A program made the position numbers and the translations under genes. From the NCBI RefSeq assembly GCF_032854445.1, contig NC_088295.1, positions 20,881,385-20,945,384 of the forward strand: a stretch of 64,000 bases of DNA. The letters are read 5' to 3'. The notes below the pieces were generated by a model, which saw only the letters and a list, made by a program, of their open reading frames with translations, was not told the DNA's origin and searched no databases. How positions within the stretch are numbered: position 1 is the stretch's first letter; the number at the start of each line of letters is the position of its first letter. This DNA is from Liolophura sinensis (Eukaryota; Mollusca; Polyplacophora; Chitonida; Chitonidae). Shown piece by piece: positions 1 through 64,000 of this stretch.

Positions 1-109
1 GTGTTGAGCTGGTATAACAATTCTCAAGTAAGCATTCTGATTAAATCCTGTGTAGATTGCACCACCTTTTGGTTCATAAAATGTATGAAAAGTAAAAAAA
101 GTAACTTAC

Positions 110-3100
110 TTTACAAATGATTCCATAATAGATTTACACACATCAACTTTCACAGATTCTTTTTGAAACATGTCCACAAATGGTAAAAATTTATCCTGAA
201 ATAGCAAACACCATTGTGTACTGAAAGTCACAAAATATTAATACTAAGAAAAGCAAGCTGAGACACAATAAAACATTGTGAGTATGAATCCCCTTGAGTT
301 AGCTGTTAATAATCATACAGTATGTACAGTTTTAAACCTTTGATAGGCCACAAGAAAGGTGTCATTTCATGATCACAGATGTGTTTCCCAGACAGGAGCA
401 AATTACAGAGAATCTGCTGCATGGAACCACAGAAGAAGATGTAGAGCCCTCCTGTTTCAAGACAGAGCATGGCAAGAAGCTAATTTAAAAGTTTTTATAT
501 CTTATTTTTTGCAGGATAGTTTTGTCTAGCTGTTTTTTTTTACTTGAACTACAATATCTCAGTTCGCCAAAATCACAAAAGTACACTTCCTAAACTTTGT
601 ACAGGATACTCTTTTGATACATTTCTACATTTAATCTTGTGTTCTCTTTTCTTTTACTCTAAAATGTAAAATTTTATAAGAATTAAAAATATGTAAATAT
701 ACAGCTGTTAAGGACCAATGAGAATTACATAAATCATTAAATATGCAAAACTTAAGCGCGAATCAAGTTAGTTTTCCAATTCAGCTTGAGGGCTGAGCGC
801 ATACTCTTTGTAACATGAGCATTTCATGATCCTCCTAAGTGCAGTTTTCAAGATAAAGGCACATATTAGACATACACTCACAGAAAAAGAGATCACTACA
901 TATCCCTCTTTTCATGAGGAAGCATAATTAATCTGAAACACATACAAGCAGATAATGATATGGCCAAGGAAACACAATGACATATTTTACTTGTCACCCA
1001 AATGTTTACCTCCAAACCCTTATAAATTACCCTGGAATGCATGATAGCAGCTGCCTGAGTCAGTTGTTCATGTAACTGACTGAATATTAACATATTGTCA
1101 CTATGCAAGAAATGACTTCTTCATGCCTTATTCCTTGCCTACTATTCCCATCCCACATATGCCTTCAGTTTATCACTATACAAGGGGTACATGTAAGAGT
1201 GATGACTAGTACCTAGCTTACCAGTGAGAACAGCAAGGAGAAGTCATGGATATGGACTAGTATCTTGCTGACAATGGAATGAAGTTGGGGGTAAAACTCT
1301 TCAAAGGCTCTATCAGGCATCATGTGTTTGATGACATCAGCCAGTATGGTGTTCACCTCTCGTTTCTACAGTCAACAAACATACAGACAAAAAATTTACA
1401 CATATCTACTTTATCAAGTGTTAGAGGACATCAGCCTTTTCATTTAACATCAATAAATACAAGTATTCAACATGCAGGCTGATTTAGAAAGTTCTCCTTC
1501 ACTGTTCATAATTGGCTATCTTCTAACAGTAATTAACAACAAAGATGAAGAATTAACAATGAAGAAGAAAAAGTCTACAGATGAAAATAAATTGGGTTAT
1601 GAAAACTAATTGTTGATCTAGCAAAAATATCTGTAGAGTGAGAAGAACCCTTACCCCAAAATGTTTCACAACATATTCAATCCAAACTTCTGCACAGCTA
1701 ATGTAATCCTGAAAAAGAAGGAAGTGATTTTTTCCATCAACATCTTTATATATTATAACAAACTGCTTGTTTAATTTCTTCTTCTCAATGAAATTTTATG
1801 TAAGTGAAATGAATATACATAGTGTGGAGTTGTACAAAATGTTGTTGTGGTGATCAATATCTTTTGACTAGTGAGGCTGCATTTTTAAATCCAACACTTG
1901 CTCACTTGGCACAAGACACATGTATATACTGGAAAGTTATCAAGTTTCTTCATGGCATCAGATTCCGCAATGTGGCTTCAACCCAACAACCTAAAAGTTG
2001 TTACTTAGTGAACATAAAGCCTGCCACCATATATACATAGAAAAAAGGATATAAGACACAGTGTGTGATGGGTAATCCTGTAGCACCATCTGAATTAAAT
2101 GCACTGTGAGGGCCCTGCAATGTCCTATTACGCAACTGCAGAGAGACACTGTCGGGAGCTGTCTGACATTTGGTTAGCCTTTTTTGGTTGTGCTGAAGTG
2201 GATGTGGTTTTTGTGGATGCAGTTGTGAGAGATCCAGCGACACAAACAATCCAGTAGGCACATTTTGGTTTGTCCTTGTCACCACCTGATATGTCACTAT
2301 TATATTGTGGTTTTTGTGGATGCAGTTGTGAGAGATCCAGCGACACAGACAATCCAGTAGGCATATTTTGGTTTGTCCCTGCCACCACCTGGTATGTCAC
2401 TATTATATTTTTTATCACATTAAATAGTTGATGCTATCGAGATGTACGTGTGATGCTCATAAGTCAAATTTGTTTGCAAAGTCCTGTAGAGGATTGGCCG
2501 AAAATGCCGATCCCATTGCAACATTGAAATAGTCGTTCAGAACATGTCTGTTTTTCTAGTACTTAACCATTTTGGTCAATTAAACAGGTGTCTGTCATTG
2601 CTCTTTTTAGTTGATTGTATGATTGTATAGGGAAAACAAATTGAACATAACATGCATTGTCCTTATACGGGAAACAGATTTGATGTATCAGAAACACTAT
2701 TGAATGAAAATTTTACAGAGCATTTCTAACGATAGTCACATGTAGTTTAAGGTAGAGTACATTTATTGTGATATGTGTAATGAAAGTTTGATTGCTGACC
2801 ACAACACGAGTACTACTGAACAAGTGTTGTGTAATACATGTTCTTGTGTACTTATTACCATTAATGTTTGTTTAGTGAACTAAACTTGATCTGTCAATGC
2901 ATATAATTGAATAATGTGTGCTATTCTGACTTCAGTCATGCATGTCATGGGGGACAGCAAGTATTGATGCTGAGCCACACGTGATATTTCTACATTAATG
3001 GATACATTCTGTTTTCATATCTTTGCAGCCAGTCACTGTCTTGTTGCTCTGTGTTCATTTTGTTTGTGCTTATACAATAAACCATAAAACCAAGCCCTAT

Positions 3101-6100
3101 ATTTTGTGGTTTTGCTGTGGACAATAACCCTGCCATCACATATGCAAAAAATTCTATAAAGTTTTTGAAGCCAAGAAGATAAAAGTTCAGCATTGGGGTT
3201 ATGGCACTGATGGACAATTCACATAGAGTAGCCAAGTTGAAGAAGCCTTATGAATTTGGCCAATCACTAGTGCTGAAAGCGTCATATAATAATTGGTTTT
3301 CATGTCAAAAGACCTATTAGCTCTCGATTGTCAGCGTTGTTTCTTACAGTGGATAAATGCAATAAATCAGATTTTGTGGTTAGTTTAAGTGTTTAACTGA
3401 TGCATTTTGGGCCACACATTTATGGACAGGGAACTGAGAAAGGTTGCCCGCATCACAATGTGTACATGTTGGACAGGATACTGTCATATCTTGTCAGGGG
3501 TGAGAAGGCAAAAAAAATGTCATTGCTTGAAGAAACATGTTGTGGTGTTGCATTATTTTTCCTTAGCAAAGTCAGATTCATTACGAAAATATTGTCTCGA
3601 AATCTGCATGAAAAAGTCTCCTATAAATCAGAAGGTCCTGCTATAGTCCGTAAACTTCCTAATGTTGGTAGAGCCAGCTAGACCTAATGCAGGTCAAAGA
3701 CGAGAACAAGCAGGACTGCGAAAACACAACGCTCGTGCCCACAAAGATCACAAAGACCAAGCGCCAGGCTAAAAGAATCAGCCCTTTGTAAATGGGACTG
3801 ATACTCTTTGGTTGGGTATCAGGCATTTCTGTTTGTATATTGGCATATTGTCTAATACTGATGGTATGGGAGAGCTCCTAGGTTATGTGACTTCACTCTC
3901 GACAGCAAAGACATGGCAAAATGGCGTCACCAAATGGGTGGCTAGGTACTGATGATCATTTGCTATTTATTTTGTTGATAAGAGGTGTAGAATTTTTTTA
4001 ATATTTTGAGAACATTTCTGGAGTTCTCCTTTATTAATTAATTCAGCATTAATGGCTGACTTCATGTTCCCTTTAGGTGAAAAGCTGTAAATCATTAACC
4101 AGCTAAAAAAGTATATAAAATTTTTTTAAAAAGCATGCGTCACAGGCCTTAATAACTATATTTGAATGATTAAAATATGTTTTGCCAAAAATGTCTGTCT
4201 CTCTCTGATCTGAAAGTGTTGATGCATGAACAGTTAATCAACGATAGCTACTTTTAGAGGCCTTACCGCTGGTTGCTTGAGTTTCATCACGACTTTCCAG
4301 ACATCATTCAGCACACCCAGCCTCTGGTCAGAGGGAGGATCCGCCATTACCAAACACAAACCCAGGGTACGATACAACAAATGCTGGGAATACAGAAGTA
4401 ATACTGGGTTAATCCTTGCAGCCTGATAACAACTGAATAATGCATTTGTATAGACACATTCCACTTTGACACATAAACCAGAAATGCGTCACAAATTAGT
4501 TTGGGTCCTTACATCGGGATTCCACTGAAGTGGTTGTGGCTTTTCAGGAGCCAAAATACGCATGTGACAAGCCATTAGAACAAAGTGAATGGTGTGGCTG
4601 TAATACAAGAGCCACACCCAAGTAAAAGTGAATCTGCTTGGTATGACATCATCATCTTGTTTTTACTAAAACAATCACAACCAATTTTAACAGGAAAACA
4701 TTTTCATAATACCTTCCATCTCATTTAATTTTTGCATGGTGTTTAATGTTGTACACAAAACTTTAACGAGATACAAAATCGTTTCTCCTTGGCTGGTGTG
4801 AGAGATAGGCAAGTCTGGGCTATGTCCAACGTAAGATGAAGTTTAGGTATGGTTTTCAGATTTATTCCGCTGTGATCAAAGTTGTAAGCTTTAAAGCAAG
4901 AAATCCTATCTCCACTGTCTGCCAATCAGCGTCGATTCTGGATTCGTTTAATATGTTTGAAGATCTAAGTAGCGCCCAACTGATAGCACTCAATGTTTGA
5001 TCCTGGCTCAAGGTGTGTCTTTCATTCACATACCTTTGGAAAGCCTGTTTCCTCACATTCCTTGATAAGCTCAGTAAACTGAAGGGCGCGGTTGGCAATA
5101 TACTCTGGCTGGAATGCCGACATGATGGAGTTCAACAGAAGGGCACTGAATTAAAAACGTAATCTTGAAATAACAATGAAAGCAGGATATATTAAATGCC
5201 AAGGTGTTTGTCTATATTCTGAAAAATGGCCCACAACAATGATATTTGGTAGGAAAAGCAGACTAACCTAATTCATCAAGCTTTTTGCATGTGAAAGGAC
5301 AACTTTCACTGTGCTTTATGCACCATCTAAATTTGATTTTGAAAATACAAATACACAGGTTGGATGGGTGAAATTCAAGGCTTAAAAAGTATAATTTTAC
5401 CAGTCTGCACAGTATACTGTAATAACTTCAAAATGTGCTTGAATAAAAACCTTGCAAACACGTGAAAAGGTCAAAGAATTACGCTAGACTGGTTGATACA
5501 TGTACTAGTTTTTTGAGAATTTTCACTTATAAAAAGGCTGTTTTATATCTGGTAGAAACCGGAGTACCTGGGATAAACCACCGATCTTTGGTAAGTTCCT
5601 GGATTACGTCCCATGTGTGAAGTACAGACTTAAATGCCATGTTAGTGAAGATAAGTGGCCTCGAAAAAATGTAAGACTGCGCAAAAGACCACATGAACAT
5701 TGTCGACTGCCTACTATCGCCATAGCTCCATGAAATCTGGGAGCTGAGGAAGCTTATTTGAAGTAAATGTGTTATTTTCTCTTACCTATTACACTGTGTC
5801 TTACATTTCTCCAGGACATCTAGCAGAGTTTTCTCAGAGGCCTTGTGAGCTATACATTGTAATATCCAGTCTAAGGCTGGCGAGAAGAGCGTCAAGTATT
5901 TGGGCAATTCTAACTTCTGAACAGCCAGGCTATTCTGTACACTGTCACTCTGAAGCTGGAAATAAAATTAATTATCACCAGACTTATTTTATTTGCAGCA
6001 TACAAAAAGCAATATCACATTGAGTGTAATATTTTTGACTACATATTAAACAGTTGTTAACAATTCTGCTTTGAACAGAGTATGCATATCAACATTTTGT

Positions 6101-9100
6101 ACTCCATGTCTACCTTGAATTTCTACAGCTCAACAAATGTATACAATGAATTAGAAATTCAGAAATTTTTATTAGATTGTGTTTCATGGCAGTGTGATTT
6201 GACAAAAACATTTAAATCAACATTTGTTACTAAATGTACATGTACACTGACAATTTGTCATTTGACAGAGAGAAATCTGGCTAAAGGCTCAAGTAGTGCT
6301 TGACCTACCTGAGAGTACGTAGCTAGGAAATCATTGAAACAAATCATCAAATGATTCTGGAACTTTGGAGCTACAATAATCCCCACCTGCAAACACAGAC
6401 CACATCACATTCTGTTTACAAAGCTGAATAATATATAACTAACATTTCACTTAATTCCAGTACATAACAATATGCTATTTTTCTACAGAACCACTCAGCT
6501 AATCTAACAGTATCATGAACAAATGTAATACACCTCCCTAAACACATGCCACACAATCTGAGCAAAATGTGTCATAATACAACTGTACCAAGCAACTTCC
6601 ACAATTACATTACAAATCCATGAACTGGGAAATAGGGTCATGCAGGGGAAGAAAGATCTACTTTGAAATCCAAACCCCACACCTGGAAATAAAAGCACAT
6701 ACCCTACAGAGATAGCATCGAGCGTAGACTGCCACCAGTGGATCTCCAATCCCTGCTGTCATGTTCGACAGACGCAGAAGAGCATCAGAGTATTCACTGA
6801 AATATGATACATAATATATACATATCCTTGAAAGGTTATGTACTACCTAAGGCAATCATGTATATTTTGAAGTCATAAATAGTTCAATTTGTTGTCTTTA
6901 TTTTCACATGGTAAACTTTCAACACCAAAACTGTTGCAAACCTCCATTTGTGTTCCTTATACCTAACACATCTCAAGATAAAACTTTGACCACAATTTCA
7001 CACAATAATCTAACCTTACCCTGTGTTAAGGAAGTTATAGCACTTCAGCAATGCAGCTTCTACATACAGTCTGGGGATCAGCTCTCGGATAGAGGCAATC
7101 TTAAAGAACCAGTTACGACATGTTTCTTTGGCAGATTCTGGTACCTGATCTGGTGTGAAATTCTCTGTACAGTAAACAGAGAATCCAGTGAGATGATGTA
7201 CTTCTAACAAACTGTAAAAATTACAATACACGTAAAACAATTTTCAATTTTAAGTGTCTGCCTACCAAGACATTTCAGTACTTAAGGCAATTACAGGTAT
7301 AATACTTTATACTCCGCCTTGGTACAGCAGATGATATTAAAGAACAGACCTGGTATTCTAATAATTACAACAAGCAGTCTGGAAGTATTACTTTTCGATA
7401 CAGGAGTCACAGGATAATAACTAAATGTACATGTAAGTTCACAGCAAAACAAAAACAAACATCATTTTGTTGTAAATGGGCTCAAAACTCAAAAATAGTC
7501 TGCAACTAGTCTCAATGAAGTCATGTTAAGTCATGGGGTAAATATGTACAATGCTTCCATTCCATACCCTGAACCATTCTGAAGAGTCTATAAAACTGCT
7601 TCATGAGGCACTGACAGACAAGGAGTAAATCTATAGTAAGGGACTAATGAGCACATTGGTTACAGTTCATGTATGTATACAATGCCTGTGAATGTTATAG
7701 TCTAGCTGTATGCACTCTTCATTACCCCTCAACTCACCTGGCAGTTTGACTGGTACACCACTACCTTTAGGTATATACTGAGCTTTGTCCTTTAACCTAC
7801 TAAACACAAGTCTACCTGTCAACAAAAGTACAGCAATAAATTAACACGTATCAACAGGACAAAAAAAAGAACATCAGCACAGCCACTTTGCCAAGTTTGG
7901 AATGTCAAATAGATCAGTTTATCCAAGTCACATATTTACTACCACTAGCAGAATATGAACACAACAAATGTACCACACAAAATCAACCTGAAGTGCATGC
8001 CTTTCTCATCCAAAATATATCCGAATTTTATGTTTTCTAACACATTTACTACTCACTGATTGATTTAGGTGTAAATGTTTCCTTGTGCTATCAGGCTTAA
8101 TTTAATTGAACCATTTTGTACATAAAAAACATCTGACAAATGAAATGTTTTCTTAACTCACCAAAAGTATCCAGGATGTCTGTCACCAGAACAAACTTAC
8201 TGGGATAAAATTGAAGAACTGAAGTATCAGCTAGCAGCTTTGAACACTGCCAAAATAAAAAACATATTATCTTAAACCACTAATGGATTACTACATACAG
8301 GTACCACTGATGTTAAAAGATTTCCCCTTCTTATATGTTCAGTATTCAGCAGATTTTGGTTGTGTGCAAAGCAGAGAAATGCTCATCTGTTAGGATTGCA
8401 TGTTGGCATCTAATCAAAAGAAGAGTTTTGCTTGTGTGTTTTAAAATACAAGGTTAAAAAGCAGTGAGACATCCTTTTGGACATAACAGGGTCAAAATTT
8501 GTGCATGTTAACAAAAGCTGGTAAAAACACATGCTTAAAAAAAAAAGTGTTCAAAACAGGAAAATAACATGAACCATTCTAGTTCATTTAAAATGAATTT
8601 AAGTGTCACAAAGTACAAATAGGTGCTTTAAATTAACGCAAAGCAAGGCTCATAGATACCCAAGTTAATCCCCCACCATCCCCACAACCCCCACTGAAAG
8701 TTGCAACATCACATGACATCATATAATTACAGCCAAGGAACCACATAATTAAGACACTGCATAATGAAACTAGAGTATGATCTTTCAAACAATATGCTCT
8801 GACACGTTGGATCACTCATAATTACCTGAACAAAGTACTTCGTTGGGACTATTCTAAAGACAAAAATCATTTATTACAGTTTAAAATGTTATAAAAATTG
8901 AGCTAAATCTCATAGTGTATTTCAAATTATGTAAGAGTGTATCTTTAAGGTATACTTACAAAATGACGTGTAACTAAAGAGAATCCCAGCTTACCTGGAT
9001 AGCAATTTTCAGAGATTTAACTCTCTGATCCAAATCCCAGGCCTGGATGAGAGCCTGGTTAAGTTCATCAATTCTGTTCACATAGTCCTGCTGACTTAGG

Positions 9101-12100
9101 TTCAACATCTCCTTCACAGAACCCTGACCATAAAACAAACAATGTTTTTACTTATGTGTGTATGTCAAAATATTTTCAGCAGATCACAAGGTATAACCTG
9201 CCTTATGAATATCATTTAAATTTAATGTCTGTGAATCACCTACAAGCACATATAAATCTTTACACTAAAGTTGATCTCTCCAGAAACAGAAATATATGTA
9301 AACTATACAATCCTCTGAAAGTCAGCGAGCATTAGAAAAGGAAGAGATTCCTGTACCATCAGTAAGCACATGTACAACATGTGTATATTCTCAACTACTC
9401 GGCATATGAAAAAAAATTTTACCCACAAACCATCAATTTCAAAAGAAACAAATTGTTTCTGTAGCAATAAATTTATACCTCCTCAAAGTCATCCAGCTGT
9501 TCCAGTCTGTTTTTAACTTTGTCAGAAACAGTTGCTTGGGTCTTGATGACAACTACAACAAAATCACTACACAATCAAATTTAACACCAATTCCAAGATC
9601 TTCAATTCCAAATGTTCAGTTTAGGAAAATATAGCCTTTGCTGCTGTTAAACAGACTGACAAGACAAGGTTGTTATAACGATACTTAGAAGATCTGGAAT
9701 AACATGTACATGTATAAAAGTGCTGCTAACTTGGTTAAGGATATCAGCACAATGGAAAAGTAAATACCTCCCTCATTTTGTGGAGGAACATTTTCATGTT
9801 ATTGTTATTGTCAAGTCTATCATAGTTGTCATATTCTACAATATATTGTATATTATGGTATACAAGAAAAGCAACCTCTCATTTACAAACCTCTTTCCTT
9901 GTCAGAAGCAGAGAGAAAACTGGTAGTGATGGACAGTTTCTCAGATGTAGTGTACTTGCTTAAGATTCCTGATTTTTTGGCTGCCCATGGTTCAAATGTA
10001 CTGTCCATATCTGGTGTAGCATCAAACATGCCATCATCTGACTGAAAAGTGAATGTAAACAGACAGCTCATTTCTCACATTTTGCTGAATGTTCACCTCA
10101 TTACAATGCCAGGTCTGCAGTAATACCCTACATACTAACTTAATGTGCACACAATAAACAGAATGAAGCACAGTAAACATAATGCCAATAAAATAAACAT
10201 AAAAGATACATTGTGTGTTTCACATTAAACCTGTAATTTATTTATTTATTCGATTGGTGTTAAATGCCATCCTCAAGGATATTTCACTTATACGATGGGG
10301 GCCAGCATTATGGTGGGAGGAAACCGGGCAGAGCACAGCAGAAACCCACGACCATCTGCAGGATTCGCTGGTAGACATTCTCATGTATTATTGAACCAGT
10401 GAAGACAAAAAAAGAAACAGTTAGCTGCATATACCAGTTTGCTGAAGCTCCTTGATTTCGTTGGCAATGTGTCTTGTTTTGCAGCAATAACAGACAGTGG
10501 GTCTGTTCCTTCAAGGGAAGCACTCAGGGGATCAGCCATACTAAGGGGGTCCAGTCCACTGCTGATAGACATGCCTTGATTGACAGGGGTTCCATGAACT
10601 GGTGTGCCACGACGCTCCACCTTCTTAACCTCTGTAATCTATTCAACAAATCAAAAGTAGGCCTTTCTGTGTTTCCTGGGAAGAGTATATGTCTTCCCTG
10701 GTGTTTCTTTCTTGAAAAACTGAAACTGCCTTATAATTAAAAGATGTAATAAGTATTGACTTCAACAATACAAAGTATTTTGTAAATGTACATGTAGGAC
10801 TATAACACATCATTTATTCAAAAGCATACATGTAAACCTACATGTATGCACACTTTTATCATATTTTATACTATTGGCTTTACAACAAATCAAGTGAAAG
10901 ATCACGATTGCCTGACTATTATGTTGCTCAAGTACAAACATTTATCTATGTTTAGTTTTTTCCTTTCTCCTAAAAATAATTGTACATCATTGTACCATAA
11001 ACCCATACAGCATACGAGATTCTACAACCCCAGCGCTGGGCGTTCCAAACTACAGAGATGGATTGATGTCCCCTAAATCAATTCTGATCTTTTAAAACGT
11101 AGAAAGTGGAAGAAAATTGTTAGAATTTGTTGATCAAACATCAGAAAATCTGCTGCACTGCTTGAGCCACCGTGACCATGTGATGTCATGGTGGTACATT
11201 TGCTGTAGGCATGTGAGACTTCTCAACATATACCACACAGACCACAGGAGACAACTGCTATACTTTTACAAGTAATTTTGAGAATATTTCATTCCCAAGT
11301 ATAGCTTGCGACTGCAGTAACACAACTCGATTCAAAAGTAGGTCATAAATAAGATGTGGCATATGAAAATGGTCACTTGTTGACACACTAACTGTGATAG
11401 CCTTCAGGGGGTGACTGCTGGTTGGTTCTGAGAGTAAATGCTTCTTGAGTAGATCCGCCTCATACTGACGTGGTCTTGCAATCCTGAAAAATAATTACCA
11501 TTTGGTGTACTATAACAAATGTGAACATGAAATGAGTGCTATACAGTATAACTTTCCAATGCTGGCTGCTGTCATATAAGTGAAAAATTCCTGAGTACGG
11601 CACAAAACACCAATCAAATAAATAAATAAAGTAGTATGTTTTGATATAATGATAGCAAGCAAAATATGAATTCTGACCACACGAAAGGTGGTCAAAGGGC
11701 CAGAAAATGTTGTCAGACAACATTCATTCAATTAAAAATAGATTTCCTATTGGAGAGGAAATAAACAAAGTTCACCAAATTTTAAAAAGATACATAAAAT
11801 TGCTCTGGAGATGTTTGGTAAACTGATGAAATGACATGGACAAACAAATTAAGAGCCTTTGACAAGGCCCTATGGCCAAATTTGGCCGACATAACATGAG
11901 ATGTAAGAAAAATCAAAACAATCCTTGTGGCCCTTTTAAAGTATTGACACATCTACACTGCATTAGCTACACCATTGTGAAGGCAAATTATCGATGAATG
12001 TTATCCCATGCCAATGTTACACAGAAACAAAATCTTGTATATGGCATATTAAAATGATAAAAGTGACTTTCCAGCTTAGAGCAAAATATTCCTATTCTAC

Positions 12101-12865
12101 TAAGCAAATTTAAAATACACACAGCACATCAATCCTTATCCTTCACCAGACAAAACACTCCATTTTTGATTTGACAGCAATTGCCACACGGGAGATGTGT
12201 ACATTCTCTTATCCTGACCAGCTAAGTTATCTTTTTTTCAGACATGTCAGATATGAAAGCAATGGTCACATTGTTCTAATTCAATTGTCTAAATGATCTC
12301 CCTTCTTATTTAACATTCTGATGTTACCTTATTGGTTGATTAACTAAATGAATGTCAGAAATATACAATATGGAGAAAGTATATTTAATGTTGTTGAATT
12401 ACACTGTTAAAGCATTCTGGCTTGTTTGCTTAATATTTGCACAGCCGGGTTGGTTGTTGTGCCATGTAATAGAGGGCCAAAGATAGCATCAGATATAGAA
12501 TTACACAATTTTAGACGTAGCCGCTTGGCAGGATGACCTTAAACGTGTTCTACATGACAAGTAAGAAATTTCGAACAGAAAAATTCGAAAAACACCAAAA
12601 CATAAATAAGTCTGCAATTTAATGTCAATGCTAAACTCATCCAAGTTACCTCCCTTCATTTAGATTTCAAAAATCACACCCCCTTAACAAATAACATTTT
12701 GACATAAATACATTGTTACAATGCCACACTACTCCAACTCAAACATATCAGCAAACGCTTTTTTCAGGCATTTATCAAACAAAAACAAGCATGCACACTT
12801 GCAAAATTTTCCCCAAAAGATAATTTCAGCAAAACATAATTAAAGTCCTACCACTCTGTCGCCAT
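110..12865 (-). CDS. VPS35L: VPS35L, Retriever complex subunit (3' end outside window)
   Basis: VPS35L (formerly C16orf62) is the large scaffold of Retriever, which with the CCC and WASH complexes recycles membrane cargo from endosomes. Coding exons in transcript order: 12852-12865, 11393-11483, 10435-10629, 9891-10041, 9479-9552, 8995-9123, 8162-8246, 7738-7815, 7020-7164, 6703-6796, 6309-6386, 5786-5955, 5034-5145, 4267-4383, 1655-1708, 1222-1365, 110-195. All joins keep frame and have GT donors and AG acceptors. They encode about 605 residues of an expected ~960. The start MATEW lies in a 14-nt coding exon. Residues that match human VPS35L include [38 protein letters not shown], a GIGDPLV-like stretch, LLLNS, the ADPP segment, and FLPF with DMFQKESV. 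The N-terminal linker (exons 3-4) is Ser/Pro/Asp-rich and poorly conserved, as in human. The C-terminal part continues left of base 1. Its 5' end faces MED9. Confidence 0.95.
2204..2410 (+). repeat. Two-copy 102-bp tandem duplication in VPS35L intron 14
   Basis: The unit beginning TGTGGTTTTTGTGGATGCAG at 2204 is repeated from 2306 with only a few substitutions. The unit includes GAGAGATCCAGCGACACA and ends TGTCACTATTATATT. It lies within the largest visible intron of VPS35L, between exons 14 and 15. It opens overlapping frames on the minus strand, but these have no gene-like similarity. Confidence 0.8.
3250..4085 (+). mobile_element. Dispersed ~830-bp element, copy 1 (in VPS35L intron 14)
   Basis: This stretch matches, in reverse complement, 22920-23760. 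Shared blocks include GCCAATCACTAG, AGCTCTTGATTGTC-like, the TTTATGGACAGGGAACTGAG region, AAGTCAGATTCATTAC, AGGTCCTGCTA, and the 3' end GGCTGACTTNATGTTC. A partly open frame around 3400-3681 aligns with one in the other copy, so an ancestral coding segment is possible, but both copies carry stops and I recognise no family. I treat it as an unclassified decayed transposable element. Confidence 0.7.
5521..5660 (-). repeat. Dispersed SINE-like element, second variant
   Basis: The run GAAACCGGAGTACCTGGGAT then AAACCACCGATCTTTGGTAA resembles 54535-54650, 54945-55150 and 47436-47530. All have the order TTTTCACTT, a GGGAAACC-like block and a CTTTGGCAAGT block. It sits in an intron of VPS35L. The exact family is unknown. 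Confidence 0.5.
10236..10385 (-). mobile_element. tRNA-headed SINE, 3' part, in VPS35L intron
   Basis: It starts with the reverse complement of the SINE tail (ATTTATTTATTCGATTGGTG) and continues through TTTCACTTATACGATGGGGG, GGTGGGAGGAAACCGGGCAG and CCCACGACCATCTGCAGG. This is the minus orientation of the SINE seen in full at 20525-20771. The tRNA-like head is missing, as in a 5'-truncated retrocopy. It lies just downstream of VPS35L exon 3 in transcript order. Confidence 0.75.
11570..11640 (+). mobile_element. SINE 3' end, truncated copy
   Basis: It contains TATAAGTGAAAAATTCCTGA, then CACAAAACACCAATCAAATA followed by an AAATA-type tail. This is the 3' terminus of the same SINE family as at 20525-20771. 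It lies in VPS35L intron 1. Confidence 0.65.
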
Positions 12866-13118
12866 TTTGACAGATCACATGATCACACTTTTAAAATATT
12901 GAAATTATCATACATTCGGTAGTCCTTCCAATAAAATAAAAATGCAAAGAAAAAGACAATGCTATTTTCAATTGCTAATATTTATTCCTATTTCTTCCTA
13001 TGATTTTTTTGTAATTCATTAGATGAAACTGTGTTATGCTCTTTAAAAAAAAATGGAATGGACAAATCTTCCACATTATGATGCTCATTCTTAATATTCG
13101 AGGGGTTGGGAATGAAAT
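12866..13118. promoter_or_regulatory. Divergent promoter region VPS35L / MED9
   Basis: Only 253 bp separate the VPS35L start codon (minus strand, 12865) from the MED9 start codon (plus strand, 13119). Both first exons are short and begin with near-identical MAT starts, and no other gene lies between, so both transcripts must start in or near this stretch. I see no convincing TATA box. That it is one shared bidirectional promoter is inferred from the spacing. Confidence 0.6.
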
Positions 13119-16100
13119 ATGGCGACGTCGGGTAGTACACCCGAGCAGGATTTGAGTTTGTTACCAGCAATTCATGACATTTTGAAAAGGTAATGCGACA
13201 TTTTTGACTATGTTGTTATTTTAGGTTACTGTTGTTTACTTTGTCCTGATCACTGAAAATCCACATGTAGTGTTGTAGTGAAGGCCTAGTGAAAAATGGA
13301 CCACAGGTAACAACGACGCGTGTTAAGTACAGAATTAGCTCTGTAGGGCTGTAATTACGTAGGCCTATACAATCACAGCCTAGCCCTGAAAGACTCTAAC
13401 TCTTTTTCTTATACCGGGCTTGCGTCGTTGGAGATTCGACGTCTAAAATGTTAATTTCGTACTCAACCAAGGTTCAGGATGATTGTCTTTGTTATCGAAC
13501 AAGTCTCAAGCAAATATAAGACACCAAACAAGAACAAGACCAGCTTTCCACACCCTCCTCACCGCCACCATACGTCCCTACTCGATTTAGAATAGATTTA
13601 TTATAGGCATGAAGGCCGTGGTATACGCTCCTCGGTTACTGCTGCCAGGTTGAGCAGCTACACTCATGTCCTGCTTCGTAGTGGTGTAGTGGGAAGATGG
13701 TGGCAGTCGCCAAGGAGGGTATACCGTGGAAGTCTTCATCGTCATAATAAATCTATTATAAATCAGGTAGGCTTGTAGGGTACCTTGTGGCGAATGTGGA
13801 AAGCAGGTCTTTAGGCTGGTGTCTTTTATTTGCGCAAGACTTGTTTGATAAAAAAAACTATCGGCCTGGACCTTCACTAAGTTTGAAATTGTTGAGACTC
13901 CAAAGACGTTATGTCAGTACGAGAAAATCAGTTGAGTTTTCGGGGCTAATCACAGCCTTGTCTTGTTCCATAAGCTTATCTTGAACACCTCTGTTCATCC
14001 CTTGCTGGCTTTAATACACTACTGCTGGGCACCAAATAATTTGTCTGTCCGTAGTGATAGTCATCTCAGCTATCAGTTCCTGGTAGGTGTTCCCATGTAT
14101 CATCACTAACAAATCCACACAAGCATGAAACTAGTGGAAAATGGATAAATTCTACCTTCAACCTCCATGTTTGAATGCATGCTCCTCACAGTGAAGCAAA
14201 TCATTTATACAGTTATCACTGCCACTGTTAGGCCTTTTGAGACGCATACCGGATAATTGTTTAGGATCAGTCTCACCAGTAATGACATAGAGGGAACCCA
14301 TAATCATCATTGATGAATAAAACAATTTCTCAAACAGTTAAAGAATAGATTTGACAAGATGTACAAAATATACTAATTGCTAGTAATGTCAGTAGTTATC
14401 TCCCTTGTATGGGCTGTGAGGAATACGCATTCAAACATGGAGGTTGGAGTTAGAATTTATCCAGTTTCCACTAGTTTCATGCTTGTGTGGATTTATTAGT
14501 GATGACACATGCAGACCCGTAGCTTCAGACAAAAAAGGACAGGGTGGCACTTTTCCAAAAGTGGCCCTTTCATAGCACAAATACATTAGACGTACTAACC
14601 ATGTGGGAAAAAATAGGTCAAAAAGAAGAGACAAGATGTCTCAAAAAAAAGAAGAATTGCCTTATATCAAAGTGTGTATTCATAGAAAGTGTTTTTTTTT
14701 TTAGGGGATTATCCTAAATGGTCAAACGAGCAATTTATAAAACTACTGATCATTGTAGGGACCTTATTCAGAGCCTTCAAAAAGTAACTAATAAAAACAG
14801 CTTTACTTCTGATTTTAAATTAAGTACATCATTTACAGATGCTAGTTATAGTATGTCACTATATAAAACAACTTTGGCTTGAAATTATCAATAAGATATT
14901 GCACATGCTTGCCATACGAATATGAACTTGAGAATTTATTATAAAAATCAAGGCAACTCTTTTATTATTCACGAGGGGTACTTTGACCTTTCAAATTGTT
15001 TTCGGGAGACACTGTACAATGAAAAAAAATTATTAAAATGTATAAAAACTCTTGTTTCTAGACATGGAACTGTTAAATAGAAACACTATGTAAAGTCAAT
15101 AAAAATCATGAAACTGTCGAGTAGGCCTAGGCCTGACCGTTGTAAAAATGGAAATCAGGTGGAGGAAAATGAAATGGAAAAAATATGACCCATTTGAGTG
15201 AAATTTCCTTCTTCACAACACTGCATATTCCTGTATTATGTTCGTATCAGGTCTCTGAGTTGAAAACATCAATAATTTATAAGCATGAGTGTTTTTCCAA
15301 CGAAAAAACGAATGAAAACTGGAACTAATCAAAACAAACAAAAGCGGTACTGGGTACAGTCGATCCTTCAACAAATCAAACATACTCTAACTGGCCTAAT
15401 CTTAATCAATTGTGGTAATCTGCAGTCTGTTCTAGTTTTAATGTTAAACAAACAATGAGCACATGGGTGTTTTATCATCTGACTTAGGACCAATTTGATG
15501 GACTTAACTGACCTCATGGAAAAATGAAATAATGACAAAGAGGCTGTGATGGATGTATTTCTAACAGGTTTACTCAGTGGTCCAATTGAAGCAGTTGTCC
15601 ATTCAGCAGGGCTGTTGGAGTTATATCTATCAAACAAATACAGTGGATACATCTGACACCAACCTAACTGCCAAGCTTCAGTAGATTTGATAATAAATTT
15701 ATGGTGGCCAAAAAAGACATGGTAATCATGGTAATTAAACTTACATCCCTTGCTCATTTCTGTGTCATTTTCTGGTTGAATTTTGAACATTTGATTACCG
15801 TTTTAATTTACTTACCTTACTTGTGGAACTAATTAACTCACTGTGTTGTTGTCACATTAACTTTGACTGTATTGATTGCCTTTCCACTTTTACGAAAGTC
15901 ACATCACCTACCTGTGGTTACTGAAATACAACAGTTCTGCCAATAAAATTCTCTAGAAAACTGTCATATCTTCAGTGCCGTCTGTAGGCACAACTTCAGT
16001 CTTCATGCTCCATCCCAGAAGGGCATAAAAAAGAGGTACATTGTCTGGTGGAGGTAAGTTTGGTTGCCACCAACATAGACCCCATCGAGAATAGTTCCAT

Positions 16101-18198
16101 CTAGTTGGGGTTTGGAAATGTGGTGCAAGTGTTTGAAGAGAATGTCATAATTTTAAAATTGCATGCTGAGTTGATCAAAATGTACTACTGTGATACTACT
16201 ATCATTCAAGCAAATCCCAATGGCTGGTCCAGCTCCACATAACTTGGTATAATTTAACATTTAATCAGAAAATTATAACCTGGAATATATTAGCATAGCT
16301 TTATGTTATACCTCAAGCGCCCAATTAAACCGAGAAAGAAATGTTGAAAATATGTTAGGTGAGGTATCCCAAAAAGTACTACATGTATTGAGGTCAGGTT
16401 TTGCACACATGTAGAGCACAATAACACAGGGGATGTTATGTGCATGTTAATTACTATTAATTACAAAATTCAGTGTATTTAGGGTATAGTGTATTAGAAT
16501 CAATGTTAAAGGAGAAGAAAATTTAAATATCAAAGAAATACCATTGAAAAGAGTATGCCTTTCCTTGCAGGTGCATGCCACAAAACAAATTCTTATATGT
16601 ACCTCAAGTTGATAAATTATACATAAAGACAGCGCCAAAATCTGCTGTGGGCGACTCCATTTTGGCTAAGAACTAGTCCTGAAGTCTTCTGTGTTAGGAA
16701 GAGAATTACCATCGGAAACCGCTGAAGTGCAGTTCGTACATTTCCGGTAGAACTCTTCTTCCCAGAAGGTAGCGAACAGTACAGTTTGTTTTCTGCTTGA
16801 CGATCGGGAAACCGGAATGTTGGACGTAGGTTCTGAGTTTACATGAACAAGCCGGCAGTTTTAATGACGCTCATTGGCTGAGAGGCAACACACCCCAGCA
16901 TAAATGACAGGGTGTTAAAGGAGGATGCGATGAACTCAGTGATTTATGCCAGCTTTGCCGTTTTCAGGCTTTACGTGTATGCTGCTGGCACCACCAGATA
17001 GAAAAAAATGTGCGCTTTTCAGCGTATAATGTCATTTTTCTAAGTTTTCTTCTCCTTTAAGATAAATCTCTTTAATTGGAGGGTCCAAAGAGAGTGCTTT
17101 GTGGCACCGTTTGTGGCACCTTGACTCACAATCCTTTTTCAGTGGCTGCATCTTGCTACTTCTGTTATGGTGACGGTTTTCTGCCTTCTTTTGCTTTACA
17201 TTGATGAGATACATGTGACTTAGGCAAATGGTGCACCAGAATATGCAACACATTACAATACAGTGTTTGCTTGTATTTTGTGTACAAATATATGTGAACA
17301 TCTCCATGCTTTTTTCAGAGAATTTGCCCAGACAAATTATTATTGGAAATGATACATATGGTTTATCTCTGTTTTTTTAATGCAGGGTAGGTTTTGGATC
17401 TTGATGATCTCAAAAAATGTGTTCGAAATCATGAACAAGATGTATCATATCCATGTATACTACATTGAGTGCCATACAATATATGACACTCATTGTTACT
17501 GAACCCACTTAAACAGCGGCTGTCATGCTTGTACTCCAGTAATGAGTTGTCGTTTCTTGTACTTGGTCAGGAAGTTCAGTAAGAGAAATATTAGGAATAG
17601 TGTCCCATAAAGCATTGCAAGTATTGAGCTAAAGTTTCACATGTACATAAAACGCGTTGACATGAGGGGGATGTTCCATTGCTGGTGAGCTGTGACAGTG
17701 TTCTTATCAGTTACTTTACATTACCCAGTTCACAGTTTCAGTACTTTATGAATTTAGCTGAAGTTAAGCATTCCTAAAGGTCAGCTAGCCATGCTACCAA
17801 TCTAAGTTAGTGCTTAACATGTCTGAATTGAGAGCAGGTAAGGAACTTCAGTTGGAATCTGCTAGAAGGCATGAGTTAAATTGGAAGGCAATTAAAATAT
17901 TTGTCAATTTGGAAAAAGCAATTTGTTTTTTAAATTATTATAAGCAAAAATGCCCCTTAATACATACATTTGCTTTGTTTGCAGTGTTGAAAAAGATTCC
18001 CATGAGATCAACAACAAGGTGACAGAGTTAAAAAACCGACTTCAGAAAGCCAGAGAAACTGTCGATAAAATGCCAGGAATTCATTGTACAAAGCAAGAAC
18101 AGATGAAGCAGATCGAAATTCTTCGGAGGCAACTAGTAATGAAAACACAGCTGTTGTCAAAGTACAAAAATTATAGTCACTTTGACCTTTCACACTGA
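13119..18198 (+). CDS. MED9: MED9, Mediator complex middle-module subunit 9
   Basis: MED9 is a small subunit of the middle module of Mediator, the nuclear bridge between transcription factors and RNA polymerase II. Two exons, 13119-13189 and 17985-18198, join in frame (71 + 214 nt) to 94 residues and a TGA stop. Matches to the family are LLPAIHDILK, corresponding to the human FLPLVHNIIK segment, then TMPGIH-like KMPGIHC, then LLSKYK near the C terminus. Residues ~30-85 are a helical, coiled-coil-like segment used for pairing inside the middle module. The Pro-rich N terminus of the human protein (146 aa) is absent. The single intron is 4.8 kb and full of repeats. The start codon is the first ATG after the divergent promoter. 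GEMIN6 begins 59 bp after the stop. Confidence 0.9.
13589..13757. repeat. Short foldback (inverted-repeat) element in MED9 intron 1
   Basis: Two imperfect arms of about 60 bp, 13589-13648 and 13699-13757, are reverse complements of each other. Both carry an ATAGATTTATTATA-like end and the GGTATAC block, with a spacer of ~50 bp. Together they could form a long hairpin in the MED9 pre-mRNA. It looks like a small MITE or a snapback remnant. I found no coding capacity. Confidence 0.7.
13806..13925 (+). repeat. Dispersed repeat, copy in MED9 intron 1
   Basis: This segment resembles 51615-51740. Both run through AGACTTGTTTGA, then a CTTCACYAAGTTTGAA block, then a GAGACTC or GAAACTC end, with moderate divergence between. 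Neither copy has an open frame, so I call it an unclassified interspersed repeat. Confidence 0.5.
14096..14509. mobile_element. MITE-like foldback element with ~96-bp terminal inverted repeats
   Basis: The left arm 14096-14191 and right arm 14414-14509 are inverted copies with roughly 90% identity by eye. Each carries the blocks AAATCCACACAAGCATGAAA and CCTCCATGTTTGAATGC in its own orientation. The ~220-bp loop has no meaningful open frame. This is the structure of a non-autonomous foldback or MITE insertion. A clear target duplication is not obvious, so the exact ends are approximate. Confidence 0.8.
16320..16505 (+). repeat. Dispersed repeat family A, copy 1
   Basis: The same sequence order appears here, at 17590-17765, and in the annexin intron at 63235-63745. 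The order is a GTTAGG block, a YCCAAAAAGTACT-like block, TATTGAG, TTGCACAC, TAGAGCA, GATGTTCC-like, then ATTACNNAATTC and GTATTAGAATCA. Copies are diverged and non-coding. The class is unknown. Confidence 0.6.
17590..17765 (+). repeat. Dispersed repeat family A, copy 2
   Basis: This is a diverged copy of the element at 16320-16505. It shows AAAGCATTGCAAGTATTGAG, then a TTTCACATGTACATAAAA block, then GGGGGATGTTCCATTGCTG, then CATTACCCAGTTCACAGTTT. It ends shortly before the acceptor of MED9 exon 2. Confidence 0.55.
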
Positions 18199-18257
18199 GA
18201 GGAGTCAGATCATTTTAATAAGGTGCTAGTGTGGTGTGAGTATTGATCTGTTTGTAT

Positions 18258-18806
18258 ATGGAAGAGGCAAACAAAGACATGGAACAGCATCCTATATTCA
18301 GCAAGGATCCGGGCCAATGGATGGCTTTGGTTCACAAAGAAGTATTGGTAACATCTGAGACAGGAAGACAGCACCAGGGGTGGGTTTACACCATAGACCC
18401 AGTTACACAGAGCATTGCCCTGGCACAGTTTGATGGGGCCACTAAGACCCTGCAAAACATTGAGATTGTACTGGGCCACGCTGTAAAGGAGATGAGAGTT
18501 GTGAATGAGAACACTGAAGAATTTAGAGAAGCGCTAACTAACCTGTGCAAATCTGTGTCAGATATGCCAGAGACACTGAGCCAAGAAACTCTAAAGAGGA
18601 GACAACTCAGTCTGAAATCCTGGCTGGAGAAAAACCGTCTTCCAGTCAGAGTAACTGGTGAATTGGATGACACATTGACAATAGCTGATGTATTAGTTGT
18701 TCAACCTCCATTTGGACCAGAAAACTGTATTTGTACGAATGAGATCATCTTGGGTAGAATCCAGGGTCTTATAAAAAACATGCCAGCTGATCATGAACAG
18801 TGGTAG
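18258..18806 (+). CDS. GEMIN6: GEMIN6, SMN complex component
   Basis: Gemin6 pairs with Gemin7 as an Sm-fold dimer in the SMN complex, which loads Sm proteins onto spliceosomal snRNAs. The single coding exon gives 182 residues (human 167). Family matches run in order: an LVHKEVLVT first Sm-like strand, QGWVYTIDPV, GHAVKEM, LKSWLEKNRLPV, VLVVQPPFGPENC and NEIILGRIQ. This covers the N-terminal Sm fold (about residues 20-95) and the C-terminal module typical of the family. I chose the first in-frame ATG (MEEANK, 18258). A second ATG at 18279 is possible, and an upstream non-coding exon cannot be excluded. The gene starts only 59 bp after the MED9 stop on the same strand, with no AATAAA between. 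Confidence 0.93.
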   Translation: MEEANKDMEQHPIFSKDPGQWMALVHKEVLVTSETGRQHQGWVYTIDPVTQSIALAQFDGATKTLQNIEIVLGHAVKEMRVVNENTEEFREALTNLCKSVSDMPETLSQETLKRRQLSLKSWLEKNRLPVRVTGELDDTLTIADVLVVQPPFGPENCICTNEIILGRIQGLIKNMPADHEQW

Positions 18807-19994
18807 CATAAGCATGAAGAGAATTCAATTTAACAGAAAAGACGAACACTTCGGTACTGTGAAGTGTCATAAAATGAAAGTATCTTATTTGGCACGTGGT
18901 AAGTGTGTTAAGTGAAGAAACTATTCTTGAAAGTGATACCAAAAAAACCCTATTACTTGTTTAGTGTAAATTTTTTCGTTTAGACCAGTTCAAAAATTTA
19001 AGTTGGATCCTTTCAGTGAAACATTTTGATATTTTTATTTTTCACACATTTGTCTTTTTTTTTTTTAATCCTTAATTCCACTCTTGTACTGTTGTGATTT
19101 TTTACTGTAAACTTCATACTTACTTACAATCAGCAGTCAGAAGAAACAGAAAGATAGAGGTGATTGTGATTTTATAGCCATTACTGTTTACAATATCTAG
19201 ATGTCATCCTCTTAATGTAACAGTTTTGCTGCCAGGCACAATTTACACATTCATTTGCCTTTTCTGATCAGAGCAAATGTTGAAAAACAAAAATTAAAAC
19301 TTTATGGACAATGGCTGCTTGCTGCACTTCGTTGCTTTTGTTGGTGTAGTAAGAACAAGTTGAGGAACCTCTATCCCTGTCCATGGTCATGCCAGGGATG
19401 GGACTCTCCACTGTTTGGGAGCTGCAGGGTTATTATTTGGTATGCAGGTACACATTAGTACGAAACTGCGATACAACCTACACTGCATTGGTTACCATGG
19501 CGACGAGATAGTCTCCAAATACAGGTGTACATTCATGTCAAATTATATAAAGCGTAGATTATAGATTTCCCCACTCTCACTGCTTGTTGAGTCTAAATGA
19601 CGATAAGCTGTTGATGCTCGTGTATCTGCTTATGAAGTTCGTTCAGGAACACTTGTCTTCCTATCTGTACGTCATATGTCGGAAGTTGTCTGTAGCTTAT
19701 GATTGGTACGCGGTAGTTTGCATAGGGCACTCCGGTCACCTCCACCCATGAAACGACTACATGTAGCATCATATAGGTGAAAATTCTTGAGTATGACATT
19801 AAACACCAATCCAATAACTCAAGTAGAGTTTTGTAGCTGAAATATTAGCTTTTGGTGGATGTCGTGGTAACCAGGTTGTCATTAAGCCTTATGTTTCTTT
19901 ATGCTCTAGTTGAAATGTTCTCTGGGGGACTCGTTCAAAGCCTTGCATTTCTCTAATGAGTATGTGTATCTTTATCGGACAACATACATTTGGT

Positions 19995-20240
19995 AGTCGG
20001 GCCTCTGGCCGAGTAGTTAGTGTAGCACAGCACAATGACTTGAGAGGCTCTCACCTATTCAATTGCTGTGATTTCAAGTCCAGCGTATGCTGGCTTTCTG
20101 TCGGGTCGCACATGGGAAGGTCTACCAACATCCTGTGGATGGTCGTGGGTTTCGCCAGGGCTCTCCCAGTTTGCTCGCACCAAAATATCTTGGAGTGTTT
20201 TTACTTGCGGCATCTTCAAAGAGACCAAACCAATCAAATA
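19995..20240 (+). mobile_element. tRNA-headed SINE copy, diverged
   Basis: The head GGCCTCTGGCCGAGTAGTTA resembles a tRNA A box. It is followed by GATTTCAAGTCC in the B-box position. The body has CACATGGGAAGGTCTACCAA and GGATGGTCGTGGGTTTC. A diverged tail reads AACCAATCAAATA. The open frames over it are shadows of the element, not genes. Confidence 0.7.
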
Positions 20241-20378
20241 TATATGGTGGTGTTGATCCAAGATCTGTTTCATCCATTCCATGTGGAAGGATAAGGTAAA
20301 AGTGAAACTAACAACAAGGCTAATCTTCAGGCTAGTTGCTCACATAAATACTCTCCCATTTTGTCCTAAAGAGATCAA

Positions 20379-20419
20379 AACTTTACTTTAAACATATGTA
20401 ATATGTTTAAAGTAAAGTT
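20379..20419. repeat. Perfect palindrome, 19-bp arms and 3-bp spacer
   Basis: The left arm AACTTTACTTTAAACATAT (20379-20397) is exactly reverse-complemented at 20401-20419 around a GTA spacer. It is followed by TTGTAATATC and then by a similar AATATGTAATATC. It could extrude as a cruciform or form an RNA hairpin. No function is assigned. Confidence 0.9.
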
Positions 20420-20524
20420 GTAATATCAAATAAATATGTAATATCAGAGACAGAAATCATAAATGTTTTTACAACGGTATGGATCTTGTTGGGTTGTTTC
20501 ATGCTAATTAACTACCGTACAGTC

Positions 20525-20771
20525 GGAGGGGGTCTCCGTGGCGGAGAGGGTTACCACACCAGCGAGGCACAATGACCCAGGAGCCTCTCACCAATGTAGT
20601 CGCGGTGAGTTTAAGTCCACCTTATCCTGGCTTCCTCGCTTGCTAAGAATGGTCTGTCAGCAACCTGCAGATGGTCGTGGGTTTCCTGCCACCATAATGC
20701 CTGTTGCCCTCGTATAAGTGAAATATTCTTGAGTATGGTGTAGAACATCAATCAAATAAATAAATAAATAA
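20525..20771 (+). mobile_element. Full-length tRNA-headed SINE (reference copy in window)
   Basis: The 5' head reads GGGTCTCCGTGGCGGAGAGG with an A-box-like GTGGCGGAGAGGGTTA. A B-box-like GAGTTTAAGTCC follows about 80 bp later. The conserved body includes AACCTGCAGATGGTCGTGGG, CACCATAATGCC and GTATAAGTGAAATATTCTTG. The tail is ATCAATCAAATAAATAAATA. Polymerase III promoter boxes and a short A/T-rich 3' repeat are hallmarks of a SINE. Several truncated copies in this window share the 3' body, in both orientations. Confidence 0.8.
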
Positions 20772-21892
20772 ACATAGTTGGTTTCCTCACTAAAGTAGCT
20801 CTAGGGCGTTCACTACCGCAATTCGTTGACCTTTTCGACCACCTGAGCAGCATTCATGGTCGGAATGCTCGAGGGAAAGTTGACAAAACAGGGTCAGGGG
20901 CTGTGGGTTAGTTTGATCAGAGAAGTTGAATAGCGCACCACTGGTGGTTGATGGTTCTCACCCATATAACTGTAAACGAAATAGCAAGTCGGCATCTATC
21001 AACTGGCCAGCGATGTGCATGGTTACACCCTCGTCAGAAGGGGCGGCGTAGGCTTTGAGTGGCAAGTTGAATCAAACACACAAGGCAAAAATGTAGGCCC
21101 CTTCGCTCTTGTTTTATTCCCGAGCAACATTGTCTTTAGTGAACTATCATTTGTTCTCTACGGGCTATGACTGACCACAAAACGCTGTAATAGCCTTTTA
21201 CACAACATTTATGATATATAAGCTCATCTGTAAGAGTTTGTTCAGCAAACCAACAACACGTGCAGGTACAGCGAACGTGAGATATTAAATTTCTACTCAG
21301 ACCTTGGTCGTTGTTGATAACATGTGAGTAGCCCAAAACAAGCTGGACGTTCCTATCGTAGCACACAGCTTCAGTCATATAGGCCTCCACGCGGACAATT
21401 TCACTAAGAAAAAAAAAAACGGCTCGAACCCTACATACCGTAATTTTGCTATCCACCAATTCCCTAAAAACGTCCGAAATGTAATATGTGAAAGTCAGCA
21501 ATGGTAAACCATCTTTCAACGGTAGTCGAAACTTTCGAATCAGATAACTCAAATCAACGTCTGCAATGTTTGGAATTTTTGACACTGGGACGGTGTTTGA
21601 AAAATCATGTAGGCCCTATATTAATAGCAATGGGCACTGGGGAATTTACAGTTTCCCCCACCCCTCTTCCTACGCCCCTGCAAAGTCAAACCAAAGTCCA
21701 AGTTAAAATCCAAAGACGCTTCCCTAAGCACGTGACGCCTGGCAGTATGTAAATGTTGAGCTTCCGTCTGCTAGTCTTGATTTGGCGGGAGATTTCACTA
21801 TCATGTTGACTTTCTTTTTTCCAAGGTGCGTGTCAATGAAAATAAGCTCATCTAATTGGTCAATGTTGAATTCTGTAAGTTGTTAGTTAAGC

Positions 21893-22260
21893 CCCGTCCA
21901 GACTATCCAACATCAGTCACTTTTGTTGACTCAAAAAGTCAACTTGAACTTGAGTCAACAAGTTGAGTAGTGTAGACGGTTTCCTCAACTTGGTTCAACA
22001 ACACTCAGCAGCATCCAACTTTGTTGAATCGGAAAGGTGCATGTGTATTTTTTGCCAACAACTTGATGCGAACACAGTGTTCAATTCGTGCATGTTGAGT
22101 ATGATCGCGATGTTGTGATGTTGGGAATGTTTGGCGGTTGTTCATGTCTAACACTTCTAAAATGGGATGGTGGAACACCATCAGTGCAGCTGACAGCCGG
22201 GAGAAGCAGTCGTTAGCTTGCCAATTTGACAGGGACAAATTTTGAGACAGTTTCGGAAAA
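21893..22260. mobile_element. Possible Harbinger-like DNA element end
   Basis: Starting near AGCCCCGTCCAGACTATCCA, the sequence is dense in GTTGA/TCAAC words and alternates direct and inverted GTTGACT motifs. In my experience such ends occur on PIF/Harbinger elements of aquatic invertebrates. I did not find the matching terminal repeat or a transposase here, so the assignment is weak. Open frames at 22376-22913 are not recognisable. Confidence 0.3.
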
Positions 22261-22919
22261 TACAGGTTTGTAAATACCTGTGGCTTCGTACTTTTTCATT
22301 TTAATTCATGGATAAAAATAAAGGTGTTGTCAACCCTGTAGGCCTACCCACCGGACTACTTTCATCTCGCCAAGCATGAGCATCGCACTCCCGTGGCGAT
22401 GTTTGTCTAGCCATCGGCCTAGGCGAGAAAACAATCGCCCACTCCACCATTGCGGCACCGTTTTAAGTTTCGATCGTTCAGTGTTAAAGTGGCAAAAATC
22501 TCATGGCTTGACACCTGCTGGTCGAAAAGGTCAGCGAAGTATGGTAGCTTATTTTGTCTACAAAAACTCTTCTTGGCCTGATCAATGTGGTTGCTGGATG
22601 GAATACAGCCATCGAAGGTGCTGCTGTGGCTTGAAGAAAGGACATTTTCTGCACCAATGAGCACAAGTGCTGTGGTATAAGTGGAAATGTTAAACGATGA
22701 AATAAAGCACCACAAAAGCATAAACATTAAGTCTAAAAGACACTTTGTAATAAAACACATCCAAAGATATTCCATTAAAAGATAGCATAATTTATTTGCA
22801 TAGATCAAATAATATCGCTGTTCTTTTAAAAAATGAAAGACTTGAAAGATTGAGCTAATTCCCGAACCACACATAATAGATGTCATACTATTAAGCAAAG
22901 CTTTCAACTCCAACAGAAG

Positions 22920-23760
22920 ACAACCCGAATCATATTAAAGTGAACATAAAGTCAGCCACTCAAGCTGATTTAATTAAAAAGTAGCATTCCAGAAACATTC
23001 TAAAAATGATTTAAAAATTCTACACTGCTTACCAACAAAATAACAGCAAACAATTGCCAGTACCGTCACACATTTTGTGATGCCATTTTGCCCTCTTATA
23101 ACTATCTAGAGCGAGGTCACAAAACATAGGAGCTCTTCTGCACCATTGGTATTAAACAATGTGACAATGAAAAAAATACAATCAAAAACGCCTGATATCC
23201 AACCAAAGAGGATCAGCTCTGTTCCGTTTTCAAAGGACCGATGTTTCTTTCAGTTTGGCGCTCAGCCTGGGCGTTGTTCATGGACACAAGCGTTGTGTTT
23301 TACTTTTCCTGCTCGTCCTTGTCACGCATGAGTGTAAGCATTTGGCCCTGCTGGCTGTACCGACTGAAGGAAACTTACCGAACATAGCAGGACCTTCTGA
23401 ATGATGACAGACCCTTTCATTCAGATTTTGGGAAGATACTTTCGTAATAAATCTGACTCTGCCAGGAAAAAATAATGAAAAGTCACAATATTTTTCTTCA
23501 AGCAATGACTCTCCCGAGGCTCACCCTGACAAATTACTGCAGTGTCCTGCCCAACATATATGGGCATATGTTCTCAGTTCCCTACTCATAAATGTGTGGT
23601 CCAAACTGTATCAGTTTAACACTAACCGCAAAATCCAATTTATTGCACTGATATGCATCTATCCACTATAAGAAACCACACAGACAATCAAGAGCTAATA
23701 GGTGTTTTGATGTGACAACCAATTATCACGTGGTGCTTTCAGCGCTAGTGATTGGCCCAA
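22920..23760 (-). mobile_element. Dispersed ~830-bp element, copy 2
   Basis: This is the reverse-complement counterpart of 3250-4085. Both ends correspond: GTGAACATAAAGTCAGCCAC at the left end here, and the GCGCTAGTGATTGGCC end at the right. It keeps a 75-codon open stretch on the minus strand (23278-23505) that aligns with the frame in copy 1 but ends in stops elsewhere. It is unclassified. Confidence 0.7.
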
Positions 23761-23879
23761 GATGGCTGTTCGTAGTGAATGGGGAGGCAGCATATTTTTT
23801 AATCCTGTGAGGTGGCGCTAGTGTAAGGCAGGACCACGAGTCACTGTTACATCGAGAATGGATTGTAACATAACGTCTA

Positions 23880-24005
23880 CACCATTACATTGTATCAGTT
23901 TCTACTGTAATGGACTATCTTTAATGTGACGTCATCATGATGAACTGGGCATGGAACATTTGATGTCAATAAAATGACATCAAGGTCCTGTTGTCGGGTG
24001 TTTGC
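23880..24005 (+). repeat. Direct repeat, copy 1
   Basis: This resembles 25310-25435. Shared blocks are ACAATGTATTAGTTTC (here TTGTATCAGTTTC), GATGTCAATAAAATGACATC against GATGTCAACAAAATGGCATC, and AAGGTCCT followed by GGGTGTTTG. The two copies are ~1.4 kb apart in the same orientation. It directly adjoins copy 2 of the 830-bp element, so it may be part of a larger family. Confidence 0.55.
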
Positions 24006-24099
24006 CATGTCCCCAATGCTGAATTTACCTTCTAGGCTCTCAAAACTTTACAGAATTTTTTACATATTTTTCTGTGATAACTGTGTCCTATATCATTTT

Positions 24100-24101
24100 A
24101 C

Positions 24102-24140
<39 letters not shown>
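24100..24140. repeat. TA dinucleotide microsatellite
   Basis: An almost pure (TA)n run of about 35 bp. It lies in intergenic sequence and is flanked on the left by CATATATA. Confidence 0.9.
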
Positions 24141-24141
<1 letters not shown>

Positions 24142-25309
24142 CAGTCGCAAACTCTATGTTCACTTTAAATATTAGTATATGAATATAAGTTATACATTCA
24201 CTAATGGTACATTTTGAAATATTCAATTATAGGTACCTGATACAAAAAGGTTGTATCAAACATTTGTTAAAGATTATCGCCTGCAGTGGTTATACTAATT
24301 CCAGCACAAAGTAAGGTATGCTACTCATGTCCTTTGGCTTAGGCTAGCAGTATTCTACAAACTCAAGGTGTAATATCTTAATCTTCAGCTAGCAGAGAAT
24401 ACAGGCAAAATAAAGCGAACTTTCACAATGCTTTATTCGTCCTCGGGATAAAAATGTATCTCAAACAAGACTTTCATACACACATACAGAAGGTTAACTT
24501 ACACCGAAGGTGTGAACGTTCCATTAATTTTATATTACTTTAGGATAAGACTGGTGATACGGTTTAAGACCTTAAACCTATGGGACAAAATGATAAACTG
24601 TAGACTGATGAGATGCCACTGCCAATATTAAAGCTAGATAGCGGTTTTGAGAGAGCATCGGTATGCATCTGCAGAAAAAAAGCATACAGAAGTGTGCCTA
24701 TGCTACAACAGAAGACCATGTGATGGGTCTTTGAGATTGATGCAGATCCATGAACACAACTTCCAGTCCAACTGATCAGACCCTTGTGAGAGTTGTGATA
24801 GAGATACAATGATTTAACATATGGTGACATACCATTGCTGAATGAGTGAAACCCTTTTAAAGCACTGTTTTAATGCATATATTTTTATATAGATAATGTT
24901 AGATTTTTTTGAACTTCTCATATTACATGATATCATAATTTTAGGCACAACATTTGGACAACACATGAATTCATCCATTGTCACTATCACCAACAGCAAT
25001 TGTACAGCCTACTGCTCATGCCTGTGACAAATATCTTTTCGCAATGTTTTCAGTCAAACACTAACTGGCATATACATGTACTACCCAGGACATCTTAAAT
25101 ACACAACTTTGCACAATGCTTATTCTTCAACTGACTGAAATAGTAGTGATGTAAACTCAGTTTAAATGCATGTATCATTGTACAATTATTGTTACTGCTG
25201 CCTTTCCGCATTTTGCAATGATGCTAAATTCAACAGTCACAGAGTAATCAATGGGAAGGCAGTGTATTTTTACTCCCCTGGACATTTTGTTATGTTAAAA
25301 AAGATTGCA

Positions 25310-25435
25310 GCGCAACATCTACAATGTATTAGTTTCAGCTGTAAAGTCGTCCTGTATTTAATGATGAGTTGGGAAACAAACGTATGATGTCAACAAAATG
25401 GCATCAAGGTCCTACTGCTGGGTGTTTGACAGGTT
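25310..25435 (+). repeat. Direct repeat, copy 2
   Basis: This is the second member of the pair described at 23880-24005, with diverged but collinear blocks. It is non-coding and lies in the SIRT7 3' flank. Confidence 0.55.
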
Positions 25436-25972
25436 CCTATTACAAACTAGCTCAAGTCCCCAGGCAATGGAGTTAATGTGAGCCACAGGCAATGTAGGTA
25501 CATGTACATAAGTAGGTATAACTGAATTTTAAATTTGTTTTACAGTTTAAATTACATACAAATTGTTCATTCTGAAGGTCAATATATCAGACATAAAATC
25601 AAGAAATTATACTTCAACTAAAGGGAGGGAAAATAATTCTAATTAACCTTTCACCAGTATATATCAGTGTTTGTGGTGAACTTCATTCTCCATACACACA
25701 AAAATTAATCATCCTCACATAAATATGACAACAAAACTTAACATAATACACTGAACGACTCCCAGAATGCTGGAACTTGGTCTGAGTTTTGTTCAAAAGT
25801 GGATAACGTGTGCATAGATGTGAGATCTGGAGAAGTACAAAAGTACCCCCAAAATCAACTTAATGAGATAAAACTTTACAAAAACTTCAGGTTAAATACA
25901 ACCCTGAGATACTGGTAGATACCCACAAAGAATCAACAAGGACATAACAGGTTATGACAACATAGGAAGTAC

Positions 25973-28900
25973 CTATAATTTTCGCTTTCTTTTTCTAGGA
26001 TTACAACCTTTGCCAAACCAGCCAGGAAGGGAGGTAACTGGTGAGATTGGGGTTTTTGAATCACTGTGCATCTGTGCAATCACTTGGCATTCATCTTCAT
26101 GGACTGAGTCTTTAATTTCTTCCTTTTCAACACCAAAATTAGACATACTGGAGTACATATGGTCACTGTTTGGTATCTGACTATAACCACCATCAGATAC
26201 ATCTAAATTCAAACCCTCCTCGTCTTTAGATGTGTCAACTGTTTTTTCAGAGCTACATGTACATTTCTGTAAATTTCCAAATGACGTGGAGCCACAACAC
26301 TGTTCACAAACACTGACCATAGTTTTTGATAGATCTACATGTAAGTTATGCCCAGAGGCTGTGCTCAAATCCAGTCTTGAAAACAGAACTGGGTGCTCTG
26401 ATTTTATCTTACTTTGTCTGTTACTTTTTTCTGCTCTTTTTTCTGGACATGGTGGTTTCTTCTCAACATCCATGTTAGATGAACTTGATGTCTCTTCAAT
26501 CCCGGAAACATTTGTAGATTCCACAAACTTTAAAGAGCTGCCTTGATCCTTTTCCAGTAAACATTTGATGGTTTTGTACACACTGCTGGCTGGTACTTTC
26601 TTATTCGTCATTTTTTTCTTCTTTGTGAAGGCTTTGACAGCCTGACTGAACTGGTTAGGTTCTAACTGATCTGGAATCTGGAGAATCTTCTTGGATGTTA
26701 AGCTCAGCTCTGTCTTGAGAAGAGGTGTGTACAATTTGAAGATGGGGTCAGCAACTCTGAACAGAAAAGAATACATTTAACATAGTTCTACACATCTCAT
26801 TTTGTCACTGCTCTGATCTCTTATTCTGTATAAAAACAATAAAAAAAAATATTTTATGTGAAAATTGATATTGATTTGTACTTGACAAGATTTTCTCTGA
26901 ATGTAAAAATACACGTTGGTTGATAACATAACATGGGGAAGTGTTGACAAATTACATTAATCTACATAACACAGTGAAATTTACATGTACCATGATAAAC
27001 ATGTTCACACATTTTCCCAGCTTAAGAAAATTTTCCTAGTTAAAAACAGAAAATCAATTTGAACAAAAATACCAGCACATATTGGATCAAATGAGTATTA
27101 ATGATAATCAATGCTGATTACTTTGTTATTTTTTCGCTCCTAGAGAAAACATATCTGAATTATGAAATTTTTTCTCATTCCTAAGAAAGCTGCCATCTTG
27201 AATGAACACAAATAGCCTCACCCTGTTGTATGAATGTTCATAACTGACTCACCTTTTGTATTCTGGAATATCTATGTTTAATTCTTCCATTAAAAGCTTC
27301 AAAACTTCATCACATTTCCCTGCATTAAAAAAAAAAAACAATGACCACTGTTATCCATCCATGTGTTGTTGTGGTATAGATGTCCATTGGATAAACCTAA
27401 TTAAAGAAAGACAGATGACACTCAGTGAACGTTCAGAACCTGTATGATTAGTCTACAAAAGCAGCAGCTCTTCCCTTTGCAACTATGATGACACTTTAAT
27501 ATGTCAAACTTTACCATTGATCTTCAGTGTTGCAAAATCATCCTTTGGAGTCCACTGCAAGTTTACAATGTACAGCTTTGGTCTGTCTTTAGGTCTCATA
27601 TCCATGCACCACAAACAGGGATATTTTCGTAGAATCTGGAAAATATTGTGAAAAATTCACTTGAAGGTAAAACTTAAAACTTATTTCACACGCTTTTTTA
27701 TGTTTTGCTTTGTCGAATGTTGAACTCCAAGATTTTGCACTTCCATGACTGCATTTATGTTTTTTGTTGGAAGAATGGAGCAGAGCATGAGGAAAACTCA
27801 TTGACAGGTACATGTACAAGGGCAAAGATTCACAAGTCGCCTTCACTCTGTAGATCAAACTTCAAGAAGAAACAAACTCATTGGTCAAGGGCTGGCTAAC
27901 TGTGACAACCACTCAGCAAAAGCTTTCAAAACACATATTTAATGTATTCCCAATTATGCTACACCAGTGTTTTATATACATTTACGTTGGCAGATACTAC
28001 TGACGAATGTGGGTAGTATCTAACAGTTGCTCTCATAATCTAAGATCTACCTTGAGACTTGATCCTAAACATAATATCATATCACAGTCATCCACAGCAT
28101 CTGCAGCTTCCTGCCAGTTATATGGAGATTGCAGACCTCCTTTTTCCCCAAAATGAACAATGGTGTCTTTGAGCGGTGAGCCACACATGTGACAGGAGCG
28201 ACCCGTGCTGTGACGTCTCACACCCGTTCTCTCCGTCACGTCAAACAAGCGGATGTATTCTCGTAGTGGTTTGCACTCTTTGCACAGCTACAAACAAGAC
28301 AAAATTCTCAAATAAACGTTGGTGGAATCATCACATCTGCTAAGTGAACGTAGTCAAAATTTCACTTTATACACTGCAAATGTCCTGTCGGGACTGAACT
28401 TAAGAATAAGTGTTTGATTATTATTTTCTTTACCACTGGCATTGTACACCATATGATCAGAGAACGTTTCACTTCATCACCTAATGGTGGTCAGATTTAT
28501 TGCCCGTGGAAGCCTGAGAAAGTAAAACTGTGTAGAAATTAACTTTGCTTTTCTCCAAATTCCTCCCAAAGTTTATAGCACATAACCGAATCATGTGGGA
28601 CTAGACACAAAAACATCGTATACAGGTATGTTTGTGAAGGCTGAAGCCTGGTGGTCTGCACTGCACTGATAAAAGTGAGATTTTCACTCAGATATATCTT
28701 TGGCTGTTACATTTTGATATCTCACACCCACACAGCAAGACGTCAAAAAAAGAAACATTTTGTTTCTTGATGTCACCGGACAAGCTTACTCAACTTAAAC
28801 ATGTCAAGACACAATGCCATAGAAGACATCATGTTATAGACACAAAATCTGTTCAAGCCTACAGCTAAAAACATTGTTTAAACTTGTTCAAAAACACAAA

Positions 28901-31900
28901 ATTATGATGTTGTGAAAATATAACGAATAAATAGAATATTTCAATTTTCTCTTCATTTTTGTCATCATTTTTGTATTGCAGAACACTGTATACTGGTCTG
29001 AACTGTGAGGTACATGTACCTGTGAGATACTGGGCAAGGTGCAGTGGTCTCCCCCTTGCTCTGCCTGGTTTTCTCTACACTTTAACCTGACCACAATCTG
29101 TACAGTACACTGGTAGTGGCCCAAGAACATGAAAACACATATATTATACTGAAACTAGTTTCCCAGATGAAGCCACCTACAATACTGTATCCAGGGCAAC
29201 CATAATCATAAAACAAGGATTTTGTATCACTCACCTCAATAAACATATTGCCATGGACCTCAGACAAAGCATTCCTGGAGAGTCCACTCCTTAGATGAAG
29301 ACCATCACAGTTCTGGGAGACAACATGCTTTACCTGAAATAATCCCAATAGCATTCCATTATGTCATACAACTGTGTTTTAAACTAGTAGGAACCTCTCC
29401 AACAATGACTGAGCAACTCTCATGAGGGATATACTTTAACCATGTGCTGCCTAATGCTTGAAGATTTAAAACTTAATGGATATAAGAACACTAAACTTGA
29501 CCACAACATGTTATCCTAGATTTTAAGGATACGCACAGTGTTTGAATAAGATGTAAACATAATAAAAAAGTGTCAAACCATACCATGTTCTCATAGTGAA
29601 GTTTGGCGATAGCCATGTGAGTAAGCGTTGGTTCTGCATCACTAAGATCCTGAGCCCTGTAAAACAAAATGAATCCTTAAATCACTGTATTAACCCCTCA
29701 TCATATGACAAGGTTCACAAACATTATTATCAGCCTTTCAAGTTCTTAAAAATACAAATATCAGCACAAATAGCTACCTGGCTTTAATATCAGCTGCGTA
29801 TGAATTGTTTTTTTTCAGTATCATGTGAATTGTCTCCAGTATGCCAAATTTAATTTAATTTTTAAAATAGTCCATAAACAACTTGATAACAACTAGATAA
29901 AAGCTGGGACTCACTGGACTTCTTTTCCCTGCTGTAACAGAGTCCATACACCATTAGGCCCCCGGTAGTCTGGGATAGATGCCGCCTTCAGGAGACAAAA
30001 TGTGTTATGAATTTAATATCAATACCATCATCAGAAACATGTTCATTAGGTGTGACCCCACTGACATTTCACAAGACTACACCAGCACTCTAAAGATTTT
30101 ATTGGGCTTTTTTTAGAGTTTTTCATATTTCTCTTTGTGTTAGTTTCTTTAAAATCCTTACCTTTTCCGTTAGTGAGAATTTTAAAAAAAACAACAAGAG
30201 CCCAAGGGCTGTGCAAATGGGTCGTCTTCTATGTTTATTTCTCTATAAAGAGAATGATTTGTACCAGAGCGTCATTTTCCAGAAATTTTTTGGGCAACAT
30301 TCTGCAAGACTGATCGGAAGGTAGGCACCATGTGATCTCCTTAGTAATAAATGGCATGGATGAAGAAAATGGTCCTTCCAGTGTTATTGCATGGGAAAAT
30401 GCCTATTTTTGAATCACTGTCAGCGATCTTGTATCCACTGAATTTGTATAATTTCCAGCTTTCCAGAAAGTCTGAGTATTTCTGTAGAGCTCTCAAGGTG
30501 TTATTTTGTACTTACTGGTCCCTAAAAGTGGCAAAAAGTGACATTTTCCCCCATGTACGCTACAGCTGTCGGGAATTTAGGCATACACATATATTGTCAT
30601 GTGTATTCGGTATGCTCTGTTTTAATTTTAGAAGCATATCATTCAATTCTTAAGTGCATTCATGCCTGTACGCCCCTTATCTGTAGCACTGGGGTCATGG
30701 TCAACTGGCATAGCCACTGTCTGATAACTTCCACGTTCTTTACTTTCACCATTTTGGTGACTCACAAAATGCTCAGTTGCCATAAGGTAGGCCTAAATAT
30801 TATTTGCAGCTGTTAAATATGTGAACGCAGGCTACCTGACATGATGTAAATCTTTTCGCTACATACGCTATCACAGGCAATCAAGGTACAGACTGGTATT
30901 TGACATTTACCATCACAGTCCTAAAAATAGAACAAGTGCATTTCATAACCTCTTGTCACATTGAAATAAAAAAAAATATAATAAATAAAAGCACAATTCC
31001 AAACATAAATAAAATTTTTATTCATGCACAATCTTAACATATAAATGCTAACAAAACAAGGAGGAAAACATCACGAAAGACGCAAATATTTGACCATAAC
31101 ACACAGTCTATTTCGTTAAGCGCACTGACAAGTACTTGGGTGAAACTACTTCAGGCAATTTCTTCACATTTTTTTATGCCTCTATAATGGGCCTCTGGCT
31201 ATTCTCACCAACAGACCCCAAAAAATGTACCTACTGACTTATTTTTTTTTAAGGTATGGGATATGTCAAGCAAAAAATTTTTAAGCATGACCTGATCTAT
31301 TGACAAGTGATTACATATCACTTTTTTCTACAGTACTTCATGCTTATCCATGGAGAGATAGCTTACTGTGCTGATTCCTGCTCCTGTATAAACTACAACT
31401 TGTTTACAATCCTTCAACTCTCGTGCCAGCTGCTGGCACTTAGACTTCAGTATTTCTGGTTCATCTTCAACCTAGCAAATAAAAAGACACACCACATACA
31501 TATAACAGTATATGCAAACAGAAAATCCCAGGCATGACAGTGTAAAGGCTCACAATATTAAACAATAGACCATACTATTTATATATTTTCCAATAATGAA
31601 AAATTTAATCTGACAAATTAACTTATGACAGCCTAAAATTCAGCCAACTCCGGTTCAGATAAATGTTTGAATTTTCATGTATATTCCTGGTATTTAAAAA
31701 AATAATACAGTTATGTTTTCTTAAAACTGTTATCAATTTCCATGCCCTACTTAAAAAAATTATTTGTGCACATCAATTTTCACATCGATCAATCATTGTA
31801 AAATGAAATCTTGTGTATACTGGCAGTGTTACAATATTCACCTCCAAAAGGCGTTGTTTAGCAGCATCCCTGCTCTTTCTTCTCTTCCCAATGGACTGTA

Positions 31901-34900
31901 CGATCTCTGGTGACTGTTGCAATATTGCATTGTCTGCCTCAGTTCTGGCACTTTCACTTTTTTTCAAAATGTCAGACACCTGTGAAAATTGATATGTAAA
32001 TAGGTATAGGCTTACTAATTACACATTTGACATTTCCCAACACAAGCAATAACAATCCCCAAATATGCTATCTTAGTCTCCGTATTCTAACAACTTGTTG
32101 GAGGGGGGGGGGGGGGGGTTAAAAATAATAATACTGTTAAAACTGAAATATACAGTTATAAATATACACAATATGAAATGTCCCTGTTGTACTTTCCAAG
32201 ACTTTCACGTAGAGGTGCAGCACTATCTGATTTTTCTTTTTTGTGTGGCATATTAATGGCCATAAAAAAGAGTTATGAATAAAATGAAATGTTTTTGGAA
32301 TTTAGTATTGATGTTTTTGTACTAACAATGTCGTGGCTGCGCCTACCATGGGTAAGGAAATTCTGCGTTTCCGAGGGGCTGTGGGTATGTAGAGGAAATG
32401 AGCAATGACAGCCCTTCTGCGACAGATTAAATTAGCCTTAACTTGGACACTACTTGACCTGTCAACAATGCAAAATGCCATTTGGGTACCACACATGGTG
32501 GCTTAAGTGCTGCATGTGGCCCAGTCCATGACTTTCCTTTGGCATACTGAAATGTGCTTGAGTAGACTCACAGCCAGTCCATTTATTTGATATTTTCCAC
32601 ATAATATATTGACATTTACATAAAGGTAGTCATGGTTACAGAACTTGGGATATGATTGCAAGAAAATAAAGTAGTACGATCTCTATACCGTCTTATACAA
32701 ATTTCAGTATACATGCATTGGCAGAAAACAAATCAAAATCAAACTTAAACGAGCTGATTGTCTGAGCACACTGACCATTGGTTGAGAAAAATTTGAATAC
32801 GTCGTAATCATGGAGACCAGCACCCTAGGTTAAATCGAGGGGAGCAGGTGGCGGCCTGAATTAACATTCCACTTCCCTCTAGCTGGTCAAATCCACACTG
32901 TAACATCTCCCCTTACCACCATCATTCACAATTTAGTAAAAGGTAATTCAGTAAAGTATTGTTTCTGAGGATAAACCTCCAAGCCATGTGGTGCAGTCAC
33001 ATTTTCAAGACGACTGCCATGTATTTAAAATGGGTGATTATAATTCTGGGAACGTACCCATATGGAGACTTTTGTAGTTTTTCTTTTCTAAAAGTGATAT
33101 TCTTAATCTCTTGCATTAATTTTTTTAAATTTTGGAACTGGGTTATTTATAGCATCATAATTTTGCATCATCAGAAATAAAGTCAACTATGAAGTATGAT
33201 GTCCAGAATTTCAACTATTGGTTTCAATTAAAGTGTTCACATGACTCACTTTAAATGACAAGGCAAATGGTGGCTGTCTTAAATCACTGGCAACAGCATA
33301 GCCTGCAGTACTTTTTGCAAGAAACGGATGCTTTATTGGATAAGAGTACTATTATAAAACTGTTACCAAGATAAGACGTTAGCAGAGGGTCTCCATAACT
33401 AATACATAATATGTATGAAGGGAAGCCCTCGGAGAGCAAACAGCTTTACCATAAAGAAAGCAAATTAATTCCTCCGAAACGACTGGGAACGCATCTCCGG
33501 CCATTTAATACTGCAGAACTTTCAGGAGCTAGATGGTCCCTGGAGCCCCATCTGTTGTGTTGTGATAGTCGGACACTCATATCATTTTCCACCCGATCCA
33601 CTTCCACTTGTACATCCAGGTGTCCTGTGAGTCTCACACCGGCATTAGTTTGTCAAAAATATCCACAATGTGGACATAAACCATCAAAACATCAGAATGT
33701 TGACTAAAGCTTTATCTAGACACAGCGCAGCTGCCACTGTTTTCAGATAGTTCCATCCCTTAACGTCACCTGTATCACAATTTCTCAATAAGTGATCCAG
33801 AGGTATCTAACTCCTTACATAATGATCGACAAATATCCTCTGCTGCAGCACATGAACTCTGATCTCACTTCACCAAGCATGCCATGATACACCGGTCAAC
33901 AGTAAACAAGTTTTCATGTAACAAATTCTTTATAACAGAAAGCAATAGAGCTAGCCACAAAATGCCCCAATGCATCACTGGCCATACAGGTTTTCAGTAA
34001 AAAGGCTGACAAAAGACCTTTGCGCCAGAGGTTATCTGATGGAATTACAGTAAGAGTGTCCTCTACCTAAATGCCCTATATATATAATGCATGTTTAAGC
34101 TGGCGGCATGGGCTTTGATGTATGCTTGCGATCATACCGTATGGATTCTATATGTGTTCTATATATATATATGGCCTATAAATGTTGGTAAATGTTGCTA
34201 TTGTAAATACACATTTTTAAATTATGTCTGGACTTTAAAGTTTGTAAACTGATTGCATGTAAATATGATTGTGGTTGTATGAAGAAAATGAACACGGCCA
34301 TCAGTTGTGGACTTGATATTTCTGACAAAGATTGCACAGAGATGCGTACACGGTGTTCAACGAATGACCAGTGTTGTTGTTGTAGACCATCGACTGCACA
34401 CACGTCAGACCCCTGACATTTAGCTAATGGGTGTTTTGACCTGATCCCATTTGATGACCTGTGGGTCACTCATTCATAAATCATGACATACCGTAGGTTA
34501 TATTATTGGATGGAACAGTCTGAAAACAACGGTGTTCTGTCCAGATAAAGTACTAATCAACCCTCCGACGTTGATTAGATGGATTTTGTCCACATTTTGG
34601 ATATTTTTGGCCAACTAATGCCGACGTGAGACCCACAGGACACCAGGAAGTACTGATGAGTGCAAAGTTAGCGGAGGAAATGTTTATCTAAAAATCCGTG
34701 AAACTCTGTTTCCGGCCTTGTCTTTCTACATACATATACACATAGTGTATAGTATTATATAGTAGTATATACCCAGGCCTGTTAGATCGATACGGGTGCC
34801 TGTGCACAGGGCCAAAACAGCAACCTCATCTTTACAGCAGAACTCCCACCACAGACTCATGTGTATGTCTTGTCAGCCAAATGAATTATGCCAAGAACGA

Positions 34901-35093
34901 ATGTAAACAAACTTGTTTGTTTGACTGCACCTTTCAATCTGCTTGTTTTTGTCCACTTACATACTCGTTTGAAATAACCTACCTGTTTAACGCGAGCTTT
35001 GACTTCTTCTTTGACAAGAATTCTGCCGATCTCAGCGCATTTCTTGGCGTTTCTCTTGGATTTCCTCGACACCTCCTCATCTGTCGTCTCCAT
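25973..35093 (-). CDS. SIRT7: SIRT7, class IV nuclear sirtuin deacylase
   Basis: SIRT7 removes acetyl groups from H3K18 and other nucleolar and chromatin targets using NAD+. Exons in transcript order: 34983-35093, 31842-31979, 31367-31471, 29915-29985, 29584-29656, 29235-29333, 28051-28287, 27515-27635, 27253-27319, 25973-26756. They sum to 1806 nt, 601 residues plus a TAG stop. Family signatures are YTGAGIST (NAD loop), [25 protein letters not shown], the catalytic His in EVHGNM, the first Zn pair in LCKECK, the second in [16 protein letters not shown] and CLGSSLK. The extreme C terminus GWFGKGC then KRKRK matches the human nucleolar-targeting tail. The protein is ~200 aa longer than human (400). 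The extra sequence is a Ser/Lys/Glu-rich insert in the last exon between the catalytic domain and the tail. Head-to-head with METTL23. Confidence 0.96.
31980..34982. other. SIRT7 intron 1
   Basis: A 3-kb intron between SIRT7 exons 1 and 2. It contains a 16-G tract (32103-32118) and TA-rich stretches near 34.1 kb. The open frame at 33411-33707 shows no recognisable family. No further exon is supported. Confidence 0.6.
32103..32118 (+). repeat. Homopolymer run of 16 G
   Basis: An uninterrupted G16 tract in SIRT7 intron 1, preceded by TTGTTGGA. On the transcribed (minus) RNA it is poly-C. The plus DNA strand could form a quadruplex. Such runs are also prone to length errors in assembly. Confidence 0.9.
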
Positions 35094-35385
35094 ATTTGTT
35101 GCTGTGCAAGGAAAACCGCAATGCTCACAAACGCTAGCCGAGAGAGGATGTGTTACAAACGGGCATGATTTTGTCTATATCCATTTAGAAGGCTTCATAG
35201 TAACGTTAAATATTAATATTTTCCAAAAATTTCCAACAAATTCGGTCTAAAACAGCTGAAACAGGTAATTTTTCATTTATAAACAAGTGGTGTTTGCGAC
35301 TCTATATACACAATTTACCTCCATGTCAGAAGAGCATCTATAGGCATTACGTTACACTTTCATTTTTAATTCACGCGGCTGATGC
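35094..35385. promoter_or_regulatory. Divergent promoter region SIRT7 / METTL23
   Basis: The SIRT7 start codon (minus, 35093) and the METTL23 start codon (plus, 35386) are 292 bp apart, back to back, with no gene between. Both 5' UTRs must lie inside or overlap here. I see no clear TATA box. That it acts as one bidirectional promoter is inference. Confidence 0.6.
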
Positions 35386-38300
35386 ATGGCGGATTGTTAT
35401 GGAGGTGCAGATGGGACCAAGGAACAAAAGAAAACTTTTAAGTTTTCCGACAGTAGAACTGGGGAAACATTATGCGTGGTCATCCCTGAGGTAACTTACA
35501 TTATGTCACCATGGGCTGTTCACAAAGTAAGATTAAGCCTAGCCCATTTAGAAAGACTTAGTAAGTGTGCTATTTGAAAATTCTGACATTGAGTAATCTG
35601 GCCCTGGATGACTATCACTTCGCATTTTCATATTTTGACTGGCACTAGTCGCTAGACATTAATTCAAACACTGGTGAATGTCAGAATTTTAAACTAGCAC
35701 ACGAAGTACATCTTGTTGTTACTCTCGGGTAGGCTTCTTATTCGTGGAGGTCGCAAACTTGATTTAATGAAGATGGAATAAGACCAACGCCTATCAGATA
35801 ATTTGTACACTTCCTTGACTGACACGAAACGCCATATGTTCTGTGTCATTTATACCTTCCCGTCTCTTTTGGAGGAACAGAGAAGCATAGTGTCCAAATC
35901 TATGTCGATTTTGGTATATTTGAGTACTTGATTTTTGTTTTATTTTGGTACCATGTTGAGCCTCCTTTACGTTCATTGGAATATCAGCTATTTACGTAAA
36001 CATTTGATTTGTTTTGATTTTGTGTTTTGTGCCGTGCTCAAGAATATTACACTTATACTACGGCAGCCAGCATTAGGGTGGGAGGAAACCAAGCAGAGCT
36101 GGGGGGAACACGAGACCATCCACAGGTTTGTGCAATACCCTCACACATACTTAAGCTTTATTGTGCTTGCACTGAGTGTGTTTTACCCATGTAGTAGCAT
36201 GAAATAAAGGAAGGGAACACTTTCCTACCATGGTCATTTAAGATGATGCTTCAACTAAATCTTCACAATATCTACTCAAATAAAATGAAGACCTACAAAC
36301 CTAAATTATTTACAAATTTAAATATACTTCACAGGTCATTGATCCAGCCTATGGCATGTATGTGTGGCCTTGCGCTCCAGTTTTGGCGCAGTACATATGG
36401 TTTCATCGACAACATTTAACAACAAAGAGAATTTTGGAGGTAAATTTTGGAGGTGTATTTAAATTTTTTTTATTACAAAAAGTGTATTGCTTTATGTACT
36501 TTCTTTTACTATTGCACTGTTTCCTTGTTGTGTGAAACGCTATGTACACAGTGTGTGCATCAAGTATCTTGCTTTTATTTCAGCTTGGAGCAGGGACAGC
36601 TTTACCAGGGGTAGTGGCGGCTAAGTGTGGGGCCCAGGTTACGCTAAGTGATAATGCTTTATCCACCCAGTGTCTAAGAAACTGTGAGCAAAGTTGTGAA
36701 GTTAATGGACTTGAAAATGTGAAAGTCATAGGACTGACTTGGGGCCAGTTTACACTCGAACTGACGTCTTTACAACCAGTGGATGTTATTTTGGGCTCAG
36801 ACTGTTTTTATGACAAGAAGGGTAGGTTGTGTGTACTGTTTCTAATAAATATGTATTAACTTAACAATTACAAATAAAGTGCCTCTCAAGATGTCAAGTC
36901 ATCACTGTCACTGTTATAATTTAAGTCCCTACCACTGATGTATAACAACACAGATGCATAACAACACAGATGTATAACAACACAGATGTATAACAACACA
37001 GAATTTTTTGCCATAGAACATTCTCAACATCATTCTCAACACTAGTGTGAGCTGATTATCAATGAATATATATATCTCTAACAAAGCAGCAGATGTGATA
37101 AAGCAAATGTGTTTAAAATCAATTTCACTTATCTTTTTAGATTTTGAGGATATTATTGTGACAGTGTCCTTCTTACTAGAGAAGAATTTAGGCTCCCAGT
37201 TTTGGTGTACTTACCAACAAAGAAGGTTTGTTACTTTGTTAGGATAAGAGCCTGGTTAGTTTAAATGCTCTTATCAACTAATAAGTATACTTATAAGCAA
37301 ATAAGGCACATTATTTTGTTAAGATGTGAGTAAAATAAGTTTTGGTTTTATGCTTATCAGATAATACTCATTGCAACCATCAAGCCCTTGACCAATGAGG
37401 TTGTGGGTACAGAACCATCTCTCAGTGTTTTGTCTGCAGACTTAAGGAGGCTGTACTGGGGATTTTGGGTAAAAAAATACATGTTCACCAGTCAAATGAG
37501 ATGTTCTCTATTTGCCAAAAACAGTTCAACTTACGGTTTTAGTGGTAAATGATTCTATAGTTTGAAAAAGTTATAAACAAGATACATTATAATTTTCACA
37601 AACTTTATCAGTGGTTTTCTTTTAGTGATGGGGCTGATATTTTGTGACGGGTAATTGATTGGGCTAAAATTTGATTGGATTTGGGTTGATTGATTTTTTG
37701 CCGAAAATCTCTGGTGAAGTTTCTTCTGAGTCAGAAAGTTGTTCAGGTATCAGGCCACAACTAATGGTTTACTCTGGTTTACTCCACCCATAAACCTGAC
37801 TGCCATGATTTAAGTGAAAAATTATTGTGCTCTGCAAACACCAATCAAATAGATAGTAGCATGTAAATTCAAGTCAAGATGTTGTTTTACCATGAGACGT
37901 GATGAGAGCCTAATAGGCTTGGATGTACTTATGAGCAAACATAGTGTGTTACCATGAACATGGATCAGTTCTGGTGTGTTATGTTGCTAGGGAATATATG
38001 TGATTAGGTTTAATTTGCAGATTCCCTCAGTCTCACAATTCATGAAGCCTTGGTGACAACTGGGATTAAGATAGACATCTATCATAATATTACTTGAAAA
38101 TGAGTAGTCTACAACATTTATGTCTTAAAGTTTATTGAAGACCACATGTTGTCCACTAGTGTGGTGTGCATATCTGTAAGCAATGCACACAAGGGAGTTT
38201 GTCACAGAGCTCTCCAGTTTCCTCCACCATAAAACTGACTGCCATCACGTGTGAAATATTCTTAAGTTAATAGAATACTTATTGGAAGAAGGTCAGTTAG

Positions 38301-38603
38301 ATCTAAGTCCATGGGACACATTATTGTAACTAGTTCATCTCTACTTGTCAGTGAAGACAGCGTTAAAGTTTCTTAGCTCTCCACTCACCCAGTGTGATTA
38401 CACTGTTCCTTTCCATTTTCAGTTCGGACTGGTCAATTGCCCATCTATTGGAGAATTGGAAGTTAACATGTGAGCATGTGCCCTTGACATGCTTTGCAGC
38501 AGAGACTCCTCACCTGGCTGGGTCTAATTTACCTGGTGATCACACCATACATTTGTTGATCATAAAGAAAGTCAACAATCGGGTCACCAAGTCTTTTACA
38601 TGA
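35386..38603 (+). CDS. METTL23: METTL23, arginine methyltransferase-like 23
   Basis: METTL23 is a class I SAM-dependent methyltransferase. The mammalian protein has been reported to dimethylate histone H3 Arg17. Exons 35386-35490, 36335-36439, 36584-36821, 37141-37225 and 38423-38603 join in frame to 714 nt, 237 residues plus TGA. Matches to human METTL23 are MYVWPC and VLAQY, the SAM-binding LGAGTALPGVVAAKCGA (motif I), LSDNA, VIGLTWG, VILGSDCFY, DFEDI, then STYQ-like CTYQQR and SDWS. The protein carries ~46 residues before the MYVWPC segment, where the human isoform begins. I chose the first ATG (MADCYGG) after the divergent promoter because the frame is open and spliced in phase. Its 3' end converges on the minus-strand H15 gene. 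Confidence 0.94.
36035..36140 (-). mobile_element. SINE fragment in METTL23 intron 1
   Basis: The sequence AGAATATTACACTTATACTA, CAGCCAGCATTAGGGTGGGA, GGAAACCAAGCAGAGC and GACCATCCACAGGTTTG is the minus orientation of the SINE body. It lacks the head and tail. Confidence 0.65.
36938..37003 (+). repeat. 18-bp tandem repeat, about 4 units
   Basis: The unit GATGTATAACAACACA (with one GATGCATAAC variant) repeats about four times in METTL23 intron 3. It is a short minisatellite without coding meaning. Confidence 0.85.
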
Positions 38604-38884
38604 AATGTATTAGCGGTCTCTCACATCAGTTTCTTGTCAGAACAAAAAAGACAAAAAAAATCTAATTTAAATTTCCTAATAATATAATGTCAGAATTTTG
38701 TTTTTAAATTAAAAAAAAAAATACTATGTGATTTGTCATTCATCATTTACATTTTGAATAGTGTGTTTATATTCCATACTCGGAACCATTTCATTGGTAT
38801 TAAGGTCGTGTCAATTATCAGGTCGGACAAATTACCCATTATAAAATGAACATTACATTGTAACCATCTCTTAACATGATGCGC

Positions 38885-39155
38885 AGGTTCAAGAAGCTTA
38901 TCCACTGCCGACAGAGCTGGTTAACGAGCCAACGCGACGTTTAAAACCCAGAAACCTCTTACTAATGTGGACCCTGTGAGCTGAAGTCCAGTTCACGCTG
39001 GCTTCCTCTCTGGCCGTACGTGGGAAGGTTTGTCAACCTGCAGATGGTCATAGGTTTCCCCCAGGCTCTGTTCAATTTCCTCCCACTATAATGCCGACCA
39101 CCATTTTATCAGTGAAATATTCTTGCGGCTTAAAGCAGCAGTCAAATAAGTAAAT
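38885..39155 (+). mobile_element. tRNA-headed SINE copy, near full length
   Basis: It carries the B-box-like GAGCTGAAGTCC, TTCACGCTGGCTTCCTCTCT, GGCCGTACGTGGGAAGG, CAACCTGCAGATGGTCA, CCTCCCACTATAATGCC and GTGAAATATTCTTG. It ends with a degenerate AGTCAAATAAGTAAA tail. Same family and orientation as 20525-20771. Confidence 0.75.
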
Positions 39156-41277
39156 GTCTGCTGTCGCATGGTCCTTAGTGACAGAAAGCTGTTGATACAT
39201 GGGTGGCTGTTGGCACAACCTTACGTTCAGTGAAGATGTCATCTTTCACCAATATGGCATGCAATCTACGCAGCACAGGCTTCATCCATCCATACAACAG
39301 ATGCGGTCATATATAAAGTGAAAAATTCTGGGATATGTCTGAGCAAAAATCCTGTTCACATCTAGTCCCAACAGTGAATTCTGTGGACTTATGTACAATA
39401 TACATGTGTCACCAAGTAGGCCCTAGCTCACAGGCTTTGCCTGGAAATTTACTTGTTTGGGTTTTCCGGTCATACACACAAATGTATCTCCGCTATATGA
39501 TGGTAATCTGGCATACGGGTGGAACTATCTTTCCGCATGAAACCACATATTTCTGACAGACGTCCATATTTTAATTGGTTCAAGCCTACATAGAACAGCT
39601 GGAGTACAACTCCAGTGAAGTAGCAGCGTTTGTCCACATAGACAAATTGCTTAGGATCCAGCGGAATGGTCGAGTTGAGAGTGTACAGCAAAAACTGGTG
39701 CACGGCAACTTTCACAAAACTTTGAAAGTCATATCTCTCATAACTTTGTCTTGGTTATAGTGTTGTTAGGCGACATCATTTACAAAGTTATGAACAATTG
39801 ATTCCCAAAGTTTTGTGAAATAGGGCCCTGGATGACAGCCCTTCATAGTCTTCAACCAGCCACTGCCAAACCTGACTTCACACCGTGTCCCTTGTTACAC
39901 TGACTCTTCAAATTGATAGAATCTAGTAGCTAAAGGAAAACAGGACAAATCTATTTCATAAGCCACATTCACATAATGGAATTTGGTTGAGCTTACTTGC
40001 CTTCAGCAAGGCGTCGCGGTGAAGTAGCACTAGATAAAAGAACAGTGGAAATCCGTCCTGCAACAAGTAGGCACATTATATGCACTCTAAGGATAACTCC
40101 TTCGTCATATGACTGAAAAATTGTTAAGTACGACATTAAACCCCAAGCACTCACTCGCTCATACTGGAATTTGTTAATGGTATGAAACGGAGTTTGTCTT
40201 ATTTCTATTAGCATCATTATATCCTGTGAATGAGGCTTCATGTGCTCCAGTGAAAGGATGTTGCCTTTATATCATGTACACATTGTCAGAGAGGCCATTC
40301 ATGCAGATTCCAAATTTGCTTTTCATAATTTTTAGGTCTTTTTCTTCTTTTTGTTTTTTTTTTCTTTCACAGTGAATAAGTAGCAAAGAACATTGTGGAT
40401 GTAGGATGAAGAAGTGACAACAGATTCTTTATAGCTGCAAAACATAGTTACATTTATGCAAATATCGCAATATGATGTTTAGCAATATGGTCCAAAAATC
40501 CACTATAGAAGCACAATCTTTATTTGTATTTAATTCACTAAAGAAAAATGTACAAAAATTAGGAAAACTTTATTTGTATTCATCATGAAATGGCCTACTG
40601 ATAAAGTATACTTAATTAAAAGGTAGTATGTTCTTTTAAATGAAAAGTGCTGCAATATTCCACCTTTAATTACTGTAAAAAAAGACAAACGACTTGGTTA
40701 GATTTATAGGTGCTGATGTATCAAGCCAGTAAATAAGACTTCTCAGATGTAGACTTTACATCTTAACAGAAAATGTGAATCAAAATTTCTGCTTCAATAC
40801 TACACGTATAGCTACAAGTTGTATATAACAGGAGTTGACAAGTCAGATCCAAAACTATGCCACCTCTATTGAAATCCAATTCTTGAACAGTAAAAACCAA
40901 GTGAAGCAGACACAAAACACAGACAACTATGCCCCTTGACTTAGGCATGTCTGATACAAGTACTGGACTTACATGGACATGATAGTACAATAGAGTTGGT
41001 AAACTTGATAAAAACCATAGCAGATATAAGATATTCTGGTAATGTTACCAGGTAAAAAAATCACAAGGCGTATGCAACAAACAGCAAACTATGATATGAT
41101 TCTGTCCAAAATTACTTATTCTACACAATTCAGTTCTTTTACTGGTACCACAAATACACTCTTCAGCACAAAAATCTTAACCAACAGTATTATCTTGGTG
41201 CACAAGTCAAATGGTAGTGTGTATACAATAATGACACACGAGAAATGGACACAATATGTAGGTGTCCTACCTGACAA

Positions 41278-41302
41278 ATACACACATACACACACACACA
41301 AA
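41278..41302. repeat. CA dinucleotide microsatellite
   Basis: A short (CA)n run interrupted by one TA. It lies in the likely 3' UTR of the minus-strand H15 gene. Confidence 0.85.
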
Positions 41303-42158
41303 TAGTTGAGAACCGATCATACCAACAACAGTTATGGTAAGAATTTTACAGAATCCTCTAACACTAGTTACCATGAACATGTTGTAAATAAAGTCTATTT
41401 TCATACTACCAGCAGTCGAGCAGTAATAATAATTATAATAAAACATGTATGTTCCAGTTACATGATATAAAAGAGAAAGAATGTTCAGGTTTGATTATCT
41501 TGATGACAAAAACGAAATGAATAAAATGAAAAACTTGAGATTAAAACTTGGTGTATGAATGATAGAAACAATTCAACAGAAAAATCAATGGTAAAAGCAG
41601 ATAAAATGCTCAAAAGAATTCACTATAGCACCAGGCATTACAAAGAAATTTCCATCATAAAAAGTTACTCGATCAAATGGTGAAGAAATGCACATCAAGG
41701 CTTGCGCAGTAAACGTTAACACATGGACAACATTTACACACCCATGCATATGCTACCTATACCTAATCAAACCGTACATTTCACCGCAGCTACAGTAACC
41801 TGTTTAAATTGACAATATCTGTCCTGCAGTCCACTGTTTGCTTATGATATTTGAATGAGTTACATTAATGTTGATGAATCAAAAATCTACAAGATTATCA
41901 TCCAACCTCTGCCTACATAATTGTGTACGTAATTATGTACATAATTATATAACTAAGACAGTTTTATGCAGTTAACAATCGTTAAGTTTTCTGACCTTTC
42001 TGTTCCCACCTGTAATCAATGTGACCATCATATGATCAAGACTACACAAAGCATAACATGACAACATGTGAGTTTAGGCTGCTGAGTCACAGCACTGACC
42101 ATCGGATTACTTCAGACACATTTTGGCCACACAAGCCACGTGTACATTTCGTCCTGGT

Positions 42159-45100
42159 TCAACGACGCTTCTTGTTGCTTTTTTTGGAGGATTTTTTGGA
42201 GGACTTACTGGGTTTGTCTTTCTTTTCTTCCTCATCATCTGAGTGATACAGTTTGCGTCTGGATGTGACCTCCCCTTCCTCCTCAGAGGAAGTGTACAAT
42301 GGTTCTGCACGCGTCTTTTTTGAAGAGCTTTTTCTTGATTTGGGCTTGGCTGGCAATTCTTCTCCCTCAGACAGACTTTCATCTTCGTCATAATATCTTT
42401 TATCTCGCTTTTTTCTTCTTATTTCCCCCTCATCTTCGGAGTCGGTGTACAGTGCCCTTCTCCTGGAAGAGCTCCCCTTTACCTTCCTCGTCTGCTCCTC
42501 CCTCTCAGAGTCCCCCTCATCTTCCTCGTAATCCATACGTGACTTCTTGCTGGGTGACCTTGACTTGGGCTCTTGTTCCTCCTCATCAGACAACTCACCC
42601 TCTCTGTGTGAAGATTTCAGCTTGCGGCGCCTCTTGGACGCTGACTTCCCAGATGGAGATTTGCCTTTCTTGGACGCCTGTTTCCTTTTCTTGGCAGGTT
42701 TTTCCTCTATACCTTCTTCTTCCTCCTCTTCCTTTTGTAACATGGGTGCTTTCCTGCTTGGCTTAGATGGGGTGCTGGCTTTCGGCTTGAATTTTCCACC
42801 CTTACTAGACTTGTTAATAGTTTTGGACCCAGGTTGCTGTCTAGAGGATTTGGACCCACCTCGTGAAGCTGTCTTCTTTGGTGTGTATTCCAAAGGATCA
42901 TCCTCTTCAGACTCTTCTTCACTTTCTGATGTAAGCTTCCTTCTGCGAGACTTACTGGCTGACTTCTCAGTCCTAGATTTAGAGCGTTTGGGGGATTCTT
43001 CAACCTCACTTTCATTCTCATCTTCCTCTTTGTAGCTGACCTTTCTTTTGCGTTTCTTTGGTTTTGTGGATTTGTGTGGGGAAGTGTAGCTGATAAAGTC
43101 TGGCTGTCTGCCCTTAGCAGCAGCTACTCTTCCCATGCCTCTTCTTTTACTTGGACGTACTTTATACAGTGGCTCCACTTGTACTTGAGTAACTTCCTCG
43201 ATATCCTCCTCAATGTCACTGTCCTCCTCACCTCCCAACCAGCTTGGACAGGGTGTGAATGGCTCAGCCAGCTGAAAGCTTCCTGTGCCACCAATTCCAG
43301 ACAGCCGTCTGAAAATAACAAGTTCCAGGTCAAAGACAGACATTACATCATTATCTCTGTAGGTGATTACAAAAGTTCTTTTATTGATTGACAACGCACA
43401 GATTATAACTACTCCCAAAAAATAGATTTGATAGCACGGCTGTCAAAGATCTTACCTGGAGGAAACACACGAAATCAGAACTTCAGCTCCGTACATAAAT
43501 TACCTTTTTTAGATACCACTGTCCATCCTAACATTACCTTAAAATGGATTCTAATACACTAAAGAAGCTGTTCTGAATTTTGTAATTTACAATAATTAAC
43601 ATGCATTACACACATGATATTGTAAGATACTACATTTCACATTTATCTTCAGCAATTCCAATACTCTGTGCACAAAACACATCAACTATATTTTCTTTCC
43701 ATACTTGAGCTAAATACATGTAGTACTTTTGGGACAGAACCCTTAACATTCCTTTAATTGTTATTGGACACCATCACTCAGGATATGACATTAGCTCCAA
43801 CTGTACTTCATACTGGGGAGCTCAAAATACATTGATGGCAAGAGATTTAGTGAAGATTCTTGTGTCGCCATTTTGCCACAAATTCCTCACAAAAAATGTT
43901 TATTATATTCAATTGATGAAAAAGTAGTTTGAGATATATTTTACAAACCTCTCTATCTTTGTGTTTGCCACTCCATCTGGGTATTCGTAACCACTGAAGG
44001 CTGACCATTTTCTGACCTTTATAGATTACACTCCCCTCTCACTAGAAATCTTCTAACAAAACCACCATGCTCAATGCACACTTTATGAGAACAACAATTT
44101 AAAGGATGTAGTATTATTATTATGGACACTTACATGATCTTGCCAGTCCTTTCTGCTTTTTCAAGGGCCCTCTTGAAATGGTATGGTCGTTTATCAATAT
44201 TGAAATTAGGATGATATTCTATGATGTACTGCTTCAATAGGTTGACTGAAGATTGCTTGGGTTCATGGCAAGCCAGAATGGCCAAACATATCATGTCTTC
44301 AAGTGTTGTGCCTGCAAAAACATCAATCAAAAACTAACTGTCAAACAAACAATTTTTAGCACTGAAATTCATCACAAGGTATACAAGGTATTTACTAGAA
44401 TACTCTGCTCACCTCAGATATATCTGCATGTCTTCCAATCCTACACACACTGACAAGAGACAAATGAGTGAATTTCACAACATATTTATATCACCGGAGT
44501 TTTACACCATACTCAGAATAATGGCTTAATGAAATCAATCAGGGCCTGGGGGCCAATTCCACAAAGCAATTTCTGACTCAGAGTCAAAATTTAAAACCTG
44601 GTCATAATGTTAAGCTTTTGGTATTGCAGGTTGTAAATTTGTAACATTTGTTATCAGATACCATTTATGAAATGGTCAACATTTTAGTTTCCAGAGCCAC
44701 AGGAAGACTGCTAAGTAGTATTTCAAATTCTGACTGAAGTCAGAAATGGCTACGTGGAATTACCACCCAGCAGGTAGGGCCTGCCAAACTGCCAGGTACA
44801 TCATAACATTGGGCCTCATGGACCGGTCATATTTTTCAGAATTACTTCAGAAGGCTGAAAATACTATGGCCATCTTTGCATTAAATTTCAGTGCAAACAC
44901 AGCACTGACTTTTCTGGTGGAAGAGCAGAGGAAAACCTGCCTGGATATGACCATGGTAGAGTGGAAGTAAGCAGGCAACTTACATTTCAGAGGATTGATG
45001 TCATCCACCTGTAGTCTGAAGGAGCCGGAAGAGCCTGTACCAGTCACCTGTTCCCACAGTCCTTTCTCACAACCATTCAGCAATGTCTTCTTAAAACTAA

Positions 45101-48100
45101 AACAAAACTGCATGTTACAGATTTATAAACAACAATCATACATCAATAAAACAACCCTAACTGTTTATTATATGATTATTCCTCAGCAAAAGTTAGTTAT
45201 TCGGTTGTACAAGAGTAATACATAAAGCAAGCTTGTTGCTACATAAACCCACTACAATGCTGCTACTCACTTGGCCTCCAAGTCCACAGATGGGAAGTAT
45301 TTCTGAATGTACTTCTTAATTTTCAAACTGGAAGCATCTTTGGGCTCACACATAAATGTCATGGCCATAGGAAAGACATCATCTATAGTCCTTGGGTCCA
45401 CATGACGAGACACCCCATGAAAAGTCCGAGGTCTTGGCTTCCTCTTTGCTGTTAAACAGAAAAAAGCTTAATCAGACACTGAAAATTATTCAATCTCCTT
45501 TATTTCAGATCCACCCAGAAAGTTGCTTACTGTCAATGAACAGCCATAAAAATTACACAAGTGAGTGTGAGACAGTTCCATTGAAGGATTTAACAGCTTT
45601 TTGTGTCCGAAACCTGAAAATAGTACTTTGCTATTTTCAGCTGGTTGCTTTAGAAACTTGAAACAGGGTTCATACAGCACAATACATGTGCTTGATAAAT
45701 TCCAAGTCTTTCCAGGGCCTTTTCAAGATTAACTGACCCTCAACACTGTGTAGTTCTGGCCACATTTTGGCAGACATTGGATCATTTAGCCAATTGCAAA
45801 TATTTTGCACTGCTATTGTGCATTAACAAAATAACAACCAATTAAAATCTTGCTCCACTTAAACCTCAAGAACCTGACACCCCAAAACAAGCAGTTTAAA
45901 ATCTTTTTGTCACTTTAATCCAAAGAAATTTGAATTTCCAAGAAATTCAAAGGCCTGCACATAAATTCCATAACATTCAAGGCCTAGAAATTTCACGACT
46001 TCCAAGAATTTTTCAGGGCTGTATGAACCTGTTGAAATTTTATGTATTTTGACCAGAAATTTGATGGAAACAGCCAGAGTTTAAAAAAGAACCTAGTTCA
46101 CCTCAATATGAAACTGCATGCAAAATATGAAACCTTTACCTGAAGCCGTTTGACACAGAACACTATCCTTTTGGCATAACAACATACTGATGGGATAAGA
46201 GCCATAAAAGACTACATGGTCATTCATAAAGAACATCTTGCCTATCAAACAACCCTTTTCAATCAAAAACATTCTCTGTCAGGAGAGAATATAAATCGTG
46301 AGAAACTAACATATCAATTACATGAACGTTTTTTCTTCTTAGACTTTTTGGAGTCTTTCTTCTCCTCTTCGCTTGCACCTTCTTCTCCCTTGCCGTTCAC
46401 ATCCTGTAGAAATAACACAACAAATACTACTAAATACTTTCTACTATACTTACTAAGTACCATACTACACTTTGATATCCTGGTATTGCATCAAAGAAAA
46501 CTGTGATTGGTATTCTGGAGAACAAATTTATTTATTTGTTTCATTGAATGTTTTACGCAATACTCTAGAATAATTCACTTATATGATGGCAGTCAAAAAC
46601 CATGGTGGGAAGAGCTACCGCGCTAACCACTTGGTCATGGAGGTCCTTTCTGGAGAACTATGGCCTATGGTATATAACAGCATATGCATGATGTACTTAA
46701 ACGAAAACAGGAGTACTACCTCAGGTACGCACTCTACCAGTATGAATATCATGTAATACCTTCTCCTCCTTTGTCTGCCCATCTTTCGCTTCCTCGCCTT
46801 CTTTGCCGCCCTCCCCGTCCTTTACTCCATTTTCACCACCTTCCTTCTCTTTTCCACCTTCATCTGGTTTCTTGGTTTTCTTCTTCTTTTTCTTTTTTTC
46901 ATCCTCCTCATCTTCTGGGTAGTCACCTGGCAGGCGGTAATATCCGGACATCCCCATACCTTTTACCTGGTCACAACAACATATGAACCTCGATCACCAC
47001 GATGTTATTTATTTATTTATTTATTGGATTGGTGTTTTACGCCATAATTAATAAGATGTCACATGATAGCAGTCAGCATTGTGGTAGAAGCCAGCATTAC
47101 GGTTGGAGGAAACCAGGCACAGCCTAGTAAAAACCATCCACAGGTTTCTGCCAGACCTTCCCATGATCTCATCATGAAACTATACATAAATTTTTTTAAT
47201 ATGAAATCATTATCGGAAGTGGTTTGATTTCTACTGCAATCCTGTCACTGACACTGAGCCATTTCCAATCAGTTGCGATGGAAACCAGAAATTTGATTAA
47301 AACAACCATAGTTTCAACAGGAATCCAGTTTCCCTAATATATAAACCTACATACCCAATTTAAAATCTATATCTGAGGCGGTTTAACATCTACTGTCAAT
47401 ATGTCACGGGAACTTGGCTGTCAGCCCCAGCTTAAATATTTATTTATTTCAATGTTACAGAAGAATTTTTCACTTTTATGATAATGAGTTAAATCTGACT
47501 GCGAGGGTAAACCACCAAACTTTGGCAAGTTACAAACTTACTTTCCCTTGTGTGATACACGTATGCACACCCTGTACTTGGAAGATAACTGACATAAAAA
47601 TGTTAAAATAGCCACACAAGCTTATTGTCACCAAGACCTCAGAAGTAGTGAGACTGGGGTAATCTACCAAACCTCTTTAGTTGGGAAGGGAGTGTGGGTG
47701 ATACTGAGTGTCTATCCAAGGAAACTTGTTCAGACCTGTCACAACAACACTTACAGGGTAGATCAGATCTGAGATCTGTTTCATTCTTCCCAGATTAACT
47801 TTTGGAAATAATGTATCTGTGTCCATTTCGTCCATTTACTAATCTAAAACTCGGTCTTTTTGAGCGTGCTGTCCTCAACATGTCAAAGCTCTATTGTACA
47901 AAAGTACACGTTCGTTTCCTTTAGTCTTACAGCAATTCTGACTTCATATCACCTAGTTATCCGTGAAATCCATAACACCACTGTTAACAAAAATGTACCT
48001 GTCATGTCAAAAGCAAGCCTAACTTTGCTGACCGCCGTTTTCAATTTAAGTCAGCCGCACTCTACGCTTGGAAAAAAGATTATAATAATGAACAAAAAAT

Positions 48101-50874
48101 AAACAAATGTTGTGAAAAGAAAATGATCTTAATTTTTAGAAAAGCAGAGGAGTTCGCTCTTGAAATGGAGACATAGGATTCAAAAAAGGTTGTTTACAAA
48201 GTTCAGCTGCTGTCCACGTGGATATGTCAGTTATATTTGGATTACTTGTGACCGCATAATGAGGTGACAGAGTTACCTTAAAGTTATGGAAAACCTGTCT
48301 TATTCACGTACACTTTTGACACTTTGAGGACAACGCAGGTGACAGGAGCAAGTTCCAGGTTTGTGAATATAACAACACAGAGTGGTTAATGTGGAAGCTA
48401 AGCTGCATACATGGCCAACCAATCTCAGAGCTAAGAATACATGTATGTACTTACCAGCTCAACATATCCAAATCTGACTGCTCTCTCAAGAGCAACTTTC
48501 AGGTAGGCTGGTCTCAGATCCAGTCTCAAAGCTGGATATTTGGCAATGATGTAGTGCTTGATCCACACAAAGCGTAAGCCTTTTTTCTGTCATAATTGTC
48601 AAGGGAATTAACAACTATGTGTAAAACCTCAGATGAAGATTATATAGTTTAGATACACTATAATCCACTTGAGTGAAGGATGATTAACACATTCTACACA
48701 AAGTTTATAAAAAGGATACAGGACTGCCCCCTTCTTTCAGAGCTTCAATTATTATGTCTTTCATCTTATGATGTAAGGACTCTGTCTTCTTTGTTTCCTT
48801 CTTCTTTTTCTCTGACACAAGTCCTTTATAGTCTGAACCCTCCTTAATAAGATACCTTTTTCCTCCAAGAACGTTACTCAGTTGCTGCAGCGTGAAAAAA
48901 TCATTATTAACACATGTAAACATGGAAGAGATCGACCATCGAAGAAGTGTATATACCTGTAAAAAAAAGTCACTTTATAAAATGAAAGATTGAATGAATG
49001 GATGAATTTCTTTATTTACTTGATTGGTGTTTTACACCATACTCAAGAAACTCAAGAATAATGAATGAATGATTAAGGCCTAATGCCACATTGGTGTTAT
49101 GTCAGCAATATCATGGTGAGAGGAGATTAAAACCAGGAAACAGTTACAGCTTTCCATATCAGAAAGATAACATATTAAAACAGAACAAAAAGGAAAAAAG
49201 ATAATTTTTAAAATCAGTCAAATAAGAGAACTCATCTATAGTTCAAAAACTGAATACAGTTTGTATACAACATCCTAATTTAAAAGTATTTCTGAAATAA
49301 TTCTTTACAGCCGTAACAGAAACACTGAAGGGTCTATTCTGTTCACACACGCACAAGAGAGACTAAGGCTAGTCACCAAGCTTGTCTAAAGGGCCAAGGT
49401 GCTGCAGTCCTTTTCACCCAGGAGACTTCACATGGGTTTCAGTCAATGAAACATTTGCAAATGGTGCACTGCATGCATGTAGCTCAGACATGATCACAAT
49501 GTAAAACTGATAAATCCAAAGTCTGTAAATGTGGGAACAATGGAAAAATTTACTTCTACTTGAGCCAAACAGAAAAATTAAATCAAACATTAACACCACA
49601 ATACTTTCCATACTCTCACAATATCTTCTTTCGAAATTGCTTTCAGGGACATTACATTTTCACAAAACCAAAGAACATCCTTTCCCACATAATCCAACTT
49701 CCTTAGGGAATCTCAAACATCTACTCACTCTGTTGAAGGGGGTAAGCTCAAGGACATTTATCCCTTGAAGAATACAGTTTTGTTTGTAGAATTCATACAT
49801 CTTTCGTCCACTTAGATACCCATCTTCCATGGGTTCAAAGTTTTCCTTTAGCCTGTAAAACACATCAAAATGGACATCTCTAGTTTAACAAGATGAATTA
49901 CAATCAGACAGTGTATTTGAATAAGATTCACACAGCATATCACACAGATATTCAACTCTTCCACCCAAAATAATGACTGCCATCATGTAAGTGGAAAATT
50001 CTTGAGGCGTTTGACAATTAGTCAGTCAGTCAAATATATTGAGGCCTAACGGTAATAACCAGATTTTTACATGTTCGATGGGCCAAACTATACCCAGCAA
50101 TCACAAGTCTCTCATAGGGTCAATGTAGCCTCTAAGTACCAGGGTCCTCCTTTCTTTGGTTTTCAAAATATGAGTAAATTACCTAATAACATATCCAGAG
50201 ACATGCATCGTGCAAGACACACAGGCAGACCACGAACACTTCCAGTATTGAAACATGCGCAGCTAAGAAGAGATAGAGGGTACTGCACAATGAAAGTCGA
50301 ATAGCACAAATACTTTTCGAGTGAGAGGTGAAATGATAACCCACAAAACGTGAAGTGCCTATCATTAACTTATGGACTGACATATACTCACCAAACAGAT
50401 GCACACATGGACGATTATCAATTTTATATGCCTAAAATATGCACAAATGACAATCACCACACACACTCTATGTAAGTTGTACGTAAGTTTTATGATTATT
50501 TTTATGGTGTTCATAACCTTCAGTCTTGTCCCATTTCAACTTTAAATCCAGAGGTTGACCTGAGTAATAAATGTTCATACTGGATTCAACATTTTATGAT
50601 AACCTTATATTTAGCACATATTTTCTCACCATTCCGTTAGCTGCAGTTCTGCAAGTGGCACTGTTCTTTTACGTTTAGCATCCAGAATCGTATCCACATC
50701 AACACGTGAGGTCAATAATCTGCCGTCACCTCGGTCACTCCTCTTCTTACTCTTTATGTCATGTCTGTGTTTGTCACTCTGGGCCGTGTCCCCCTCTACA
50801 GGTGTACTATCCACCTCATTTTCAGCAGACCAGTTGCTGGCTGTCAGTTTCTTCAGGCTTATTGCACTTGGCAT
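42159..50874 (-). CDS. RFX-like winged-helix plus triple linker-histone (H15) chromatin protein
   Basis: Ten coding exons in transcript order: 50630-50874, 49729-49852, 48720-48884, 48455-48586, 46760-46966, 46322-46403, 45271-45448, 44984-45096, 44134-44311, 42159-43308. They join in frame to 2574 nt, 857 residues plus TGA. Residues ~77-150 resemble the RFX DNA-binding fold: LTEWLKENFEPMEDGY, then RKMYEFYKQNC, then FNRQLSNVLGGKRYLI. Three H15 winged helices follow at ~160-237 (MKDIIIEALKEG, IKHYIIAKYP, ending SGYYRLPG), ~339-406 (IKKYIQKYFP, GTGSSGSFRLQ) and ~417-488 (LKQYIIEYHPNF, GIGGTGSFQL). Lys/Glu-rich linkers separate domains 1 and 2. The last ~370 residues are Ser/Lys/Glu-rich with many S-D/E-E clusters, CK2-like. 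Triple H15 recalls HP1BP3, which binds HP1 and linker DNA. The RFX-like part is not something I know in HP1BP3. A nuclear DNA-compacting role is inferred. An acceptor at 50885 implies an upstream 5' UTR exon. Confidence 0.85.
45664..46031. mobile_element. Non-autonomous DNA transposon with terminal inverted repeats and 6-bp target duplication
   Basis: The left end CAGGGTTCATACAGC (45664 on) is mirrored by GCTGTATGAACCTG at 46018-46031. Both sides are flanked by TTGAAA (45658-45663 and 46032-46037), a clean target-site duplication. The 368-bp body has GGCCTTTTCAAG on one side and inverted AAGGCCTAGAAATTTC-type words on the other, with no coding frame. It sits in the intron between the exons at 46322-46403 and 45271-45448. 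The superfamily is not assigned. Confidence 0.8.
46520..46645 (-). mobile_element. SINE copy, short internal deletion
   Basis: The tail (TTTATTTATTTGTTTCATTG) is followed by body words TTCACTTATATGATGGCAG and GGTGGGAAGAGC. It ends in the complement of a tRNA-like head, ACCACTTGGTCATGGAGG. The head appears fused close to the body, so this is an internally shortened copy in an H15-gene intron. Confidence 0.65.
46990..47170 (-). mobile_element. SINE copy, 5'-truncated
   Basis: Starts TTATTTATTTATTTATTTAT, then GGATTGGTGTTTTACGCC, then GGTTGGAGGAAACCAGGC and CCATCCACAGGTTTCTGCCA. This is the minus orientation of the common SINE. It lies 25 bp from the acceptor side of H15-gene exon 5 (46760-46966). 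Confidence 0.75.
47436..47530 (-). repeat. Second SINE-like variant
   Basis: TTTATTTATTTCAATGTTAC, then TTTTTCACTTTTATGATAAT, then GGGTAAACCACCAAACTTTG. It matches the variant at 54535-54650. Confidence 0.5.
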
Positions 50875-53021
50875 GGTGTTGGCTTCTGGATGAGGTAAGA
50901 ATCATATCTCATTATTACACATCTATTTTTAGCATGTTCAAAGGTCAAGCATGTCAAATGTTATTTAACCACACAAGCTGGCATGGAGAATAAAATTACC
51001 ACCAGTAAAACATGGGTATTTGAAAATGCCCCTCCTCCTGCTCATCCCTGTGCTGTGGAGCTTGTCTCTAGCTTGTTCAAATCTTTCAGGCAGTAATTAC
51101 ACGTTAAGAACTGCAATGAACCAGTCTCTTGCCTTAATTATTCTCAACAAAGGGAATTACGAGTGCATTCCTATTCTGTAACAACAATAACAATACCAGA
51201 TTTAACTATAAACCAAGTCTTCAGTTTTGTATTTAGCCCAAAAGTAACTGCACAACAGTATATTAAATCTGAATTAAGTCTTCTGCTGTTATACTTTAAA
51301 CTTTGGCCACCTGTATTGGCTGCTGAATTTGGCTAAAATCTTCATTATAAAATTTGACTTAATACCAGTATTAGCTAATACACTTTCAAATAACTGGGCC
51401 AAGAGTCATTTAGTAATGGCACAGTACTGCACACAAATGATATTCCTCACACTGACATGCATTGTGTTGAGATGTCTTGAGTCACAATGAAGTAAGGAAA
51501 TATAGAAACAATGACCACCACGTGTAGGGGTTACACCTTATGCTATTTTGTGGAACACCAATGTCACCAGCTTTGTACACGTATATGGATGGGGTTCGAT
51601 TGGGGTAAAAGTAAGACTTAAAGGTGGTATCTTTTGCATGTATTTGCATGAGACTTGTTTGAAAACCAAGACAATCTGCTTAATCCTTCACCAAGTTTGA
51701 ATTTAACATTATAAGTGAAGAAACTCAAACAACACTAAGCCAGCACAGTCCTAATGAAAGAAGTTATGGTCTTTTGAGACAAAATTGAAGCCATGCAAAT
51801 AAGCCTGACAGGCTTAGCACAATTCTGTGGCAAACGTTAACAGCTTATCTTAGTTATATATAAACCGTTAAGGCTTCAGTCCTATAATTGTAGCCAGGCC
51901 CCAAAGAAAGTCCAGAGTTTCACTCTCAGCCAGTGAAGTTTTGGGCGACAGATAGAATAACAGGTTAACTACCGTTTTATTTAGCATTCCGTCCGAGTTA
52001 CTGGAGAGTATTTCAAGAGATTCAAAAACTGATTCTTTCGCAAAGCCAGACCATCACCGTTAATCAAGTGAGCATCACTGCATGCTGGCTCCTGCTAAGA
52101 CTGTTACCGTCAGACAGTGTTGGCAGCTTGTTGTGTACGGTACACTGTACGTGTACATTTCACATTCGATGTAGTTTGCGCGATGCAACAGTCATCATAA
52201 CCTAAGACTGTGGCCTGGGTGTATTCTGATTGCTTTTCCGGGGATAAGGGCCACGCTTCGGACCATGTTCATGCTAACACTTGATGATTTTTATCGGGTG
52301 TCTCCCACAGGCTATCCAGACACACGGACAGCCATGGCGTCACTGACACAGTTTTTGTTGCCCATCGACTCACAACAATATCCGCCAGTCTTCTCAAAAT
52401 TCCGGACCACCGGCCGGCTTCTACCACATGGAGATCACGGCGACCCAATCAATCGTATGTTACGCATCCTGTAAATCATATACATTAGCTTCGCATAAAT
52501 CCAATCAAAATTATTTGCATCTCACCACAACAGCACCCCTTCCAACGATGCAATGAAGCTTTACACCAGACAGCGCATGCGTCGGGGCGCACCGACCTTT
52601 ATGCAAATATATTTGTGATCTCATAGCTGAGTGTGTGACGTCCATGACGTCACGATTGAAAATTATATTTACCAAATCTTGCAAAAAATATTTCATTTTT
52701 TTCTATTTTAACATCACGGTGCTTGGCAGTCTTACGTGACTGGGGCAGTCCTATCCTCGGCACTTCAGTTTTAACTTCTAGGATACCGTATCTTCGATTA
52801 ACATCACGACATGTCCAAATGCATATAGGTTCCAATTTTAAACTGTGTATATGCTCTAAGTACAAAAGGAAGTTGCAAAACTGTAGTGCCTTTAATTTTT
52901 TGCACTTCTTCAGTCCTATTCCCTCTTCCCGCAAAAAAGAGTTATCGTTCTTGGATCGGTCATTTCCAGTGCTGCTGTTTCGTTGTGGCGGAAAATTACA
53001 AAAGTGAAAACTTCACTGGCG
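50875..53021. other. Upstream region of the H15 gene
   Basis: The splice acceptor at 50885 (minus strand) shows that transcription of the H15 gene begins further right, but the 5' non-coding exon cannot be placed. The stretch includes a diverged dispersed repeat at 51615-51740 (sister of 13806-13925). No coding gene is supported. The open frames around 52265 and 52650-53007 have no recognisable similarity. Confidence 0.5.
51615..51740 (+). repeat. Dispersed repeat, second copy
   Basis: Collinear with 13806-13925: TGGTATCTTTTGCATG, GAGACTTGTTTGA, CTTCACCAAGTTTGAAT, GAAGAAACTC. Unclassified and non-coding. Confidence 0.5.
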
Positions 53022-54188
53022 ATGGAAATATCCAGCTCTAGTACGACTGAGGACATTCTTAACTTTAAGACAGCAGAAATTCAGGTTTATCTTCGTACAA
53101 AAAATAAGATGATGGGGAACTGCCATGTACCTCAAAACCATGCATTTGGAATATGCACCTAACGAAACAGACAGCAAAACTGTTGATGAAATAGACCTCA
53201 AGAAAATCAAATATGGTAGAATGGAAAGACAACAAAGTGGTCATAAGAAGAGTATTGCTCTGAAACAAAAGGACGTGACATTTTCCGAGAAGCTGTGTGT
53301 AAGGATATAGACTACGAATGCTATAATCTTTGACAGGAATCACATTTACAGTCAACAGACTTTTATCCTAGTTGTGATATAAATGTATATGCAGTGGAAG
53401 AGAATGAAACATCTACAATAAAAACTTTTCAGACAAATATCTTGACATAAAGGATGCTATGTCAAACACTCAATTACAGGAATTTTCCAATTTTGTGAAT
53501 TATGTACCAAAGTCAGTTAGGGAAGAAGTTGAAGTAAGAACAAGAGGACAAAATAGAAATAACTTGTGGGTCAGTGCACATAAGTGCAGGGTAACAGCAT
53601 CCATCTTTCATGATATTTATAGAAAAAGAAAAAACTTCACCTGTCAGATTAGTTGATCGTGTCACTAGAGAAAATCCAAGTGATCTGTCACACGGACAGT
53701 CCAGTGGGGACTTAAATATGAGGGTATTGCAAAGAAGAGATACAAAGCATTCCAGCTTTGGAGGTACAAAAAGAATATTGAGGTACAGGAAAGGACATTT
53801 TCTTTGTGATTCATGCGTATATTTAGGAGCCAGTCCTGATGGAGTTATTAAGTGTGGTGGTGGTATTTATTTCATTGAAATGAAGTGTCCTTATAAATGG
53901 AGGATCTGTACTGTAGAAGAAGCGTGTAAAAGCTCAGAATTTTGGTGTTATATTAATGCAAATAACTCTCTAATGTTAAAGAAGCATCACAGATATTATA
54001 CTCAAATCCAAGGCCAGTAGGCAATCTGCAAACTTTCAAGATGTGAATTAGTCTTATACACACTGAAGGATCTCAGGATTGTTGAAATCAAATTTGATGA
54101 GCAGTTCTGGTTAAAAGTGTTGCCTAAATTTCAACCTGTTTACATTAACGTTATTCCAGCTCTGAAAAGGTGTGTCAGGGAGCATTAG
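53022..54188 (+). pseudogene. Decayed YqaJ-type nuclease gene (mobile-element derived)
   Basis: The YqaJ family is related to lambda exonuclease and is common in invertebrate mobile elements. The best-preserved part is 53459-54188. It shows an RVTASIFHDIY start of the domain, GASPDGVI (metal-binding Asp), FIEMKCPYKW (E-x-K catalytic pair), YYTQIQGQ, and a late FDEQFW. The gene is broken. A frame change near 53635, in an A-rich run, shifts the N-terminal segment into the next frame, and an in-frame TAG at 54018 interrupts the QGQ-x-AIC motif. Upstream, 53022-53115 encodes a SAP-like TTEDILNFKTAEIQVYLR stretch that soon ends in stops, and 53125-53310 is open in another frame. The breaks lie in both halves, so this copy is dead. 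Confidence 0.8.
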
Positions 54189-54534
54189 GTTGTACATGTT
54201 CGTGGATGTACTCATAACTATTGTATGAAGTTTAGCATGGTTTTTTGGACTGAATTACTGGCTTTGGATCAGCATCACTACCATTTTGGGTTATTAATGT
54301 GATGGTGTGTGATGAGTTGTACATTGTATCTTGGAAGACAAATACTCTCTGTCACAAAAAATTAATGGATGAATCACACCAGTAAAGTCTTTAAAGTGAA
54401 ATTTGTTATATTTTGTAATAAATAAAATTTTCATGATGAATGCCACACTTTTGTCTGATATTACAGATCACTCCTATTTATTTAATTGTAGCTTAACGCC
54501 ATACTCACTTTTCTATATACTTGAATATATATAT

Positions 54535-54650
54535 CGAATATTTCACTTATTCGATGGTGGTCAGTTTTATGGCTGGATGAAACCAGAGCACCTGGCATAA
54601 ACCACCGACCTTTGGCAAGTTACTGACTAAATTTTTCATATGTGGCATGT
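54535..54650 (-). repeat. Second SINE-like variant, copy
   Basis: TATTTCACTTATTCGATGGT, GGATGAAACCAGAGCACCTG, CCGACCTTTGGCAAGTTACT. It is related to 5521-5660, 47436-47530 and 54945-55150. Confidence 0.55.
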
Positions 54651-54657
54651 AAATTTA

Positions 54658-54735
54658 TTCATTTATTTATTTGATTGGTATTTTACACCATACTTAAGAA
54701 CATTTCACTTACACTACGGCAGCCAGCGTTATGTC
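54658..54735 (-). mobile_element. SINE 3' end
   Basis: TTCATTTATTTATTTGATTG, then GGTATTTTACACCATACTTA, then CATTTCACTTACACTACGGC and CAGCCAGCGTTATG. This is the minus-orientation 3' end of the common SINE, 5'-truncated. Confidence 0.7.
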
Positions 54736-55523
54736 AAATGTAATGTACAAAATATTGCTGGAAGACAAGTGACCTTCCAAGAACGTTAGATGAGTGTTAT
54801 GAAACGCTTAATGTTGCCAAGAACCCACAAGGCGTGAGTCAGATAATCTACAAACTCCATGTACAAGGCTGGGTTTGAGCCCACACCTCATATCCTTCCT
54901 ACTGAAAGGCAAGAGCCTCTAAACCTTAGACCACAGCCTGCTCAGCACCCCTTTTCACTTATCAGATGGTGATCGGTTTTGTACTTGGGGGAAACCAGAG
55001 TGCTTCTGATAAAACCTCTGGTAAGTAACTGACAAACTTTGCCACATGTGACCTACTGATATCCACACCATTTTGTCAGAAAACTCCACAAATATCAATC
55101 GGGTAACCATATTATCAAGAAGGCCCCACAGTGAAAGCGGGGTCTCAACATCTCTCAAACATGAAATAAAGAAAAACAAATACATGCATAATGTATCAGT
55201 TTACTAATTTAATATCGTTTAAATATGCTCTGCATGTCATCTGCATCCATATTCTTCGTTAACAGAGTGCATATGTTGTAATGAGTATATTAAAATATTA
55301 GTACTGCAAAACTGAAACAATTTTGAGTTCATGCCAGTGTAACAAACAGTTAAGAGGCCAGGTGAACACAATATATGCCCCAACAAATACAGTACATAAA
55401 GTAGACACATTGTACATACCGGCAATTTAGTTACCATAACAGTCAGAGAAAGGCCGGACATAATCACCAGTATGAAGCCATGTGGTGTGGAAGATGAAGG
55501 TAAAAGAGATTCAAGTACCTGAT

Positions 55524-56396
55524 TCAAGCATTAACTAAAAGGGGGAGTAAATTAGTGAGTTCAGAACAAACAAACAATGTCGTCAGCCAATGAATTTAAA
55601 GCAAGGGGCAAACTTCCCTGAAGAAGCCTGATATTCTTTATTTGCTCTATCTTTCTCTTCACATGGATTTGTGCTGAAGCAATGCGGCAAGTCATTTCCA
55701 CTAGTTCTTTAGTGAACTGCTTATTTCCTTTGTGGTGGACAATACAATTTAACATGCATTTGGTTTAGTTCAGATCTGAGATTAACAAAGCCTTTGTCCA
55801 CCATTACAGCATCGCCAAGTTTAAGTCCATTCTCTCTTGAAAGGCTGAGCCTTCTCAAAGTTTGGAAACAAAAGCACACTGCTCCTGTCATTGTGATGCC
55901 AACAAGAACTGTTATGTGATTTCTAGTGTGAGTAAGTCTGGTTCGTTTTCTCTAAAGAAGAAGGTGTTATAATAAATTAACTGACTAAAATAACTGAATA
56001 AATATTTCAGTACAATCCAGAACGATTCTTGTGTCACTAAAGCTTTGAAAACAGGCAGGTACTTTTCTCTGCAATGTTTGTAAAGATGGTAGATATATCA
56101 TAGTGTCCATGGCCGTTCGCGTAAATACTATCCACTTCTTAAATGCTTTAAGCCAGTCACATCATTTTCTTCTTCGATTCCATATTCAACAGTGTGTCAA
56201 ACAGCACCTTTAGAGTTTTATAATTTGGTAAACCAGTATAAAATTGTATACTTTCAGCTGAGTCTTGTATATCTGCAATTGATATCTCCAGGCGAAGAGC
56301 GGTCACACATTCATCAGTGGTGGCACAATCTGTTTGAATCTCTATTCCTGCTTGTGTAGGATGACGTCTTGCTGAATCTGGGTTGGTACAGAAACT
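55524..56396 (-). pseudogene. Decayed DDE_Tnp_4 transposase
   Basis: The minus strand carries recognisable pieces of a DDE_Tnp_4 transposase, as in PIF/Harbinger and related elements. In order: FYTGLPNYKTLKVLFDTL (before the core), TRIVLDCTEIFI (first catalytic Asp), the GDAVMVDKGF segment (second Asp), then RIASAQIHVKRKIEQIK (Glu position altered within the usual RIHVER motif), and LADDIVCLF continuing to the C-terminal leucine-rich end with a stop at 55524-55526. The pieces lie in different frames. Breaks occur near 56160, around 55735 in a CAC/CAAAG stretch, and near 55570, with several stops between. No intact start is present. It is transcribed away from the YqaJ relic, so a single element is not shown. 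Confidence 0.75.
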
Positions 56397-59300
56397 GAAA
56401 AATATAAATAGATTATTACAGTCACATATATAATTTCCTAATATTTACCCAAATTATTTCTTATTCATATGGGTTTACTATTATTTTATCACTTCTCCTA
56501 GGCAAGCTACTGGTGATAGCAGGGGAAAATAAGCTAAGATGGGATTTGAACTTGTGACTTTTGAATGGAAATTACCACAATGCCCTAGAATGTTACCTAT
56601 AAACAGGAGAACCCATATAAAAAATACCCATATATCTGAGCTGTATCATGATTAAATAAGTGCCAGTTTACTAATGTATTAGCGTCAGAAAGTAACTTAT
56701 TTCACCAAAGATGTTTTTCTTTCTTCTTTTTTATATTTACCAGAATCAAAAACAAAATATCCCACAGACACACATTTGCAGAATCATTGACCAGTGTCAT
56801 ACTTTGTACACAACACGGCTTGTTTTGACGAGCTTAATTTTAAAAAAACCTAGAACCAATCCCACCACGTCAAGACAGTTTCTTTCACGGGCTACTTCGA
56901 TCCGTCGGAGGCTTCCTTGGTTTTAGGACTCGATCATTTTCTTTCTGGACAAGATGCTCTGAAGGGACGTTATTTTGATCACCTCGACACGGGCCGATCT
57001 CAGCAGTGAAGTGATCAGAGTACACTCTGGTATATCCCGTTGTTGTCCGGATTGCAAAATGTCCGGGAGGTGGGGGGGGGGCTACATTCATTTCTTACAC
57101 ACCTTCGCCACGATATGACTGAAATATTGTCATGTGGCGGCGTTCAACATCAGTCATTCATTTACTCCAATCTTCGCCGTAGCATTCAAAACATGTCTAG
57201 AGTTAAGATTTCTCCATGATATATATTTCCTTATATATGCTCCAGTGTGATGAGTATTAAGTTTGATAGGCGGAGAACTAGTCAGGTCTTTCAGAGATAT
57301 TGCATGTGTTCTAGAAGTGGCATTTTCATATAAGTTTTATAAGGATAAATATGCGAGTCACAGATGATAAGGTTTGTCGTAACTTTTGTCGACAAAACTG
57401 GCCGCCATCGAACATGTGAAGATTTCTTGAAAGTGGTGTTGAACAACAGTCAAATATAGAAGTAAATAAGTGCATAAACCGAACTGTGTTGAATCACTGA
57501 ACCGATGAATTTCGTCTAAAATTTGTTGATGTAACGATATTAGGTAATGTTCTACATCGACCTGATCGAGGTTAGTTTTTTTATGGTCGATCACCACCTA
57601 TTTCCATTTTTCCATTACCAATTTCTATTAAAGTTTCTTTAACAGTTTCAGCACGATGTACCGCCATAACTTATAACTTGATTACAATAATGTCATGTTA
57701 AGCGTCACACATGCATGTGGTATAATGCAATGCAGATACGAATTATAGGGAACACTTTCTGCTGTTGCAACATTACATCTCATGCAAAAATAGTGCATGT
57801 CAATCGTTAACACCTCTACTCACTCTCAAAAAATGGTACTCCTGATATTTTATCCCATTAATTCATTCGAATCTAACCGTCTCAGTTAGTCTAGTTATCA
57901 TTTATCGCTTTAAAAGTTAAATTTGAAATAAATTTGTCTTAAAAGAAAACATGTTAGATGTTCATATTTTTAAGTTGTATAGACTGGCAGTACCGGCAAA
58001 TAGTCAAGTTTTAGACTTTTGCAAAGACGGGTTGTTCCCAATTGACCAAAGGATCCGCAGAGAATCACAGGTGAGCGAAACATGGCTTTCATGTACGACC
58101 AGAAATGCATCACTTATACACGAGTATAGTATTTTCTAAGAGGAGGTATCCGATCAACTCTTCAAATTACCGACTCTTCAAATGATGACAATCAAATCGT
58201 CCAAAACTTCGGGACAACCTGGAACAATATAACAAATATTGAGGGTTGTATTTTAGATATGTTATCACGTTGTGAAAGCAATGAATAGCTATAATGCGTA
58301 AAATAAATGCACTGTACATGTATGTATTGAATATGTTGTATGGTCTGTATGTAAAGTATCATGAAAATAAAACATTTGTATTTCATCAAGCCGGTTTGTA
58401 GCCTATCTCATGATTTTAAATTGGTGGTGGTTATTAAGTTATGATATTTTTATTACATGGGAGATCGAATGAACAGTGTGTGTGAACAGGAGTCTACTGT
58501 AGCGAGTATTATATTAGTCGACAAAACATGAGAATGTCTTCCTCATCTTTGCAGAGTAAGACAATGCTCAAGGCAACGGAATAGGCTACTAGTCATCGTG
58601 TGGTGGCCATTATTGCATGCAGGGAGTCTTTCTCATTCGGAGCAAGGCGTTAAATGTACAGAAAGCTCATCATAAACATTGCCATCTTAACTGGAGATAT
58701 TGGCATTATACAAACACAAAGATATGCTTATAAACACAAAACTCATTTAATTTCAAAGAATAAACTATTTTTTACTCCTGAAAAATGCCTATATTTGGCC
58801 ATGTATACTTTTTAAACAGTTTTAATTAACTTTTAAAAAGTCATTCTCAGAAATGAAAAGTTCTAAAAATATTTGTAAAAAGGATCGATATTCAGTGTAT
58901 ATTGTCCATTTCCAAAGATGACTAAGTAAATGAGCATACTGCTGACCCGCGTACAAATATCAATCGCATTTACTTTTATATAATTAATAGGTTAAGATGT
59001 TTTCATCGTGAAAGTAGTTCAACTACGACTGAATGCCTATATATAAACACATGACAGTTGTTCAAATTGGTGTATTGATGTAAAGAGGGTTGTGAAATTT
59101 CACACACATGGTGCATTTATTGTCTTACCAAAAGAAAAAAACACATAAAGGCCGTTTAATTTCCACGTTAGTGCAGTCAGATCAACAACTATCTGGCATA
59201 AAGTACTTCATGTGAATCGATTTCCTCTGAATCTACAGAACCTAGTATTCTTTTCTGTGTTGATAACTTCAAAACTGAGTATCTAAGTGTGTACGTATTT

Positions 59301-60703
59301 CTTCCCCGAACCATTTTGGTGACTGTGTTCTCCGCAAACCATGCATTTTGCGCAGACTTAACTCATTTACAGATGATAACTGTAGGGCTCAGATAAGTTT
59401 TTCACCTATATGACGGCGGCCAGGTTTATGTGTATCTGCGTACATTATCCGTTCGCAATGTAATGCCTTTGCCACGCATCAGTTTCATCCAGTTTTCTAT
59501 ACAGCCAACCCCGTATACGTTCAATTCAAAGTTGGAGAGTAGATCTAACACTAACAGAACACGATTTTCACGGGTGCTTGAGGGAGATAAAAGTGCAATG
59601 AACTGGAGATTGAATCGGATAGCCTTGAATTTACATAGCTCTATTCTTTTCTGGATGCAACCCCTACACTAAGTGCGGTGGTCTGGGCAATTGAGTCTAT
59701 AGAGATGAATTTTTTCTTGGGTACACACTAACTGGATCAACTCATCTTTCAGGAGACTGAATTATATATCTTCAGTGAATGTTGTTTTAAATCTCGTTTC
59801 TTTTATTTATTCATTAATGTGATCAGGACAATGAATTTGATTCAATGGGAGACTCGAGGATGAGTTACACAGAAGGTCCAAATGACAGAAAAACACATCT
59901 TTCTCCTGTGATGTTGCAGTGTATGTGTACTTCCTATATGTTTGATTAGCATACATACACCGATAACTATGATGTAATCAAGGAAAGAATTAATACTTTG
60001 GACCATCTTGATACAGACAGGAAGGAATTTTATGAGTTCCCAATTGAATCAAGCAATATTCTTCTGTGGAAGCTTCGCATATGTCACAGACTAGTACACT
60101 GTACTATTATCATCAGGCTGGCAATGTGGTATGAAGCACTGAAGCTGACCAAGCAAAAATTCGTCTTTTACTAGCAATTAAATCCTTCAAAAACCATTCA
60201 TGCATTTCTCTCACAGAAACAGCTTTCAAAAAGTATTGCCACATCTTTGTAACATAGTAAATAAAATACAAAAATGCAGCATAGCAAATACTCACATTCA
60301 TCAGACCATCAGTATGAGATAATCTAAATAGTTGGTCCCAACCAATATAATAAAAACAGAACACTTGCATATTTCAGTAAATATATTGCTCCATAAGAAA
60401 CTTGCAAAAAAGATAACAGCATGCAAATATAGTGCAGGTCTGAATAAATATAACCCTTGTAAAAATATAAGTTGAATAATTTATGCAAATGAGGCTGTTT
60501 CTTAATCCAGCGAACTATAAATTATTAGATCAGGATTATTTAGATTCATTACTTTTTCATTTAATCCAACATCTTTAAAGATTTGTGAAAAAAATAAACA
60601 TTTTTTAAATGTTACTCATTTGGGTCACAATATACTGAAAGCCACTTTGATTCACAAGCCAGCAAAGTGTGAAAGGAAGTTTCCTGCATAACAATAGCAC
60701 ATT
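56397..60703. other. Intergenic region and annexin 3' flank
   Basis: A 4.3-kb AT-rich stretch before the annexin stop codon. A minus-strand ATTAAA near 60560 could serve the annexin 3' UTR. A fragment of SINE-like body is visible near 59400 (CACCTATATGACGGCGGCCA). The open frames in this region have no recognisable similarity. Nothing else is supported. Confidence 0.55.
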
Positions 60704-63700
60704 TCACGATCCTACGATGGATGCCAGTAACCTCTTATAGTCTCCTGAGGTGTCATCCTCAACAAAAGACAGCAGTGTTTTACCATACTTCTTCTCAAAC
60801 ACCTCCTTAACGTTCTGTAAATCAATCTGTAATATGACCAATCAGAGTTTAACAAACATTGTAAATAATTGTCTATTTTCATACAAATGATATTCTTTGT
60901 TCATCCCAAACCACAGCAATTCAAACAGTTGAATTTACTGTTGCTTTCAAGTCATGGTATGCATCACTGATAAAATAAGCAATTACCCCAACAATCAAAA
61001 ACTGTTTTTTTTTTAATGACACAATAATAAAATGTTTCCACAAAGAAGATCTGTTCAACATTTAAAAATTTCTTTTAAGTATTCCACTCCAGACATTGGC
61101 TGTATGTGAAGAAACTCACCTCTGATCTTGACACAATCACCCTGATCAATGTTGAGTCATCTGTACCCGCTCCCTTCATAGAATTGTACAGACGGTCAGC
61201 AAAATACTCAGGCCTGTTCCTAGCACACATTACTGCAACAGTAGACATTGAGGAATTAATGATATCTCATCAAACTACACAAACCCAACATCATTATCAA
61301 TTCCATAGTTGTTTAGAGTGAAATTACTGAAGACAATAAATCTCCATGTTTTATGTTGAGTTGTAAACAAATGACTTTGTTATAAACTTCATTGCTTGTA
61401 CTTTCAATTATATTAGTACAGAACACAATAACAAGCTACCTGAGTCAAATACATTAAATAATCAATCTAAATTTCATAGAACATTTGAAATGTTGGTTTC
61501 CCTACACTAGGTTCTCAATAGGATTACACTTTATAGGACCGACGTTAACTACTGTACAGTGAAGTAAAACTAACCCACAGCTTTGAAGCCATCCTCCTCA
61601 TCACCAGTAAACTCTCCTATCACTGCCTCTAGGATGTCTTTGCCAGATACCTGTATGATGTACAAGGGTGAATTATCTGTGGTACAAGGGTGAATCGTGA
61701 GAAACAAAGGTGAATTATGTGTGGTACAAGGGTAAATTATGTGTGGTACAAGGGTAAGTTATGTGTGATACAAGGGTGTATTATGTGTGGTACAAGGTTG
61801 AATCGTGCATGGTACAAGAGTGAATCATGTGATACAAAAGTGAATTATGTGTGGTACAAGGGTAAATTATGTGTGATACAATAGTAAATCATGAGTGGTA
61901 CAAGAGTGAATCGTGTGATACAAAGGTGAATTATGTGTGATACAAGGGTAAATTATGTGTGATACAAGGTGAATCGTTGATACTTAGGTGAAGTTTGTGT
62001 GGTACAAGGGTAAATTATGTGTGATACAAGGATAAATTATGTCTGATACAAGAGAAAATTATGTGTGATACAAGGGTGAATTGTGTGGTAAAAGGGTAAA
62101 TCATGTGTGGTACAAGGGTAAATTATGTCTGATACAAGGGTAAATTATGTCTGATACAAGGGTGAATTATGTGTGGTAAAAGGGTAAATCATGTGTGGTA
62201 CAAGGATGAATCGTGTATGGTACAAGGGTGAATCGTGTATGGTACAAGGGTGAATTATGTGTGATACAAGGGTAAATCATGTGTGGTACAAGGGTGAATC
62301 GTGTGATACACAGGTGAATTATTTGTGGTACAAGGGTGTATCGTGTGATATAAAGGTGAATTATGTGTGGTACAAGGGTAAATCATGTGTGGTACAAGGA
62401 TGAATCGTGTGACAAAGGCGAATTATGTGGTGTACAAGGGTAAATTATGCATGATACAAGAGTAAATCGTGTGATACAAGGGTGAATTATGTGTGGAATA
62501 AGAGTAAATCATATATGGTTCAAGGGGAAATCATGTATGGTACAATGCTGAATAATGTATGGTACAAGGGTGAATCATATATGGTACAAGGGTGAACCAT
62601 GTTTGGTACATGGATGAATTGTACATGTATGGTACAGGAAAAAATCATGTATAGAACAGGGGTGAATCATGTGGGGTACAAGAGAAAATCATGTATGGTG
62701 CAAGGATGCATGTGTGGTACAAGGGTGAATCAAAAAAGGGTGAATCAAAAAAGGGTGAATTGTGCATGGTGCAAGGGTGCATCATGTGTGGTATAAGAGT
62801 AAATCATGCATGGTACAATGGTGAATAATGTGTGGTACAAGGATGAACCGTTTGTGATACAAGAGAAAAATCATGTATGGCACATGGGTGTATTGTGTAT
62901 GGTACAAGGGTAAATCATGTATGAAATCAAGAATAAATTATGTATAGTACAAGGGTCAAACACATATGGTACAAGAGAAAAATTAAATATACTGAATGAA
63001 ATGTTGCTATATGCCACAATGCCAGTATTTCAGTAATATCATGGTAGTGAATATATTAACACGAATGGGTCAAAGTGTATGTTGTCTGTGCCATGTAGCA
63101 TCATTTCCATGTAATGTAAATTAAGCCAAATGGGGATGACACTGACACTTTCAACTTGCTTCTAAAAAGTACAGGCTTAGCTTACGTCGTACCCTGAGCG
63201 ACCGCAGCGCATCCAATAATAGAGAAAGCAATGTTAAACAAAATGTTAGGGGTGGTTTCTCAAAAAGCACTGCATTTATTGAGCTCAGGGATTGCACACT
63301 TGTAGAGCAGAATAGCTTGAGGGAGATGTTCCATCATTGTACTGAGCTCAAAGTTCACTCACATGTGGAATACAATATTCATCATTCAGTCGGTGTGTGC
63401 ATATTAAATACCATAAATTACTGAATTCCTGACTTATTAGGTGTTTACTATGTGTTAGAATCAGTGTTGAACAAAATGTACTGAGCTCAAGGTTCGCTCG
63501 CATGTGGAGAACAATATTCATCATTCAGTGGGTGTGTGCATATTAAATACCGTAAATTACTGAATTCCTGACTTAGTGTATTGTGTATTAGAATCACTGT
63601 TGAACAAAATGTTTGGGTTGGTATCTTAAAAACTATCATATGTATTCACCTGATGTTTTACATGCCTATAAAGCACAATGGCACAAGAGGGAGTGTTCCA

Positions 63701-64000
63701 TTGCTGATGCTCTGTTAGCATATTACCGTAAATTACCAAATTCACGATTTCAGTTTATGCAATGCAATACAATGGGCTGAAATTTTGCATTCATGTGTCT
63801 CTTGCAGGCGAACTCTTTGATAGCTTTACTATCAATTCTAAGTTACATTCAGAAATGTTCAGGGACTGAAGCAACAACTAGTTCTTGGAACTAGTAACAA
63901 CAGTTATAAAAGCATGTGTGTCTACCTCCTTGTAGGCATCAAATGTTGCCCTCAGCTGGTAGAAGTGGCGCAGTGACATGATCTGTAGGAAGGTGTCCTC
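60704..64000 (-). CDS. Annexin, C-terminal part (5' end outside window)
   Basis: Annexins bind acidic phospholipids in a Ca2+-dependent way through four repeats. Four exons are visible in transcript order: 63926-64000 (continues right), 61575-61650, 61120-61232, 60704-60826. They join in frame to 128 residues and a TGA stop. The first covers the end of repeat 3 ([18 protein letters not shown]). Then come [17 protein letters not shown], the repeat-4 start [17 protein letters not shown], the type II Ca2+ loop [16 protein letters not shown], and the closing [27 protein letters not shown]. The C terminus is the usual annexin core end with no extension. The orthology group cannot be set from this part. 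The intron between the first two visible exons is 2.3 kb and holds a minisatellite and other repeats. Confidence 0.93.
61655..62990 (+). repeat. ~21-bp minisatellite in annexin intron
   Basis: About 1.3 kb of diverged tandem units of roughly 20-22 bp on the plus-strand pattern GTACAAGGGTGAATCATGTG, with GGTACAAG and GATACAAG variants. Both ends decay gradually. It starts within 10 bp of the acceptor side of annexin exon 61575-61650, so the array's left edge overlaps the polypyrimidine region of that intron. It is non-coding. The short open frame at 62599-62796 is a product of the repeat. Confidence 0.95.
63235..63745 (+). repeat. Dispersed repeat family A with a 139-bp internal tandem duplication
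   Basis: This is the same family as 16320-16505 and 17590-17765. The segment starting TGAGCTCAAAGTTCACTC (from about 63341) is repeated from about 63480 with few changes, including GTGTGTGCATATTAAATACC and AATTACTGAATTCCTGACTT. The copy then continues into GTATTAGAATCACTGTTGAA. It lies in the annexin intron. Confidence 0.75.

Follow-up and report, generated by a model that had tools for sequence, protein, structure and literature searches.

A predicted protein of the chiton Liolophura sinensis with an RFX-like N-terminal segment and three linker-histone domains

Background

Does a single gene of Liolophura sinensis join an RFX-like winged helix to three linker-histone (H15) domains, and what would such an N-terminal domain do beside them? 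The gene lies in a 64,000-nucleotide stretch of the 609-Mb assembly (contig NC_088295.1, positions 20,881,385 to 20,945,384), which is called the window here and to which all positions refer unless another locus is named. A first-pass annotation, made from the sequence alone, had proposed this domain order, and suggested a linker-histone-like chromatin protein with sequence-directed DNA binding.

In vertebrates, HP1BP3 is described in the available part of the report as having three globular domains, an acidic DE stretch and a charged tail, and its N terminus is predicted to be unstructured (PMC4344522). HP1BP3-like genes or transcripts have already been reported in oysters (available parts of PMC5431216 and PMC3191543), so the candidate for novelty is limited to the N-terminal RFX-like addition. 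No description of an RFX-like domain combined with linker-histone domains was found in the literature, as judged by titles and the start of abstracts and with few subscription journals covered, and the papers that mention HP1BP3 together with RFX are, by title, expression, clinical or genetic studies. The combination may stand uncommented in annotation databases. A three-H15 protein with an RFX-derived segment in an invertebrate would suggest that the family is older and more diverse, and would be a tangible example of a linker-histone protein that took up an exon of a transcription factor. Should the domain bind DNA selectively, the question of how a linker histone is directed to its sites would become testable.

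Gene structure

The gene was rebuilt from the minus strand. Its reading frame extends from an ATG at 50874 to a stop codon ending at 42159, and comprises ten predicted exons with 2574 nt in total, encoding 857 amino acids. All the nine introns (9/9) have GT-AG borders and the ten exons join in frame, so the coordinates proposed for ten coding exons in one frame hold. The two joins that had been singled out for confirmation (50630/49852 and 49729/48884) are both possible as sequence, in frame and with GT-AG borders.

Exon 1 (50630..50874; aa 1-82) contains the start codon, a charged leader and the beginning of the RFX-like segment, and its donor lies inside the Trp82 codon in phase 2. Exon 2 (49729..49852; aa 82-123) is 124 nt long, leads from phase 2 to phase 0 and encodes the RFX-homologous sequence (LKENFE...TPFNR). 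It joins in phase 0 to exon 3 (48720..48884; aa 124-178), which contains the presumed remainder of the winged helix, QLSNVLGGKRYLIKEGSDYKGL (about 48819-48884), with a wing that is not of RFX type, followed by a basic linker and the start of H15-1. The bulk of H15-1 (domain aa 159-235) is encoded by exon 4 (48455..48586; aa 179-222), its end together with a charged Lys/Glu linker by exon 5 (46760..46966; aa 223-291), and further charged linker by exon 6 (46322..46403; aa 292-319). H15-2 (domain aa 337-407) is divided between exon 7 (45271..45448; aa 319-378) and exon 8 (44984..45096; aa 378-416). Exon 9 (44134..44311; aa 416-475) contains the bulk of H15-3 (domain aa 417-488), and exon 10 (42159..43308; aa 475-857 and the stop codon) contains its end, an acidic stretch and a long Lys/Ser/Glu-rich tail. 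All these exons are on the minus strand.

For exon 3, a second in-frame acceptor exists at 48956, which would add 24 residues. The two acceptors were compared using three profiles, made from seven RFX domains, from two ARID2 domains and from all nine together (the sequence of locus L007 among the nine is one residue short at its junction). The acceptor at 48884 is preferred, because 48956 scores slightly lower in all three profiles (15.3 vs 15.6 bits for RFX, 10.4 vs 11.5 for ARID2 and 21.4 vs 22.1 for the combined profile) and breaks the F-x-x-x-L spacing.

Linker-histone domains and charged tail

Three H15 stretches are detected by PF00538 on the whole protein (E 3.5e-35). Searched as separate segments, H15-1, H15-2 and H15-3 score 42.6, 43.9 and 50.2 bits (E 6.9e-11, 2.9e-11 and 3e-13), each above the Pfam cut-off of 22.4, which bears out the three H15 domains of the first-pass annotation. 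All of them are net positive in charge (+15/-6, +10/-8 and +10/-7). Among PDB chains, the set on which we base the naming of HP1BP3 as closest relative, the best match of the H15 region is HP1BP3 (2rqp, a single H15 domain of that protein; E 1.5e-8), followed by H1.0 (E 0.037) and H5 (E 0.094).

Using the H15 region as query against its own genome, 16 matches were found, which are six exons of the window gene and 10 weaker matches outside it (E 0.016 and above). These 10 coincide with PF00538 matches that we take to be histone H1 genes. A second copy of the gene was not found for the H15 region in this exon-by-exon search, from which weak matches can escape. Of the 27 matches from the PF00538 search of the genome itself, the window contains a single one, the exon of H15-3. 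A total of 14 of the 27 lie within about 91 kb (G000:C1:57939468-58030083), an apparent histone H1 cluster. H15-2 and H15-3 as query had no confirmed relatives in a viral contig collection, a set that says little on animals.

Directly after H15-3, residues 491-530 include 10 acidic and 4 basic residues. The tail after H15-3 is 367 residues long, in agreement with the roughly 370 residues first described, lies entirely in exon 10 and contains 99 basic and 77 acidic residues. The tail contains 7 acidic runs of at least four residues and 11 S-[DE]-x-[DE] sites, compared with 0.5 and 2.5 in shuffles, but generic S/T-x-x-D/E sites are not enriched (20 vs 15.5; 224 of 2000 shuffles reach 20). Of the acidic phosphosite-like clusters described for this tail, the acidic runs and the S-[DE]-x-[DE] type are thus retained and a general excess of phosphosites is not. 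Within residues 734-838, five spaced clusters of tyrosine and acidic residues (DYEEDE, LYTDSEDE, RYYDEDES, PLYTSSEEE and LYHSDDEEE) resemble an irregular repeat.

HP1BP3 likewise has three successive H15 domains, the third followed by an acidic stretch, and a charged tail at the C terminus, and it is the best solved match (2rqp). These features uphold the classification as a linker-histone-like chromatin protein of HP1BP3 type; the protein may be an HP1BP3 orthologue. The acidic residues 491-530 occupy the place of the DE region of vertebrate HP1BP3, as it is described in the available part of PMC4344522. Two differences are the RFX-like segment at the N terminus and the tail length, 367 residues compared with about 100 in vertebrates. 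Moreover, human HP1BP3 has the sequence PQVKL between GD1 and GD2, whereas a PxVxL HP1-binding motif is absent from this place in the window protein, the sole match (PSVDL, 371-375) being located in H15-2. The protein is therefore named HP1BP3-like, with HP1 binding unsupported.

RFX-like segment

The N-terminal segment contains the RFX spacing (W82-L-K-E-N-F, R-K-M-Y, Y-K-Q-N-C and F-N-R-Q-L). PF02257 matches the 92-residue segment (aa 62-153) with E 1.2e-4, and the whole protein with E 0.0029. However, the score of the segment is 23.1 bits compared with a cut-off of 27 and the match covers model positions 4-49 of 79, so that the segment is not an RFX domain by the curated cut-off over the whole domain. 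The first half of the segment alone retains the full score, while nothing in Pfam or PHROGs is matched by the second half on its own. For exon 2 alone, the score is 17.2 bits, with a genome-wide E of 3.94. From the above, the RFX-like winged helix of the first-pass annotation stands as a PF02257 similarity of the first half and not as a complete domain.

In the RFX, ARID2 and nine-domain profiles, the segment scores 15.9, 11.8 and 22.4 bits, and the best of 20,000 shuffles 10.5, 8.1 and 9.0; the score was reached by no shuffle (0 of 20,000) in any of the three. Pairwise comparison with the nine domains gave z values of 3.6 to 9.9; in four of nine no shuffle out of 2000 scored as high as the real sequence, and in five of nine 1-12 out of 2000 did. 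These five comparisons, the sub-cut-off Pfam score and the end of the similarity at the exon 2/3 boundary would fit a chance resemblance. The N terminus encoded by exons 1 and 2 would then be disordered or an unrelated helical one, or these exons would be part of a different transcript. The profile scores that no shuffle reached and the phase 0 join of exons 2 and 3 argue against this, as does the exon structure given below, and we consider chance a very unlikely explanation. Profile similarity beyond chance together with shared gene structure indicates RFX-like homology, limited to the domain's first half.

Other searches added no relative. NCBIfam gave no match, and the best of three phmmer hits of the N-terminal segment in the PDB has E 0.78. 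Nothing in Rfam reached the gathering score over 41500-52000 of the window. In its own genome, searched exon by exon so that weak matches can escape, the N-terminal domain found only the gene itself (next E 1.91 and 3.05).

Exon structure shared with RFX loci

Apart from the window, the twelve PF02257 matches in the genome represent six loci, all of which were examined (L003-L008). The size of exon 2 (124 nt) and both its phases (2 inside Trp, 0 after F-x-K/R) are matched in three of the six RFX/ARID2-type loci (L003, L004 and L005), which we take, by resemblance, to be of RFX4/RFX6 type. In these loci, one base, in keeping with the final base of a Trp codon, precedes the Leu codon at the start of the exon; the exon has 41 whole codons and stops after F-G-K in phase 0. 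In the window gene, exon 2 likewise consists of the last base of Trp82 and 41 whole codons, and ends after F-N-R in phase 0. An upstream RFX exon, searched with a narrow pattern in four loci, was found in L003 only, where its edge is the same as that of window exon 1; the candidate in L006 does not read as an RFX leader. The left phase of L004, L005 and L006 is read from the acceptor side alone.

Locus L006 (G000:C1:39352500-39360500) is ARID2-like; some 18 kb upstream of it, an ARID match lies on the same strand. Its left intron (inside Trp, phase 2) is shared with L003-L005 and the window gene, and its right intron lies three residues later in phase 2. Neither exon edge is shared by L008 (RFX1/2/3-like) or L007 (RFX5/7-like).

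Aligned without gaps, exon 2 has 9 of 41 identities with each of the L003, L004 and L005 exons, and only 18, 8 and 5 of 20,000 shuffles are equal, which again speaks against chance. For the coincidence of exon length and both phases, a hand estimate gives a rough probability of 1e-5 (from 9 introns in 2574 coding nt), which rises in proportion to the small number of different structures that were compared. Besides the 124-nt exon and the phases at both edges, the window gene and the RFX4/RFX6-type genes have the pattern W-L-x-x-N-[FY]...Y...Y-x-x-x-C...F in common; they differ in the low identity, in the RRLGxRGxSK wing, which the window protein lacks, and in its H15 domains.

Because profile similarity, identical exon length and both intron phases agree, an RFX-type exon is well supported as the ancestor of exon 2. 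Exon size and phases are independent of residue similarity, and lend separate support to an RFX-related N-terminal segment. Exon shuffling is the simplest route, parallel intron gain being also possible, and the RFX-like segment was probably gained as a whole exon.

Absent wing and primase match

The wing sequence RRLGxRGxSK, present in all seven RFX sequences used, is absent from the window protein. The second half, QLSNVLGGKRYLIKEGSDYKGL, has no similarity with the second halves of RFX or ARID2 domains (2167 to 4343 of 5000 shuffles are equal), and an origin of this half from either has no sequence support. At the LP[R/K] position, the Arg/Lys of which we take to be the first of nine published DNA contacts, the window protein has an aligned Gly. 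The core of the domain has no net charge (+9/-9), compared with +11/-5 in RFX1 and +15/-7 in RFX5; the two ARID2 domains have +7/-6 and +10/-8.

RFX factors insert the wing into the major groove and helix 3 into the minor groove, and nine residues touch DNA (available parts of PMC2533330 and PMC2873420). An RFX factor is expected to have at least 40% identity to known RFX DNA-binding domains and the nine DNA-contact residues, according to the available part of PMC2873420; the window protein falls outside this definition, with 9 of 41 identities between exon 2 and the three RFX exons and with RRLGxRGxSK absent. An RFX transcription factor proper was rejected on account of the sub-cut-off Pfam score, the absent wing and the unmatched second half. 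As the wing is absent, the second half has no RFX similarity and the core has no net charge, DNA recognition of X-box type appears unlikely from the sequence. The sequence-directed binding suggested in the first-pass annotation is accordingly not maintained for the X-box type, given the missing wing, the Gly at the LP[R/K] position and the lack of a net positive core.

A phage DNA primase profile, phrog_1829, matches residues 78-142 (E 0.0038; 16.4 bits) and extends into the wing region, beyond the PF02257 match. With the first half alone the match weakens to E 0.32, and with the second half alone it disappears. Since the match reaches the wing region, the winged helix may plausibly be complete, with a wing of another kind. 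The same match could suggest that the winged helix was captured from the primase of a DNA virus or transposon and not from an RFX gene. However, a canonical RFX domain matches phrog_1829 more strongly (E 0.00054), which fits one winged-helix superfamily, the PF02257 score of the segment (23.1 bits) is higher than that of the primase profile, the intron phases of RFX type are retained, and one scan each of viral and prokaryote contigs with the N-terminal query, which says little on animals, gave no confirmed relative. The match is weak, and a primase or viral origin was rejected as very improbable.

Possible function of the RFX-like domain

The reading that we favour, with moderate confidence, is a nucleosome-linker protein of HP1BP3 type in which a fourth, RFX-derived winged helix provides a further contact, non-specific with DNA or else with a protein. 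The three H15 winged helices would grip nucleosomal and linker DNA, and the acidic stretch and the long basic and acidic tail may tune residence time and respond to phosphorylation. The fourth, N-terminal helix, with a presumed winged-helix fold and probable descent from an RFX-type exon, would touch extranucleosomal DNA without sequence specificity, or else another protein, close to the exit site of the nucleosome. We infer such a contact and not X-box targeting because the RFX wing that reads the major groove is lost. Counted against this reading are the PF02257 score below the cut-off, the unmatched second half, the missing HP1 motif and the different exon edges of L007 and L008.

A purely protein-protein role of the RFX-like domain, such as dimerisation or remodeller binding, with DNA held by the H15 domains and the tail, overlaps with the favoured reading, which also allows protein contact. 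The neutral core, the loss of the RFX wing and the net positive charge of all three H15 segments would agree with it. However, the RFX-like domains of ARID2 are near neutral too, and that of human ARID2 is nevertheless a candidate for density on DNA in the available part of the structural report (PMC9741621), so that charge alone is not decisive. In its exclusive form, we regard a protein-only module as possible but not probable.

ARID2, a PBAF subunit, is the nearest analogue for the role of the RFX-like domain. In the PBAF structure, its RFX-like domain is named as one candidate for an unassigned density located on extranucleosomal DNA (available part of PMC9741621), and ARID2 was excluded from the RFX factors for low identity (available part of PMC2873420). 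Like the window protein, it is a non-RFX chromatin protein with a diverged RFX-type domain, and the left exon edge of the ARID2-like locus is inside Trp. It differs in having an ARID and zinc fingers, with no H15 domain mentioned in the available part of the PBAF paper (PMC9741621), and in a near-complete PF02257 match (41.8 bits; 7-77 of 79).

Promoter-level action of an invertebrate HP1BP3 has already been reported, to the extent that the available part of the oyster study describes it. HP1BP3 of Crassostrea hongkongensis (KX981984) was purified on an Hsp70 promoter and shifts this DNA in EMSA, where the competition by an unrelated fragment was "largely compromised"; Hsp70 mRNA rises when the protein is knocked down (PMC5431216). 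Together with the ARID2 case, in which an RFX-like domain of a chromatin protein is a candidate for DNA contact (PMC9741621), these results would suit an N-terminal winged helix that is a working sequence reader with altered specificity, making a targeted linker histone that brings H15 compaction to promoters. Like the window protein, the oyster protein comes from an invertebrate, is of HP1BP3 type and contains an H1-like globular domain. However, compared by description only, it has 477 residues and one globular domain, and the available text names no RFX domain (PMC5431216), so its DNA preference is not assignable to an RFX-like domain. The absent RFX wing, the Gly in place of Arg/Lys and the lack of net positive charge in the core also speak against a sequence reader, which we consider unlikely. 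A somewhat broader version, in which an RFX exon was shuffled before an ancestral three-H15 protein and yielded a compactor of linker-histone type whose own head targets DNA and chooses the genome site or the nucleosome face, seems rather unlikely as well. The favoured reading is the HP1BP3-type linker protein with a non-specific or protein contact.

Neighbouring open reading frames

Two further open frames were observed on the plus strand of the window. The one at 53595-54020 (141 codons) contains an S-P-D-G ... E-x-K pattern, with no Pfam match at E 0.01; the pattern recalls, in our assumption, YqaJ-type nucleases of mobile elements. The single open frame at 18240-18806 contains both Gemin6 Pfam domains (PF20417, E 4.2e-23; PF06372, E 1e-11), a neighbour gene of the SMN complex.
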